Positions 1 to 54,299 of a stretch of DNA of 54,299 bases are shown piece after piece (position 1 is the stretch's first letter; each line of letters starts with the position of its first letter). The notes under the pieces were generated by a model. The model was not told the origin of the DNA, ran no database searches, and saw only the letters and a list, made by a program, of their open reading frames with translations. This DNA is from Thalassobius vesicularis. GTDB taxonomy: Bacteria; Pseudomonadota; Alphaproteobacteria; Rhodobacterales; Rhodobacteraceae. The DNA is taken from NCBI RefSeq assembly GCF_004799325.1, contig NZ_SSMD01000013.1, positions 1 through 54,299 on the forward strand. Direction: 5' to 3'. A program made the translations under genes and the position numbers.

Positions 1-2
1 GG

Positions 3-794
3 GAGGGATATGTGAACCGAAGCGACCTGATGGAGCAGTTCGGTCTGTCGGTGAACCAAGCGTCCGCCGACCTGAACCGCTATATCGGCATCGCTCCGGA
101 GAACATGCTCTACGACAAAAGCGCCCGGACCTATGTCCCTGGCCCACAGTTCAAACCGCACTTTCTCGAGCCAGACGCGAGCCGCTACCTCGCCCAACTG
201 CGATCGGTGACAGACGGTATTCTCGACCGCGAAGATTCCTGGATCGCCAACTTGCCGTCCTTTGCCTCAGCTCCGACGCCCGTTCGCGGCGTGAACCCGG
301 TAACGCTCCGCTCTGTCGTCGGTGCCATTCGGCGTTCTGAGGAGATCGAGGTAAAGTACCAGTCCCTGTCGAGCCCAGAACCGCGCTGGCGGTGGATTGC
401 GCCCCATGCCATAGCTTTCGATGGGTTCCGCTGGCACACGCGCGCTTTTTGTCTGACCGACGAAAACTTCAAAGACTTCCTGCTCTCTCGAATCCTCGAG
501 ATCCGTGGGGCGCGCGAAAGCGAAGCGTCTGCTGCTGATGACCATGACTGGCATTCTGAAGTCACTCTGGAAGTTGGCCCCCACCCCGAGCTTTCGGAAA
601 CGCAGGCAAAGGTGATTGCGCTCGACTACGGGATGCGTGGCGGCAGCGCGAAGATAAAGGTGCGCCGAGCGTTGCTTTATTATGCTTTACGGCGCCTCGG
701 GCTCGATACCGATCCCACAGCGAGAAAGCCGCAAGATCAACAGATTGTGCTCCTTAACCGCTATGAGGTTTTGGGGGCGAAGGAGCGAATTTAA
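3..794 (+). CDS. WYL-domain transcriptional regulator, BrxR/CapW-like (5' end outside window)
   Basis: The reading frame is open to the left edge (codons for E-G-Y precede the GTG at 12), and the first visible residues look like the recognition part of a winged helix (VNRSDLMEQFGLSVNQASADL). The true N-terminus is therefore probably upstream and this is a partial gene. A WYL-type domain follows at about residues 100-165 (from IEVKYQSLS through WHTRAFCLTDENFKDFLLSRI), then a C-terminal domain of the WCX type. Family knowledge: BrxR/CapW proteins are dimeric repressors placed first in BREX, CBASS and other defence operons and are thought to sense a ligand through the WYL fold. The stop codon overlaps the next ATG by one base (TAATG), so it is co-transcribed and translationally coupled with the defence genes, which it probably represses. 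Confident in family; the ligand is unknown. Confidence 0.85.
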   Translation, partial: EGYVNRSDLMEQFGLSVNQASADLNRYIGIAPENMLYDKSARTYVPGPQFKPHFLEPDASRYLAQLRSVTDGILDREDSWIANLPSFASAPTPVRGVNPVTLRSVVGAIRRSEEIEVKYQSLSSPEPRWRWIAPHAIAFDGFRWHTRAFCLTDENFKDFLLSRILEIRGARESEASAADDHDWHSEVTLEVGPHPELSETQAKVIALDYGMRGGSAKIKVRRALLYYALRRLGLDTDPTARKPQDQQIVLLNRYEVLGAKERI

Positions 795-3700
795 TGGACG
801 TGTTCAATCTCGATAAGTTTGTAATCGACCAATATAAAGCGTTTTCCCGCTCCTTTACGAAGATCAGGTCGCCTGAGATTTTTTCAAAGGTAAATGCGCT
901 TTATGACGACAAACGGTTCTGGCCAGAACCTCTGTTGCAGATCAATCCGCATTACGCATCCGGTGGATCTATCCGAGATTTCGTTAACGGGGGCATACTC
1001 GAACCTGAATGCGCAGATGTCTTTAAGGATAAATGGGGACCCGCTGACCAGAGTGACCCCAGTTTGAAGCTCCGCAAGCATCAGGAGCAAGCCATCAGCT
1101 TTGCCAAAGAGCGCCAGAGCTACGTGGTCACAACAGGAACAGGCTCGGGTAAGTCCCTCTGCTTTTTCATTCCGATTATCGATTCTGCCATACGTGCAAA
1201 AAAAGCAGGAGGTGGTGCGAAAACACGTGCCATTGTCATCTATCCGATGAACGCATTGGCAAACAGTCAGGCCAAGGAACTCGAAAGCTACCTCGGGTCT
1301 GCAACTGGTGGCCTTGTCACCTACGCCCGTTATACCGGGCAAGAAAGCAATGAAGATAGAGAACTCATCAAGGCAAACCCGCCAGACATTCTGTTGACCA
1401 ACTTCATGATGCTTGAACTTTTGATGACACGTCAGAGTGACCTGGATCGCAAGGTTTTGCAAAACTGCGAAGGTCTACAGTTCATCGTTCTGGACGAACT
1501 TCACACCTATCGAGGTAGGCAGGGTGCTGATGTTGCCATGCTCATGCGCCGTCTGCGCTCTCGCATTGGAGACCCCAAGAACCCTCCACTGTGCATTGGC
1601 ACATCGGCAACCATGGCCTCTGAGGGCGCACAGCACGAAAAGAACGAAGCTGTTGCACGCATCGCCAGTCAGATTTTTGGTGCTGACATCGGCCCTGATG
1701 CTGTTGTGACGGAAACACTCAAACGAGTGACGAACCCAGTAAACATTGGGGGTAAAGGCTTAACTGGACTTTCCGATGCGGTTCTCGCTGCCTCAAAGGG
1801 TGATGTCGCTCAAGGCCGCAAGAATTCTGATTTCTTCGATGATCCGCTGGCTATCTGGGTCGAAACACGGATTGGCCTCAAGAATGTTGAAACCAAGCCT
1901 GAAAGAGCAAAGCCAATCTCACTCGAAGAGGCTGCTAAGACCCTTTCGGCTGATTGCGGGCTGGATGAAGAACTCTGCGCTCAAGCCCTTCGAGAAGCGC
2001 TGATTGGATACTCTGTTCCGGAAAAAGACAGGGTTCAGGGCAGCAAGGAATACTCCCCACTTTTTGCGTTCAAACTGCACCAGTTCGTAGCGGGTGCAGG
2101 CAGGCTGTATATGACCCTGCGCCCTGAGGGTGAGCGGGATGTGACCTTCAGCGGGCAACTCTTTAATCCAAATAATGACGCTGAACGGCTCTACCCTACT
2201 CATTTCTGTCGGAACTGCGGCCAAGAGTTCCATCCAGTAACCCTTCGCAGCCATGACGGAACAGATGTCTTCGAGAAGCGTGAAATCGACGATATCCCCG
2301 TCGAGGGTGATGAAGATGATGACGGGGCGGATTGGGGTTTTCTGATGCCAGAACCCTCCGATCCGGATTTCAGCTTCTCCGGGAAAGACGAAGATTACCC
2401 AGATGCCTGGCTGGATGAGAAGCCAAACGGTGACAAACGCTTGAAAGCGACATACCGCAAAAAGCGGGCACAGCAATTCTCCGTTCTACCAGATGGGACC
2501 GCTCATGCCGGCTCAAGGCAAGCTTGGTTCTTACCTGGGAAATACCGCTTCTGCCCCTCTTGTCGGGATGTCAGCACCTCCACAGCGCGGGATATCAACA
2601 AACTGGCATCGCTGAGTGCTGAGAGCCGAAGCTCAGCTACGACAATCTTGCTTTCCACTGTCTTGCGTTGGATGAATTCACCAGAGTCCACGATTGACGA
2701 TTACTCACGCAAACTGCTCGCATTCACGGACAACCGCCAGGATGCTGCCCTACAGGCAGGTCACTTCAACGATTTCGTGTTTGTCACTATGCTTCGTGGG
2801 GCGATCATTAGCGCCCTGCGTTCAGCGCCAGATGGCTCGCTTGATGAAGCAAATATTGGACAAGAAGTTCAAAAAGCACTCGGGTTTCTTGCTTCGCCGG
2901 ATTATGCTCAACGTGCACCTGAGTGGCTACTGAACACGGGAGTTAAGGGTGAACGTCGCAACGAGGCTGAAGCCATCTTGCGGCAGAACCTACAGCATCT
3001 TTTCTGGATCGATCAGCGCAGAGGCTGGCGTTACACGAACCCGAACCTTGAGCAGCTTGGTTTGCTCTCTTCTCGCTACAAATATCTTGATGATATCTCG
3101 GCGGACACTGATGAATTCCGTAGTTCTCCCATCCTCAACAATGCCAGCTCAGCAGAGCGAAAAAAGGCTCTTAAGGCTCTTTACGACCATATGCGTAAAG
3201 GTCTGGCCGTTGATTGTGCCGCTCTCAACCGATTGAAGCTTGAAGAACTGGTCGGCAAAAACCACAACCTCATAAAGTCGCCCTGGAACATCGATGATGA
3301 TCGCATGGTGACCTCCACAATCTTCATGACTGAGCCGCCCAAGCGGAAGGAAATGAAGAACAAGGATGAAGACCGGCTTTTGCGCGGTAGCCCCACAAGC
3401 GCGATTGGTCGCAAGATGAGGGAGCTGACTTTCTCAGGTCGCCGCATCGAATTGAAGGAAGTTCCGGACGTTCTTGAAGGATTACTGAAGGCATCCGAGA
3501 ACTACGGATCAGTCGTAAAAGAGGCCGGCCCCTTCGGGATGGGGTGGCGACTTGCTGGCTCCACCGTCCGCTTTGCCCTTGATGAAACCCTCACTGACGC
3601 GGAACTGTCCAACACCTATTTTGTCGGCGTGTATCAGATGGTTGCCGAAATGCTCGACCGAGGTGGCCAGACACTCTTCGGATTCGAAGGGCGTGAGCAT

Positions 3701-6088
3701 ACCGCGCAAGTTGAGGGGGATCTCAGAGAATTGCGGGAGATGCGCTTCCGCTATGAACCAGAAGACCAGAAGTCTCTGGCTGAGGCAGAAGAAAGTTTGA
3801 AAAGCTTCAGGGAGGACGGTCGTTTTCTGCCAACCCTTTTCTGCTCACCGACCATGGAACTTGGGGTCGATATTTCCGCCATGAACGTGGTCTATCTGCG
3901 CAATGCTCCCCCTACCGCTGCCAACTATGCACAACGCAGTGGTCGCGCAGGTCGTAGTGGGCAAGCTGCGCTTATCTTAACGTATTGCGCAGCTCAAAGC
4001 CCTCATGACCAGTATTTCTTTGACCGGAAAACTGATCTTGTCGATGGCGTGGTGGTGCCGCCCTCCATCGATCTTAAAAACCGTGACTTGGTTGAAAGCC
4101 ATCTCAACGCAGAGTGGCTCGCATCACTGGGTATGGAGCTGAAGGCTGACAACATCGAGTTGGACAAGAACATAAAGGCAAACCTTGACCTCTCTGACCC
4201 AGCAAAAGCACTCCTGCCAGAAATCCGGGATGTGGCTGCTGCCCCAAAAACGGCTGAACGTGCAAGACCACTCATTACAGCCGTTTTGACAGCTCTGGAA
4301 AAAGACTACGGGGGCGACAACCCACGCTGGTTTAAGTCTAAGGATTTTGTGACCGAGGATATCGTCTCGCAAGCGCCAGCTCGCTTCAATGATACCTTCA
4401 ACCGTTGGCGAGATCTCTTAAAGGCTGCTGAGCGCTCTATCGACCTCGCTGAACAAACCCTGAAAGATTACACGATTTCTCCCCCGGAGCGGAAAGCTGC
4501 AGAAGACCGCCGCCGCATGGGTGAATTCCAGCGGTCGATCCTTTTGTCGAACCAATCAAACAAGGATAACGACTTCTACATCTACAGGTATCTGGCGACT
4601 GAAGGTTTCTTGCCCGGGTATAACTTCCCCCGCCTTCCTTTGATGGCTTATGTGCAGGGTGGAAATGATGGCAAGAACCAGCGCTACATCCAGCGTGCCA
4701 GGTTCCTTGCGATTTCAGAATTCGGACCGCAAAGCCTCGTTTATCATGAAGGACGTGCCTTCCGTGTTGACCGTGCCCTTCTCAAGGAGGCTGGTGACCG
4801 AGATGATGGCTATCTAAGCACCAAATCACGTGCCCTCTGCCCCTCTTGTGGAGCAAGCCATGATGGTGAGCATCCGGAACGTTGCCATGTGTGTAACACG
4901 GCACTCAGCAAATCCGTTCCGCTGACCAACCTCTATCGTATTGAGAATGTTGGCACACGCCCAGCTGAGCGGATCACTTCAAATGATGAAGAACGTAAAC
5001 GTCAGGGCTTTGAGATTCAGACGACATTCGCTTTTGATGCGTCCAGCTACACCGCTTCGATGAAAGTCAGCGATGATGCCGGTGACATCATCCAGATCGA
5101 CTACGCTCAAGCTGCCTATATCAGTAGGATCAACAAAGGCTTACGGCGTCGAGCCGACAAGTCCGAGATTGGCTTCTACATCAATCCGAAAACTGGCGTA
5201 TGGGTCGGCAAACCCAAAGATGACGGCAGTGTTGAAGAGCGTCCAGACCAACTCAAACAGCTCATCGTCCCGTTGGTAGAAGACCGCAAGAATGCACTGC
5301 TCATCCGATTTGATGACGAGTGGCTTTCTGACCTCGGCAAGGAAGCTGATAAGACACTCACGACACTTCAACACGCATTGGCTCGTGGTATCGAAGCTGT
5401 ATTCCAGCTTGAAGAAGGTGAGATACTCGTGGAGCCAACGCCTTCCCGTTCAGAACGCCGTGCGCTTTTGTTCTATGAAGCTGCCGAAGGTGGTGCTGGT
5501 GCTCTCGGACAGATGGTATCTGAAAAAGACAGCATCGCACTGGTTGCTCGAAAAGCACTCGAAATCATGCATTTTGAACTTTCATCCTTCAGCACGCCGC
5601 ATAGTGATCCCGATAAGCTTGTTCAGAAGGCTGGTGTGGACTGCGTGGCTGGCTGCTACCGATGTGTGCTGTCTTACTTCAACCAACCTGACCACGAGCA
5701 TATCGAGCGACGTGATGAGGAAATGCAGAGGATGCTGCTGAGGCTGGCCTACAGCACAACCTCTGCACCGGAAGAAACCAGAAAAGAACCTGCACCACTA
5801 AAGGCTGCGAACGAGGCAGGATCAGTATCCTCGTCTGCTCCTTCGTCTGGAGCAGACATTGATGCAGGAGACTTGCCACCCACTGAACCAAATCCTTTGG
5901 TCATCGCTGGTGTCGAGATCCCGCTTTTCTGGCGAAATAAACGCATCGTTGCGGTTGAGGACGAGCGGGTGACCGAGGAATTGCGCTCGGCTTTGGATGC
6001 AAAGGGCGTCAGGCTTTTTGTTCTTCCCACATCACCTGACCATAAAAAACAGGTCTTCAACGACCTGAAATCCGCCTTGAAGGAGTAA
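794..6088 (+). CDS. Large DEAD/DEAH-type helicase with C-terminal DUF1998 (MZB) domain, DrmA/DrmB-like fusion
   Basis: A 1,764-residue SF2 helicase. Visible motifs: Walker A TGTGSGKS near residues 113-120, motif II DELH near 233, motif III TSATMA near 270, and motif VI QRSGRAGR near 1046-1053. Cysteine pairs (CRNCG near 472, CPSC near 587, CPSC...CHVC near 1349) suggest zinc ribbons. The C-terminal third has the DUF1998/MZB signature: the GGAGA stretch near 1567 and CVAGCYRCVLSYFNQ near 1617-1631. Known families: in DISARM the helicase DrmA and DUF1998 protein DrmB are separate genes; in Druantia, DruE is one large helicase-DUF1998 protein. With an SNF2 helicase and methylase next to it, I read this as a DISARM-like DrmA-DrmB fusion acting on incoming phage DNA, but DruE-like is a real alternative. 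It starts one base inside the regulator's stop; the next gene follows after 3 bases. Confidence 0.85.
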   Translation: MDVFNLDKFVIDQYKAFSRSFTKIRSPEIFSKVNALYDDKRFWPEPLLQINPHYASGGSIRDFVNGGILEPECADVFKDKWGPADQSDPSLKLRKHQEQAISFAKERQSYVVTTGTGSGKSLCFFIPIIDSAIRAKKAGGGAKTRAIVIYPMNALANSQAKELESYLGSATGGLVTYARYTGQESNEDRELIKANPPDILLTNFMMLELLMTRQSDLDRKVLQNCEGLQFIVLDELHTYRGRQGADVAMLMRRLRSRIGDPKNPPLCIGTSATMASEGAQHEKNEAVARIASQIFGADIGPDAVVTETLKRVTNPVNIGGKGLTGLSDAVLAASKGDVAQGRKNSDFFDDPLAIWVETRIGLKNVETKPERAKPISLEEAAKTLSADCGLDEELCAQALREALIGYSVPEKDRVQGSKEYSPLFAFKLHQFVAGAGRLYMTLRPEGERDVTFSGQLFNPNNDAERLYPTHFCRNCGQEFHPVTLRSHDGTDVFEKREIDDIPVEGDEDDDGADWGFLMPEPSDPDFSFSGKDEDYPDAWLDEKPNGDKRLKATYRKKRAQQFSVLPDGTAHAGSRQAWFLPGKYRFCPSCRDVSTSTARDINKLASLSAESRSSATTILLSTVLRWMNSPESTIDDYSRKLLAFTDNRQDAALQAGHFNDFVFVTMLRGAIISALRSAPDGSLDEANIGQEVQKALGFLASPDYAQRAPEWLLNTGVKGERRNEAEAILRQNLQHLFWIDQRRGWRYTNPNLEQLGLLSSRYKYLDDISADTDEFRSSPILNNASSAERKKALKALYDHMRKGLAVDCAALNRLKLEELVGKNHNLIKSPWNIDDDRMVTSTIFMTEPPKRKEMKNKDEDRLLRGSPTSAIGRKMRELTFSGRRIELKEVPDVLEGLLKASENYGSVVKEAGPFGMGWRLAGSTVRFALDETLTDAELSNTYFVGVYQMVAEMLDRGGQTLFGFEGREHTAQVEGDLRELREMRFRYEPEDQKSLAEAEESLKSFREDGRFLPTLFCSPTMELGVDISAMNVVYLRNAPPTAANYAQRSGRAGRSGQAALILTYCAAQSPHDQYFFDRKTDLVDGVVVPPSIDLKNRDLVESHLNAEWLASLGMELKADNIELDKNIKANLDLSDPAKALLPEIRDVAAAPKTAERARPLITAVLTALEKDYGGDNPRWFKSKDFVTEDIVSQAPARFNDTFNRWRDLLKAAERSIDLAEQTLKDYTISPPERKAAEDRRRMGEFQRSILLSNQSNKDNDFYIYRYLATEGFLPGYNFPRLPLMAYVQGGNDGKNQRYIQRARFLAISEFGPQSLVYHEGRAFRVDRALLKEAGDRDDGYLSTKSRALCPSCGASHDGEHPERCHVCNTALSKSVPLTNLYRIENVGTRPAERITSNDEERKRQGFEIQTTFAFDASSYTASMKVSDDAGDIIQIDYAQAAYISRINKGLRRRADKSEIGFYINPKTGVWVGKPKDDGSVEERPDQLKQLIVPLVEDRKNALLIRFDDEWLSDLGKEADKTLTTLQHALARGIEAVFQLEEGEILVEPTPSRSERRALLFYEAAEGGAGALGQMVSEKDSIALVARKALEIMHFELSSFSTPHSDPDKLVQKAGVDCVAGCYRCVLSYFNQPDHEHIERRDEEMQRMLLRLAYSTTSAPEETRKEPAPLKAANEAGSVSSSAPSSGADIDAGDLPPTEPNPLVIAGVEIPLFWRNKRIVAVEDERVTEELRSALDAKGVRLFVLPTSPDHKKQVFNDLKSALKE

Positions 6089-6091
6089 ACC

Positions 6092-8890
6092 ATGGGTATA
6101 GCAGAACAGTTTTCTCCTGGCGAATTGGTAAGAGCACGTGGACGTGAATGGGTTGTTGTCGATAGCTCAAACGCTTTGACTTTGCGTCCTTTATCTGGCT
6201 CTGAAGCCGACCTTGAAACGATCATTCCTGAGCTGGAAGCGGATCCTGTAACCTACGCCAGCTTTGCCCCCCCCTCGCTAACAGATAAGGCGGGTGGACG
6301 TGATGCTGCCCAGTTACTCAGGGATGCACTCAGACTGTCCTTGCGCCGTGGTGCGGGCCCGTTCCGTGCTGCTGGTCGCATTAACTTTGAACCCAGAGCC
6401 TATCAGCTCGCTCCATTGATGATGGCTCTTCGTCAGGATGTCATCCGTCTTCTCATCGCTGATGATGTGGGTATCGGTAAGACAATCGAAGCTGGCCTTA
6501 TCCTACGAGAGATGCTCGACCGTGGTGAAATTGACCGCTTCACCGTGCTTTGCCCACCCCATCTTGTCGAGCAATGGACAAGTGAACTTGAGAGTAAGTT
6601 CTCTATTCCAGCAACGCCTGTGACCGCATCTGAAGCGGCACGGCTTGAACGCAACCTGCCCAATACCGTCTCCATTTTCGAAGCCTACCCCTTCACCGTG
6701 GTTTCGATGGATTTCATCAAGAGTGAACGGCGCTTCTTTGACTTTAAGCGTGCCTGCCCAAGCATGGTTGTGGTCGATGAGGCCCACTCTGCGGTCAGTG
6801 CCGGTAGAGGACGACAAAGACGCTATGAGCTTGTCCGCTCGCTGGCAGATGATCCTGAACGCAACATCTTGCTTCTGACTGCAACCCCACATTCGGGTGA
6901 TGAGACAGCCTTCCACAATCTTCTCGGACTGTTGGACAAAGAATTCGCAGGACTTCAGGATGCAGGTGGTGAACGACAGCGCCAGCTGAGAGAAAGGCTC
7001 GCAGGACACTTTATCCAGCGTCGTCGTCGTGACATCGATGCATGGAAAGAACCTGGTCTCTTCCCAACGCATGAGACTTCTAACTTCCCCTATCGCCTGA
7101 CAGGCGAATACGAAGAATTCTACGGAAAAATCCTCGATTACTGTGCGGAAGTCATTGAGTCTGTTGAAGGTGAGACCAAAAAACGTCTCGCCTTCTGGGG
7201 CACACTGGCCCTGATGCGCTGTGTGGGATCCAGTCCAGCTGCCGCTGCACGTGCGCTCAAAACACGGGCACAACTGGACCCTGATGCCATCTCCGAAAGT
7301 GAGCTTTCAGCTCAAACCTTGGATGACGAGGAGCTTTCCGAAAACGATCTCGAACCTGGCGTCGGCATCGAAGATGAAAATCTGCGTTCATTGATTGCCA
7401 CTGCAGACAAGCTCTCCGCAGAGGTCGAAAAGGATCCCAAGTTCAAGGCGCTCATCAAAGCCTTGGAAGATATGCTCAAGAAGGGGCATTCGCCTGTTAT
7501 CTTCTGCCGTTACATCGCAACGGCTGAACAAATCGGGGCAGCACTTCAAAAGTTTGCCTCAAAGCACGTTGTAGAGGTTGTGACCGGGGCTATGCCTTCA
7601 GAAGAACGTGAAATCCGAGTTGAAGAACTCGGAGGTCATGAAAACCGCATTCTGGTTGCGACTGACTGTCTGTCTGAAGGTATCAACCTTCAAGCCTGGT
7701 TCGACGCCGTCATTCATTATGACCTTTCATGGAACCCGACCCGTCATCAACAGCGAGAAGGCCGTATCGACCGTTTTGGGCAGAAAGCCCCGATTGTTCG
7801 TTCTGTATTGATGTATGGCGAGAACAACCCTGTGGATGGTGCTGTTCTCGAAGTAATCATCCGCAAAGCGGAAGCTATTGCGAAGCAGACGGGCGTTCGG
7901 GTGCCGATGCCTGATGACCAAGGCTCTTTGACCAAAGCCCTCATGTCTACGGTGATGCTGCGGGCGAGAGGTCAGAAACAGATGACCCTTGATCTCGACT
8001 TTTCAGACTCGGAAGAGGCTCGCCAGATTGAGATGGCGTGGATCAATGCATCTGAGCAGGAAAAGAAGACCCGCACCATTTTTGCGCAGAATTCTTTGAA
8101 GCCTGAAGAAGTTGCAGTTGAATGGGAAGCGACCCAAACGGCTCTTGGTGGTTATGAGGACACGGAACGCTTTGTGTTCCAAGCCATGAAACGTCTTGGA
8201 CAACCCTTGGAGCCCCTAAAATCTGGTGCCTACAAAGTCGCTCTTCACCTCGTTCCCGACCACATCAAAGAGCGTTTTATCGCAGAAAGCTTAATAGAGG
8301 ATGCAGATATCAAGCCGCTCAAGGTCGGGTTCTCTGCTCGCCCTCCAAGTGGGACGATTTCTGTTCACCGTGCGCATGCCTTGCCGTCTGTGCTCGCTGA
8401 AACCTTCCTTGAACAAGCTCTAGATGAGTTTGCGGACGAAGATGCCCTATCAACCTTGCCTCGTTTGGGGGCTTGGGAAACGGACGCAGTTGATGAGGTG
8501 ACCTGGCTTGCGCTTCTCAGAGTTCGCCATCGCATCGACTCCAGGGGCAAACTTGGTCCCAAGTTTGCCATGGCAGAAGAGTCCGCTGCCATCGCCTTCA
8601 GCGCTTCTTCCAAGCTTCCAGTGAAGTGGAATGAAGATGCCTTTGCTATGCTCGATCAGGATGGTCAAAACCTTGATAACAGCACCCGTCAAAACCAGAT
8701 TGAACGGGCACTGAATTCTCTGGCGGCTCTTCAGCCAGCTCTCACCCAGTTTGCGCATGAGCGGTCAGAAGTTTTGGCCGGCGACCATGTTCGGGTGCGT
8801 CAAGCATTGGGGTCAAAAGGACAGGTAAAAGTCAGCGCCATCACACCAGTGGATGTGATTGGTTTCTATGTGCTGATGCCGGGATTGTAA
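6092..8890 (+). CDS. SNF2-family DNA helicase/translocase, DrmD-like
   Basis: A 932-residue protein. The ATG has a good ribosome site (AAGGAG) formed by the end of the preceding gene. The N-terminal RecA-like lobe holds DDVGIGKT (about residues 123-130), the DEAH motif (VVVDEAHSA near 228) and LLTATPHSG. The second lobe holds ATDCLSEGINLQ and the SNF2 motif VI QREGRIDRFGQ near 552-562. This arrangement is typical of the RapA/HepA-type SNF2 proteins found in class 1 DISARM (DrmD, roughly 1,000 residues) and in other methylase-linked defence loci. Likely role, by family: ATP-driven movement on double-stranded DNA, loading or remodelling the defence complex. About 350 C-terminal residues are without motifs I recognise. 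Part of a single operon with the methyltransferase, which starts 10 bases downstream. Confidence 0.85.
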   Translation: MGIAEQFSPGELVRARGREWVVVDSSNALTLRPLSGSEADLETIIPELEADPVTYASFAPPSLTDKAGGRDAAQLLRDALRLSLRRGAGPFRAAGRINFEPRAYQLAPLMMALRQDVIRLLIADDVGIGKTIEAGLILREMLDRGEIDRFTVLCPPHLVEQWTSELESKFSIPATPVTASEAARLERNLPNTVSIFEAYPFTVVSMDFIKSERRFFDFKRACPSMVVVDEAHSAVSAGRGRQRRYELVRSLADDPERNILLLTATPHSGDETAFHNLLGLLDKEFAGLQDAGGERQRQLRERLAGHFIQRRRRDIDAWKEPGLFPTHETSNFPYRLTGEYEEFYGKILDYCAEVIESVEGETKKRLAFWGTLALMRCVGSSPAAAARALKTRAQLDPDAISESELSAQTLDDEELSENDLEPGVGIEDENLRSLIATADKLSAEVEKDPKFKALIKALEDMLKKGHSPVIFCRYIATAEQIGAALQKFASKHVVEVVTGAMPSEEREIRVEELGGHENRILVATDCLSEGINLQAWFDAVIHYDLSWNPTRHQQREGRIDRFGQKAPIVRSVLMYGENNPVDGAVLEVIIRKAEAIAKQTGVRVPMPDDQGSLTKALMSTVMLRARGQKQMTLDLDFSDSEEARQIEMAWINASEQEKKTRTIFAQNSLKPEEVAVEWEATQTALGGYEDTERFVFQAMKRLGQPLEPLKSGAYKVALHLVPDHIKERFIAESLIEDADIKPLKVGFSARPPSGTISVHRAHALPSVLAETFLEQALDEFADEDALSTLPRLGAWETDAVDEVTWLALLRVRHRIDSRGKLGPKFAMAEESAAIAFSASSKLPVKWNEDAFAMLDQDGQNLDNSTRQNQIERALNSLAALQPALTQFAHERSEVLAGDHVRVRQALGSKGQVKVSAITPVDVIGFYVLMPGL

Positions 8891-8900
8891 GGGTAAGACC

Positions 8901-11900
8901 ATGGCTAGAATGACAAAAAGACGTAAGCAATCCCGCCGCTCTGCTCGCCTTGATTTTGCGGCAATTGAAGTCGTTGGTGGTCTCCTGCCAACAGATGTAA
9001 TCGCCCAAATTGCGGCTGGTGATGCAGCCGAGCAAAGTGATGAGAGCTACGGCATTCCCAAAGGTCTAAAGCTACGGGATGAAATCGCTCGCTTTTATCA
9101 GATCGCCCATGCGCATTGGGAAAGCTTTGAAGCTGCCAAGGGGGCGAATGCGTCTGCTCCTATTGGTTTCGTGCAAAGCCTGCTCTCAGAGTGTTTCGGC
9201 TTCAAAACCCTTACAAAGTCGGCTGGCAAGCAGATTGCTGACCGCACCTTCCCTGTTAATTTTTCCGCAGAAAATGGGCGTATTCCAGTTATCATCGCCC
9301 CTTCAGCTCCTGCTGACAGCAGAAAACCTGGTATCGATGAAGCCCTTTCCCAGTTTGGGGATGATACCCGGAGACGTTCAGCAACGCAGCTCCTGCAGGA
9401 ATACCTGAACGCCGATGAGGACGCTCTCTGGGGGATCACCTGTGATGGGAGTGTCCTGCGCATCATGCGGGACAATGCCAGTCTCACACGGCCTGCCTGG
9501 ATTGAGGTGAACTTCGAGAAGGTCTTCACCGAAGGTCTTTTCCCCGATTTTTCTGCTGTCTGGCTTATTCTTCATGCATCACGCTTTGGTGCAGATGGCA
9601 CAAGCCCATCCGACTGCCCGCTGGAACGCTGGAAAGAGCGGAGCCGTCTCGACGGTGCTGCCGCTAAAGACTACCTGCGCCTTGGGGTAGAGGCCGCCCT
9701 TATTGAATTGGGACGAGGCTTCATTCAGCACCCCTACAACACAGATCTCCGAGATAAGTTCCAGTCAGGGGAACTTAGGCGGCAAGCCTATTATGAAGAA
9801 CTCTTGCGTCTCGTTTACCGCATAATCTTCCTCTTTGCTGCAGAAGACCGTGACCTTCTGCACGCCCCCAATACCAGCGATGCTGCACGTAAAGCTTATC
9901 TGGGTGGTTATTCCTTGCACCGCTTGCGGGAACGCTGCGTTCGCAATGCTTCGCTCGACAAGAACATCGATGCTTGGGAGGGAATGAAATCCCTCTTCAA
10001 GGCTCTGTCAGACGGACAGCCTGCACTTGGTCTGGTGGCTTTGGGTGGCCTGTTCGACCCTGAAAAGCTCGCTCATCTTGGGAATTGCAAGATTGAGAAC
10101 AAACGCTTCTTGAAAGCCATCTGGCATGTAGCGTGGTTCCGCCCTGAGGGCCAAGCGATGACCAAAGTGAACTGGCGAGACATGGAGACCGAAGAACTGG
10201 GTTCGGTCTATGAAAGCCTTCTGGAACTAACCCCTGAACTGAACCTCGAAGCTCGTGAATTCACATTTGCGGAAGGGGATGCCACCAAGGGTAACGCTCG
10301 CAAGGTCTCGGGTTCCTATTACACGCCTGACTCCCTTGTGAAGCTTCTGCTCGATACGACCTTGGACCCTGTGCTGGATGCGGCCGAGGCTCGCAATCCG
10401 AGCGATCCTGTCTCTGAAATCCTCAAGCTTTCCATGATCGACCCTGCTTGTGGGTCTGGTCACTTCCTCTTAGGTGCTGCACGCCGGGCTGCGGGCCGTA
10501 TTGCCCGTCACCGCATGCCTGGAGCGATCTCTCAAGAGGTCTTCCAACATGCGCTGCGTGAGGTTGTTGGAAACTGCATCTACGGCTCTGACCGGAACCC
10601 GATGGCGGTTGAGCTTTGCAAGGTTGCCCTCTGGATTGAAGCCCTAGAGCCCGGCAAACCACTGTCCTTTCTTGATGCTCGCATCAAATGTGGCGACAGC
10701 CTGATTGGTATCTTTGACTATGAGATGCTGAAGGCTGGCATCCCTGATGATGCCTACACTGCCATGTCGGGGGACGATAAGGCAGTGGCAAAAGCCTACG
10801 AACGGTTGAACAAGGATGAGCGGGACGGCAAAGCAGCATCGGGCTTCATCAAGACTCTAGCCGCCCCTGCTGAAATCGTGGATGGCGCACGCAAAATCGC
10901 AGCCATGCCAGAAGATACCCTGTCCGAGGTGAAGGCCAAAGCACGGGCCTTCGCTCGTTATGAAGCCTCCGACCAATGGCAGCGTCTCAAACTTGCTTGC
11001 GATATGTATGTTGCGGCTTTCTTTACGCCCAAAGTGGGTGAAACCCCCTCTGCTCGAACATTGGTCGATATGCCCGTTCCAACCACAGGGGCGATGTGGG
11101 AAGCGGTCGCTGGCAATATCCGCTCGGATGTTCTGCTCGATAATGCCACCAAGGTCTCTGAAGAAAACAGCGCCCTGCATTGGCCCTTGGCGTTCCCTGC
11201 CGTGATGGCACGGGGTGGTTTTGATGCAGTGGTCGGCAATCCCCCTTGGGAGCGGATCAAACTTCAAGAACAAGAATTCTTCGCATCTCGTGACACGGCG
11301 ATTGCGACCGCAAAAAATAAGGCTGCACGAGATAAGCTCATCAAGGCGCTTTCAACGGCGGAAGAGGGAACACGAGAGCATAATCTGTTTCTCGAATTCG
11401 AGGCGGCAAAACGTGCTGCGGAAGCATCAAGCTTCTTTGTTCGCAAGACAGGTCGCTTCCCGCTTTCAGGCGTGGGTGATGTAAACACGTACGCCCTTTT
11501 TGCGGAACATTTCTCTCGCCTTGCACGGCGACCCCAACAGAACACCAAGTCTGCGCAAACATCCCTTCTGCAAGCGATTGCTGATACTGGTGGCGTGCGT
11601 GAAGCACCTGCTGGTCGTGCTGGCATGATTGTTCCCACGGGCATCGCAACCGATAGTTCAACCAGTGCTTTCTTTGGTGATCTTGTATCTACCAAACGCC
11701 TGAACGCCCTTTATGACTTCGAAAACCGAGATGGAATCTTTCCCGGAGTTCACCGCAGCTTCAAGTTCTCAACACTGTCTATTGGACTTGCAAAAGTCGC
11801 CAATTTTGCCTTCTTCCTCCATGATGTCTCGATGCTGGAGGAAAAAGAACGCCGCTTTACGCTGTCGCCTGAGCAGATTGCAGCCATCAATCCCAACACG

Positions 11901-13274
11901 AAAACAGCGCCCGTGTTCCGCTCCCGTGCAGATGCCGAATTGACAGCCAAACTCTACTCAAAGGCTCCAGTTCTTATAGAAGAGCGGCCTGACCATCCAG
12001 AGGGGGATAAGAACCCCTGGGGGATCAGTTTCCAGACAATGTTCCACATGTCGAATGACAGCGGATATTTCCGTGGGACTGATGACCTCGAAAAAATCGG
12101 CTTCGCTCGCACCGGCACCGATTGGGAACACTCAGATGGTCGGCGCTATGTGCCATTGTATGAAGCAAAGATGATCCACCACTACGATCACCGGTGGGCA
12201 ACCTATGAAGGTGAGGATGAGGAACAAGGCACACGTGATGTGACCCTTGAGGAAAAGCAGGACCCCAACTTTGAACCCACCCCCCGCTACTGGGTGCCCG
12301 AAGATGAAGTGGATATGCGGGCCTCTCGTGTGCCAACTCGCCTGAAAACCGCCTTCAAGAAAGACGACGCTGAAGGGTGCCTTAAGATTCTGGCGGAATG
12401 GGTTCTTGGGTCTACACCTGGGCTGAGCCCACAAAACCCCGTGGCATCTTTGCGGGATATTCAGGCGCATCTGGCGGCTGTTCTTGGTCCTCAAGCAACC
12501 TCATCCACGGTTGTAGGTCGTAGCTTGCAAAACTGGCTCAGCGCCGCTGCCCCCCGTGGGGTGGAAATGCAGCGTTATACACCACTCGACCAAGAGGATT
12601 TGGCATTCATCAAGGAATATGGTGGGCGCTGGTTAGAGCTGACGGGGGATCTGATTGATCGGAAGAAAGCCCGATGGTTCCTATCGTGGCGAGACATCAC
12701 TAACTCAACCAACGAACGCACTGTTATTGCAGCCGTTTACCCTTACAGCGGCGTTAGTAACAAACTGCCCGTAATGAACTTACCTTCAGCAAACGGTATC
12801 GATGCCGCCTGCATCGTGAGCAACCTTTCGTCTTTGACTTTCGACTATGTGTCACGACAAAAAATCGGCGGCACTTCTATGAACTACTTTATTTATAAGC
12901 AGTTGCCTCTGCTCGCTCCCGACCAATTCAATTCGCAAGATAAAGAATTCATCCAACCAAGAATTATCGAACTCACCTACACCAGCCACGCTATGCGACC
13001 ATGGGCAGAAGATCTTGGCTATACTGGCACACCCTTCGCATTCGACCCTGATAGACGGGCACAATTGCGTGCGGAACTGGATGCCTTCTTTGCCAAGAAA
13101 TACGGCCTCACACGGGATGAACTGCGCTATGTGCTCGACCCACATGATGTGAAGGGCAGCGATTATCCGTCAGAGACCTTCCGTGGCCTGAAGAACAAGG
13201 AGATCAACCAATTCGGTGAATACCGCACGCAGCGCCTCGTCCTTGAAGCCTTTGATCGCATGACGGGGGGCTGA
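8901..13274 (+). CDS. Eco57I/PglX-like N6-adenine DNA methyltransferase (DrmMI-like)
   Basis: A 1,457-residue class I SAM-dependent methyltransferase. Motif I is DPACGSGHF near residues 513-521, preceded by the SGSYYTP segment typical of the Eco57I/PglX group. Motif IV is NPPWE near 780-784, the N6-adenine type of catalytic loop. The roughly 450 N-terminal residues match the long accessory region of this group (LWGITCDGSVLRIMRDN, then YYEELLRLVYRIIFLFAAEDR). I see no PD-(D/E)XK cleavage motif there, so a type IIG nuclease activity is not supported. The C-terminal half probably contains the target recognition region. In DISARM and BREX the equivalent enzyme marks host DNA as self, and the helicases act on unmarked DNA. 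It lies between the SNF2 helicase (10 bases) and HNH nuclease (3 bases) genes. Confidence 0.88.
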   Translation: MARMTKRRKQSRRSARLDFAAIEVVGGLLPTDVIAQIAAGDAAEQSDESYGIPKGLKLRDEIARFYQIAHAHWESFEAAKGANASAPIGFVQSLLSECFGFKTLTKSAGKQIADRTFPVNFSAENGRIPVIIAPSAPADSRKPGIDEALSQFGDDTRRRSATQLLQEYLNADEDALWGITCDGSVLRIMRDNASLTRPAWIEVNFEKVFTEGLFPDFSAVWLILHASRFGADGTSPSDCPLERWKERSRLDGAAAKDYLRLGVEAALIELGRGFIQHPYNTDLRDKFQSGELRRQAYYEELLRLVYRIIFLFAAEDRDLLHAPNTSDAARKAYLGGYSLHRLRERCVRNASLDKNIDAWEGMKSLFKALSDGQPALGLVALGGLFDPEKLAHLGNCKIENKRFLKAIWHVAWFRPEGQAMTKVNWRDMETEELGSVYESLLELTPELNLEAREFTFAEGDATKGNARKVSGSYYTPDSLVKLLLDTTLDPVLDAAEARNPSDPVSEILKLSMIDPACGSGHFLLGAARRAAGRIARHRMPGAISQEVFQHALREVVGNCIYGSDRNPMAVELCKVALWIEALEPGKPLSFLDARIKCGDSLIGIFDYEMLKAGIPDDAYTAMSGDDKAVAKAYERLNKDERDGKAASGFIKTLAAPAEIVDGARKIAAMPEDTLSEVKAKARAFARYEASDQWQRLKLACDMYVAAFFTPKVGETPSARTLVDMPVPTTGAMWEAVAGNIRSDVLLDNATKVSEENSALHWPLAFPAVMARGGFDAVVGNPPWERIKLQEQEFFASRDTAIATAKNKAARDKLIKALSTAEEGTREHNLFLEFEAAKRAAEASSFFVRKTGRFPLSGVGDVNTYALFAEHFSRLARRPQQNTKSAQTSLLQAIADTGGVREAPAGRAGMIVPTGIATDSSTSAFFGDLVSTKRLNALYDFENRDGIFPGVHRSFKFSTLSIGLAKVANFAFFLHDVSMLEEKERRFTLSPEQIAAINPNTKTAPVFRSRADAELTAKLYSKAPVLIEERPDHPEGDKNPWGISFQTMFHMSNDSGYFRGTDDLEKIGFARTGTDWEHSDGRRYVPLYEAKMIHHYDHRWATYEGEDEEQGTRDVTLEEKQDPNFEPTPRYWVPEDEVDMRASRVPTRLKTAFKKDDAEGCLKILAEWVLGSTPGLSPQNPVASLRDIQAHLAAVLGPQATSSTVVGRSLQNWLSAAAPRGVEMQRYTPLDQEDLAFIKEYGGRWLELTGDLIDRKKARWFLSWRDITNSTNERTVIAAVYPYSGVSNKLPVMNLPSANGIDAACIVSNLSSLTFDYVSRQKIGGTSMNYFIYKQLPLLAPDQFNSQDKEFIQPRIIELTYTSHAMRPWAEDLGYTGTPFAFDPDRRAQLRAELDAFFAKKYGLTRDELRYVLDPHDVKGSDYPSETFRGLKNKEINQFGEYRTQRLVLEAFDRMTGG

Positions 13275-13277
13275 CGT

Positions 13278-14027
13278 ATGGACCTCAGCCTTCGCAACCG
13301 ACTTGAGAAATCAGCCCTCGACCAAGGGTTTTCGATTCCGCTTGGCGAAAGCGATGGCTGGCTGGTGTTTCAAGCGCATGCGGTTCCAACACGCCTTGTG
13401 CTGTCTTCAGACGCTGAAGGGCGATATCTGGTTGGCACATCCCATCGAGGAGTTGGCAGCGAACTTTCAGACGAACTGCAGATAGCCCCCTATGCACATG
13501 AGGGTTTTGATTGCTTTGTTGCCCCAAGCTCAAGCGATCTCTTCCGCATCATAGGGCGGATATGGTCTCTTGCCCGCTCTTTGCCCAATGAACCCTTGGC
13601 AGAGTTCGAGAGACTGCTGAAAGAGGAACCCTCTACAACCGAGGTAGAGCGCCTGCGCAAAGAACGCATCGGGCAAAACGTGTTCCGCTCTGCCCTCATG
13701 GATTACTGGGAAAAATCTTGTGCTGTTACAGGGGTTCAGAACCCAACCCTTCTACGAGCAAGCCATATTATTCCATGGGCCACCTGCGAAAGCGATGAAG
13801 AGCGCCTTAATGTGCATAACGGCCTTCTGCTCGTGGCGACCTTGGATGCTGCCTTTGATGCTGGCCTCGTCACGTTCGAAGATGACGGCAGAATTCTGAT
13901 TTCCGGAAAACTGAGTGAGAGGGATCGGATTTCATCCGGAATTGGTAACCATATGCGTCTTACCCGTATGAATGATGAAGTCAGAAAGCGCCTGGCTTGG
14001 CATCGAAAATATTTGTTTCAGCTTTGA
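13278..14027 (+). CDS. HNH endonuclease (HNH_2 type)
   Basis: A 249-residue protein starting three bases after the methyltransferase stop. The C-terminal half has the HNH_2 pattern: an RIGQ...FR segment, a CAVTG segment, ASHIIPW near residues 161-167 (first His), then VHNGLLL (Asn near 181) and LDAAFDAGLVTF. The N-terminal about 110 residues form a separate domain that I do not recognise. Known: HNH_2 proteins are common as the cutting subunit or partner in restriction-like loci. In class 1 DISARM the fifth gene encodes a PLD-type nuclease (DrmC). Here the HNH gene occupies that place, so it is the likely effector that breaks unmodified DNA. Role inferred from position; family call firm. Confidence 0.82.
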   Translation: MDLSLRNRLEKSALDQGFSIPLGESDGWLVFQAHAVPTRLVLSSDAEGRYLVGTSHRGVGSELSDELQIAPYAHEGFDCFVAPSSSDLFRIIGRIWSLARSLPNEPLAEFERLLKEEPSTTEVERLRKERIGQNVFRSALMDYWEKSCAVTGVQNPTLLRASHIIPWATCESDEERLNVHNGLLLVATLDAAFDAGLVTFEDDGRILISGKLSERDRISSGIGNHMRLTRMNDEVRKRLAWHRKYLFQL

Positions 14028-14035
14028 AAGGCTAA

Positions 14036-14122
14036 ATTGAAACCTCAACCGCCAACAACGGCTTGCTGTCCCCGATTGACTTCGAAGAAAGACAGCGCAA
14101 ACTGAAAAAGGCAGGTGTCTAG
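14036..14122 (+). pseudogene. IS3-like transposase C-terminal remnant at the defence/prophage junction
   Basis: Directly after the HNH gene one frame reads 28 residues (IETSTANNGLLSPIDFEERQ then RKLKKAGV) before a TAG at 14120-14122. The LSP-x-DFE pattern followed by a short basic tail is how many IS3-family OrfB transposases end. A TAA immediately upstream (14033-14035) shows that the rest of the gene is missing. It suggests an insertion sequence or a recombination event at the border between the lower-GC defence operon and the GC-rich prophage. The remnant is short, so chance similarity is possible. Confidence 0.42.
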
Positions 14123-14228
14123 GAAACTAGGGGTACCTCACCTGTCACATGCCAGCTGGCGGCCATTTCCCGATATCGAACGCAAACTCGTTGACCCAGG
14201 ATTTGGCGAAGACCGCGCCCCGGGAGGA

Positions 14229-14453
14229 TTACTTCGCGCCCCCACACTCCCGTTCCCAACTGAGGTTGGTCCTGAAGTCCCGCGCGAGGTTCCACGGCGC
14301 GTTTTCACTGCGCCAGTCGATCTCGGCCTGGGTAAACCGCCGGGGTTCTTCGACATCGCAGAAGAGCGCCGCCTCAATCGCGGGCGGCGTCGGGGTCAGG
14401 CAGGAGCCAGCGCTCAGGCACGTGGTAAGTGCGGGGATCAGCAACAGTCGCAT
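14229..14453 (-). CDS. Outer-membrane spanin (Rz1-like lipoprotein), overlapping the inner spanin gene
   Basis: A 74-residue protein with an N-terminal signal peptide (MRLLLIPALTTCLSAGSC) ending in a plausible lipobox (SAGSC). Its first 80 bases are encoded in another frame of the end of the inner spanin gene, the classic Rz/Rz1 overlap. The mature part (FCDVEEPRRFTQAEIDWR and following) is a segment I recognise from spanin-region proteins of alphaproteobacterial phages. Expected function: an outer-membrane lipoprotein that pairs with the inner spanin to fuse the membranes in the last step of lysis. Last gene of the late operon, nearest the defence island. Confidence 0.72.
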   Translation of the reverse strand: MRLLLIPALTTCLSAGSCLTPTPPAIEAALFCDVEEPRRFTQAEIDWRSENAPWNLARDFRTNLSWERECGGAK

Positions 14454-14628
14454 CGCTTTGTTTGTCCTCTGTGATGTTGCGGGTGCGGGCCTGACAACCT
14501 GAGAGCTGCCCGTCGAGCACGGCTATCTGACGAACGAGCCTCTGGTTCTCACTATGCAGGAGCGCTCCCCAGCCGAGGGCCGCCCCCAGCACCCCAACCA
14601 GCACCGGCAGGGCGAACCGTCCGATCAT
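14374..14628 (-). CDS. Inner-membrane spanin (Rz-like)
   Basis: An 84-residue protein with one N-terminal transmembrane helix (FALPVLVGVLGAALGWGALL) followed by a periplasmic segment (HSENQRLVRQIAVLDGQLSG) with heptad-like spacing. This is the layout of an inner spanin. It starts 4 bases inside the end of the lysozyme gene, and the outer spanin begins inside it. The end is rich in Pro and Asp. Length is shorter than lambda Rz but within the range of phage inner spanins. Assignment rests on topology and position rather than sequence similarity. Confidence 0.68.
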   Translation of the reverse strand: MIGRFALPVLVGVLGAALGWGALLHSENQRLVRQIAVLDGQLSGCQARTRNITEDKQSDATVADPRTYHVPERWLLPDPDAARD

Positions 14629-15125
14629 ATCAGCCCCGCCTCATGCAGTCCGGCCTCGCAATCGGCGCGTTCGGCGGCGCGGCGGTTGACGAGCCCGCGG
14701 ATGACCCGCCCGCCGGCCCGGGTCCAGCGCGAGAGCTCGGGACAGACCCGGGCCCAGTTCCCGGCATTCAGATACCGCACCAGGGTTGAGCCGCAGGCAG
14801 CGCCAACCCCGACATTATAGGTCCAGGAAAGAAGAGCTGCCGCAGTCTGGCGCGGGATCTGCGCCACGAGCGGATCGTCGATACAGGCCGAGAGCCCCTC
14901 GGCATGGCTGCGCAGCTCCTGCATCAGCCGCGCGTCGCAATCCGCCGGGGTGGCCAGATCACCGGGCTTCACCCCGTCGGTGACCCCGTCACAGATGGTC
15001 CAGACCCCGACGATATCCTGATAGGCGCGCAGGCTGCGCCCCTCCCAATGACGGACACCGGGAATGGCGGCGGCCAGCACCGCCGCGCTGGCAAGACCCA
15101 GCCCGGCTTTTCTGTAAAATCTCAT
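14625..15125 (-). CDS. Phage lysozyme (endolysin, GH24) with N-terminal signal-anchor-release segment
   Basis: A 166-residue muramidase. The GH24 catalytic triad E-8-D-5-T is present at E28 (HWEGRS), D37 (AYQDIVG) and T43 (VWTICDG). Residues 6-23 (KAGLGLASAAVLAAAIPG) form a weakly hydrophobic, Ala/Gly-rich helix without a strong cleavage site. This is how signal-anchor-release endolysins such as P21 Lyz look: exported by Sec, tethered inactive, and released when the membrane is depolarised. Several cysteines (C45, C63, C81, C110, C128, C155) could form the disulfides that control such enzymes. The start overlaps the stop of the holin-like gene by four bases. Confidence 0.88.
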   Translation of the reverse strand: MRFYRKAGLGLASAAVLAAAIPGVRHWEGRSLRAYQDIVGVWTICDGVTDGVKPGDLATPADCDARLMQELRSHAEGLSACIDDPLVAQIPRQTAAALLSWTYNVGVGAACGSTLVRYLNAGNWARVCPELSRWTRAGGRVIRGLVNRRAAERADCEAGLHEAGLI

Positions 15126-15364
15126 CTGTCTGCTCCCCGTTTCATGAGCACGCCCTCGATCCGCTCGACACCGGATTCGATCTTGGCCATGCGCTCGCGA
15201 TCCTCATCGCGCTGCTTTTCTCTGGTGCTGAGCTCGGCCTGCAGCAATTCGATCTGCTTCTGATTGGTGATCACCCGCCGGATGAGCCAGAGCGTGCCCG
15301 AGGCAATCGCCCCCACAAGAGAACTGACCGCCCAGAAGAGCGCGTCCTCGATCCTGTCCAACAT
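15122..15364 (-). CDS. Holin-like small membrane protein with coiled-coil tail
   Basis: Eighty residues beginning at MLDRIEDALF. One membrane segment (WAVSSLVGAIASGTLWLI, residues 10-27) is followed by a strongly charged, heptad-patterned region (NQKQIELLQAELSTREKQRD and on). It sits immediately before the lysozyme gene. With an SAR lysozyme only a pinholin-like protein is needed, so a holin/pinholin role is plausible. A structural role at the membrane is possible too, since a single-helix protein with a coiled coil is not the standard two-helix pinholin. The longer upstream frame is antisense-like and was not used. Confidence 0.6.
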   Translation of the reverse strand: MLDRIEDALFWAVSSLVGAIASGTLWLIRRVITNQKQIELLQAELSTREKQRDEDRERMAKIESGVERIEGVLMKRGADR

Positions 15365-15377
15365 GTTTCCTGTCCTT

Positions 15378-15914
15378 CTATGCGTGAGAGCTCTGTGGCG
15401 TTGCCGCCCCGCGCAGCCCGTCGAGCGGCACAAGGCAGATCGCCCGGCCATCTGCGTCCGCCACACCGGTCGTGAGGATCCCCGGCCAGCGCCCGGCCCA
15501 GCTCCGGATCTCGGCGGTCTGGGCGGCAAAAAGCACGCCATGGGTCATGCCACGGGCCTGCGCATCAAGGGCCCGCGCCGCAGCCAGGCGAAGCGAGAGC
15601 CCCTGCCCCCGAACCGCGCCATCAACATAGATATGCGTGGCCACGCTCAGTTCCCCGAGCCCGATCTCCAGCATGGCAAGTTCCGCAACAAGCTCCGCAT
15701 CTCCAGCCAGAGCCGGCACCTCTGTGGCCGGCAGATGCAGATAGCTGCCGACAATGCGCCAGCCCTGCCGCGCGAGAACCGCCCGGGCGCCACGACCGGC
15801 CAGATCCGCGAGGTAATGCAAGTCCTGCTCGTGTGGCACGTCCTGTTGCAGCCGGGCGATGTCCGGCCAGCGCAACCGCAAACCGGCCAGATCGAAAGCC
15901 TCAATCGTGATCAT
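15378..15914 (-). CDS. GNAT-fold acetyltransferase-like protein in the tail/lysis interval
   Basis: A 178-residue protein starting at MITIEAFDLA, with an ATGA overlap with the upstream gene. The middle contains a GNAT-like acetyl-CoA loop and helix: VDGAVRGQGLSLRLAAARAL, followed by a strand with GVLFAAQT. GNAT-like genes occur near tail fibre genes in several phages, where they may modify a phage or host protein; the substrate cannot be told here. The N-terminal third (residues 1-60) is not recognised. The family call depends on one motif and is moderate. Confidence 0.5.
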   Translation of the reverse strand: MITIEAFDLAGLRLRWPDIARLQQDVPHEQDLHYLADLAGRGARAVLARQGWRIVGSYLHLPATEVPALAGDAELVAELAMLEIGLGELSVATHIYVDGAVRGQGLSLRLAAARALDAQARGMTHGVLFAAQTAEIRSWAGRWPGILTTGVADADGRAICLVPLDGLRGAATPQSSHA

Positions 15915-16348
15915 GACAACCCCTCCAAAAGCGCCGCGACCTCCGCAACCGCAGCCTCGATGTCCGCAGGGCTTGCGGCGGCCCGCACCCGCGCGATGGC
16001 CCCGATGCGCAGCGCCTCCATCTGGGCGCCGAGCTGGCGCCACTCGGCCGCCAAACGCTCAAAGAGGACCGCGACCTCCTGAGGTGTCTGCCCCGTGGCA
16101 TGGCTTTCGGCCGCGATGAAGGGAAACACCCCCGGATCGAGGCTCTCTGCATCGGGCACCGGATCCAGCGTCAGGAAGCGCTCCGCCTCGGCCTGTTTTT
16201 CCCGGTAGATCATGTCCTGACCGGCAATCGGGGTGATGTAGCGCCGCCGCGCCTGATCCACGGCCGCATTGATCGCGGCAATGCCCGCGCTGGCATGGTG
16301 CTCAAGCTCGCGCGCCTTGCTTTGCCCGGACCGGGACAGGATCAGCAT
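15911..16348 (-). CDS. Conserved phage protein of unknown function (tail region)
   Basis: A 145-residue, Ala- and Glu-rich, mostly helical protein (for example LEHHASAGIAAINAAVDQAR) without membrane segments or catalytic motifs I recognise. It lies between the gene after the tail tip protein and the GNAT-like gene, with overlapping or one-base junctions, so it belongs to the late operon. Position suggests a tail fibre chaperone or assembly factor, but nothing in the sequence proves that. Confidence 0.6.
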   Translation of the reverse strand: MLILSRSGQSKARELEHHASAGIAAINAAVDQARRRYITPIAGQDMIYREKQAEAERFLTLDPVPDAESLDPGVFPFIAAESHATGQTPQEVAVLFERLAAEWRQLGAQMEALRIGAIARVRAAASPADIEAAVAEVAALLEGLS

Positions 16349-16349
16349 G

Positions 16350-16859
16350 TCAGGGAACCTCCATCAGATGGGTGACCGGCAGGTAGGGCGCCGGTGCCGT
16401 GATCTCGACCGCGTAGCGCCCGGGATCTGTCAGAGAGAAGCTGACCTCCGCCCCGCCCCCCTCCGGCATGACCCGCGCCAGCACCTCGCCGCCGCTCAGA
16501 TCATGGATCTCGACCTGAGCGCCCTGAGGCAGCTCGGTGATCCGCCAGCCCCCCGCCTCTTCGGTCAGCACGCCGGGAAGTGGCCGGGACACCAGCTCGT
16601 CGCCCTCAGCACGCATGCGCGACAGGCGCACCAGACCGGCAGGCCCATCCCGCAGCCCGATCGTTCCGGGCGGGGCCACGAAGGCCAGCACATGCGCCTC
16701 CTCGAGAACCTCCACCCCATCGGCCTGCATCACCACCTGCGCCGGGACCTCCTGATCCCGGGCCGGCACCACTTCCAGCCAGTCCGGCCCCGGGCGCGCC
16801 GCATGGCGCAGCACCCCGGTCACCAGACCGGCCGCATCGAGTTTGACGAAGACAGGCAT
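16350..16859 (-). CDS. Phage tail-region protein, beta-rich, unknown function
   Basis: A 169-residue protein starting at MPVFVKLDAAG, placed two bases after the tip attachment gene. It has a repeated short-strand pattern (GLVTGVLRHAARPGPDW, AQVEIHDLSGGEVLARVMPE, GRYAVEI) ending in a beta-sandwich-like segment. It has no catalytic motif. Position directly downstream of the J-like gene is typical of accessory tail-tip proteins. The longer upstream extension would run back into the J-like gene and was not used. Confidence 0.6.
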   Translation of the reverse strand: MPVFVKLDAAGLVTGVLRHAARPGPDWLEVVPARDQEVPAQVVMQADGVEVLEEAHVLAFVAPPGTIGLRDGPAGLVRLSRMRAEGDELVSRPLPGVLTEEAGGWRITELPQGAQVEIHDLSGGEVLARVMPEGGGAEVSFSLTDPGRYAVEITAPAPYLPVTHLMEVP

Positions 16860-16861
16860 GT

Positions 16862-19800
16862 CTAACGCTCCAGCGCCCGGGCAAAGACCGAGGCATTGCG
16901 GATATTGCTCTGGCCCGGAGTGGCCGGATCCGGCGTGGCCGAGAGCTCGCAAAGCAGCCGGATTTCCATATCTTCAAAACTTCCCATCCGGCTGAAGAGG
17001 TAATTGTCCGACGTCCAGACCGGGCCCGAGCTGTAAGGGGCGGTGAACTCCGTGGCCCAGCCCGACCAGACCCCTGCGCTCTTCACGCGCGTCTGCACCC
17101 GGAACCGCGTTTCCACGTTCACCGTCACGGTGGTCTTGGCCTCGTAGCTGTAGCTTGAATGGCGCCGGTATTCCGACATCACGCCGATCTGCCAGAGCTG
17201 CCCGTGCTGCAGCGGGCCCGTGGCCAGAACCGCCGCCACGGTATTCTGCACCGCGACCACACCGCCGGCATGAGCCACGATCGCGCCCCCGTCCGAGGCG
17301 GCGCCATCGATCAGCGCGCCACGGGTAATCAGGCTGTTGAACTCGGCATTGCCGACGGTGTCGATGCTCCAGCCCGCCACGCCTGAGACGAAGTTGGCGG
17401 ACCGGATCGCCCCGGTGCGGATCTGATCCCCGGCAATCGTGGTCTGACCGCCGGGGGACCAGGGTGGCGAGGCCGTGGCATGGGCATGGGTCTGCGCCAG
17501 CATCGGTTTGTGCACAAAGACGTAGCTGTTCGCCTCCCCCGGATTGGTGCCGTATTTGCGCAGCACGACCTGCCCCATCACCGCGCCCGACGGCGCATGC
17601 CCCCTCACGCCATAGCGCGTCCATGCATCAGGATTGCCGGAAGAGCCCGCAAGATTGTTGCTGAGCTCCACGCTCGCAGGCCCACCCAGATCGGTGCCGG
17701 AGCCATCGCGCCAGCGGATCTGCAACTGACCACCACAGCGATGCGTGGAGACATGCGCACTGCCATCATACCATTGCCCGGGCTCAACCGGGAAACACTG
17801 GCCATTGCCATAGCCCGCACCTACCCGTTTGAGATAGAGGTAATAATCCGCAACCGTCGTACCGTTCTGGAAGATCATCATGGTCGGGAAGTTCACCCCC
17901 GCCCACTGCCCCGGCGCGCGCAGACCGACTTGGGTTTCGGCACCGACCGCCGCATTTCCCGTCCAGCTGCCAACACCCTCGAGCCCCGTGGCCCAGACCG
18001 GATCCTCGATCAGGTTGCCGCCCATACCGATCGCCAGCCTGTCCGCAGAGATCCCCCCGGCCAGAACATGCTCCGAGCTCAGCGTCTGGCTTGCGACATG
18101 ATCCCCGGTGATTGCGCCATCCACGATGAGCTCACCGCCGTTTCTGTGACGGATGACGATGTCATCGAGCCAGATGCTGCCGGCACTGGCCGCCGCACTG
18201 GCGAACATGAGGCTCACGCTCAGGCGCGTACAGCCCGCCGGCACGGTGACGACCAGCGTTTTGCGCTCCCAGCTGTCAGCGGCACTGAAGTCTCCCGCCC
18301 CAAGCGGGATCGCCGCAACATAGCTGTTTGCACCTGTTGTGTTATTACCAAAGCGCAGCTTCGCATTGGCCCCGTCCCCATCCCAGTCAGGGGATTTCCG
18401 GGCGTGGAGCTCCGCATGGATCTCTGAGCCCGGGGAGACGATCATGTCGTTGTAGAAGGGCGCCGTGACCGCTGCATGACTGATCCTGAGCGACCGTGCG
18501 CCGGTATAACAGACCGTGTCGTCCAGCACGAACCCGGCCGCCGCGACATCGAAGGGAATGCCGGCATCGGTTTCAAAGTCGCAACCGGCCGCAAAGTTCG
18601 TCAGATCCGACACCACGAGACGGCTCGTCGAGATCGTACCCGGTGCAATAACCGTATCCCCGATGAGCTCGAGAAGCGCACCCGGACTTGCCCCTCCGGC
18701 CCCGTCATAGACCGTCGCGCGCAGCCCCGCGATCTGACCACCTGAGAGCTCCGCTGTCAGCGATGCACTGGCCGCCAGATAGCCCTCCAGATTGGCCAGC
18801 GCTGTTCCGGACAGTGACACGAAGGCCGAATTGCCGGCCGCATCGACCTGCAGCGCCTGCAACATCGTCGCAAAAGCCGTACCCGTCAGCGCATTGGTCT
18901 CAAGATTGCGGATATCATTGATCGCGCCCGTCAATGCCGCACTTTCCACCTCCTGACGTGCGGCGCGCCGGTAGCCCACCGCGACAAACTCGTCCGAGGT
19001 TTTGTTGGCACGCAGAAAGAACGGTGCGCTGCCGCTGAAGTAGAACGGCCCCTCAGAACTGATCTGAGCCCCCGCACCGCTTTCCAGACCGATCTGCAGC
19101 GTATCGAAAGCCGCCAGCGCATGTGTACCGATCATCGTCCCGGTCCGGTCGGTGACGGTGATCACCGAAGGCTGGTCCATCGTGGCCAGGAAATAGTCGG
19201 CGATCCCGGTCTGGGCCAGGCAATATTCATCGCCACAGGCCGCGACCGGCATATGTGTTTCCGCGTCGCTGCCAGCACCGTCGCCGGCTGCAAAGCCCCA
19301 GATCAGGGTTTCCCCGTCGCTGGAGGCATAATAGGCGCCGGAGTTCTGAACGACCACCCCGACGGGCGGTGCAATCATCGACGGCCAGTCATTGAGCAGC
19401 ATGATCTCCGGGGCTGCCGGGCTGATGGCTTCGCCGTCAGACGTCCCGCCACCGCGGCGGTGCACCAGAATGCTGGCCGTCGCCTCGATATGAACGAAGA
19501 CCGTGCCGGTCGTGCTGTCCGCCAGGTCGATCAGCGTTCCGGCGGTCATGTCGATCCAGGACGCCGCGCTCAGATCGGCATCGTCGGTGGTGCTGATGCG
19601 AGAGCGATACTTGCCCGAGGCCAGTGGATAGATCGTGGTCGTCACGGGCGTGTCGCGGGTGAACGAGTGCGAGAACCGAACGCCGCTCATGCCTTCCGAG
19701 ACAAGCTGCGTGCCGTAACCGGGGTTTGCCGAGAACGAGCCCGTGAACGGCTTGTCGCTGGTGAACCGGTCGCCGCGCGCGCAGGTCAGCGGCAGGAGAT

Positions 19801-22800
19801 CGCCGCGGTTCAGCGTCAGAACGGGAACATCGTTCTTGTAGACAACCGTGCCATCTTCAAAGGCAGCAAACTCGTAGACGCCTGCGATCATGCAGATCTG
19901 GGGCAGACAGAGACCAGCGCCCATGATACGCCGCTCAGAGCGCGCGGCCAGGCGCTGGACGGCGACGGCGATCGCCTCCCCGGTCTCAGCGCTGGTCAGG
20001 TAATTGCTCGTCAGATCGGCAGACAGGGAACCCAGCGCACCGGCAGGGTCGGTCAGCTGGGCGTTGTAGCTGGTGATCTGACCCGCGATTGCGCTGTCGG
20101 TTTCAGCGCTGGTGTAATAGGTCGTGGTCAGGTTCGAGGAAACGCCGTCGATCATCGACTGCAACGTCATTTGTGCCGCAGACACGGCAGAACTGATCTC
20201 GCCATCAACCTGGGCGCTTGTGTAGTAGTCGCTCGCAAGAGACGCAGTGAGCGTGCCGACAGACCCTGTCGGCCCTTCCATCTCGGCCTTCAGCGTGGTC
20301 GTTGCTGCCGCGATCGCGCTATTCGCCGCCGCAATCGTGTAATGGTTCGTGCTCAGATCCGAAGAGACGCCGTCAATGCTGGCCGCCAGGGTCGTGCGCA
20401 CCGTGTTCGCAGCGTCTATGGCCGTGGTGACGTCGCGCAGCTCGAAGGAGGCCACGCGCGCCAGACCGTCCGTATTGCCAGACACGTTTGCGCGGAAGTG
20501 GAAAAAGGCCTTGTTCGCGGTGCCCGACAGAGAGGCATGCAGCGTGTTCACCAGCTCGGCCGCCTGCATCTTCGCCAGGTCTGCCGAGATGTAGACGCCT
20601 GCGCGCACAATACCGTCTGCGACGGTCGATGACGCGGTGGCTGTCTGAGTGTTGGATTCAAGACAGGTGGCGCCATCGAACGTGGTAAGGCCGACGCGCC
20701 AGTCCACACCTCCGAGCGTTCCGTCATCCGTGACGCGGAACGTCACATCAAGACGATAGATCGCGTTCGGATCAAACTCCGCAGGATAGGCGTTGCCGAT
20801 CGTGGTGTTGGTCGGGCCAAGCTCACAACAATCGCCAAACACAGCGTCATCGTCCTTGAAGCGCCACGAATCCTGCGCAATCCGCCTGGCCGGCGCAGCC
20901 GTGTTCGTGCTGTCCCTGGTCCAGTTCGTATATGGCGCGCGCGGTACGGTTGCGCCAAGCGGCGCAATTGCCGCTGCGGCCTCGGCGCGCGCATCGAGCA
21001 CCGCCTGATCAAGCCCGCCGATCTGAGCGGCAAGATCCCCGACGGCCGCCGAAAGTGTGCCGGCAAAACCGGTGGTGAGCGCGCCATAGGCGCCGGAGAG
21101 ATCCGTCAGATCCCCCGAGACAGACGCCAGCGTGGCCTCAAGACCCGCAATCACCCCGTCAAACCCCGCAACCGTCCCCGCCAGCGTGCCGGTATAGCCA
21201 TCCGTCAGCGCATCGAGATCGGCCCGCGCACTGACCGCATCGCTGAGCGCGCCCTGCACGCCCGGATCGAGATCCGGCGGGGCCAGCCGCGTGTCGGGCG
21301 TCGTGACCGCAGCCCAGTCCGACCAGAGGCACTCGCGCCCGTCCCGCGCGGCCCAGGCCACCCGGACCTGATAGTCCGTGTCCGGCAGCACTCCCTCCGA
21401 GATCACCCGCGCCCCCTCGGCCGCATCCTCGGTCTGGCCCGTGGCCACCACCTCCTGCGTGGCCGCCAGCCGCACCCGGTAGCGCAGGCCCGCCGCCTCA
21501 TCGCGATCCGCCCCCTGCCAGCTCAGCAAGAGCCCGGGACGACGCGCCGTGCCATCGGCGCCGCGCAGGCTGGTCGGCGCCACCGACCACAGACCGACAC
21601 TGAGGGGCCGCGCCGGCACCGTGGCCGGGCTCGGCAGGCTGACCGGCAGCGCAAACCCCGGCTGCCAGTCATAATCGGCCGGATCGCGCTCGCGCAGACT
21701 GAGCTGAGGTTTCGAGGTGACCAGCGGATCGACGATCGTGACCACCTCGAAGATCTTCGCCTCATAGCCATTGCGCGCCGAGCTCCAGGCCACCGCATCG
21801 AGCGGCTCGAGCGGAATGGCCTCGGGCGCCAGCGTCAGAACATGACGCCGCATGCGCCGCTCTTCTTCAAGATAAGCCCGCATCACCCGCTGCACCTGAT
21901 TGGCATAGGGACAGGCCGGCAGGCTCAGATCGGCGATGAGGCGCCGGTGTCCGTCGGCCGCCTCGGAGCCGGCATCATAACGCGGCGGCGCATCGACGCT
22001 GTTCCAGAGCGCATCGGGATCGGGATAGCTCGCATGCACACCATTATAGGTGTCCGCCAGCGCCGGGAAGGGATCGAACTGCTGGCTGTCGGAGATGTTC
22101 ACATCCGCATCGCTGAAGAAGAAGACCGGAAGGCCCGGTCCCCCGAGGCGGATCTTCCACACGCCCCCGATCTCCGCAAGCTGACCCGAACAGGGCTTGA
22201 GCAGTTCCTCGATCACCCCGGCCGGCTCATCGGCAACAAAGACCTCGTAAGCACTGCGCCAGGCCGGCTCGCTGGCACCTTCCTCGTCGAGCGCCACCGG
22301 CGCATCCGCCGCCGTCATCGCGGCAAACCAGCTCCCGGCCGGCAGATCCTCCGCCGCCATATCCCCGCCCCAGACATGACCGCCCGGCAGGGCAATGCCC
22401 CGCAGGATATTGTAGACCTGCACGGCGGGGTTTTCAGAAGGGGTCCAGGTGGCGGGGTCCTCCCGGCGCTGGGGACCGGCGCCGCCGGCCGTGTCATCAG
22501 CGCGCGGATCATAAAGCGGAATGCCCCCCAGCACGAAGCGCACCTGTGGAAAGCCCGTGTAGATCGCCCGGGCCAGCCGGAAGGTCAGGATCGCATAGCA
22601 GATCCCCGTCCCCACCATGTCCGCCGTCCATGGCCGTTCGGGATAATCGCCATACCGGTCCGTCAGCATCGGATCGGCCGCGACCTGCGTGCCGTCGTAA
22701 TACCGAACCCAGGCCGTGGGAGTCTCGGTCGTGACCTCGTCATAGATCGGATAGCCATCCACCGGATCACTGCCCACCACCTGCGTCCGGGTCCGGCTCT

Positions 22801-23263
22801 CACTGAGCTCCGGCAGCGGAAAGCCGTAATCCGCATGCGGATTGTCCAGATCCGGCACACAGGCACGGCCATCAACGATGACCCCTTCCAGGGTCTGACC
22901 CGGCACATCCCCAAGCTCGATCACATAGGTCAGGTAAGCATTCGGCGTGCCGCCATCGCGCCCGTGGCTCATCGGCGGGCAGACCAGCTGGCCTTCGGTG
23001 GCATAGCGCCCCAGAATGAAGCTCGCCGGTGTCACGCCCCCGGTCAGGGTCTGCGTCGTCCGGATCCCCGGCACCGTGGGTTTGGGAGCAAGTGCGCGCG
23101 ACAGCGCCGTCAGCGCCACCGTGCTCAGAAGCCGGCCCAGCACCGTCGTGGTGAGAAAGCCCGACACCCCTGCGCCTGCCGCCCAGGCCCCGAACGTGGC
23201 CGACCCGATCGCCGGGGCTGCGGCCGAGAACATGCCCGCAAAGAATGCACCAACCTGGGGCAT
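16862..23263 (-). CDS. Tail tip attachment / host specificity protein, lambda J-like
   Basis: A 2,133-residue protein, the largest in the prophage, at the position of lambda J. The N-terminal 60 residues are hydrophobic and Ala/Gly-rich. Next comes the hub part (from FILGRYATEGQLVCPPMSHG to about residue 560). A fibronectin-III-like segment lies near 590-655 (YQVRVAWAARDGRECLWSDW). Then come repeats with YYTSAxxD motifs near 960-1095, interrupted at about 1109-1435 by a different beta-rich block, and a carbohydrate-binding-like segment near 1560-1700. The C-terminus is variable-looking and probably contacts the receptor. Expected function: the tail tip that recognises the host and triggers DNA release. 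Its start is three bases before the NlpC/P60 gene ends. Confidence 0.85.
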   Translation of the reverse strand: MPQVGAFFAGMFSAAAPAIGSATFGAWAAGAGVSGFLTTTVLGRLLSTVALTALSRALAPKPTVPGIRTTQTLTGGVTPASFILGRYATEGQLVCPPMSHGRDGGTPNAYLTYVIELGDVPGQTLEGVIVDGRACVPDLDNPHADYGFPLPELSESRTRTQVVGSDPVDGYPIYDEVTTETPTAWVRYYDGTQVAADPMLTDRYGDYPERPWTADMVGTGICYAILTFRLARAIYTGFPQVRFVLGGIPLYDPRADDTAGGAGPQRREDPATWTPSENPAVQVYNILRGIALPGGHVWGGDMAAEDLPAGSWFAAMTAADAPVALDEEGASEPAWRSAYEVFVADEPAGVIEELLKPCSGQLAEIGGVWKIRLGGPGLPVFFFSDADVNISDSQQFDPFPALADTYNGVHASYPDPDALWNSVDAPPRYDAGSEAADGHRRLIADLSLPACPYANQVQRVMRAYLEEERRMRRHVLTLAPEAIPLEPLDAVAWSSARNGYEAKIFEVVTIVDPLVTSKPQLSLRERDPADYDWQPGFALPVSLPSPATVPARPLSVGLWSVAPTSLRGADGTARRPGLLLSWQGADRDEAAGLRYRVRLAATQEVVATGQTEDAAEGARVISEGVLPDTDYQVRVAWAARDGRECLWSDWAAVTTPDTRLAPPDLDPGVQGALSDAVSARADLDALTDGYTGTLAGTVAGFDGVIAGLEATLASVSGDLTDLSGAYGALTTGFAGTLSAAVGDLAAQIGGLDQAVLDARAEAAAAIAPLGATVPRAPYTNWTRDSTNTAAPARRIAQDSWRFKDDDAVFGDCCELGPTNTTIGNAYPAEFDPNAIYRLDVTFRVTDDGTLGGVDWRVGLTTFDGATCLESNTQTATASSTVADGIVRAGVYISADLAKMQAAELVNTLHASLSGTANKAFFHFRANVSGNTDGLARVASFELRDVTTAIDAANTVRTTLAASIDGVSSDLSTNHYTIAAANSAIAAATTTLKAEMEGPTGSVGTLTASLASDYYTSAQVDGEISSAVSAAQMTLQSMIDGVSSNLTTTYYTSAETDSAIAGQITSYNAQLTDPAGALGSLSADLTSNYLTSAETGEAIAVAVQRLAARSERRIMGAGLCLPQICMIAGVYEFAAFEDGTVVYKNDVPVLTLNRGDLLPLTCARGDRFTSDKPFTGSFSANPGYGTQLVSEGMSGVRFSHSFTRDTPVTTTIYPLASGKYRSRISTTDDADLSAASWIDMTAGTLIDLADSTTGTVFVHIEATASILVHRRGGGTSDGEAISPAAPEIMLLNDWPSMIAPPVGVVVQNSGAYYASSDGETLIWGFAAGDGAGSDAETHMPVAACGDEYCLAQTGIADYFLATMDQPSVITVTDRTGTMIGTHALAAFDTLQIGLESGAGAQISSEGPFYFSGSAPFFLRANKTSDEFVAVGYRRAARQEVESAALTGAINDIRNLETNALTGTAFATMLQALQVDAAGNSAFVSLSGTALANLEGYLAASASLTAELSGGQIAGLRATVYDGAGGASPGALLELIGDTVIAPGTISTSRLVVSDLTNFAAGCDFETDAGIPFDVAAAGFVLDDTVCYTGARSLRISHAAVTAPFYNDMIVSPGSEIHAELHARKSPDWDGDGANAKLRFGNNTTGANSYVAAIPLGAGDFSAADSWERKTLVVTVPAGCTRLSVSLMFASAAASAGSIWLDDIVIRHRNGGELIVDGAITGDHVASQTLSSEHVLAGGISADRLAIGMGGNLIEDPVWATGLEGVGSWTGNAAVGAETQVGLRAPGQWAGVNFPTMMIFQNGTTVADYYLYLKRVGAGYGNGQCFPVEPGQWYDGSAHVSTHRCGGQLQIRWRDGSGTDLGGPASVELSNNLAGSSGNPDAWTRYGVRGHAPSGAVMGQVVLRKYGTNPGEANSYVFVHKPMLAQTHAHATASPPWSPGGQTTIAGDQIRTGAIRSANFVSGVAGWSIDTVGNAEFNSLITRGALIDGAASDGGAIVAHAGGVVAVQNTVAAVLATGPLQHGQLWQIGVMSEYRRHSSYSYEAKTTVTVNVETRFRVQTRVKSAGVWSGWATEFTAPYSSGPVWTSDNYLFSRMGSFEDMEIRLLCELSATPDPATPGQSNIRNASVFARALER

Positions 23264-23266
23264 GGC

Positions 23267-23671
23267 TCAGACCCCGAAGGCGCGGATCACCCGCTCGGCA
23301 GGGACCAGCGCCAGACGCTGGGGGCTCAGCACCCAGACCGCCTCGCCCTGATGCAGCCCCAGCGCCGGGCCATCCGGCGTCTCCACCACTACCCCGTCCC
23401 CAGGGCGGGCCGCAGCCGGGGAGATCTCCGGCAGATGATGCGCAGCCAGCGCGATGTGATCGGCAAACCCGTCCCGGCGCAGGATGCGCAGCCCCCCGCG
23501 CAGGGTGGTATAGCGCCCCCTGTAGGAGGCGGCATAATCCACCCCGGTCATCGCTTCCACCGCGCCCGCCAGAAACAGCGCGCAATCATGCGTGCCCGGC
23601 ACAAAGGGGCGCGGCGCAGCAAGGGCGAGCCAGCGCACAAGGCGCGGGGTCCAGTCGGGCAAACGGGTCAT
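23267..23671 (-). CDS. NlpC/P60-like tail peptidase (DUF6950-like, lambda K position)
   Basis: A 134-residue papain-fold protein. The GTHDCALF motif places a nucleophilic Cys at residue 30, and a His lies near 109 (ALGLHQGEAVW), the usual Cys-His pair of NlpC/P60 enzymes. Such proteins sit at the tail tip and cut peptidoglycan during DNA entry; lambda K is the counterpart in the same place just before J. The length is short, matching DUF6950-type members. Confidence 0.75.
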   Translation of the reverse strand: MTRLPDWTPRLVRWLALAAPRPFVPGTHDCALFLAGAVEAMTGVDYAASYRGRYTTLRGGLRILRRDGFADHIALAAHHLPEISPAAARPGDGVVVETPDGPALGLHQGEAVWVLSPQRLALVPAERVIRAFGV

Positions 23672-23721
23672 CGGGATCTCTCCGAGAGTGAGGAATGTCA
23701 GGGCGTGTGATGCGCGCAGGG

Positions 23722-24345
23722 TCAGCTGTCCGCGGGCCGGGTGGCGCGCGCCTCGCCCCAGACCGTCTCCACAGCGCCGGTGACGGCGATATACTGGCGG
23801 AACCCATCTGCGGGCGCGCGCAGGCGCAGGGTTTCCGCGGATTTCTTGAGAGCCAGCGTGCGGGTGAGCGCCTGGGCCGCGCTCAGCAGCTCCAGCTCGA
23901 CCCGCGCCTCGCCACCCTCGGGCGGGGTTTCCACCGTGACCGTGTTGATCACCCCCCGGAACACCCGCGCAGGCTCGGCCAGCAGCGCCCCGGTGGCGGG
24001 ATCAAAACTGGCCACATGGATCTCGACAGGCGCGAGACGCGGATCATAGCCACGGATGAGCTGGCTCACCTCCGGCGCCAGCGGCGAGAGCACCAGCCGG
24101 TGGCTGCGCACGTTCAGTCCTACCTCCGAGGTCAGAGGCGGCATCGAGATCAGCCCGCCGGCGCCAAAATAGCTCCGGCTCTCCCCGCCGATCACGAAGA
24201 CCGCATGATCCTCGCCCGACCAGAGCCCGAGGCAGGCCTCAGCCCCGCTGTCGCGCTCCCGGGCTTTCACCCAGAGCAGCACGCGCGCGCAAATCCCCTC
24301 GCGCGCCGCCAGCCGCGCAAGAACCGGTGAGGTCATGGCCCGCAT
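23722..24345 (-). CDS. Distal tail protein, DUF2163-like
   Basis: A 207-residue beta-rich protein (from MRAMTSPVLARLAAREGICA) between the distal tail protein and the tail peptidase. The gene order tape measure, distal tail protein, this gene, NlpC/P60 and hub is the same as in the gene transfer agent and related siphoviruses, where the equivalent gene encodes a DUF2163-type hub component. I cannot see a diagnostic motif, so the family name rests on order and general character. Confidence 0.55.
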   Translation of the reverse strand: MRAMTSPVLARLAAREGICARVLLWVKARERDSGAEACLGLWSGEDHAVFVIGGESRSYFGAGGLISMPPLTSEVGLNVRSHRLVLSPLAPEVSQLIRGYDPRLAPVEIHVASFDPATGALLAEPARVFRGVINTVTVETPPEGGEARVELELLSAAQALTRTLALKKSAETLRLRAPADGFRQYIAVTGAVETVWGEARATRPADS

Positions 24346-24357
24346 GACAAGGCTCTC

Positions 24358-25017
24358 CTATCTGAGGGTCTGAATGAACTCGAAGGACGCCCCGCCCGTG
24401 CGCATGCGTTCCGAACTGCCCGCCGTGACCGTGCCGGGCAGCAGCACCGCCTTGAAGGCCGGGCGCAGCAGCGTGACCGGCGCGCCAATGGCAGCCCCGG
24501 CCCGCAGCGACGGGACCACTTCGAACTCAGAGGTCGCTCCCGTCCCGTCGGCCACAACGGACCCGGTGACAATGCGGTGGAAAGCATGGCGCACCGGATC
24601 GCTGCCATAGAGAAAGCTCAGCCCGTCACCGCAGCTCAGCTCATAGCCCGCAGGCAGGCCCGAGAGCGACAATTCCCGCGCATCCGGCGCGAGGCTGGCA
24701 ATCTGAGGGGCTGCCGCGCCCAGCAGTGTCCCCTTGGGGTCCCGCGCCGGCCCGGCCTGATCTACCGGCCAGGCCAGAAAGCTGCGCCCCGGCTCCTGCA
24801 ACAGCGCCAGCCGTGCCGCCATGGCCCGGGCCTGGGCAAACGGTGCCGGGTGCAGCTCCACCCGCCCGCGCCAGAGCCGCGGTCCCAGCTGATCGCGCAG
24901 CACGGACCCGTCCGCCAGCCCTGAGACCTCCATCCGCTCCCCCAGCTCCAGGCTGAAGCTCCGGATCCGCAAGACGCCCAGAAAGTCATCCCGGTCGAGC
25001 GGATAACTCAGCGCCAT
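24358..25017 (-). CDS. Distal tail protein (Dit-like, DUF2460-type position)
   Basis: A 219-residue beta-rich protein whose ATG overlaps the stop region of the tape measure gene. Segments such as GPRLWRGRVELHPAPFAQAR and GYELSCGDGLSFLYGSDP alternate short strands and loops, as in distal tail adaptors that connect the tube to the tip complex. In GTA-like modules the gene after the tape measure is DUF2460. Function is inferred from position. Confidence 0.58.
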   Translation of the reverse strand: MALSYPLDRDDFLGVLRIRSFSLELGERMEVSGLADGSVLRDQLGPRLWRGRVELHPAPFAQARAMAARLALLQEPGRSFLAWPVDQAGPARDPKGTLLGAAAPQIASLAPDARELSLSGLPAGYELSCGDGLSFLYGSDPVRHAFHRIVTGSVVADGTGATSEFEVVPSLRAGAAIGAPVTLLRPAFKAVLLPGTVTAGSSERMRTGGASFEFIQTLR

Positions 25018-27485
25018 CAGCCCACCCTCCGGGGATCGGCACTGATCGCCCCGACCCGCGCCGGCAGAACCTCCCGATCATACTGCCGGAGCCCCGCCTG
25101 CATCACGCCGGCCGCAACAGTGCCGCTGATCCGCTCCACCGCCGCCTGCCAGCTGCCGCCCTGATCCACCCAGACCCGCACATCGACCGCCCCGGCCGAT
25201 GCAGCCGCGCCCTGCGCCACCTCCCGGCGCGAGAGCACCCGCTCGCCCCGTTGCAGGATCGTCGGCACCTCGTCCGGCCGCAGCCCGGCCCAGCCCCCGC
25301 CATGCAGACGCGGGGCGCCGGCAAAGACCGCCGCCGGCACAGACCGCGTGACCCCGGACATCCCCGCCATCCCGCCCGTATGCGAGACCGCCGCTGTCAC
25401 CAGCCCCGACCCGCCCCCGCCAAACACGCCCACAAGTGCCGTGGCAAGGGGGCCCAGGATATTGCGCCGGATCGCCAGCATCGCAAGATCGGCTATCATC
25501 GAGCGGATCAGTGACCGGAAGTCGAGCTTGCCGCCTTCGACAAAACCCCGCAGCGCCGTCTCCGCCCCCTGAAAGGCCGAGACCAGCGTCTCGCCCAGCC
25601 CCTTGCCCCAGTTCATCGCGTCCCTGGCATACGCACTCAGGCTTTTCTGAACCGCGGCAAACCCTGTCAGCTCGGCCTTCGCCCCCTTTGCAGCTCCCCC
25701 TGCGCGCCCGAGCGCCCCGGTCACCTTGTCGGCAGAGGCCGCCGCCGCATCAAGCGCAGCTGTTCCCGCCCCGCCGGCCCCGGTGACCGCCTCCCTGAGC
25801 GCCTGCCAGGCTTCCAGCGGCAGTTTTCCAGCGGCAATCAGATCCTCCGCCGCCTGCCGGAACCGGCCGGCCGTGGCCAGCGCCTCGGCAGCAATCCCCT
25901 CCAGTCCCAGATCCGGAACCGTCAGCGGGGTGTCTTCAAACGCCCGCCGGAAGGCCTCGGCGGCAGATGTCCCGGCCTCGGCAGAGGCCCCGGCGAACGG
26001 GTTGGCTATATCGCCGAGATCGATCTCGCCGATCGCGCCAAAGGTGGTCTCAATCCCGACGGCAGCCAGCGCCTCGCGGATCCGGCCCGTAAAGGCATCG
26101 ATGCGCCGGATCGCCCCGTTCAGCATGGCCTCCACCCCGTCGAGCATCCGGTTCGCGGCCACAAAAGCCAGATCCCCGATTACCTCCGGCAGGCGCGACC
26201 AGCTCGCCCTGACCGCCAGCAGTGCCCCTTCAAACGTGTTCGCCGCCACATTGCCAAAGGCGACCACGCTTTCAATCGCCGACGCCATGGCCGAGGCCGC
26301 ATCGGATTTGAGGTCATAAAACATCGCCGCGGACCGCGCCCCTGCCGCCGCTGCTCCGAGCTGGATCCGGTCCCAGACCTCGACGACAACATCCTTCAGA
26401 AGCCGCATGGTCTCTCCGAAGCCCCCGGCACCCTCGGTCAGACGGGTGAACCAGTAGACGAGCTCCCCCGCCCCCACGATCAGAGCGCCAATGCCGGTGC
26501 GGATCAGCACGCCTTTGAGAACCACCAGCGTGGTGGCGAGCCCGCGCACCGACAGGGTAGCCGCCGCCATCGCAGCAACCCAGCGTCCGGCGAGGAAGGC
26601 GGCGAAGGTTCCGGCGTAGACCGCCAGCCGGTCGAGATTGGCCAGCACGGCATCGAAGGCCTGGGCAATCGGGCTCGTGGAAGACGCCAACGCGTCAAAC
26701 GCCGTCGCGGCGGCTTCCAAGGTCGGCGCCAGCGCCACGGCGATCCGGTTGCGCACGCCGGTGAAGACCTGCCCGATGCTCACGAGGGCCAGCTCGGATC
26801 GGCGCATGGCGGCGATGGCATCGGCGTCGAGCACCGCTCCAAGCGCCTGCGCCTGCGCACCGAGCCGGGTCATCTCTGCCCCACCGTTTTGCAGAAGCGG
26901 AATGAGCCGCGTGGCATCGGATGCCATGGCCTCGAGATAGAAGGTCATCTCCTGTTGGCTGACACCTGCGCGCTCGAGGCTCGAGACATAGAGTTGTAGC
27001 GCTTCCGGCCCCGAGAGGCGCGCAAACTGGTCAGCAGTGACGCCGACGCGGGGCGCAATGTTCTCAAAAAAGTCAGCCATCGGGCCACCGCCCGTCTGCA
27101 GGAAATCCCCCACCCGATCGTTCACGTCTTTCAGGATGTCGGCGAGTTTTTCCTGCTCGATCCCCACCGTGGCCGAGGCGGCCGACCAGCGCTGGAACAC
27201 CTCCGGTGTGGCATTGGCCACCTGGGAAAGCTGGTTGATTTCGTTCGCAGCAGAAACAGTTGACCGGGTCATCGCGACAACGGCACCGGCCAAGGCCGTT
27301 GCGGCTGCGGTGGCGGCAATCCGGGCCCGGCGGGCAAAAGCCGCCATGCGCGCATTGGCCTGATCCATCTCACGGCTGAGACGGCCGAAGCCGCGCGATC
27401 CAGCCTCGCCGACACCTTCCAATTCGGCACGCACCTGCCGCCCGCCAGTCGCGGAAAGCCGGACGGAAACGCGCTTTTCTGCCAT
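25017..27485 (-). CDS. Tail tape measure protein
   Basis: An 822-residue, helix-rich, Ala-rich protein immediately downstream of the G/GT chaperone genes. It begins with the usual phage tape measure pattern (an SVRLSATGG opening, then FGRLSREMDQANARMAAFAR) and has hydrophobic segments near residues 60-75 and 295-360. By family it sets tail length and is ejected into the host envelope; at about 1.5 Å per residue 822 residues would span roughly 120 nm, an estimate from the general rule. The C-terminal Gly-rich part (from about 700) resembles the processed end of other tape measures. Confidence 0.85.
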   Translation of the reverse strand: MAEKRVSVRLSATGGRQVRAELEGVGEAGSRGFGRLSREMDQANARMAAFARRARIAATAAATALAGAVVAMTRSTVSAANEINQLSQVANATPEVFQRWSAASATVGIEQEKLADILKDVNDRVGDFLQTGGGPMADFFENIAPRVGVTADQFARLSGPEALQLYVSSLERAGVSQQEMTFYLEAMASDATRLIPLLQNGGAEMTRLGAQAQALGAVLDADAIAAMRRSELALVSIGQVFTGVRNRIAVALAPTLEAAATAFDALASSTSPIAQAFDAVLANLDRLAVYAGTFAAFLAGRWVAAMAAATLSVRGLATTLVVLKGVLIRTGIGALIVGAGELVYWFTRLTEGAGGFGETMRLLKDVVVEVWDRIQLGAAAAGARSAAMFYDLKSDAASAMASAIESVVAFGNVAANTFEGALLAVRASWSRLPEVIGDLAFVAANRMLDGVEAMLNGAIRRIDAFTGRIREALAAVGIETTFGAIGEIDLGDIANPFAGASAEAGTSAAEAFRRAFEDTPLTVPDLGLEGIAAEALATAGRFRQAAEDLIAAGKLPLEAWQALREAVTGAGGAGTAALDAAAASADKVTGALGRAGGAAKGAKAELTGFAAVQKSLSAYARDAMNWGKGLGETLVSAFQGAETALRGFVEGGKLDFRSLIRSMIADLAMLAIRRNILGPLATALVGVFGGGGSGLVTAAVSHTGGMAGMSGVTRSVPAAVFAGAPRLHGGGWAGLRPDEVPTILQRGERVLSRREVAQGAAASAGAVDVRVWVDQGGSWQAAVERISGTVAAGVMQAGLRQYDREVLPARVGAISADPRRVG

Positions 27486-27533
27486 CGGAAGACGTCCTCA
27501 AGGGATAACACCTCGTACCCAATGGAAACGAGG

Positions 27534-27872
27534 TCAGGTCAGGCCTGATCCGGCCTGCAGGGTTTCGTTGATCTTGCGCACCATCACCGCCTCGATGGGT
27601 GGCAAGAGTTCCGCGAGTATGAGAGGCGAAAGCCCGAGCGCAGCCCCAAGCTGAAGGGCAGCAGCCATATCCCAGCCGAGAACGCCACCGCCGCTCATGC
27701 CGCCGGCAATCCGAAGCTGACCGCCGAGGCGTTGAACCAGATCCCAGACCTGCCAGCCCTCAAGGGTCACGGGTTTATGGAGGCGGCCCGGGCAGTCCGG
27801 GCATGCACCCGAACAGGCCGCGCAATACTCACCGCCCCCGCCGAATTCCCACTCGGCGAGAGCGGTCAGACG
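27534..27872 (-). CDS. Tail assembly chaperone GT extension, made by -1 frameshift from the gpG-like gene
   Basis: After slipping back one base at A AAA AAC, the ribosome would enter an open frame of 112 codons running without a stop to 27534. It encodes a linker (RLTALAEWEFGGGGEYCAAC) with two CxxC-type pairs (CAAC, CPDC) and then a helical domain (from TLEGWQVWDLVQRLGGQLRI). The fused product would be about 230 residues against 119 for the short form, close to the lambda G/G-T arrangement. The second half could be misread as a separate small gene starting at a GTG (27770), but that frame is open back to the slip site and the GTG has no convincing ribosome site. Confidence 0.8.
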   Translation of the reverse strand, partial: RLTALAEWEFGGGGEYCAACSGACPDCPGRLHKPVTLEGWQVWDLVQRLGGQLRIAGGMSGGGVLGWDMAAALQLGAALGLSPLILAELLPPIEAVMVRKINETLQAGSGLT

Positions 27873-28225
27873 TTTTTTTCCGCGTCCAGAATGAGCGCAC
27901 CCGCGATGTATTTGGTCTGAAAGGCCTCGAAGATCGGCCAGAGTTCCAGAAGCGCGTCGATGCCTTCGGCCGTGAGAGTGAGCGGCTGGCCATCTTCATT
28001 GCCGACGCCGTCCCAGTCTTTCACGACAATTCGGGCGACGGCTTTGGCGACAATGCGCGCGAGATCATCATTGGATGAAGCGCGGTCCGCTTCCGCCGCC
28101 GCGATGATCGTTGGATCGCTCCGCGCGGCCAGCATGATGGCGGTCGTCAGCGGCTCTACAAGAAGTCGCACTCCGTGGCCAAGATCGAGCCAGCGTGGTT
28201 CAGTGGAAAGGTTCAGGCGCAGCAT
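27866..28225 (-). CDS. Tail assembly chaperone, lambda gpG-like (0-frame product)
   Basis: A 119-residue protein between the tail tube gene and the tape measure gene, with ATGA-type coupling to the tube gene. It ends ...DAEKNV at a TGA (27866-27868). Just before the stop the codons gAA AAA AAC form a perfect -1 slippery heptamer at 27872-27878. Lambda G and many siphovirus chaperones use the same device to make a minor longer G-T protein. The product is expected to coat the tape measure protein and recruit tail tube subunits during assembly. Confidence 0.82.
   Translation of the reverse strand: MLRLNLSTEPRWLDLGHGVRLLVEPLTTAIMLAARSDPTIIAAAEADRASSNDDLARIVAKAVARIVVKDWDGVGNEDGQPLTLTAEGIDALLELWPIFEAFQTKYIAGALILDAEKNV
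27872..27878 (-). promoter_or_regulatory. Programmed -1 frameshift site A AAA AAC
   Basis: On the minus strand codons read gcg gaa aaa aac gtc tga; the heptamer A AAA AAC is in the correct phase for simultaneous tandem slippage (AAA to AAA, AAC to AAA). The 0 frame stops two codons later and the -1 frame is open for 112 codons. The location between tail tube and tape measure genes matches the conserved G/GT slip of tailed phages. Confidence 0.82.
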
Positions 28226-29163
28226 CAGTAATCCTCGCGGTCATTGGTCAGGGTCACGGTGCACATCCGGCCCACCACCGGATCGCTGGCCGCCTGCCAG
28301 TCAAAGGTCGCCTGCACACCTTGTGGGCCCGAGATTTCGATCCGGGGGCGCGGCAGATAAACGGCATGGGCTGTCAGGGTCAGGCTCTCGCCGGTGGGCA
28401 GCGTGTAGGAGAATTCCAACTCGCAGGCCTCGCCATTGATGGCCTGGGTCACCAATGTCTGATCGGCGAAGCGCACGACGACATTGCCGGTCAGCGCGGC
28501 TATCGAGGGATCCGCGCCATCGATCTTGCCATCCGCCCGGATCGTCTCAATCCGGTCGAGATTGTTGGCATAAGTAAGTTCGGCAGAGACAACGTTACCG
28601 ATATTGGCCCCGTTACGCGTGATGGCCCCGTTGAAGTGGCCAAAGCGCTTCAGCACGATATTGGCGGGCGTTCCTGCAGCGGTGCTCGTCGCAATGGCCT
28701 CGCCTTGTGCCGCGATGCTGACCGTCGCGGTCAGCAGCCCTGAGCGCGCCATCTGCCAGCTCAAGGAATCCACCATGCAGCCGGAATACATCGCAAAGCG
28801 CGGTACTTCGGGCATGCCGGTCTCAACCGAGAAGCTCGGCAGCGCCCAGTTTCCAGAGCGGAATTCATGGGTATAGGGGCCTGTGCCGGTGGTCGTCGGG
28901 GTGCCAAAAGCCGCCTTCAGCCAGAAGCCGAAGGCCTCGGCATCCAGAGGCACGACCACGTCGCCATCGGCCGTTACCGCATCCTTGATCGGGGCCTGCG
29001 GATCACGGCCATATCCCAGAAGCTCCGAGGTCTGCAGCGGTTGTTCTGCACCAAGCGTCGTGCTGGCAAAAGGCATCTTGGTGTAGCCGCTCACTGGCGG
29101 CGTTCCATACGTCGTCTCGAACGCAAGCGCCATCTGCGCCCGCGCCCCCTGGGCTCGTGCCAT
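28225..29163 (-). CDS. Major tail tube protein (lambda V-like)
   Basis: A 312-residue protein starting at MARAQGARAQMALAFETTYG; the ATG at 29163 has a CAGGAGAA ribosome site, so the longer upstream start is not used. The opening, with a GTPP turn, and the beta-rich body (GPYTHEFRSG, SLSWQMARSGLLTATVSI) are typical of the tail tube group found before the chaperone genes. The C-terminal about 80 residues (from TGESLTLTAHAVY) could be an added surface domain. It polymerises into the tail tube. Confidence 0.82.
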   Translation of the reverse strand: MARAQGARAQMALAFETTYGTPPVSGYTKMPFASTTLGAEQPLQTSELLGYGRDPQAPIKDAVTADGDVVVPLDAEAFGFWLKAAFGTPTTTGTGPYTHEFRSGNWALPSFSVETGMPEVPRFAMYSGCMVDSLSWQMARSGLLTATVSIAAQGEAIATSTAAGTPANIVLKRFGHFNGAITRNGANIGNVVSAELTYANNLDRIETIRADGKIDGADPSIAALTGNVVVRFADQTLVTQAINGEACELEFSYTLPTGESLTLTAHAVYLPRPRIEISGPQGVQATFDWQAASDPVVGRMCTVTLTNDREDY

Positions 29164-29266
29164 GGTGTTCTCCTGTACCGGAAACAATGCTAGAGGCGTC
29201 GCGTGACATCACAGAACCCGGGTTTCCCCCCGGGGTTAGGATCACACGCGCATTTGAGGAGCTGCC

Positions 29267-29473
29267 ATGTTTGAAACGATTTTCGCCATCATCATCGGGC
29301 TGGCAGCCCTTTATATCGTACTGTGGATCTACATCCTGCTTCCTGCAGAAATGGCCACGAAGCGTGGCCGTAGTGCCTTTGGCTGGGTCGTCCTGAGCCT
29401 GCTGTTCTCGCCAATCCTGGCCTGCCTTTTGCTTCTACTCCTCGGGGACAATCCCAACGCACAGCGCACTTAG
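29267..29473 (+). CDS. Small two-TM membrane protein encoded against the late operon (moron)
   Basis: Sixty-eight residues with two hydrophobic helices (AIIIGLAALYIVLWIYILLP and FGWVVLSLLFSPILACLLLLL) joined by a basic loop (KRGR), ending in a short polar tail. A GAGGAG ribosome site precedes the ATG. It is on the plus strand between the tube gene and the tail terminator gene, where lambda-like phages have no gene. A GC-rich inverted repeat lies just upstream (29213-29236, AACCCGGG/CCCGGGGTT). Such single plus-strand genes in late operons are usually lysogeny-expressed cargo; a role in envelope change or superinfection exclusion is possible but unproven. Confidence 0.65.
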   Translation: MFETIFAIIIGLAALYIVLWIYILLPAEMATKRGRSAFGWVVLSLLFSPILACLLLLLLGDNPNAQRT

Positions 29474-29495
29474 CCGGGGAACGGCCAGTTGGCGC

Positions 29496-29912
29496 TTATC
29501 CAAGCGGATCGCTTGTGGAGTAGAACAGGGACACCCTGATCACGGCCGCCTTCAGGCTTGCCGCGCCCTCGACAGGCAGATCGACAGGCTGCGGGGCTTC
29601 GGCCTCAATCCAGTCGCAAAGCCCGCCCAAAGTTCGGTCGGCAGAAAAAACTGCGCCGATCTCAGCGCAGAGGGCATCGAAAGCGACATCGCGGTTTGCG
29701 CCCTGGACGACGGCCTCGATCTCGGCCCGGTGCTGGTAGTGGTATGTCAGCGGAGACAGCGTTACTTCGGGTTCTCCCGGCTCACCGTCGCGCAGGATCA
29801 GCAGGCCATCGGGCGGGACACGCTCGGGCAGCACCTCGCCGCGCAGGGCGGTTGCGGGCAGCGCCGAAAGTCGCGCGTACAGCGCGGTTAGGATGGTTTC
29901 GCGGAGGCTCAT
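29496..29912 (-). CDS. Tail terminator/completion protein (lambda U-like position)
   Basis: A 138-residue protein (MSLRETILTALYARLSALPA onward), placed upstream of the tube gene. The pattern of an N-terminal helix, then strands with VTLSPLTYHYQHRAEIEAVV, is common in minor tail proteins of the gpU/terminator type. The start overlaps nothing; the kinase gene begins 139 bases away on the other strand. Function from position and size. Confidence 0.65.
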   Translation of the reverse strand: MSLRETILTALYARLSALPATALRGEVLPERVPPDGLLILRDGEPGEPEVTLSPLTYHYQHRAEIEAVVQGANRDVAFDALCAEIGAVFSADRTLGGLCDWIEAEAPQPVDLPVEGAASLKAAVIRVSLFYSTSDPLG

Positions 29913-30051
29913 ATCTCGATCCCTTGGCCTTGTGGTCGATGTCGCGCCTTATGAGTCATTGCACTGGAGTCGTGGCTGGAGTTTCACTACGTTCTGCTCA
30001 GAGAGATGTCGGTCTCGGGATCAGACAGAAACGCTGGAGGTTTTGAAGGAC

Positions 30052-30999
30052 ATGAGCGCTGAAGAAAAAGTGGAAGCGGCACCTCATTTTGATCATTTCT
30101 TTCTGAATCACCTTCAGTCGGTTCGAGCCGATGGTGCTTACTACTTGAACCAGAAATTTCTTGGGAAGGGCGGCAATGGCACGACCTTTCTCGTCACTTG
30201 CACCTCCGGCCCAAATCAAGGAATCCAGTTTGCGTTAAAGGTCTTTCACAAAATCAGCGATGACCGACGCCGGAATAGATTTCTCGATGAGATACGACAC
30301 TACAGAAGCCTTAATCATCCTGCGCTTCTCAAGGTGTATGATGAAGGCACTTATGTTTCAGGAGATAGGGAATATCCATTTGCCGTGGTCGATTACGTGC
30401 CGCAAAACCTCGAAGCAATGATTGGTAGAGGCGCCACTCAAATTTCGCGGCTTGAAGCCATCCGCTACGCCTATAACGTGGCTTCTGCTGTCAACTACCT
30501 ACATACGCTCGATCAGCCTATTGTTCACAGAGACATCAAACCCGCAAATATTCTTGTTGACGGCCACGCCGCAAAACTTGGCGACCTAGGGCTGGCCAAG
30601 GTTCTAATGGGTGAGGACAATGAACTATCTGAGGAGTTTAATGCGTATGCAGCAATGCCTTTCTTTTATCGGACACCGGAGCTTGTGAGGATTGCGCGAG
30701 GAGAAAAAATCTCTCTCACACCTGCTAGCGACATCTATCAACTGGGGCTGGTTTTGTATCGAGCCATCACCGGATTTAACCCTCAGAAGCCCCCGGCCAA
30801 CGGGGTAGCTGACGACATAGAAATGGATATCCGGCCAGTCGTTGGAGCGGCGAACACCCGGCTCGACACGCTATTCCGACAGGTCCTCAATGCCGATCCA
30901 GCAAGGCGACCAAATGCCGGTCAGCTGCTTCAGAGGTTGAATCAGATTCACTCGGATGTATGTGCAGCTGACTTGGCGGCGACTGGCATGATGCGTTGA
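30052..30999 (+). CDS. Ser/Thr protein kinase inserted in the late operon (cargo gene)
   Basis: A 315-residue eukaryotic-like kinase starting at MSAEEKVEAA. All catalytic elements are visible: Gly-rich loop FLGKGGNGTTFLV (about residues 35-48), ATP-binding Lys in FALKVFHK, the Glu-bearing helix (RFLDEIRHYRSLNHPALLKV), catalytic loop IVHRDIKPANIL near 158, DLG in place of DFG near 177, and a TPE in the activation segment. There is no transmembrane or sensor domain. It is on the plus strand in a minus-strand operon, between DUF6441 and tail terminator genes, and is less GC-rich than its neighbours, so it was acquired. Its 3' end faces that of the DUF6441 gene 28 bases away. Phage-borne kinases of this type have been linked to superinfection exclusion or abortive infection; that role here is inference. 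Confidence 0.88.
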   Translation: MSAEEKVEAAPHFDHFFLNHLQSVRADGAYYLNQKFLGKGGNGTTFLVTCTSGPNQGIQFALKVFHKISDDRRRNRFLDEIRHYRSLNHPALLKVYDEGTYVSGDREYPFAVVDYVPQNLEAMIGRGATQISRLEAIRYAYNVASAVNYLHTLDQPIVHRDIKPANILVDGHAAKLGDLGLAKVLMGEDNELSEEFNAYAAMPFFYRTPELVRIARGEKISLTPASDIYQLGLVLYRAITGFNPQKPPANGVADDIEMDIRPVVGAANTRLDTLFRQVLNADPARRPNAGQLLQRLNQIHSDVCAADLAATGMMR

Positions 31000-31027
31000 A
31001 GAAGCCCGCTGTTCGGACGCCTCCTCT

Positions 31028-31645
31028 TCACTTCCAGTTCGCCACGATCAGCCCCGGCACGGCCGCCTTCGCGCGCTCTGCATCCCGCGCCAAGTCAAGC
31101 CGTTTCGCCAGCTTCACCTGCGGCACCAGCAGGAAGATCGGCACCGTTGTTTTGCCACGCCCAGTCTTCGACCGCGATGCAACGCCCAGTCCACGGCTGT
31201 TCAACCGCCCATCGGCCACCAAGAGGCTTGGCCCCCGGCGCCGATAAACAAATCGCAGCCGCAGCCCCCGCCGCCGTTCCCATTCGCCCGGTGTGATGCG
31301 ACCACCCTTCAGGCCTTTGCCGGCCGCCGCCGTCGGTATGGCCAGCCAGAACCCATCCTTCGAGCGGATCAGCGGGCCCGTGTCATGCGCCCCGACAACC
31401 TCCGGGGCCTTCGACCAGACCAGCGCTGCGGCTTTCAGGCTTTCACCAGCCTTTGGATAGGTCTGGCTCCGGATCGAATTTGCTAGCCGCCGACCAAGCC
31501 CCGCTTGGGTGATCTGCCCGCGCCAAGCGGATTTCAGTTCGGTTCCGGCTTCCCGCATCGCGGCGCTGACGGCCTTTTCGCCTGCTTTAATCTCGGCGGC
31601 CATCACGGCGACGAGGTCGGGTGTGATGTCGAGGCCCAATTTCAT
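31028..31645 (-). CDS. Tail completion-type protein, DUF6441-like (lambda Z position)
   Basis: A 205-residue basic protein (from MKLGLDITPDLVAVMAAEIK), in the place of lambda Z between the connector and the tail terminator. It has an N-terminal helix rich in Ala/Glu and a basic C-terminal half with many Arg/Lys. The start overlaps the preceding gene by four bases. Members of this group are head-tail joining or tail completion proteins; the assignment is by position and character. Confidence 0.65.
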   Translation of the reverse strand: MKLGLDITPDLVAVMAAEIKAGEKAVSAAMREAGTELKSAWRGQITQAGLGRRLANSIRSQTYPKAGESLKAAALVWSKAPEVVGAHDTGPLIRSKDGFWLAIPTAAAGKGLKGGRITPGEWERRRGLRLRFVYRRRGPSLLVADGRLNSRGLGVASRSKTGRGKTTVPIFLLVPQVKLAKRLDLARDAERAKAAVPGLIVANWK

Positions 31646-31953
31646 GCGGGGGTCAGTTCAATCGTCCAAATGAGCCGCTCGCGGTCACGGCGCGGCTCGC
31701 CCTGGATCAGAAAGGTTTCGTCCCCGATCAGGATCTGCTCCTGCGGCCGAGGTGCTGGGATATCCGCCACCCGGACATCGATACGGGTGTTGTCCGAAAG
31801 AAGCCGCGCCGCGCCGAACTCGGTGATCTCGTCAGGTCGGCGCAGGATGCCCCGCGCGCGGGTGAACTGCCCCTCGCTGTCCCGATGCCAAATCTCGACC
31901 GAGAGATTGGCATCGAGAAAGAGCACCCTGAGGGCGTCAGCGAAGGCATTCAT
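31642..31953 (-). CDS. Head-tail connector protein (lambda FII-like)
   Basis: A 103-residue protein starting at MNAFADALRVLF, whose ATG overlaps the stop of the capsid gene (TGATG). Short beta strands (LSVEIWHRDSEG, TRIDVRVADIPAP, RLIWTIELTPA) fit an FII-like head-tail joining fold. The longer upstream frame lies in the capsid gene and was not used. It follows capsid E as FI/FII do in lambda. Confidence 0.66.
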   Translation of the reverse strand: MNAFADALRVLFLDANLSVEIWHRDSEGQFTRARGILRRPDEITEFGAARLLSDNTRIDVRVADIPAPRPQEQILIGDETFLIQGEPRRDRERLIWTIELTPA

Positions 31954-32966
31954 CAGGTCCGCTTTGCCGAGCGCAAGACTTGCGGCCGGGTGCAGATCGG
32001 CAGCGGGTTGCTTTCGATCTCGAGGCGCACCCATTCGTCACGGTCGCGGTCGGGGATCATGCGCGCATAGAGCGGCAGACCCAGCGTGTTTACCGTCTCG
32101 AATGTGTCGGCCGGCGCGTAGTAAATCTCGAAGAGCCCCTCGACACCTTCAGGGTAGAAATACGCCTTATCGGTCGGCACGCCGAAGCCAAGGCCTCCCC
32201 GATAGCGGCGGAAGGTGATGCCGCCAAAGCTGACCTCTTCGCCGACGCGGCCGCGCAGATCGGCGGCGGCAGCGGTGTTGAGATAGGTCTCGCGCACCTC
32301 CTTGTGCGCAACAAGATCGGCAAAGAAGGCCGAGCCGCATTCGGCGCGCAGCTGCACCTGACCTGCGGCCAAGCCGCCAAGACTATCCTCGACGCTTTCA
32401 ATCAGCGCCTGACAGCGCTTGCGAAGCGCGCCCGACGCCGGGCTTGCATTGTCGAGATCGAAGTCGACCTCGGCCGCAGGCGTGATGCCGAACTCGGTAT
32501 AGTAATTGATGACCGTGGCCCCATCCTTTGGGTCCTTCACCACGCCCTGGATGCCGTTGAACAGGTGGAACTCGAAGGTGGCCTCTGCGTCGTTGCGCAG
32601 ACGCGCCATCTTGCGCGCCACCTCGGTCTGCACCTGCTGGGTCGCAGTCTCAGAGCCGAAATCGCGGATGGCCTGGACTTCTGAAGCCCAAAGCACGTCC
32701 TGCTTCTTGAACTGGCGGCACACGAACGCGCGCATGTCGCGACGCTCGGGGATCTGCTGTTCATAAGCCGAACCCCGCTCCGAGAACGGGATCAACGATA
32801 GTGTGCCATCGCGACTTTCGATCATCACGGTGCGTTGGCGCACGCCGCGCGAGCCGAAGAGGCCCGCCCCCGACAGGATCGCCGGTTTGAAGGGGATGTT
32901 TTCCAGAGCCTGGGTGAGCTCGATGATGCTGAAGGCGTCGCCCTCGAAGATGTCCATGTTTGCCAT
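31953..32966 (-). CDS. Major capsid protein, lambda E family
   Basis: A 337-residue protein recognised as capsid protein E: an N-terminal segment (FSIIELTQALENIPFKPAIL), the loop with RTVMIESRDGTLSLIPFSER, the DMRAFVCRQFKKQD segment, and a C-terminal GLPLYARMIPDRDRDEWVRL strand region. Length matches lambda E (341). It lies directly after the decoration protein, as D-E in lambda. Forms the HK97-fold icosahedral shell. Confidence 0.9.
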   Translation of the reverse strand: MANMDIFEGDAFSIIELTQALENIPFKPAILSGAGLFGSRGVRQRTVMIESRDGTLSLIPFSERGSAYEQQIPERRDMRAFVCRQFKKQDVLWASEVQAIRDFGSETATQQVQTEVARKMARLRNDAEATFEFHLFNGIQGVVKDPKDGATVINYYTEFGITPAAEVDFDLDNASPASGALRKRCQALIESVEDSLGGLAAGQVQLRAECGSAFFADLVAHKEVRETYLNTAAAADLRGRVGEEVSFGGITFRRYRGGLGFGVPTDKAYFYPEGVEGLFEIYYAPADTFETVNTLGLPLYARMIPDRDRDEWVRLEIESNPLPICTRPQVLRSAKRT

Positions 32967-32990
32967 GGGGATGTCCTTTCTCTCTCAGGC

Positions 32991-33362
32991 TTAACGCAGA
33001 ATGATGCCAAGCGCGGCCAAAGCCGTGGTGGCGGCGGTGATCTGGGCCTCGGTCGCACCCTCGGGCCAGACGATCTGGTGGCTGTTGACGATGGCGGGGC
33101 CGCGCAGCACGACGACGCCCGGTGCATCAGCTGACAATGCGTCAACGCCGGCCCAGAGAATGCCGGCGACGTTCTGGCTGCCGTTCGTGGCCGCCGGTGC
33201 GAGCCCTGTGTATTTTCCGCCGGTGGTGATCTTGCCCAGCACCGTGCCGGGCTCGAGCTTTCCGGCCCCCGAGGCGATGGTGACGGTTTCTCGGGTGTAA
33301 TCGCGCAGCACCTCCCAGACGAGGAAGTCGCCCGCGTGTTTGCCTTCAGTGAGCGTCGTCAT
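32991..33362 (-). CDS. Head decoration protein, lambda D family
   Basis: A 123-residue protein between protease and capsid genes. It opens with a short flexible segment (MTTLTEGKHAGDFLVWEV) and then a beta-rich body (GTVLGKITTGGKYTGL, SADAPGVVVLRGPAIVN). Length and order match lambda gpD, the trimeric protein that stabilises the expanded capsid. Confidence 0.85.
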   Translation of the reverse strand: MTTLTEGKHAGDFLVWEVLRDYTRETVTIASGAGKLEPGTVLGKITTGGKYTGLAPAATNGSQNVAGILWAGVDALSADAPGVVVLRGPAIVNSHQIVWPEGATEAQITAATTALAALGIILR

Positions 33363-33368
33363 GATGCC

Positions 33369-34349
33369 TTATCCTTTCGTCTTGAAGGTTCGGGCGATCA
33401 CATCGCCCCAGGATTGGGTGGGCACCGCCCGTCCGGGCTGGGCATGGGCAGCGGTGATGTCGGGGGTGGCTTCGGCCTTGGCTGCGAGAAGCCGGTTGCG
33501 GACCTCATCGAGACCCACGTCTTCTTCGAGGAAGCGACCTGCCATCTGCGGCTGACCTGCAAGGCGGCAAAGATCGATTACAGCGCGCGCATGGGCGATG
33601 GCTTCGGCGCGGACGGTCGCGGTGTCGACCATTGTGAGCTCGCTTGCGTCATGGCTTGGCGCGTCTGCAGCCGGGTGTTCGGGGTCAGGCAGGGTGTTGG
33701 CGTCTGTAACACCCTCGGGTTCAGGCTCCGAGGCTGCGGGTTCATAGGGTTCACTTGCCGCTTCCACCACTTCCGGCGGCGCGTTGCGGAACCGTGCCAC
33801 ATCGAAGGAGGCGGCGAGTTTCACAGGCTCGGCGATGCGGTCGATGAAGCCGAGATCCAGCGCGTCCTTTGCGTCCAGCCAGGTCTCTGCCGCCATCAGG
33901 GCGGCGATTTCCTCATCCGGCGTGCCCGATTTCGTGGCATAGCCCTGGATCAGGCTGCCCTTCACCTTGTCGAGCGCCTCGGCGGTGGAGCGCATGTCCT
34001 CGGCCGTGCCCATGACCAACCCCGAGGGGTCGTGGATCATCAGGAAAGCGTTTTCCGGCATAATGATCGTATCACCTGCCATCGCGATGTAGCTGGCCGC
34101 CGAAGCCGCGATGCCATCGATCCAGACGGTAATGTCGCCCGTGTGCCGTTTCAGCGCATTGTAGATCGCCACCGCGTCAAAGACCGAGCCGCCGGGGCTG
34201 TTGAGGCGCAGATCAATGGCGGCATCGTCGGGCAGCGCGCCCAGTTCCGCGAGGAACCCCTTGGCGCTGACACCATAGGCGCCGATTTCGTCATAGATCA
34301 GGACTTCCGTTCCCGACGCTCGGGCACGGATCGTGTACCAGGATTTCAT
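33369..34349 (-). CDS. ClpP-like head maturation protease / scaffold (lambda C position)
   Basis: A 326-residue protein. The ClpP/S49 fold is visible in LRLNSPGGSVFDAVAIYNAL, in the catalytic Ser region DGIAASAASYIAMAGD (S83 most likely) and in the His of MIHDPSG (H106). The protease domain covers about residues 1-190. The remaining Glu/Pro/Ala-rich segment and C-terminal helices probably serve as the internal scaffold (Nu3-like), as in lambda C. It directly follows the portal gene. Confidence 0.88.
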   Translation of the reverse strand: MKSWYTIRARASGTEVLIYDEIGAYGVSAKGFLAELGALPDDAAIDLRLNSPGGSVFDAVAIYNALKRHTGDITVWIDGIAASAASYIAMAGDTIIMPENAFLMIHDPSGLVMGTAEDMRSTAEALDKVKGSLIQGYATKSGTPDEEIAALMAAETWLDAKDALDLGFIDRIAEPVKLAASFDVARFRNAPPEVVEAASEPYEPAASEPEPEGVTDANTLPDPEHPAADAPSHDASELTMVDTATVRAEAIAHARAVIDLCRLAGQPQMAGRFLEEDVGLDEVRNRLLAAKAEATPDITAAHAQPGRAVPTQSWGDVIARTFKTKG

Positions 34350-34353
34350 GATG

Positions 34354-35859
34354 TTACTCCTGCTGCGGTGTCGTGGACGACCCGCTGCCGTCCTCGTTGG
34401 GGGTATTTTGGTCTGGAATGCGCGTTGGCGTGGCCCTTGCCCCCTGTGTTTCGCCGGGGCTGGCGCGATAGGTCAGGCCCAAGTCTGCTGCGCGTTTGGC
34501 ATCAGAGGCATTTTCACGGTCGACCTCTTCGATGTCATAACCCGTGGCCTCGACCACTTTGCGCCGGGACGTCAGACCCGCTTCCATCGCGAGCACTTGG
34601 GCTTGGATGTCTTTCAACGGATCGACCCAGTCCCATCGCGGCGGGATCCATTGTACGGGCCGCGCGATGACAGGATCAGCATTGAGCGCACCCGAGAGCA
34701 CAGCCGTTTCAAGCCATCGCCGCCAGATTGAGCGGCAAAGCTGGTGTGCCATGACCCCGTGCTGCAACTGCCCGATGCGGCGGCGGAACTCGACAAGCTC
34801 GGCCCGCAGGCTGGAATAGTTCGCCTGCCGGACATCGCCGGTGACCAGATGATAGGGCAGCCCCAGGGAGGCCGAGACCGCGAGCAGCGTGCGGTATTGG
34901 AAGGCCTCGTATCCGCCGCCGACATCGGCGGGGCTTGAGAACTTCACATCCTCACCCGGCAGGAGCACCTGCATCGTTCCGGGCTCAAGGCTCGCAATCG
35001 CGGCTCCGTCGAGATCGGCTTCGCCTTCGCCCATCATCGGGTCCTCTGGCGCCGTCTTGGTAATAAAGCCCGCGAACATCGCCGCGGTCTTTTTGCGGTC
35101 GAGTTCAGCGTCGTCATATTGATCGAGCAGGAAGAGCCGCACCATAGCCGGGGCGATATGCGGCAAGCCTCGGATCTGGCCCGCATCGATCGGCCGGTAG
35201 ATGTGCAATACCTCCTCGGCAGGCACCCGCACCGTGTCCGGCAGCGCAACCCGCTGATCCGTGCTGTCGCCCGGATGGCGGCGGCGGAAATGATAGGCCA
35301 CCCGCCGTCCAATCAGGTCGAACTCAATCCCGCAGCGGATGCGGTTCCCGTTCGGGTCCGTTTCGGTTTTCTCAAACGGCAGCATCTCCGACTGGAGAAG
35401 CTGCATCTGCAAAGGCACCAGAAGCCCGTCCTCCGCACGGCGCGGGCGCAGGCGCACAAAGCATTCGCCCGCGACAAACATCTCGCGTGCGACCATGGCC
35501 TGCAGGCCGTAGAAATCCGTCAGGCCATCCGCGTCTGCCTCATCCGTCCAGGCGAGCCAGAGCTTTTGGACCTGGTCGCGCAAGTCGGCATCGCGAATGA
35601 GCGACGAGGGTTTGATGCCGTCGCCGACGAGGTTGGCCGCGAAAGCCTCGCAGGCATTGGCGGCATAGCCGTTGGTCACTACCAACTCGCGCGAGCGCGC
35701 CAAGAGCCGCGGGCCACCCGAGGCGACCAGCGCGTTGATATTCTCAAGCGGAGGGTTCCAGCCGCGCAAGCGGCGCTTGGCCATCGCCCCCTCGAGGCGC
35801 GCGCGCATGGCTTCAGGGCCGCCCGGCTTGGGGCGGCGGAACATGTCGAACAATGCCAT
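34354..35859 (-). CDS. Portal protein, lambda B family
   Basis: A 501-residue protein that starts MALFDMFRRPKP and contains the lambda-family portal pattern (NALVASGGPRLLARSRELVV, NAYAAN-type segment, then FVAGECFVRLRPR, ASLEPGTMQVLLPGEDVKFS and the region YSSLRAELVEFRRRIGQLQH). The C-terminal about 40 residues are hydrophilic and probably disordered. It forms the dodecameric ring through which DNA is packaged. It is 4 bases from the protease gene and 5 from the gpW-like gene. Confidence 0.88.
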   Translation of the reverse strand: MALFDMFRRPKPGGPEAMRARLEGAMAKRRLRGWNPPLENINALVASGGPRLLARSRELVVTNGYAANACEAFAANLVGDGIKPSSLIRDADLRDQVQKLWLAWTDEADADGLTDFYGLQAMVAREMFVAGECFVRLRPRRAEDGLLVPLQMQLLQSEMLPFEKTETDPNGNRIRCGIEFDLIGRRVAYHFRRRHPGDSTDQRVALPDTVRVPAEEVLHIYRPIDAGQIRGLPHIAPAMVRLFLLDQYDDAELDRKKTAAMFAGFITKTAPEDPMMGEGEADLDGAAIASLEPGTMQVLLPGEDVKFSSPADVGGGYEAFQYRTLLAVSASLGLPYHLVTGDVRQANYSSLRAELVEFRRRIGQLQHGVMAHQLCRSIWRRWLETAVLSGALNADPVIARPVQWIPPRWDWVDPLKDIQAQVLAMEAGLTSRRKVVEATGYDIEEVDRENASDAKRAADLGLTYRASPGETQGARATPTRIPDQNTPNEDGSGSSTTPQQE

Positions 35860-35864
35860 GTCGG

Positions 35865-36092
35865 TTAGAGACCCTTGGTCGCTGTTATGCGAACTTGGCG
35901 CACCATTCGTCGGCCTTCAGCCGCAGCGATCTCACGGTCGAGCGCCTCGATTGCCCGGTCGATCTCCGCGATGGAGCGATAGTCCACCATCTTGCCGTCA
36001 TAGCTGACGCGGGCCACGCCGGATGCCCGTTGTGCTGTCAGACTTTCCCGGCGGAGTTTCAGTGTCGCCAAATCCACCATATTGTCTGTCAT
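35865..36092 (-). CDS. gpW-like head-tail joining protein
   Basis: A 75-residue protein between large terminase and portal, as lambda W. It has two helices (LATLKLRRESLTAQR and IAEIDRAIEALDREIAAAEG) around a short strand hairpin (ARVSYDGKMVDYR), the gpW fold pattern. The ATG overlaps the end of the terminase gene by four bases. It joins the portal to the tail. Confidence 0.8.
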   Translation of the reverse strand: MTDNMVDLATLKLRRESLTAQRASGVARVSYDGKMVDYRSIAEIDRAIEALDREIAAAEGRRMVRQVRITATKGL

Positions 36093-38752
36093 CCCATATA
36101 TGTTGACCGCGCAACGCGGCGCACCTGTGCTTTGCGCGCGGATTGCGGGCCCCCGGCAGAGGCGGTGCCCTTGGCATCAGAGACCGCGAACTGTGCCGCC
36201 AATTCCTCCCACCGCGCATCCGACCAGCGGTCGGCCCCGAGGATCCAAGCGGCCGCACGGGCATAGACCCGGCAGTCGAGCGCTTCATTCCGTTCCCGCA
36301 GCTTCTGCCATTCGAGTTTGGCGAAGCCGCGCTTGTTCTTGACCGTAACCAGCTGCTCGGCCGTCAACTGCTTCAGCCATTCGGCATCGACCCAGCCCGG
36401 CAGATGGAGAAAGCCGGGAGGGAACTTCTCCTGATCCACCGGGCTGGTTTCCGGCGGATCGAGCCGCAGGAAACGATAGGTCTCAGCCTTGAAGGTGGAG
36501 GTGGCGATGGTCCAAAGCCGCGCCCCGCGGCGAAGACGCTTGCCCGCGATCGTCGCATCGACAAACGTCGGCCCGGTCACCGGGCTTGCCCGATTAAAGC
36601 CTTCAAGGCCTTTGACGGGTGCCACCTGTCCAAAGCCCACCTGCCGCGCCCAGGCATAGACCGCGGCTGTCTCGTAGCCCGTATCGATCGCAAGCCGCGC
36701 GATGGTCATCGGCGTGCCGCTGGCATGTTGCCAGGTGCGACCAAGCAGGTCAGAGAGCTTTCTCCAACAGGCCGGCTCCCCCGGACCGCCCCCGATGACG
36801 ACATGATCCACGAGCCAGCTTTCGAGCCCCCGCCCCCAGGCCCAGACATCAACTTCGATCCGGTCCTTCTGCACATCCGCCCCGGCCGTCAGGATGAGGC
36901 CAGCCTCGGGCACCGTGCCTGCCGGCCAGTTCTCCTTCAGCCCCTGCAGCCGCTGCCAGTCCGGCGCCTCGCCGCTTTCCATCCAGGTCTCGCCAAGCGA
37001 GGTATTGACGAAGGTTTTCATCGTTTCGTCCCCACCGGCGCGCGCGGACAGGAACCCCTTGGCCATGGCCTCGAGCCGCACCCAGGGCGAATAGATCTCG
37101 TTCAGATGGAACCCGGCCGTCCCGTTGAACGGTGCCTCCGCGATCCAGCGACCCTTGGAGATGGCAGCCCAGCGGGTCTCATCCTTCCAGGAGGCGTCGC
37201 AATCTGCGCAGTGGTAGCGCGCGGTTTCCGGGCGATGGCCGCCGTTCTCGTCCTTGTCCCATTTCACCTGCCCCCAGGTCAGGATTTGTTCGTGAGCACA
37301 CGCGGGGCACGGCACCCAAAACCGGCGCTGGTCACTTTCCTCGAATGCCGCCTCAATCCGGCTCGCCCCCTTGTTCGTCGGCGTCGAGACCAGCACGATC
37401 TTGCGGTTCCAGAAGGTCACCGTGCGCTTTTTGGCGAGGTTGACCGGATCGCCTTCAGCGCCTGCGCTGAACGGATAGCGGTCCACCTCATCACACAAGA
37501 GCAACCGGATCGGGCGGCTCGCCAACCCCGAGGGCGCATTGGCGCCCACAATGGTCAGATGCCCGCCCGGGAACCGTTTGTGCAGGATCTTGTTGTTGCC
37601 ATCCCGAGATTTCGGATTGGCGATCTTGTCCTGCAAACAGGGCGTGTCCCGCGCCATCGGCGAGAAGCGGTCCTTCGACCAGGTTTCCGCATCCCGCTCG
37701 GTCGGCATAACCACCATGATCGGTGCCGGATCCTGGTCGATATGGTAGCCAACAGCGTTGTTGAGCATTTCCGTATTGTGCGTCGGGATCATGGTACGCC
37801 CGGCCAGATACAAACGGTTCGGGCTGTCCACCTGAATGCAGCGCACAGGAACACTTTCGACCGGCTCGACGGCCACAATGCGGCGCCGCTCGGTTTCCGT
37901 CGTCCGCCGCCCCGCGCGCGAGACCTGACGCGCGCTCTTCCTTGCCAGTCGGAACACTGGCGTGTCGTCATAGATCATGAAGGAGAACCGCGTCGCGGGA
38001 TTACCAAGACGCCGTTCGCCATCGATTACAACCGTCGGCTGCTTGTCCACGGCGGTGAACTTGATGCCCAAAGAGGCAAGAAGCTCGCCGAAGCCCTCGG
38101 CCAGACGCGGATGAACCGTGATGAACTCGCAGCGGCCGCATTCAGCGATATAGCCGTCCGTGTCCATCAGACCCTGCAGGAGAGCCAGACGCTGATCAAT
38201 CGAGGCGCGCAGGTAGGCGGGCGGAATGTGTTTGCCGGTTTCTGGCGTCTTCCGATCTTTGGCCAGCCCCATCTCCCGCAAGCGCAGGCTAAACGGCTTT
38301 CCTTCTTCCAATATAGGATCAACGGGAAGGCCGTGCTTCCACTGCATAGCGAACTGCCGGCCACATTCCGCGCATTGCCCATTCCCATGGCGGCCCAGCA
38401 CATCCATGTCGTGGCCACGGCGACACATATTGTCGGGCCAAGGCAGCGTGGGCTTCAGCGTCAGGATATGCGGAACCCGTTTGTCCTTCGACTTGACCTC
38501 AACCTCCATGCCGCAGGCCCGGAGATGATCGGCGATTTCCAGATCATCCTGATGGCAGGTGATCTGCGAGCCGTAGCTGTGGCCGTCCCCCAGCCAGACG
38601 CCAAGGGCGTAAGGCGGGATTGGCAATGCCTGTTCGGGCAGTTGAAGCGGCCCAGCTACCGGGATGGCGTATCTGTTCCTTTTCTTCGCACCAAAGTAAT
38701 GGGCTGTCTCAGCAATCTCCTTCGTCGTCAGGACCGCCCGGTGGATCGTCAT
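36089..38752 (-). CDS. Large terminase subunit (lambda A family): C-terminal intein part plus C-extein
   Basis: This 887-codon frame carries, after the start ATG at 38752, the endonuclease and C-terminal splicing part of an intein (residues 1-326). It then carries the rest of the terminase (561 residues): TEMLNN continuing Walker A, Walker B LLLCDEVDR, zinc-like CPAC...CADC, and the nuclease segment AGADVQKDRIEVDVWAW. The intein part has DOD endonuclease motifs LGVWLGDG (near 50-57) and LLQGLMDTDGY (191-201), a CRRGH...CAEC zinc-like cluster, and the splice block RCIQVDSPNRLYLAG...IPTHN before T327. The frame is +1 relative to the upstream terminase frame. The ATG has GAGG about 10 bases upstream, so independent translation is conceivable. 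Confidence 0.88.
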   Translation of the reverse strand: MTIHRAVLTTKEIAETAHYFGAKKRNRYAIPVAGPLQLPEQALPIPPYALGVWLGDGHSYGSQITCHQDDLEIADHLRACGMEVEVKSKDKRVPHILTLKPTLPWPDNMCRRGHDMDVLGRHGNGQCAECGRQFAMQWKHGLPVDPILEEGKPFSLRLREMGLAKDRKTPETGKHIPPAYLRASIDQRLALLQGLMDTDGYIAECGRCEFITVHPRLAEGFGELLASLGIKFTAVDKQPTVVIDGERRLGNPATRFSFMIYDDTPVFRLARKSARQVSRAGRRTTETERRRIVAVEPVESVPVRCIQVDSPNRLYLAGRTMIPTHNTEMLNNAVGYHIDQDPAPIMVVMPTERDAETWSKDRFSPMARDTPCLQDKIANPKSRDGNNKILHKRFPGGHLTIVGANAPSGLASRPIRLLLCDEVDRYPFSAGAEGDPVNLAKKRTVTFWNRKIVLVSTPTNKGASRIEAAFEESDQRRFWVPCPACAHEQILTWGQVKWDKDENGGHRPETARYHCADCDASWKDETRWAAISKGRWIAEAPFNGTAGFHLNEIYSPWVRLEAMAKGFLSARAGGDETMKTFVNTSLGETWMESGEAPDWQRLQGLKENWPAGTVPEAGLILTAGADVQKDRIEVDVWAWGRGLESWLVDHVVIGGGPGEPACWRKLSDLLGRTWQHASGTPMTIARLAIDTGYETAAVYAWARQVGFGQVAPVKGLEGFNRASPVTGPTFVDATIAGKRLRRGARLWTIATSTFKAETYRFLRLDPPETSPVDQEKFPPGFLHLPGWVDAEWLKQLTAEQLVTVKNKRGFAKLEWQKLRERNEALDCRVYARAAAWILGADRWSDARWEELAAQFAVSDAKGTASAGGPQSARKAQVRRVARSTYMG

Positions 38753-39008
38753 GGAACAGGTCCCTCATCGCGTCCTGCGCGCGCACTGGCGTATCGCTGT
38801 CCACCGCCCACAGGTGTTCGGCATCGGCGATGATCGAGCTTCCGTCCGAAAACCGCACACGGTAGCAGCGCCGGTTGCGCATCACATCCGTGGCGCCAGT
38901 GACCCGGCAAGGCGCGCCGGTTTCATCAAAAAGAATGTCGCCGACCTGCACATCGCCCATCGTGGTCCAGCCGGTCGGCGTAACCAGCGGCGTATCCAGC
39001 GCCAGGGC
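37775..39008 (-). other. Class 3-type intein with LAGLIDADG endonuclease in terminase Walker A, broken into two frames
   Basis: Boundaries are set by the Walker A host site GK^T: first intein residue Ala (39008), last Asn (37775-37777), next extein residue Thr. The element is 1,234 bases, one more than a multiple of three. Class 3 inteins lack an N-terminal Cys and use a WCT set. Here Trp follows block B His (DAEHLW), Cys is in block F (RCIQVD), and Thr precedes the final His-Asn (IPTHN). The frames switch in the 38709-38752 overlap, after block B. Removing one C from the CC before the ATG at 38752 would restore one frame reading DLFMTIHRAV. Confidence 0.85.
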
Positions 39009-39293
39009 TTTGCCCACCTGTGAACTGGACATGATCACGACAGTTTCGGTGGCGGCATCCGAGACCGCCTCCATGATCCCACGTTGGTATTCGGCGCGGC
39101 TCGTGCGCCACTGACCAGGCTCGGCGCTGGCTTCAGAACTCAGTCGCCGGTTCTGATCGGCCCAATCGCTGATCGTCAGGTCCGGCGGCGGTTTCAGCAC
39201 GGCCAGCGCTTTTGCCACCGTCCGCTTCAGGATCGGCGAGCCCGTCAATCTCAGGATCGGTTTCGAATTCAATGTCTGGCTGCGCGAGATCAT
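38709..39293 (-). CDS. Large terminase subunit: N-extein plus N-terminal intein part
   Basis: A 194-codon frame. Residues 1-95 are the terminase N-terminus with its adenine-binding and Walker A region (VVIMSSSQVGK). From A96 the intein begins (ALALDTPLVTPTGWTTMGDV). Block B is DAEHLWAVDS. The frame ends at a TGA (38709-38711), 44 bases beyond the ATG of the C-part. ATG 39293 has a GAGG ribosome site six bases upstream; a GTG at 39218 is an alternative nearer the usual terminase start. The gene overlaps the small subunit by 161 bases if the first start is used. Removing the intein would give a terminase of about 656 residues, close to lambda gpA (641). Confidence 0.86.
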   Translation of the reverse strand: MISRSQTLNSKPILRLTGSPILKRTVAKALAVLKPPPDLTISDWADQNRRLSSEASAEPGQWRTSRAEYQRGIMEAVSDAATETVVIMSSSQVGKALALDTPLVTPTGWTTMGDVQVGDILFDETGAPCRVTGATDVMRNRRCYRVRFSDGSSIIADAEHLWAVDSDTPVRAQDAMRDLFHDDPPGGPDDEGDC

Positions 39294-39729
39294 CGAGCAC
39301 CTCGCGGATGGCGGCGCGGATCAGGTTCCGGGTGTCTCCGACGGTTGATTGTTCAAAGGCTTGTGGTGCCAGCCGGTCAGGCAGTGCCAAGAGGCGGGTT
39401 CTCAGAAGCGCCAGCACCGCAATCCACGCGGCCTCGATCTGGTCAGCCGCAATCAGCGATCGGCGTTTTTCCTCGGCCTCCATCTCGGCAAGGTCGGCGC
39501 GCGCCCGAATAAACCGCGCCCGCTCGGCCGCATAATCCGGTGCGCCCGCCTGTGCTTTCTGTGCCTGATCACGGAGGTAGCGAACATAGCCGCGTACCGA
39601 GCCGATCAAGTCGTATTGTCCGCGCTCGGCCTTCGGGATCACGCCCTCGCGGCTCAGCTGCTGCACCCGCCGCTCCGAGAGATCCAGGAGCTTTGCAATC
39701 ACCCCGATGGGCTGGCTCGCTGATGACAT
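39133..39729 (-). CDS. Terminase small subunit (Nu1-like)
   Basis: A 198-residue protein. The N-terminal winged helix (IGVIAKLLDLSERRVQQLSR, then GQYDLIGSVRGYVRYLRDQA) is the lambda Nu1 DNA-recognition fold. A helical region follows (AAERARFIRARADLAEMEAE) and the AADQIEAAWIAVLALLRTRL segment common in this group. It binds cos/pac sites and recruits the large subunit. First gene of the late operon; its end overlaps the large subunit gene in another frame. Confidence 0.83.
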   Translation of the reverse strand: MSSASQPIGVIAKLLDLSERRVQQLSREGVIPKAERGQYDLIGSVRGYVRYLRDQAQKAQAGAPDYAAERARFIRARADLAEMEAEEKRRSLIAADQIEAAWIAVLALLRTRLLALPDRLAPQAFEQSTVGDTRNLIRAAIREVLDDLAQPDIEFETDPEIDGLADPEADGGKSAGRAETAAGPDDQRLGRSEPATEF

Positions 39730-39750
39730 GAGATGATCCGGATGCTCCGA

Positions 39751-39780
39751 TTAAAGCTATGTTATTGCTGCGATTATACT
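39751..39780 (+). promoter_or_regulatory. Candidate sigma-70 promoter for the plus-strand gene at 39847
   Basis: TTAAAG (39751-39756) and TATACT (39775-39780) are separated by 18 bases in the most AT-rich part of the gap between the divergent small terminase gene and the plus-strand gene. A transcript would start near 39787, giving a leader of about 60 bases. The match is moderate and experimental support is absent. Confidence 0.38.
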
Positions 39781-39846
39781 GGATATGCGGGGACATCAGA
39801 GCGAAGCTGGCCCTACCAAAACGACGCACCCGAAGGAACCGCCGCC

Positions 39847-40116
39847 ATGACCACCCACCGCCTGACACAGTCCGCCCGCAGCCAGCTCCGCAGCGAGACC
39901 GCCCGGCGGAACCGGGAGGCAGCCCTCGCCGCCTTCATTGCAAAGAAAGCCGAGATCGATGCGATGCTGGCGCGCCTTCAGGCACTCAGCGACGAACATT
40001 TCGACTGCCACCCCGAAGAGGTGGGCTGGGCGACGGTTGGCACGCTTGACCACTACGCGGGCCTTCTACGCCAGATCACCGACAGCGCCTTCAAGGAAGG
40101 CGAACACGTCAACTGA
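39847..40116 (+). CDS. Small conserved phage protein, unknown function
   Basis: An 89-residue protein starting at MTTHRLTQSARSQLRSETAR with an AAGGAA ribosome site. It has a basic N-terminal helix, a helical middle (KAEIDAMLARLQALSDEHFD) and a C-terminal part with TVGTLDHYAGLLRQITDSAF. It is one of few plus-strand genes in the prophage, between small terminase and methyltransferase genes, and ends before a strong terminator. I recall similar proteins in alphaproteobacterial mobile DNA but know no function. The upstream frame extension lacks a ribosome site. Confidence 0.65.
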   Translation: MTTHRLTQSARSQLRSETARRNREAALAAFIAKKAEIDAMLARLQALSDEHFDCHPEEVGWATVGTLDHYAGLLRQITDSAFKEGEHVN

Positions 40117-40153
40117 TCAGCACCTTGGGCTGGTCGGGCGTCAGAACCTCACT

Positions 40154-40327
40154 GTGTCCTTGAGGTGACTCACGGACACCAACAGGTCCCGCTCGCTTGC
40201 CCGCCCCACTGCTTTGCGGAAAGTTGATCCCGAGGATTCGCCTGTATGGCCCTCAACTGCTGACGCAGTGCCTGCTCGCCTGCGTCACCTGCCTTGAACT
40301 GGGCCAGCCACGTGCTGGCCCTTTTTT
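40154..40327 (+). ncRNA. Structured noncoding region with three stem-loops; candidate small RNA or 3' UTR
   Basis: Between the small plus-strand gene and the methyltransferase gene three inverted repeats line up: GTGTCC/GGACAC (40154-40179), TGACGCAG/CTGCGTCA (40261-40287) and the terminator hairpin (40301-40321). No coding frame of note runs through it. It could be the structured 3' end of the preceding messenger or a separate small RNA; no promoter of its own is obvious. Confidence 0.35.
40301..40327 (+). terminator. Rho-independent terminator
   Basis: Perfect 8-bp stem GGGCCAGC/GCTGGCCC with a 5-base loop (40301-40321) followed by a run of six T. It ends plus-strand transcription from the gene at 39847. 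There is no T-run on the other strand, so it should not stop the minus-strand methyltransferase transcript. Confidence 0.85.
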
Positions 40328-40329
40328 AG

Positions 40330-41574
40330 TTAGCCCGCGTCAGGCTTTGTACCCGCCCTGTCATTCAGATCATCGAAACTCTGTCCGCTGCTCTTAAGGA
40401 CAGCCTGTTGCCCGGTGAATTTCTGCCAGCGCTGGACGGCGACATCAACGTAGGCGGGGTTCAGTTCGATGCCATAGCAAACGCGGCCAGTGGTCTCGGC
40501 CGCGATCAATGTCGTGCCAGATCCCATGAAAGGCTCATAGACAGCCTGACCCGGGCTCGAATTATTCAGGATAGGACGGCGCATACATTCGACCGGCTTT
40601 TGGGTGCCATGCACCGTCTTTGCGTCCTGGTCCTTGTTCGGGATATGCCACAATGTCGTCTGCTTGCGATCCCCGGCCCAATGACCCTTGCCGGATTTGC
40701 GCACGGCGTACCAGGCCGGTTCATGCTGCCAGTGATAATCGCCCCGGCTCAGAACGAGCCGCTCCTTGGCCCAGATGATCTGCGACCGGATGGTGAAGCC
40801 CGCGACCTCGAGACTTTCGGCGACCGTCGCCGCGTGCAACGCACCGTGCCAGACATATGCGACATCCCCGGGAAACAGCGCCCAGGCTTCGCGCCAGTCA
40901 GCTCGGTCATCGTTCAGCACCTTGCCGGTGCGCTTGGTCTTGGCCGCACCTGCCTGGTTTCGCCAGCTGGGATCATATTCCACACCGTATGGAGGATCTG
41001 TGACCATCAGCAACGGCTTCACTGTGCCGAGCAAGCGCTCGACATCCGTAGCAACGGTGCTGTCGCCACAGAGCAGCCGATGGTTGCCCAAGATCCAGAG
41101 ATCGCCGGGACGGCTGATGGGCTCCTCCGGGGTTTCCGGGATCTCGTCTTCGCCCTCCTGCGGACCGGTGCCCGCATCAAGGCTCGACATCAGCGCGTTC
41201 AGTTCGTCCTCGGTGAAGCCGGTCAGCCCAAGGTCAAAATCCGCCTCCAGCAGGTCCGCCAGTTCGAGGTTCAGCAAGTCCGTGTCCCATTCGGCATTCT
41301 CGCTGGATCGATTGTCCATGATCCGGAACGCCCGCGCCTGATTGGCGGTCAGCCCTTTGGCGACATGCACCGGCGCGGTTTTGAAACCGAGCTTGCGAGC
41401 TGCTTCCAGCCGCGTGTGCCCGGCCAGCACGACCATCGCCTCATCCACCACGATGGGCTGACGCCACCCGAATTCCTGGATTGACGCTGCGACCGTCGCC
41501 ACAGCCTCTGCGTTGTTCCGCGGGTTGCGCGCATAGGGAATGATCTGCTCGAGCGGCAGGTCGACAACGTCCAT
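40330..41574 (-). CDS. ParB-domain DNA methyltransferase fusion (N6A/N4C, beta-class motif order)
   Basis: A 414-residue protein starting at MDVVDLPLEQIIPYARNPRN. The N-terminal ParB/Srx-like domain has PYARNPRNN, WRQPIVVD, AGHTRLEAARKLG. The methyltransferase domain has motif IV DPPYG near residues 190-194 and motif I FMGSGTT near 348-354, that is, the beta order of CcrM-like enzymes. By family it methylates adenine N6 or cytosine N4; phage versions protect their DNA or regulate late packaging. A longer frame back to 41646 exists, but its extra residues come from the repeat cluster upstream (HFVSRADPVSFR), so I place the start at 41574, with GAGG upstream. Confidence 0.85.
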   Translation of the reverse strand: MDVVDLPLEQIIPYARNPRNNAEAVATVAASIQEFGWRQPIVVDEAMVVLAGHTRLEAARKLGFKTAPVHVAKGLTANQARAFRIMDNRSSENAEWDTDLLNLELADLLEADFDLGLTGFTEDELNALMSSLDAGTGPQEGEDEIPETPEEPISRPGDLWILGNHRLLCGDSTVATDVERLLGTVKPLLMVTDPPYGVEYDPSWRNQAGAAKTKRTGKVLNDDRADWREAWALFPGDVAYVWHGALHAATVAESLEVAGFTIRSQIIWAKERLVLSRGDYHWQHEPAWYAVRKSGKGHWAGDRKQTTLWHIPNKDQDAKTVHGTQKPVECMRRPILNNSSPGQAVYEPFMGSGTTLIAAETTGRVCYGIELNPAYVDVAVQRWQKFTGQQAVLKSSGQSFDDLNDRAGTKPDAG

Positions 41575-41596
41575 CACAATGTCCTCGAATTTGGCC

Positions 41597-41722
41597 CGAA
41601 ACGAAACGGGGTCAGCGCGCGAAACGAAATGGGTCAAAGGGGCCATTTCGTTTCAAAAGGGTTTTAGGGACCGTCAGGCCCTTGTTTTGTTACGTCTGAA
41701 CTCAAAGCGAAACGAAACGGGT
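41597..41722. repeat. Cluster of CGAAACGAAAYGGG repeats upstream of the ParB-methyltransferase gene
   Basis: Three direct copies (41597-41611, 41620-41635, 41708-41722) and one inverted copy (41643-41654, read as CCATTTCGTTTC) of CGAAACGAAAYGGG lie in 125 bases just upstream of the likely start of the methyltransferase gene. The spacing and conservation suggest binding sites for a regulator, possibly the ParB domain protein itself. The first two copies are 23 bases apart. Confidence 0.65.
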
Positions 41723-41901
41723 ATTTTTTAGGGTGTGACTGGGAAAGCGCCGCGCCTCGCCCCCCCGAATACGGTTGCAAACAGGAGGGACCCGTTCAAT
41801 TTCAATGGGTTACGATGTAAAAAATTTTGAGCGGTGATAGTTTTTCGGTAATCCGGTCACCATTTGCACCACTTCGAACCACCTAAATCCATTAGGAAAA
41901 C

Positions 41902-41933
41902 GGGGAGAGACGTCTCCGCGACGTACTCTCCCC
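41902..41933 (-). terminator. Candidate terminator hairpin after the DUF6362 gene
   Basis: An inverted repeat GGGGAGAG/CTCTCCCC extended inward by ACGTC/GACGT forms a strong hairpin (41902-41933). On the minus strand it is followed by GTTTTCC, a short T-run, so it may end transcription of the early genes before the late region. The T-run is weak; a structural regulatory role is also possible. Confidence 0.5.
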
Positions 41934-41979
41934 ATCATATGCTTCACATAGCATGGAGTTGTTGCAGCTGTCGAAAACA

Positions 41980-41997
41980 AAAGTGTTGCAACACTTT
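41980..41997. promoter_or_regulatory. 18-bp perfect palindrome AAAGTGTTGCAACACTTT
   Basis: The palindrome spans the stop of the DUF6362 gene and the start of the 350-base noncoding region (41647-41996) that separates early and late genes. Perfect dyads of this size usually bind a dimeric HTH protein. Beyond it, that gap also holds the terminator-like hairpin and the repeat cluster; I see no gene in it. Confidence 0.5.
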
Positions 41998-42382
41998 ATG
42001 CAGCTGCAGCATTGAGCCGGGTCGCGATCTTGGTCAGCGCGAGCTTGTGCTGCCGCCAAGCCGTACTGCGATTGACACCCAATTCATAGGTGATCTCCTT
42101 CCATGGACGCCGGGCAGCGCGCCACCAGATCAGACGACGCTCGTCCTCGCCGATCCACAGCACCCAATCGAAGGTTTGCTCCAACCGGGTGATGGCGCTG
42201 GCCGATGGCCAGACCCGCATGGGCTCAGGCTCCATCGCGAGGATTTCACGATCGGTCCGCACGATCTGCGGCCATGCGCTGAAGTATCCTTGCACCTTTA
42301 CCGGCGGGAGCTTCCGCAGGGTGCGGAACGCTTCCTCAAAATGATCGGCGACGTCCTCAGCGGTCCAGATGTGATCAGCCAT
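41996..42382 (-). CDS. DUF6362-like HTH protein, possible late regulator
   Basis: A 128-residue protein starting at MADHIWTAEDVADHFEEAF. The C-terminal part (RRPWKEITYELGVNRSTAWR) is a sigma-region-4/HTH-like helix-turn-helix, and the preceding segment (LEQTFDWVLWIGEDERRLIW) is typical of DUF6362. It is the last gene before the noncoding control region and the late genes, the place of a late activator. Longer upstream starts run into the neighbour. The regulatory role is inferred. Confidence 0.68.
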   Translation of the reverse strand: MADHIWTAEDVADHFEEAFRTLRKLPPVKVQGYFSAWPQIVRTDREILAMEPEPMRVWPSASAITRLEQTFDWVLWIGEDERRLIWWRAARRPWKEITYELGVNRSTAWRQHKLALTKIATRLNAAAA

Positions 42383-42575
42383 GGCGCACCTCCCTCGCGG
42401 CAGGAAGTCTGCCATAGAGCTTTTCGCCAAGCTGACGGACGAGTTCGCGCTCGGGCCAGGTCAGGCGCGGGTCGTCCAGAGACACGGCCAGTACATGCTG
42501 TTCATGCCAACCCTCCCGCTTGACCTGCTCGGGATCGCGGCGCTGGCCGCCATAGCCCTTGGGAGTGAACCTCAT
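42375..42575 (-). CDS. Small conserved phage protein, unknown function
   Basis: Sixty-six residues, basic N-terminus (MRFTPKGYGGQRRDPEQVKR), then VLAVSLDDPRLTWPERELVR and a C-terminal helix. Junctions with both neighbours overlap by a few bases, so it is part of the operon. No motif I recognise. Confidence 0.6.
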   Translation of the reverse strand: MRFTPKGYGGQRRDPEQVKREGWHEQHVLAVSLDDPRLTWPERELVRQLGEKLYGRLPAAREVRHG

Positions 42576-43060
42576 GCCACACCTCCCCAGGTCTCAAGGG
42601 CCCAATGCAAGATGGCGATGGCATCGGCCTCGTTGTCATCAGCCGGGCTGTAACCCCGCGCACGGGCGGCCGCGATCATGGCTTGCTTGGGCGCGTTTCC
42701 GTGTCCAGTCGCGTGACGTTTAATGGTGCCGACCGGCACACCCTGATACGGGATTCCCCGTAGTTCAGCCCAGGCCGTCAGCGAGGCTATCAGCCCGCCA
42801 TAAACATGGGCTGCGTCGGTTCCGGCATGGCGGCGGACCTCTTCGAACCAGATGGCCGCAATGGGCCCGGACAACCGGTCGAGTTCCGTCAGCCAGTTGG
42901 TGAAACGCAGATAGCGCATACCGCCGCCGTCATAACGTCCGGGACGGAAACTGGCTGTGCCGGTCGTGATCAAACCGTCATAGCCACGGATGGCCCAGCC
43001 GGTGGTGGTGCCGAGATCGAGCGCCAGAATGCAGCGCGGGGTGTTTTCGGATTGGGTCAT
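42572..43060 (-). CDS. RuvC-like Holliday junction resolvase (RNase H fold)
   Basis: A 162-residue protein; ATG 43060 has a GGAGG ribosome site. RNase H-fold motifs: first Asp in CILALDLGTTTGWA (D15), Glu in AAIWFEEV, and the C-terminal DNEADAIAILHWAL with two acidic residues. Phage RuvC-like proteins cut branched DNA before packaging or in recombination. It follows the 345-base gap that may hold the origin. Confidence 0.82.
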   Translation of the reverse strand: MTQSENTPRCILALDLGTTTGWAIRGYDGLITTGTASFRPGRYDGGGMRYLRFTNWLTELDRLSGPIAAIWFEEVRRHAGTDAAHVYGGLIASLTAWAELRGIPYQGVPVGTIKRHATGHGNAPKQAMIAAARARGYSPADDNEADAIAILHWALETWGGVA

Positions 43061-43245
43061 CAAGACCTCCTCTTCGCTTGGGCGAGCGTGGCGAGAGGGC
43101 TGGCCGGTGAAGGCTGCGGTCTCGCCAGGCCCCGAAGGGTGGTCTGGTCATGTCAGGCGCAGGGCGAGCGGGCCGCCCGGCAGATCTTTCTGGTGTTTCA
43201 AATAGGCAGCCTGAAGCTTTCCCCATGCTAACCCATTGGCACACA

Positions 43246-43346
43246 TATATAATATATATAATTCATATTATTATATAGTTATAGGGGTTAGTCATTCTTT
43301 TATTAAACCGCGCGCGCGTACACGCGTAGAGGATAAGGTGTCCTCT
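43246..43346. other. AT-rich noncoding segment with Z-like tract and hairpin; candidate phage origin or promoter region
   Basis: The gap 43061-43408 has no gene I can support. Inside it 43246-43305 is almost pure A/T (ATATATAATATATATAATTC...), a striking contrast to the GC-rich prophage. It is followed by an alternating CG tract (43307-43326) and the inverted repeat AGAGGA/TCCTCT (43328-43346). It lies beside the primase-polymerase gene and upstream of the resolvase gene. Easily melted DNA beside a replication initiator gene suggests an origin; a promoter is the other reading. Confidence 0.45.
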
Positions 43347-43408
43347 TGAAAGATTGAAGGACGTGAGGGTTCCTCCTTTCTCCATTATTCTCATGTGCTT
43401 GAGCATGA

Positions 43409-45733
43409 TCAAACTTCCTTCTGCATGATTTTACGCCCTGAAGCATCCCGCCAGGGGCCACCCCAATGGGCCATGCGATAGACCATGGCCTGTCTCGTCG
43501 ACGACCCACGCATACCGGTGGTGATGTCCCCGCTCTCGATCAGGGTGAGCAGGATCTCATCGCGGTCACGGGATTTCAGCCACTGCGAGGCCCGGGTGAT
43601 CTCGGACTTGGTGATGCCCTTGGCCCCTGACGCGCGGATGATCTCCTTCAGCCGCTTCAGGTGGGCCTCGGTCTCGGTGTCCGCGACGTGCCGCTCGACC
43701 GCTTCCATGGTGCGCTTTGCATAATGCCGCACAAAGGCGATGGCCCACTCCGCCGCCGTGATCTCGATCTCGGGCCGTGCTGGATCACGCCCAACCGCCA
43801 CGATGAGCGCAAGCTTCAGGGCGTTTTCCCCGATGCGGGCGAGGATGGCCGTGAAGGCCGTGCCAGCGGCGGCGCGCAATTCCTCAGTCAGCTCGATGCT
43901 GAGCTGGCGGAACCGGGCGCGAGCCTCCTCGGTCATCGGCACGATCATCGGGTTCACGGCAGTGTTCTGATCGGCGGTCTTGCCAGCAAGATTGCCCATT
44001 GGGACGCCTCCACCGGCCGCGATCAACTGCAGCCCTTGGATCAGCGCCGGCGGGGCCTGCCGGATGCCCACCGCGATGTTTTCATCGGGGTAGTCCTCAT
44101 CGCTGGGCAAGATCAGGAAGCGCGCCAGTGAGCCATCGACCACATTCGCTCCCTGCAGCGCGCCCCAGAAGTGCAATGGCGTCGTCGTGCCATAGACGCA
44201 GAGGCAGGGCTGGTTGATGTCGCGCCGCTCGTTGGTGCCATCGCGGTTGGCATATTCCGCCCCGAGGAAAATTCCGCCGGCCGAGGTGTAAAGCTCGGTC
44301 ATGTTGTCGAGGATTTCGGTAATGTGGCGCGGGCTGCGCTTGCGGTCGGCCGCCGCCGACAGGAACATGCCGAACTCGTCGATCTGGAATAGGATGGCTG
44401 GTTGACGATGCAGCGCGGTCAGAAGCCCCGCGCCGGACGCGATCTTGTTGCCGCCAAGATGGTGCGCGAGCCCCGCCTCGAAGAAGGTCTCGTTGATGAT
44501 TTCTCGGGCGTGGTTCTTGCCCGATCCGCTGTCGGCGATGCCAACGACATAGAGGTTCGAGCGCAGGTTGCTTTCGGTGCGGTAGTTCCGACCCATCAGC
44601 GCACCGATAGCGCAAAGGCTGGCCCCCAATGCCAGGAGTGGCTGCGGGCGCCGGGCCGTGGTCAGCATGTAATCCGTGAGATCTCCCACCAATCCGTCAG
44701 GGATGGCCAGCGAGAACGACGGTGCGGCTGGAATTGCGGATGACACGGTTGCAGCCACATCCAGCCTCGCCAGCATCCCCGCCGCAGGATGATCCCCGTG
44801 CTCCGGCAGGCTGCCATCCAGCCGAAGGTCGGGTTCAGGCTGCCATCCACGTTCCATAGCGAGATGGTAGATCGTGCCCGCCCCGATCCGGTCGGGCTTG
44901 AAGCTGGCCCAGGCCTTCATCGTGGTCGCGGGCACATCCTTGGCCGCCTGCGCTGACCAATCCGCAAAGAGATCGGCCCCGGCCTCGCCGAGCGCCCCTT
45001 TCAGGGCCATGCCGACCCGCATCCAGCTGTCGTAGTCCAACTCGGCATTGGGCAGCCAGGCGAGCGCCGCTTCGATGGCGGGCAAGGTTCCGATCTGGCT
45101 GTGGCTACGCGCGATGTCACCGGCTGGTGCATTAAAAGCCAGCCCGCGCTGCCGCAGGGCCTCTGGCAACAGTGCATAGGCCTCGTCGAGGAAAGCGGTG
45201 GCAGCCTCAGTCGTGATTTCCGGCAAATCGGCGATGTCGATGTCCGCCAGCCCCTCCTCGGGCCAAGCATAGGGTGCGCCCGTGTCCGGATGATTGGCAT
45301 AGGCCACGAACTGCTGACCGAGGCAGAGCACCTCCAGCGGGTGGCGCTTGATACCTCGAAACGGCGCGGCCGTGCGATAGACCAGCATGCGCTTAGGCGC
45401 CCGGCCAATGCGCAGGGCGGGTGTGTCACCGAGGCGTTTGCGGGCCAGCTGTTCAATCCGCAAGGCAAGGGCAGCGTCATCTTTGATGTCGATATCAACT
45501 GCCGCGACAGCGCCGCCGACTATCCCGACGCCGCAATCTGGCCAAGACGACCAAGTGGCCACCTCGACCTCGGTGGTGCCGCGTTCCGCATGGCGGTTCC
45601 ATTCGGGATAATCCGCCCATGCCCCACGCTGGAAACGGCCAGGCTTCTTCGTGCCCGGGCCGATCGGCAGGATGGCATAGCCATTGGTCACAAGCCGCGC
45701 GCCGAAGCGCGCCATGAAGGATGTATCGGTCAT
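43409..45733 (-). CDS. Bifunctional primase-polymerase with PriCT-2-like and P-loop ATPase domains
   Basis: A 774-residue protein starting at MTDTSFMARFGARLV (TGATG overlap with the previous gene). The prim-pol domain occupies about residues 8-170: GYAILPIGPGTKKPGRF, GVGIVGGAVAAVDIDIKDD with the metal-binding acidic residues, and later GQQFVAYANHPDTG. A PriCT-2-like helical segment follows (LDYDSWMRVGMALKGALGEA). The C-terminal half has a P-loop (GIADSGSGKNHA) and a Walker B-like ILFQIDEFGMF, as in the DUF3987-type ATPases. It probably makes primers and unwinds DNA at the phage origin. Confidence 0.85.
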   Translation of the reverse strand: MTDTSFMARFGARLVTNGYAILPIGPGTKKPGRFQRGAWADYPEWNRHAERGTTEVEVATWSSWPDCGVGIVGGAVAAVDIDIKDDAALALRIEQLARKRLGDTPALRIGRAPKRMLVYRTAAPFRGIKRHPLEVLCLGQQFVAYANHPDTGAPYAWPEEGLADIDIADLPEITTEAATAFLDEAYALLPEALRQRGLAFNAPAGDIARSHSQIGTLPAIEAALAWLPNAELDYDSWMRVGMALKGALGEAGADLFADWSAQAAKDVPATTMKAWASFKPDRIGAGTIYHLAMERGWQPEPDLRLDGSLPEHGDHPAAGMLARLDVAATVSSAIPAAPSFSLAIPDGLVGDLTDYMLTTARRPQPLLALGASLCAIGALMGRNYRTESNLRSNLYVVGIADSGSGKNHAREIINETFFEAGLAHHLGGNKIASGAGLLTALHRQPAILFQIDEFGMFLSAAADRKRSPRHITEILDNMTELYTSAGGIFLGAEYANRDGTNERRDINQPCLCVYGTTTPLHFWGALQGANVVDGSLARFLILPSDEDYPDENIAVGIRQAPPALIQGLQLIAAGGGVPMGNLAGKTADQNTAVNPMIVPMTEEARARFRQLSIELTEELRAAAGTAFTAILARIGENALKLALIVAVGRDPARPEIEITAAEWAIAFVRHYAKRTMEAVERHVADTETEAHLKRLKEIIRASGAKGITKSEITRASQWLKSRDRDEILLTLIESGDITTGMRGSSTRQAMVYRMAHWGGPWRDASGRKIMQKEV

Positions 45734-46119
45734 CAGAAGGGCACCTCGGGGGTCATGGCGTCGAGGCGTGTGCGGTCGTGGCCCGCCAGCTCGCGCAAGT
45801 GGTCGCAATATCCAGTGACAACCGCATCGATGAAGCGGTCCCACTCGGTCTCAGTAAGGGTGGCGAGATCGGACTTGCCGATGCTTTCGAGATACTCGCC
45901 GCCCATCTGGCCGCCGACAGTCATCGCCTGCATCTCATTTGGGGTGGGATCGATCATGCCCTTCCTCCCGTGGCAGATGTCTTGGCAGGTCCGGCTGCAG
46001 AGGTACTTGCGGCTGGCATCGCGGCGCGGGTCCGAGACCCGGAAATTCCGGTCGAACCAGCCAAACCCGCGAGGTTGCCGGTGGCAGACGGCGCAAAGGC
46101 CGGGGGAACTTTGGCGCAT
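45733..46119 (-). CDS. DUF6511-like protein with N-terminal zinc ribbon
   Basis: A 128-residue protein. N-terminal Cys pairs (CAVCHRQPRGFGWF and CSRTCQDICHG) form a treble-clef/zinc-ribbon-like unit; the rest (from MIDPTPNEMQAM) is helical with TLTETEWDRFIDAVVTGYCD. The first 166 bases overlap the 3' end of the helicase gene in a different frame, an unusually long overlap. DUF6511 proteins are commonly found next to phage helicase and primase genes. Function unknown. Confidence 0.7.
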   Translation of the reverse strand: MRQSSPGLCAVCHRQPRGFGWFDRNFRVSDPRRDASRKYLCSRTCQDICHGRKGMIDPTPNEMQAMTVGGQMGGEYLESIGKSDLATLTETEWDRFIDAVVTGYCDHLRELAGHDRTRLDAMTPEVPF

Positions 46120-47690
46120 GGATCAAACCTGTAGCCGGAGACTTCGACATAGCGGCCCGCGGGGCGTACCGAGATTGCGCTGGGGCGCATCAGCTCTTGG
46201 GCCTGCAAAATGGCCTCATCCACGCTGAGCGGCACCGGACAGCCGGGGGCGCGCTTGCGCCACCACTCAGCCGCCTTCTGGCGCGCATAGCCCTGATGCT
46301 CGATGCAGACCCACTCACTGTAGGATTTGATCCCGCAGCTATAGGTGACTTTCAGCGAGGGCTGCCCACCCAGCTTGTCGTGGCGGCTGTAGGAGACGCC
46401 GTGGACGGGCAACCATTGCAATTTCGGCGATAGGACCGGAAGTGTTGCCGCCGTCGGCGCGATTTTGACCTCACGGGCCGGGAAGACGTAGCCGCAGTCC
46501 GGGCATTCCGCCGCCGATAGCGCGATGATGCTGTCGCATTCGGGGCAGAGCTTGGTCGGGGCCTCACCGCCACCGGCCTCGCCAGGCCGCCGGGGCCGCA
46601 CCAGATCGATCGGCCCATGGCGGCGGACATTGCCGGCAAAATCGAGGACCAGGCAGTTTTCCTTGCCCGGCGCGAGGCGCGTGCCGCGGCCCACCATCTG
46701 CACATAGAGCCCCGCGGACTTCGTGGGGCGCAGGAGCGCAATGAGATCGACCCCAGGCGCGTTGAAGCCGGTGGTCAGCACGCCCATCGAAGCCAGCGCG
46801 CGGATTTCTCCGCGCCTGAAGGCGGCGATGATGGCATCCCGCTCGTCCTTTGGCGTGTCGCCGAAGATCGTGCGGCAGCTGATGCCTTGGCGGGCAAACT
46901 CTTCGGCGACATGACGCGCATGCTCGACGCCCGAGCAGAAGGCCAGCCAGGATTTCCGGTCACGACCGTGCGCGATGATCTCGGTCACGGCGGCCCGCGT
47001 GATGGCCTCCTGATCGACAGCGGCAGCCAGATCGCGCTGGATGTAATCGCCCGCACGGGTGCCGACCTTCGAGACATCCAGCCGCGTGGCGGGCTGTTTC
47101 GACACAAGCGGGCTCAGATAACCCGCATCGATCAGCGCGCGGACCGGGGCCTCATAGGCGATGTCGGTGAAGAGCGCGTTCTTGCCCTCGTGCAACATGC
47201 CACTATCGACCCGGAATGGCGTGGCGGTGAGCCCGATCACCTTGAGTGCCGGATTGATGCGGGTCAGACCATCCAGAAACCGGCGGTACATGGTGCTGGA
47301 ATTGCCAGGGATGAGATGGGCCTCATCGATCAGCACGAGATCCGTGTGGCCGATTTCAGCCGCGCGGCGGTGGATCGACTGGATGCCTGCGAAGAGAATG
47401 CGGGCCTGTGCCTCGCGCTTGCCGAGGCCCGCCGAGTAGATCCCGGCAGGCGCCTCGGGCCAGAGCCCGATCATCTCGGCATGGTTCTGGGCGATCAGCT
47501 CGCGGACATGGGTCACGATCAGGATGCGCTGGTCGGGCCATGCCTTCAGCACGCCCTCGATGAAGGCGGCCATCACCAAGCTCTTGCCCCCAGCGGTCGG
47601 GATGACCACCAGCGGGTTGCCTTTATGGTTCTGGAAATAGCCGTAGATCGAGGTGATCGCGGCCTGTTGATAGGGGCGCAGGGTCAGCAT
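45954..47690 (-). CDS. DEAD/DEAH-box helicase, phage replication type
   Basis: A 578-residue SF2 helicase. It has an LRPYQQAAITSIYGYF Q-like motif, Walker A PTAGGKS (about residues 31-37), DEAH in LVLIDEAHLIP, TATPFRVDS, and second-lobe motifs TGFNAPGVDLIALLRPTKSA and QMVGRGTR. A zinc ribbon (CPECDSIIALSAAECPDCGY) follows near residue 380. The Ala/Pro-rich C-terminal tail overlaps the next gene. Similar to type I/III restriction-like helicases found in phage replication modules. Confidence 0.85.
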   Translation of the reverse strand: MLTLRPYQQAAITSIYGYFQNHKGNPLVVIPTAGGKSLVMAAFIEGVLKAWPDQRILIVTHVRELIAQNHAEMIGLWPEAPAGIYSAGLGKREAQARILFAGIQSIHRRAAEIGHTDLVLIDEAHLIPGNSSTMYRRFLDGLTRINPALKVIGLTATPFRVDSGMLHEGKNALFTDIAYEAPVRALIDAGYLSPLVSKQPATRLDVSKVGTRAGDYIQRDLAAAVDQEAITRAAVTEIIAHGRDRKSWLAFCSGVEHARHVAEEFARQGISCRTIFGDTPKDERDAIIAAFRRGEIRALASMGVLTTGFNAPGVDLIALLRPTKSAGLYVQMVGRGTRLAPGKENCLVLDFAGNVRRHGPIDLVRPRRPGEAGGGEAPTKLCPECDSIIALSAAECPDCGYVFPAREVKIAPTAATLPVLSPKLQWLPVHGVSYSRHDKLGGQPSLKVTYSCGIKSYSEWVCIEHQGYARQKAAEWWRKRAPGCPVPLSVDEAILQAQELMRPSAISVRPAGRYVEVSGYRFDPCAKVPPAFAPSATGNLAGLAGSTGISGSRTRAAMPAASTSAAGPAKTSATGGRA

Positions 47691-48628
47691 GGCGCGGCCT
47701 CCAGGGAACGGGCGTCATTGATCCAGGTCGAGCCATCGGCCATGCGGTAGGTGACGATATCGTCGCCCGCATCGATGACCTCGCCCGGAACGAGATCGGG
47801 GATGAAAAGGTGGCGGTTGCAGGCGGCGCGCTGTTCGGCGGGTGCCAGCATTCGGTCGTGCCGAGCGCAGTGCCAGCCGCCCTCAATTGGGGTGGAATGC
47901 AAACAGGACCGGCATGTTACGGCCGCCCCACCGCCCTCGTGGCAGGCGGCATGGTGATCGCAGAACCGGCATTCGAACCAGGCCGGGTCCTCGCTGATCC
48001 GCGTGGGCGGATGCTGGGCGAAGATGATGCGCCCGGCTTTTTCCAGCAGGCGCTCGGCCATGGCGCTGTCGGCCTCGGTGCGCTCGATATGCAGCGCGTC
48101 GGTGTCCTTGCAGACTGCCACATACAGCGCGCGGGTGATCCCCGTCAGATGCATGTAGATCTGCATCTGCGCAGCGTGCTGGGGCTTGGCCAAAACAACA
48201 CCCTTGGCAGTCAGCTCAGAGAAGCTCTTGACCCCATGGGTCTTGAACTCGAGCACATGCCAGGTCTTCGGGGCCTCGAGGATGCCGATAGCCACGCCAT
48301 CAAGCGAGCCGCCGAAATGGCCGCCATGGGCCTCGACCCGGAACTGGCGACCGGTCTCGGGATCTACCTCGAGCACGGTCGCCCCGGTGGCGCGCAAATT
48401 GCGTACGAGACGGTCCTCTTCCAGCTGGCCTGTCTCGAAGAGGCGCAACAGGCGACCGGAGTGGCGCGCAGGTGTGACCCAGCGGAAATCATACCAGAGT
48501 GCGCGTGCGCAGGATTTGCCGATGATCGAGGCGCCGAGGTGGTCGCGGAACCCATCGCCCTGGCGAGCCTCATAATCGGCATAAATCGCTGTCAACGTCG
48601 GTGTGGGGGCGCAGGGCAACTCGGCCAT
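47684..48628 (-). CDS. PD-(D/E)XK superfamily nuclease (phage recombination exonuclease-like)
   Basis: A 314-residue protein whose ATG overlaps the preceding stop (TGATG). The nuclease core is visible: an early GASIIGKSCARALWYDFRW (Cys and helix), GGSLDGVAIG (Asp), HVLEFKTHG (E-x-K), then KPQHAAQMQIYMHLTG, the Cas4/RecB-like Q-Y helix. Cys-rich segments (CRFCDHHAAC and CRSCLHSTPIEGGWHC) may bind an Fe-S cluster or zinc. Such enzymes resect DNA ends in phage recombination together with annealing proteins. Confidence 0.83.
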   Translation of the reverse strand: MAELPCAPTPTLTAIYADYEARQGDGFRDHLGASIIGKSCARALWYDFRWVTPARHSGRLLRLFETGQLEEDRLVRNLRATGATVLEVDPETGRQFRVEAHGGHFGGSLDGVAIGILEAPKTWHVLEFKTHGVKSFSELTAKGVVLAKPQHAAQMQIYMHLTGITRALYVAVCKDTDALHIERTEADSAMAERLLEKAGRIIFAQHPPTRISEDPAWFECRFCDHHAACHEGGGAAVTCRSCLHSTPIEGGWHCARHDRMLAPAEQRAACNRHLFIPDLVPGEVIDAGDDIVTYRMADGSTWINDARSLEAAPC

Positions 48629-48990
48629 CACAAACCCTCCCGTTCACTGCGGGCCTGTGCCTCGGCCAGAATGCCGCTCCAGGTTTCGGGGTCATGGCGT
48701 TCGCGCAGCACACCGATCAGCGCGTCCTTGAGCTTCTCGCGGCGGCGGCGGCCCGTACCTTGGGCCAAGAGTTCCGCGCGTTCGCGGCTGAGGTGCCGGA
48801 GTGCCGTGCGGGCCCGGTGGAACCAGTCCGGGTCGATGGGCTTCTGGCCGCGCTGCCGGGCAAGATCGGCCGTCGCGATCTGAGTGCGGATCTTGGCAAT
48901 GGCATCGTCGAGTTCGATCAACCGGCGCTTGTCATCAGGCAAGCCGGGGCTGTTCGCAGCCGCAAGGGCTGCGTTGGTCATGTCAGTCAT
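48628..48990 (-). CDS. Small helical phage protein, unknown function
   Basis: A 120-residue, highly charged protein (KRRLIELDDAIAKIRTQIAT and RHLSRERAELLAQGTGRRRR) likely to form a coiled coil. It is in the recombination operon between the DUF669 protein and the nuclease. No enzymatic motif. Confidence 0.6.
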   Translation of the reverse strand: MTDMTNAALAAANSPGLPDDKRRLIELDDAIAKIRTQIATADLARQRGQKPIDPDWFHRARTALRHLSRERAELLAQGTGRRRREKLKDALIGVLRERHDPETWSGILAEAQARSEREGL

Positions 48991-49055
48991 GGGGGTGTCC
49001 TCAGGTGGGGTTGGGCGCCGCCCCGGTCGTCAACAGGTCAGGGCGGCGCGAAGGC

Positions 49056-49556
49056 TCAGCCTTTCTTGTTCCAGGGTGCGGAGGCCATTTTGGGCGGCAC
49101 CGCAGATCCAGCCGGGTCAGAGGCAGGCTTCGCCGGGCGGGTAGCCGAGGCTGCGCCCTTTTCAGGCAGCAGATAGGCAATCGCGTTGCTCTCGCCGTAG
49201 CCGTTCTTCGGCGGGCGGATCTTCACTTGGATCGTCATCGGGATCAGGTGCAACTCCTCGCTGTCGCTGACATGCATCCGGCCCGTGGCGTGGCAGATCG
49301 CCGAAAGCGTGCGCTGTGCGATTTCGACCGTGGTCGGGTTCGGGTTCACGAGGTTCAGCTGGTCGAAGATCTTCCGACCCTTGTGCTCGCCCTCGAGGAT
49401 GTCGAGCATCAGCCAGAGAAACTGCCCCATGCCGTTCTTGGTGACGCGCATCTCGCTCTCGACGATCTGGGCGCGGTATTTGCCGGCGGGCAGCAGCTCA
49501 TAGGCGGTGGTGGGTTCGACGCTAGTGGCGTCAAAGGAGGTGTCAAAACGTGCCAT
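49056..49556 (-). CDS. DUF669-like protein, probable ssDNA-binding partner
   Basis: A 166-residue protein with an OB-like beta pattern (LLPAGKYRAQIVESEMRVTK, LWLMLDILEGEHKGRKIFDQ, LNLVNPNPTTVEIAQRTLSA) typical of DUF669. The C-terminal tail is Pro/Ala/Lys-rich and disordered, as in ssDNA-binding proteins. DUF669 genes stand next to the AAA_24/Sak4-like ATPase in many phages and probably act with it in recombination. Confidence 0.75.
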   Translation of the reverse strand: MARFDTSFDATSVEPTTAYELLPAGKYRAQIVESEMRVTKNGMGQFLWLMLDILEGEHKGRKIFDQLNLVNPNPTTVEIAQRTLSAICHATGRMHVSDSEELHLIPMTIQVKIRPPKNGYGESNAIAYLLPEKGAASATRPAKPASDPAGSAVPPKMASAPWNKKG

Positions 49557-49577
49557 GGTCTTATCCTTTCAAGGCAA

Positions 49578-50324
49578 TCATTCAGGTTGGGGCATGGCCG
49601 CGAGGAACTCTGACCACTCAAGCGGCAGGGTGTCCGGCAGGCCGTAACGGTTCTTGGCGAGGAAGGCGGGGCGCTCTTCGGTGTGCATGACGCGCGCACC
49701 GGACCCGAGCGCCCGGGTCACCTTCTTGTTGAATCCGACATCGGATTTGGCGACCGAGATCTGGTAGTTGGCGAAGAGCACGACGTCTGAATGCTCCTGC
49801 AGCAGCGCCGAGGCGCGGGTCTGCAGCTTGATCACATAGCGGTCGTAGGGCTCGTGCTCGGGGCTGTCGAAACGCTTGATGTCAGTATGGGCGATCTGGA
49901 TGACCACCATGCCCTTGCGGTCGCGCAGCGCGTTGAGCTTGTCGAGATATTCGCGCCAGACATTCAGCGCTTCGGCGTAGCCCTTGCCGAACCCCGGCGC
50001 CTCAATCGAGGCCCAGCCGTTGCGCTTGCAGGTCTCAGCCCAAATGAGCGGCTCGAGCCAGTCGATGCTGTCGATCACCACGGAGCCAAAATCATGGTCC
50101 TCCTTCAGCAGCGCATCAAGGGCTTCAGCCACCTCCGCATAACTTGTTGCCAGCGGAAAGTGCGGCACCTGCAGTTTGCCAAGCCCGTCCTCGGTCATAA
50201 TGAACACCGGCCGGTCCGCAGCGGCCGCGAAAGTGGATTTGCCGACCCCGGCCACGCCGTGGATCAGAATGCGCGGTGGCGTCAGCGCCGATGTCGTGCG
50301 CAGGGATGCGAGGGAAATCGCCAT
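49578..50324 (-). CDS. AAA_24 / Sak4-like P-loop ATPase, phage recombinase
   Basis: A 248-residue RecA-fold ATPase. Walker A HGVAGVGKSTFA (about residues 22-33), Walker B VVIDSIDWLEPL, and VVIQIAHTDIKRF later in the core. The ATG overlaps the preceding stop (TGATG). By family, Sak4-like proteins promote single-strand annealing with a DUF669-type or other SSB; the neighbour supports that reading. Confidence 0.8.
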   Translation of the reverse strand: MAISLASLRTTSALTPPRILIHGVAGVGKSTFAAAADRPVFIMTEDGLGKLQVPHFPLATSYAEVAEALDALLKEDHDFGSVVIDSIDWLEPLIWAETCKRNGWASIEAPGFGKGYAEALNVWREYLDKLNALRDRKGMVVIQIAHTDIKRFDSPEHEPYDRYVIKLQTRASALLQEHSDVVLFANYQISVAKSDVGFNKKVTRALGSGARVMHTEERPAFLAKNRYGLPDTLPLEWSEFLAAMPQPE

Positions 50325-50527
50325 CAAAACTCTCCCATGTCAGGTTTGTCGTTGGAAATCGTCGCCGCGGCGGTTGTCTTTTCGCCGGCGATAGCCGCGT
50401 AGAGCGCATCGAGCCGGTCGGCTTCCGCGCGGTGTTCGAAGGCCTGACGCCGCATCGCGCGCCGCATTTCATCAAGGAGAACAGGGTCGTCAGTCGGATT
50501 GCTGGGGTTGAGAGGACGCGTGGTCAT
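50324..50527 (-). CDS. Small phage protein, unknown function
   Basis: Sixty-seven residues (MTTRPLNPSNPTDDPVLLDE onward), a Pro/Asp N-terminus and a helix with MRRAMRRQAFEHRAEADRLD. It overlaps both neighbours by 3-4 bases, indicating real translation in the early operon. No known motif. Confidence 0.55.
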   Translation of the reverse strand: MTTRPLNPSNPTDDPVLLDEMRRAMRRQAFEHRAEADRLDALYAAIAGEKTTAAATISNDKPDMGEF

Positions 50528-51018
50528 TGCACAGCCTCCCCACCGAGCGGGGTGCCGCCCTTGGCCAAGATCGCGTCAAGGCATTCGCCAAAGCTCCAGT
50601 CCGGGTTTTCCGCCCAGAACTGATCCGCCTGGCGTAACGCGTTGCGCCATTCCCGCAGGGCATGTTGGTCGTTCGCGATCTGCATCCGGCGGATGGCGAT
50701 GGCGCGTTCGAATTCGGCTCGGGACAATTGGCGCGTGGCCACCAGCGTCGTTCCGTCAATATCCATGGCCACTGCAGCCGGGAGTTGGAACGGTAACGCC
50801 GCTTGGTCCGGCGCCGAAGACTGCTCGGCCTTGAGTTTGAGGCGGCGGGCACGGGTGTCGATCCGCGCGACTACGCCATCGATACCGGCCAGATATTGGC
50901 CATCCGCATCGATATCGTCCCAGCGGTTTACCGCAGCTTGCCGCTTGTTGATCGCGCGTCCCGCGATCACTTCGCCGACGATCTCGCCGACAACATCATT
51001 CAGTCGCATATGTCCCAT
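50524..51018 (-). CDS. Phage protein with helical C-terminus, unknown function
   Basis: A 164-residue protein starting at MGHMRLNDVVGEIVG. The ATG at 51018 has a perfect AGGAGG ribosome site six bases upstream, so the longer frame is rejected. It has an N-terminal part with VIAGRAINKRQAAVNRWDDI, a central segment, and a C-terminal helical region (SRAEFERAIAIRRMQIANDQ). It overlaps the end of the previous gene by 23 bases. Confidence 0.6.
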   Translation of the reverse strand: MGHMRLNDVVGEIVGEVIAGRAINKRQAAVNRWDDIDADGQYLAGIDGVVARIDTRARRLKLKAEQSSAPDQAALPFQLPAAVAMDIDGTTLVATRQLSRAEFERAIAIRRMQIANDQHALREWRNALRQADQFWAENPDWSFGECLDAILAKGGTPLGGEAVQ

Positions 51019-51829
51019 TTTGGACCTCCTGTTCGTAAAGGGTGGTGAAGTCGGTGAGCCAGGCCGCTGCACGCCGCATGGGCGCGATCTCCACGGCGTG
51101 CCGCGAGGCTGGTGGAATGCGGCGCACCGCTTCCGCCGGGCTAGGCTGTTCATCGATACGTTCGACGATCTCGACCAAGCGCTCGTGAATGGCGCGATCC
51201 TCTGGGGTTCCAAACACCGCGATCTGGCGGGCCCGCATCTCGGGCGTCAGCGGTGGCGGGCGGTTCTCTTCGAGTTGCCGAACGCTTTCCTGGATGCGCT
51301 GCAGCCGATCGAGAGAGCGTTGCAGGCGATCCTCTGCCGCGCGGCGAACCGCGGAGCGTGTTGGTTCCTCACCACGTTCCAGTTTCTCGTCGAGGGTGCG
51401 GCGTACGATGCCCGGATCAGCCTGTTCAGCATCACGGATCAGACGCGCATCGTGGATTTGGTCGCGACGGAGGCCGAGATCGGCGGCTGTCGTAACGTTG
51501 GCAGGTTCAACCTTACTCCGGCCGTGGCCCGCAACGTCGCCACGCGCCTGCGCGGCGTCGTATTCATCGGCGAGGCGGCGTTTGGCAGCGGCCTCGATTT
51601 CCAACGCATCAGCCTGGGCGCGATGGGCCGCCGCAATCAGATCATCATGCGCAGACTTGGCACGGCTGAGGCGCGCGGCACGCTTTGCGACATCGTAGGC
51701 AAGCCCTGCGGCCTCACGGGCTTCAAGAACTTCCGCCGAGGTCTTCGCATTCGAAAGCATGGTCGCGGCACGATCAATCAAGCCGGGAAGGCTCGGATCG
51801 CCCTGGGGGATAGGAAGAAGTGCCGTCAC
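50996..51829 (-). CDS. Coiled-coil phage protein, unknown function
   Basis: A 277-residue, charged, helical protein with a GTG start (51829, GGAGGTG ribosome site) coupled to the previous stop. Central segments (AAHRAQADALEIEAAAKRRL and RLQRSLDRLQRIQESVRQLE) predict a long coiled coil. The middle part resembles ParB-associated or DNA-binding phage proteins (TTAADLGLRRDQIHDARLIR), but no catalytic motif is present. Confidence 0.6.
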   Translation of the reverse strand: MTALLPIPQGDPSLPGLIDRAATMLSNAKTSAEVLEAREAAGLAYDVAKRAARLSRAKSAHDDLIAAAHRAQADALEIEAAAKRRLADEYDAAQARGDVAGHGRSKVEPANVTTAADLGLRRDQIHDARLIRDAEQADPGIVRRTLDEKLERGEEPTRSAVRRAAEDRLQRSLDRLQRIQESVRQLEENRPPPLTPEMRARQIAVFGTPEDRAIHERLVEIVERIDEQPSPAEAVRRIPPASRHAVEIAPMRRAAAWLTDFTTLYEQEVQNGTYATE

Positions 51830-52314
51830 GACGCACCTCCGTTCAGCACGAGGCGGAACTTCGGCTTGCCGGTGCGGACCGTGCGCGCAGGCTCGAAGCC
51901 CTTGCGCCAGCTTTCCGGCAAAGCGCCGAATTTGCGCTCGGACACCGACAACTTGGTCTCGATGAACTCCGCCGGGTCTTCGCCTGCCGAGGCGATGTTC
52001 TCAGCGATTTGGGCCAGCTTGGCTTGGTCCCAATCGATGCGTTTGGGCAAGTCCGCGACGACGGTGACGCCGTCATCCTCGAACCGGATGGTGCCAGTGT
52101 CCTTGCCTTCGTGATGACGGCACTCAGAGGCTCGTGTTGAATAGCGGACCTCAAGTGCGAGCGCGAACCGCTCTGTCACCGCCTTCATGCGGTCGGTGGC
52201 GACATCGATTTCTGCTTGCACGGCCGCAAGCAGGCTTGGCGGCATGAGAGCCAGTTCTATAACCGGCATATTAAGCATGTCATCCACGCTCGGGGTATTT
52301 TCGGGGAAAGCCAT
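51826..52314 (-). CDS. Phage protein, unknown function
   Basis: A 162-residue protein; the ATG at 52314 has an AAAGGA ribosome site (MAFPENTPSVDDML), so earlier start codons are not needed. It has an acidic first half (ELALMPPSLLAAVQAEIDVA) and a C-terminal half with VVADLPKRIDWDQAKLAQIA. It lies in the early operon with four-base coupling. No motif recognised. Confidence 0.6.
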   Translation of the reverse strand: MAFPENTPSVDDMLNMPVIELALMPPSLLAAVQAEIDVATDRMKAVTERFALALEVRYSTRASECRHHEGKDTGTIRFEDDGVTVVADLPKRIDWDQAKLAQIAENIASAGEDPAEFIETKLSVSERKFGALPESWRKGFEPARTVRTGKPKFRLVLNGGAS

Positions 52315-52335
52315 AGGGGCTCCTTTCAAATGGGA

Positions 52336-52641
52336 TTAGTTGGCCGCAATCAGCCGTTCGGGGATGGACTGTGAGGGCGGCTTCGGCCGGGCGATGGCGC
52401 GGTATTCAAAGAGATCCGGGCCGAGGCGTTCCTGGACGAGGTGCACCAGCTTTTGCTCGGAGGCGCGCCAAGCGGCATCCGCGATGCCGCTCAACTTGGC
52501 CTGCTGGGAGGGCGTGAGGCGCGACATGAGCGAGCCCTTGTCCACCGCCAGAAACCCCCGGTGATAGCTGACGGCCGCACCCGGATCTGCCAGCGAGACC
52601 CAGGCGTAAAAGGCAATGTCGTCGCGGATCTGCGAAGCCAT
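52336..52641 (-). CDS. Small phage protein, unknown function
   Basis: A 101-residue protein starting at MASQIRDDIAFYAW, its ATG overlapping the stop of the HTH gene (TGATG). It has helical segments (MSRLTPSQQAKLSGIADAAW, KLVHLVQERLGPDLFEYRAI). No motif recognised; part of the early operon. Confidence 0.6.
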   Translation of the reverse strand: MASQIRDDIAFYAWVSLADPGAAVSYHRGFLAVDKGSLMSRLTPSQQAKLSGIADAAWRASEQKLVHLVQERLGPDLFEYRAIARPKPPSQSIPERLIAAN

Positions 52642-52850
52642 CACGACACCTGTGCGCTTTGTGAGGCGTTGCTCCTGCGTAAAGCCGCAGCCTCAAAGGC
52701 CGTGATGTCTTCAATCCGGTAGATCACCCGACCGCCGAGTTTCAGATAATCGGGGCCTTCGCCGGTCCAGCGCCACCGCTCAAGCGTGCGATGTGAGATT
52801 GCCCAGCGTCGGGCCAACTCCTTTTGAGTGAGGCAGAGTTTTGACTGCAT
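52641..52850 (-). CDS. Excisionase-like / AlpA-type HTH DNA-binding protein
   Basis: Sixty-nine residues with a MerR/Xis-like winged helix: LTQKELARRWAISHRTLERW, then a wing with GPDYLKLGGRVIYRIEDITA. Proteins of this form direct excision or activate early genes. Its ribosome site lies within an inverted repeat (52855-52880), suggesting control of its own translation or transcription. The integrase partner is not in the window. Confidence 0.78.
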   Translation of the reverse strand: MQSKLCLTQKELARRWAISHRTLERWRWTGEGPDYLKLGGRVIYRIEDITAFEAAALRRSNASQSAQVS

Positions 52851-52854
52851 CGTG

Positions 52855-52880
52855 GTCTCCTGTCTTGGTTACCAGGAGAC
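52855..52880. promoter_or_regulatory. Inverted repeat GTCTCCTG/CAGGAGAC over the ribosome site of the Xis-like gene
   Basis: Two 8-base arms (52855-52862 and 52873-52880) flank 10 bases immediately upstream of the start of the HTH gene. On the minus strand the arm includes the GGAGA Shine-Dalgarno sequence, so a hairpin would hide it. A dimeric regulator could instead bind the DNA. Confidence 0.5.
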
Positions 52881-52972
52881 AATGCAAAACGCCGGTGTGG
52901 GATGTCGTCGGGATTGGAGCGGGATGCGGTGCCGGATAAAGACGCTTAGTAAAATCAGAGCCCTGAAACGCA

Positions 52973-53024
52973 CTGGGGGATGGGCATCCGGCACCCATCC
53001 CCCAGCTGATCCCGCACCCATCCC
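52973..53024. repeat. 12-bp perfect inverted repeat plus a third half-site in the early intergenic gap
   Basis: CTGGGGGATGGG (52973-52984) and CCCATCCCCCAG (52994-53005) form a perfect inverted repeat with a 9-base loop; CCCATCCC recurs at 53017-53024, and GCACCCATCCC occurs twice (52991-53001, 53014-53024), 23 bases apart. It lies between the HTH gene and the gene next to the repressor. No T-run follows, so this looks like an operator rather than a terminator. Confidence 0.55.
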
Positions 53025-53048
53025 GCAGCATGCACGGGAGGACGCTTT

Positions 53049-53732
53049 TTACTCGCAGCGCAAACGGTAGTTCCCGCGCCCGTCGGACTGAATCAGTTCG
53101 CGCCACTGTGGTTTGGACTTGAAGACATCCACCATCTTCAGGCTACGAGACCCTGCCGCCGCAAGAATGGTCTTCCCGTTCTGCCAAGGCTGTCCCGCTT
53201 CGGCCGCGGCATGGAGCACCCGCACAACTTCAGCCTGGATGGCGCCAAGCTGGAAGCAAAATCCCCGGCTTCGCACTTCGCGATAACCAACAGTAAAGAT
53301 CAACCCCTGCTCTGGCGTCCGCCCGTCGCCCGTGTGAAATCCTGATTTGATTTCATAGCGATCCCGCTCATGGCGGCGCATCAGAAGGTCACCAATAACA
53401 ACATATTGCGGTGCATGTGTTTCTGGAAAAGCCGCGTAACCGCAGCGATCATGGCGGAACTCATTCAGATGGGCTTCCCCGCAACGGAACAGGTGGAAGA
53501 CGTCGCAAGCGTGCAGATCGAGAAGGCCACTGAACACCCTCTCCTCATAAGGCACCCGAAACCGCGCCTCGTCGACGTCAGCGTCATAGTCACCAAACTC
53601 AAGGAGTTGATTGAAGACCCGAATGGACAAACGGACCTGGTTGTTCTCTGCGAGGTAGATCAGATCGTCTTCATCAATGGACCAGCGCCGAAGGATCTCT
53701 GGCAGCGAATAATACTCCTTCTCAATCCGCAT
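53049..53732 (-). CDS. Conserved early protein next to the repressor, unknown function
   Basis: A 227-residue protein starting at MRIEKEYYSLPEILRRWSID with GGAAG five bases upstream; alternative starts at 53765 and 53798 lengthen it. The N-terminal YYSLPEILRRWSI resembles the opening of HTH proteins such as excisionases. The centre is acidic (YDADVDEARFRVPYEERVFS); the C-terminal part (PWQNGKTILAAAGSRSLKMV and on) looks like a winged helix. It is the first leftward early gene opposite the repressor, the place of a Cro- or antirepressor-type regulator, but the fold is not recognised. Confidence 0.6.
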   Translation of the reverse strand: MRIEKEYYSLPEILRRWSIDEDDLIYLAENNQVRLSIRVFNQLLEFGDYDADVDEARFRVPYEERVFSGLLDLHACDVFHLFRCGEAHLNEFRHDRCGYAAFPETHAPQYVVIGDLLMRRHERDRYEIKSGFHTGDGRTPEQGLIFTVGYREVRSRGFCFQLGAIQAEVVRVLHAAAEAGQPWQNGKTILAAAGSRSLKMVDVFKSKPQWRELIQSDGRGNYRLRCE

Positions 53733-53780
53733 GATTACTTCCGACTCCCACCCCGAATGTTCCATTATTGTTCTATCGCC

Positions 53781-53809
53781 TTGACGATCCCATATCAATC
53801 ATGTCTTAT
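53781..53809 (+). promoter_or_regulatory. Candidate promoter of the repressor gene
   Basis: TTGACG (53781-53786) and TCTTAT (53804-53809) are 17 bases apart in the AT-rich divergent gap between the leftward early gene and the repressor. The -35 match is good; the -10 is weak. An inverted repeat TCTTATCC (53804-53811) and GGATAAGA (53834-53841) covers the -10 and the repressor start, so it may be an autoregulatory operator. Confidence 0.4.
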
Positions 53810-53840
53810 CCTATTATATCCACAACCGGATGGGGATAAG

Positions 53841-54299
53841 ATGACCTCGCATCATAGTTTGGCCGACCGACTTCAGGCGCGCGCCGACCAGCTTGGGCTC
53901 AGCCCCGCGCATGTTGCGGAGATGGCCGGGGTCAATCGCTCCTTCGTTTACGACATCCTGCGAGGCCGCTCCTCCCGGCCCGGTCTGGATCGGCTGATGG
54001 AGGTCGCGCGCGTCCTGAAAGTCGAGGTGGATTGGCTGATCCACGGCATCGGGGACATCGAGGGTCCCTCCCCTTTCTTGGAAAACCCCGAAGAAACCTT
54101 CGTGCCGATCGCGCAGGCTCCAGTGCGCCCGTCCATGGGTGGCGGTTCCGTGGCACTCGAAGAGTATGATGAGCCGGGTCGCGCCTACCACTTCCGGAAA
54201 TCCTGGATCAAACAAAGCCTGAGAGCCTCGCCCTCCCAACTGCGCATCATGAAGGTGGAAGGCGACAGCATGGAACCGACGCTTTTTGACGGCGATACC
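53841..54299 (+). CDS. CI-like repressor, XRE HTH plus S24 peptidase domain (3' end outside window)
   Basis: Starts at MTSHHSLADRLQARADQLGL; 153 codons are visible and the frame is open at the right edge. The N-terminal HTH (LSPAHVAEMAGVNRSFVYDI and on) is XRE-type. The C-terminal part has the start of an S24/LexA-like domain: KVEGDSMEPTLFDGDT, with the catalytic Ser in GDSMEP. By family it represses early genes in lysogeny and cleaves itself during the SOS response, so the prophage is probably inducible by DNA damage. Divergent from the early operon, 108 bases away. Confidence 0.86.
   Translation, partial: MTSHHSLADRLQARADQLGLSPAHVAEMAGVNRSFVYDILRGRSSRPGLDRLMEVARVLKVEVDWLIHGIGDIEGPSPFLENPEETFVPIAQAPVRPSMGGGSVALEEYDEPGRAYHFRKSWIKQSLRASPSQLRIMKVEGDSMEPTLFDGDT

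What the first reader, a model, noticed from the sequence alone, without database searches (positions are those of the whole stretch)
37775..39008. Terminase intein split into two overlapping frames: natural split intein or frameshift?
The large terminase is interrupted exactly in Walker A (GK^T). The 1,234-base insert has intein splice blocks and an endonuclease, but its halves are in different frames with a 44-base overlap. The N-half ends at TGA 38709; the C-half has an ATG at 38752 with a GAGG upstream. The break falls after block B, in the region where known split inteins are divided. If both halves are made and splice in trans, the phage would make its terminase from two proteins, with the endonuclease attached to the C-half. 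Alternatively one extra C (in CC at the ATG) has inactivated the gene, and the prophage could not package DNA.
Basis: partly seen in the sequence, partly recalled or inferred. Interest (0 to 1): 0.82.

Follow-up and report, generated by a model that had tools for sequence, protein, structure and literature searches.

The report
Phage terminase from a split intein
A phage DNA-packaging enzyme is encoded as two overlapping genes that each carry half of a self-splicing element, and many related phages keep exactly this arrangement, so the enzyme is probably stitched together from two proteins rather than broken by a mutation.

Summary
A 1,234-base intein (37775-39008, minus strand) interrupts Walker A (GK^T) of a gpA-type large terminase; its halves lie in frames offset by +1 with a 44-base overlap. 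It is not a fresh mutation or assembly slip: 38 of 38 loci with both halves at 73-100% identity share the offset (three are duplicates or cut), against 1 of 101 more distant loci. In 24 of 24 distinct junctions a start codon (22 ATG, 2 TTG) and an all-purine, Shine-Dalgarno-like hexamer are present, and the frame under selection changes about there. Exteins, both intein halves and the endonuclease are under purifying selection (median dN/dS 0.05-0.11). Best reading: a naturally split class 3 intein that makes terminase by trans-splicing, with a LAGLIDADG endonuclease still inside the C-half. One natural split class 3 intein was found in print, with endonuclease-free halves; no paper in the searches run described a split intein with a built-in endonuclease. 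Patchy presence among similar terminases suggests the split form may still move. Programmed +1 frameshifting is the main rival. Splicing is inferred, not shown.

The parts
37775..39008 (-). whole intein insert (1,234 bases) in the Walker A of the large terminase
   Evidence: coordinates; conserved splice residues; intein-free alleles continuous at the same point, L002, L185, L171
38709..39293 (-). N-half gene: N-extein of the terminase plus IntN (ends TGA 38709-38711)
   Evidence: Pfam GpA_ATPase at residues 56-99, E 7.7e-9; residues 96-171 match a class 3 DnaB intein 6BS8 residues 1-76, E 6.8e-24
39009..39293 (-). N-extein, 95 codons, ends ...SSSQVGK
   Evidence: median dN/dS 0.110 over its last 80 codons
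38712..39008 (-). IntN, 99 codons, Ala1 and block-B Trp67 (38808-38810)
   Evidence: median dN/dS 0.097 over its first 65 codons
36089..38752 (-). C-half gene: LAGLIDADG endonuclease + IntC + C-extein of the terminase
   Evidence: Pfam LAGLIDADG_3, GpA_ATPase, GpA_nuclease
38709..38752 (-). 44-base overlap of the two genes
   Evidence: overlap 44 in 19 of 22 junction haplotypes; 167, 167 and 203 in L077, L022, L079 (one clade)
38750..38752 (-). start codon of the C-half
   Evidence: ATG in 22 and TTG in 2 of 24 haplotypes; 1 change at its first base, 0 at the other two
38761..38766 (-). Shine-Dalgarno-like purine hexamer GAGGGA (-14 to -9)
   Evidence: all-purine in 24 of 24 haplotypes; mean anti-SD duplex -6.9 against -3.8 kcal/mol in synonymous recodings
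37886..38725 (-). endonuclease-bearing part of the C-half (residues about 10-289)
   Evidence: structure model mean pLDDT 86; Foldseek best hit PI-SceI 1vde, E 7.7e-10, TM-score by query 0.43; median dN/dS 0.099 for codons 20-285
38582..38605 (-). LAGLIDADG motif 1 (LGVWLGDG)
   Evidence: present in 35 of 35 C-halves long enough
38153..38182 (-). LAGLIDADG motif 2 (LLQGLMDTDG)
   Evidence: present in 35 of 35 C-halves long enough
37775..37885 (-). IntC (residues 290-326) with block-F Cys305 and the ending THN
   Evidence: residues 289-326 match 6BS8 residues 102-139, E 1.6e-7; median dN/dS 0.045
36089..37774 (-). C-extein of the terminase, +1 residue Thr (with stop)
   Evidence: Pfam GpA_ATPase 6.5e-78 and GpA_nuclease 1.7e-94; median dN/dS 0.091 over its first 300 codons

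Best explanation
A naturally split class 3 intein. One message gives two proteins: (1) N-extein of the large terminase plus IntN, and (2) a LAGLIDADG endonuclease domain, IntC and the C-extein, started independently at an internal ATG inside the end of the first gene. The halves associate, the IntC Cys305 attacks the N-extein/IntN bond, the acyl group passes to Thr+1, Asn cyclisation frees the intein, and a continuous terminase with an intact Walker A (GK-T) results. The conserved two-frame layout and selection on every part are shown by comparison; the independent start is strongly suggested by comparison. Association, trans-splicing and homing are inferred from the residues and from known class 3 inteins.
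For: Same +1 offset in 38 of 38 loci with both halves at 73-100% identity; 100 of 101 more distant loci are in one frame. 24 of 24 distinct junctions have ATG or TTG plus an all-purine hexamer upstream; the two cis relatives aligned there (L030, L033) have no Met at that place. Changes fall at N-codon position 3 upstream (72 of 116, -60 to -16) and at C-codon position 3 downstream (153 of 237, 44 to 139). Nonsynonymous share between hexamer and start: 0.38 in the N frame, 0.74 in the C frame; in the overlap: 0.37 in C, 0.81 in N. Median dN/dS 0.110, 0.097, 0.099, 0.045, 0.091 for N-extein, IntN, endonuclease, IntC, C-extein. Ala1 in 38 of 38; block-B Trp matched by the pattern in 37 of 38 (L071 misses the pattern but has Trp); THN and Thr+1 in 35 of 35; block-F Cys pattern in 34 of 35, the miss L169 still having the Cys. 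Both halves match one solved class 3 intein, 6BS8, at 1-76 and 102-139; that M. smegmatis DnaBi1 intein splices in trans when cut between residues 94 and 95 (PMC10559147). Modelled alone, the C-half has a confident endonuclease and a low-confidence IntC tail (residues 304-310 and 316-326 below pLDDT 50), as expected if it waits for its partner.
Against: No splicing, expression or proteome data. A purine run that could allow a +1 slip coincides with the Shine-Dalgarno-like site. The recoding control is only partly on my side: random synonymous recodings of the N-half keep some start codon at base 0 in 57% of draws on average, and pair with the anti-SD as well as the real sequence in a median 10% (0.2-62% by haplotype). 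Third-position quiet at the start codon is not special inside the overlap, where the C frame is constrained anyway. Two rows show decay: L057 lost most of the C-half by an in-frame deletion, and L029 has THK for THN. The host genome also carries an intein-free terminase (L002).
Confidence: 0.83

Rival explanations
1. Programmed +1 frameshifting: ribosomes slip near the overlap and make one in-line precursor, which splices in cis; the internal start is incidental or makes extra endonuclease.
For: An RRG_G codon context that could allow a +1 slip (by a simple re-pairing rule of my own, third position free) sits at -13 in 22 of 22 haplotypes, in the window as the rare codon AGG (4% of Arg).
Against: It overlaps the Shine-Dalgarno-like site, which explains its purines. 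L078 has GGA_GAC there, which fails the rule (sequence; not in the set). The three codons after it show no C-frame constraint (nonsynonymous share 0.74), a small sample. A start codon is kept at base 0 in 24 of 24 although slipping needs none. The next most frequent slip candidate, at +20, is in 14 of 22. The N-frame stop is moved in one clade (L022, L077, L079).
Confidence: 0.11
2. An isolated frameshift mutation or assembly error has broken the gene.
For: L111, a distant relative, shows such an isolated frame break.
Against: Same break in 38 of 38 close loci, from many separate assemblies; purifying selection on all parts; the phase of change differs on the two sides of the start codon.
Confidence: 0.01
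3. The split is real but the halves do not splice: the C-half serves only as a homing endonuclease, and packaging uses another terminase, such as the intein-free copy L002 elsewhere in the genome.
For: A second, intein-free terminase lies at G000:C12:20018-21673.
Against: Both exteins stay under purifying selection (0.110 and 0.091), and IntC, which would be useless, is the most constrained part (0.045). Thalassovita autumnalis has two copies and both are split (L072, L073).
Confidence: 0.05

Closest known systems
AceL NrdHF intein (first reported natural split class 3 intein; Hoffmann et al., PMC7891396, parts 1-2 of 6 and passages read)
   Same: Class 3, Ala1, phage-like contig, split at the endonuclease insertion point, IntN of 98 aa (here 99)
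   Different: Its IntC is a 48-aa mini fragment and the nuclease is a separate GIY-YIG gene between the halves; its triad is MCT. Here the triad is WCT, the genes overlap, and a LAGLIDADG domain is built into the C-half.
M. smegmatis DnaBi1 class 3 mini-intein (PDB 6BS8), artificially split (PMC10559147, part 1 of 2 read)
   Same: Best sequence match of the N-half and second best of the C-half in the PDB; shown to splice in trans when cut at 94/95
   Different: Naturally one-piece, no endonuclease, in DnaB
Cis class 3 TerL inteins with LAGLIDADG (for example L087, L088, L030 here)
   Same: Same type of host protein, splice motifs and endonuclease architecture; insertion after a GK in L087, L088 and L030
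   Different: Single reading frame; about 50% identical or less over the full C part
AceL TerL split intein (named in PMC7891396, passage read; details recalled)
   Same: Natural split intein in a phage large terminase
   Different: From recall: class 1, atypical split near the N-end, no endonuclease domain
Split DnaE inteins of cyanobacteria (passages of PMC4031507)
   Same: Two genes, trans-splicing
   Different: From recall: class 1 mini-inteins, genes far apart, no endonuclease

Membership tests
Class 3 intein | No nucleophile at position 1 | tested here: met
   Ala1 in 38 of 38
Class 3 intein | Trp-Cys-Thr triad (blocks B:12, F:4, G:5), as defined in PMC7891396 | tested here: met
   Trp pattern 37 of 38, Cys pattern 34 of 35, THN 35 of 35; the two misses are pattern misses, Trp and Cys being present
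Class 3 intein | Internal Cys forms the first branched thioester | not testable with these tools
   needs biochemistry
Natural split intein | Two separate genes, split between blocks B and F (PMC4031507, passages) | tested here: met
   separate ORFs in 38 contigs / 24 haplotypes; the break lies after block B and before block F
Natural split intein | Own translation start for the C-half | tested here: inconclusive
   start codon and purine hexamer conserved 24 of 24 and frame of selection changes about there, which favours it; comparison only, and frameshifting is not excluded
Natural split intein | Trans-splicing of the exteins | not testable with these tools
   needs co-expression or mass spectrometry
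LAGLIDADG homing endonuclease | Two LAGLIDADG motifs with acidic residues, fold | tested here: met
   both motifs 35 of 35; Pfam PF14528 2.7e-6; Foldseek PI-SceI E 7.7e-10
LAGLIDADG homing endonuclease | Cuts the intein-free allele and is mobile | tested here: inconclusive
   at least 11 changes of state on the tree, 3 forced by well supported branches, yet clustered (0 of 500 shuffles as low); cutting not tested
Lambda gpA-type large terminase | ATPase and nuclease domains, Walker A restored by splicing | tested here: met
   PF05876 and PF20454; CDEVDR in 35 of 35; three intein-free alleles read GK-T
Programmed +1 frameshift gene | Conserved slip site with dual-frame constraint after it | tested here: inconclusive
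   slip candidate in 22 of 22 but absent from L078, and no C-frame constraint between it and the start, on three codons only

The most novel reading that the evidence does not exclude
A mobile split intein: the two-gene, endonuclease-bearing form itself homes, so that each invasion turns a one-gene terminase into an obligate two-protein, trans-spliced terminase, and the split has persisted through spread among these alphaproteobacterial phages without a return to one frame.
Probability: 0.58. Interest if true: 0.8.

Novelty: new variant of a known kind. Interest (0 to 1): 0.74.

Why it matters
In PMC7891396 all 1,701 class 3 inteins found in the protein database were cis, and one split member was reported from a metagenome. 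Here is a lineage with 24 distinct junctions and a built-in endonuclease. It looks like a possible intermediate in how split inteins arise: a frame break next to the endonuclease plus an internal start, before any loss of the endonuclease. It would also offer a split class 3 pair in which both reacting side chains sit on the C-half, and a case in which a virus's packaging motor depends on joining two proteins. Surveys that look for whole inteins in single proteins could miss such a case (my inference).

Tried and rejected
Single-indel or assembly error: rejected. A stop-codon slip like that of prfB (recalled) at the N-frame TGA (an AAGGAG lies just before it): considered and rejected, because L022, L077 and L079 lack that TGA. 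L087, L088 and L131 as further splits: rejected, their stops lie before the ORF starts. L111 as a second independent split: not supported; its only close match is its own contig (L227), the other 23 loci being 29-54% identical in their best segment. A cultured phage with this intein: not found in the phages collection, where one search gave 464 records, all below 60% identity. Wider genome scans (394, 390 and 385 genomes, the window's own among them) gave, besides the own genome, hits in G005, G246, G110 and G598. G005 (L084), G246 (L085) and G598 (L226) are split; G110 (L086) is a distant single-frame relative. Five C-half fragments above 70% identity (L029, L031, L032, L038, L042) lack the junction and could not be typed.

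Full report
What is there. On the minus strand, ORF 38709-39293 (194 aa) and ORF 36089-38752 (887 aa) overlap by 44 bases, the second in the +1 frame of the first. The first carries the N-part of a gpA-type terminase up to ...SSSQVGK, then reads ALALDTP...EHLWAVDSD... and stops at TGA 38709-38711. The second starts at ATG 38750-38752, contains two LAGLIDADG motifs, ends its intein part with VRCIQVDSPNRLYLAGRTMIPTHN and continues TEMLNN... into the terminase ATPase and nuclease domains (Pfam). Three intein-free alleles compared (L002, L185, L171) run GK-T without interruption at exactly this point.

Which kind of intein. Position 1 is Ala. The triad that PMC7891396 gives for class 3 (read) is present: Trp67 in IntN, Cys305 in the C-half, Thr in THN. 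N-half residues 96-171 match the class 3 DnaB mini-intein 6BS8 at its residues 1-76 (E 6.8e-24), and C-half residues 289-326 match the same chain at 102-139 (E 1.6e-7; 6RIX scores slightly better there). Together they cover that intein except for 25 residues in the middle, where the endonuclease sits. The C-half model (mean pLDDT 86) is closest to PI-SceI (1vde, Foldseek E 7.7e-10, TM-score by query 0.43), while its IntC tail is of low confidence when modelled alone. In the cis relative L087 (pLDDT 91) the matching position, by motif, is the less confident loop around residues 71-80 (block mean 75), between two strands.

Is the split conserved. Loci came from two viral scans with the C-half or its alignment, one genome scan, one family scan and the own genome. 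One search examined 150 loci, each with a match. Of these, 139 had both halves. All 38 with 73-100% identity are offset by +1. This 38 includes L021 (record of the same organism, 100% identical), L084 (apparently the same contig as L076) and L014 (cut within the overlap). Of the other 101, 100 are in one frame; four of those 100 were flagged for stops, which lie before the start (L087, L088, L131) or at Trp positions (L129). The exception, L111, is an isolated break. Ten loci had only the C part and one only the N part. A scan with the N-half (best 80 of 188 kept) added L166 and L169, both split, and 56 loci without a C-half match. The final junction set has 38 contigs including the window, with 24 distinct haplotypes; L014, L021, L084 and L226 were left out as cut or duplicate, and some IMG contigs probably repeat genomes also held under NCBI names. 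That this set and that both number 38 is coincidence.

How the C-half is started. In 24 of 24 haplotypes base 0 begins ATG (22) or TTG (2), and -14 to -9 is all purine. Mean pairing with the anti-Shine-Dalgarno is -6.9 kcal/mol against -3.8 in synonymous recodings of the N-half; by haplotype the fraction of recodings as good ranges from 0.002 to 0.62, median 0.10, and recodings keep a start codon at base 0 in 57% of draws on average. So no single haplotype proves the point; the case rests on all of them together, and they are related. Parsimony on 28 distinct rows of 36, changes at C-codon positions 1, 2, 3: upstream (-60 to -16) 23, 72, 21, that is, mostly N-codon position 3; -15 to -1: 5, 13, 10; overlap (0 to 40): 10, 19, 30; downstream (44 to 139): 48, 36, 153, mostly C-codon position 3. 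N-codon third positions upstream average 4.8 changes. The one at -11 has 1 and the one inside the start codon has 0; of 15 upstream third positions only one, in a Trp codon, is as low. The one at -14 also has 1 but is mostly in a Met codon. Inside the overlap such quiet is common, because the C frame is constrained there, so the start codon's zero is not special by itself; but the cis relatives L030 and L033 have Lys and Gly there. Nonsynonymous shares over pairs of the 38: -61 to -17, 0.27 in the N frame, against 0.90 in the C frame (-60 to -16); -9 to -1, 0.38 in N and 0.74 in C (three codons only); overlap, 0.37 in C and 0.81 in N. So selection on the C frame begins at or very near the start codon.

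Rival. A +1 slip context at -13 (RRG_G) occurs in 22 of 22 haplotypes examined, by a re-pairing rule of my own. It coincides with the Shine-Dalgarno-like purines, fails in L078, and the codons behind it show no C-frame constraint. The next candidate (+20) is in 14 of 22. One clade (L022, L077, L079) moved the N-frame stop (overlap 167, 167, 203). I put frameshifting at about 0.11.

Function. Median pairwise dN/dS among 19 representatives is 0.110 (last 80 codons of the N-extein), 0.097 (first 65 of IntN), 0.099 (endonuclease), 0.045 (IntC), 0.091 (first 300 of the C-extein) (144 to 160 of 171 pairs each: pairs with dS outside 0.05-2, with stops or cut ends and, upstream, pairs with L078 were left out). 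Both LAGLIDADG motifs, THN, Thr+1 and the CDEVDR motif are in 35 of 35 C-halves long enough; three of the 38 are cut or deleted there (L057, L085, L166). Decay is seen in L057 (a deletion joins the endonuclease to the terminase end) and L029 (THK; not among the 38). Portal, ClpP-like protease, tape measure and tail genes nearby (ten ORFs scanned) fit a lambda-like prophage.

Mobility. On a tree of terminase C-exteins (33 split, 54 intein-free and 3 cis rows out of 112 rows; the other 22, cis or untyped, were left out) split and free states need at least 11 changes, 3 of them forced by well supported branches; 40 of 71 inner branches are weak. The states are also clustered: 0 of 500 shuffles, mean 26, were as low. 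The window's terminase is 98.7% identical over 300 residues to an intein-free one, L185. This fits homing, or repeated loss.

Print. PMC7891396 (parts 1-2 of 6 and passages): 1,701 class 3 inteins all cis; AceL NrdHF is the first split one, its halves endonuclease-free with a separate GIY-YIG gene. PMC10559147 (part 1 of 2): DnaBi1 splices in trans when cut. PMC4031507 (passages): split inteins divide between motifs B and F. [quoted passage not shown] Searches listed no paper whose title or start of abstract describes a split intein with a built-in endonuclease, or this terminase intein; some searches listed only part of their finds (15 of 28, 25 of 32, 15 of 20), and the library holds open-licence papers only, so this is weak evidence of absence.

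Limits. Translation start, association, splicing and homing are inferred. No relative with both halves between 54 and 73% identity over the C-half was found, apart from the endonuclease-free single-frame L069 (70.6% over 34 residues), so the date and route of the split are open.

Noticed in passing
L002 (G000:C12:20018-21673): The same genome carries a second, intein-free large terminase, 88% identical over the aligned C part, with an uninterrupted GK-T: an available homing target.
   Followed up: partly
L069:3114-3611: Single-frame, endonuclease-free class 3 mini-intein of 166 aa at the same site in a related terminase; the nearest one-frame relative of the split lineage.
   Followed up: partly
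L111:1943-3194: Another class 3 intein whose halves lie in different frames with a long gap; no close relative was found, so mutation, error or a second split cannot be told apart.
   Followed up: partly
L129:3249-4271: Class 3 intein with in-frame stops at two positions where relatives have Trp, suggesting a phage that reads a stop codon as Trp; the codon itself was not checked.
   Followed up: no
L029:3-830 and L057 from 949: Signs of decay: THK in place of THN (L029), and a deletion joining the endonuclease to the terminase C-end (L057).
   Followed up: partly
window 40330-41646 (-): One ORF with a ParB N-terminal domain and a DNA methylase domain, near the terminase genes.
   Followed up: no
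window 38363-38425 (C-half residues 110-130): A Cys-rich stretch (C..GH...C..C), possibly a zinc site, lies between the two LAGLIDADG motifs; its Cys and His are also in the cis relatives L030 and L033.
   Followed up: no
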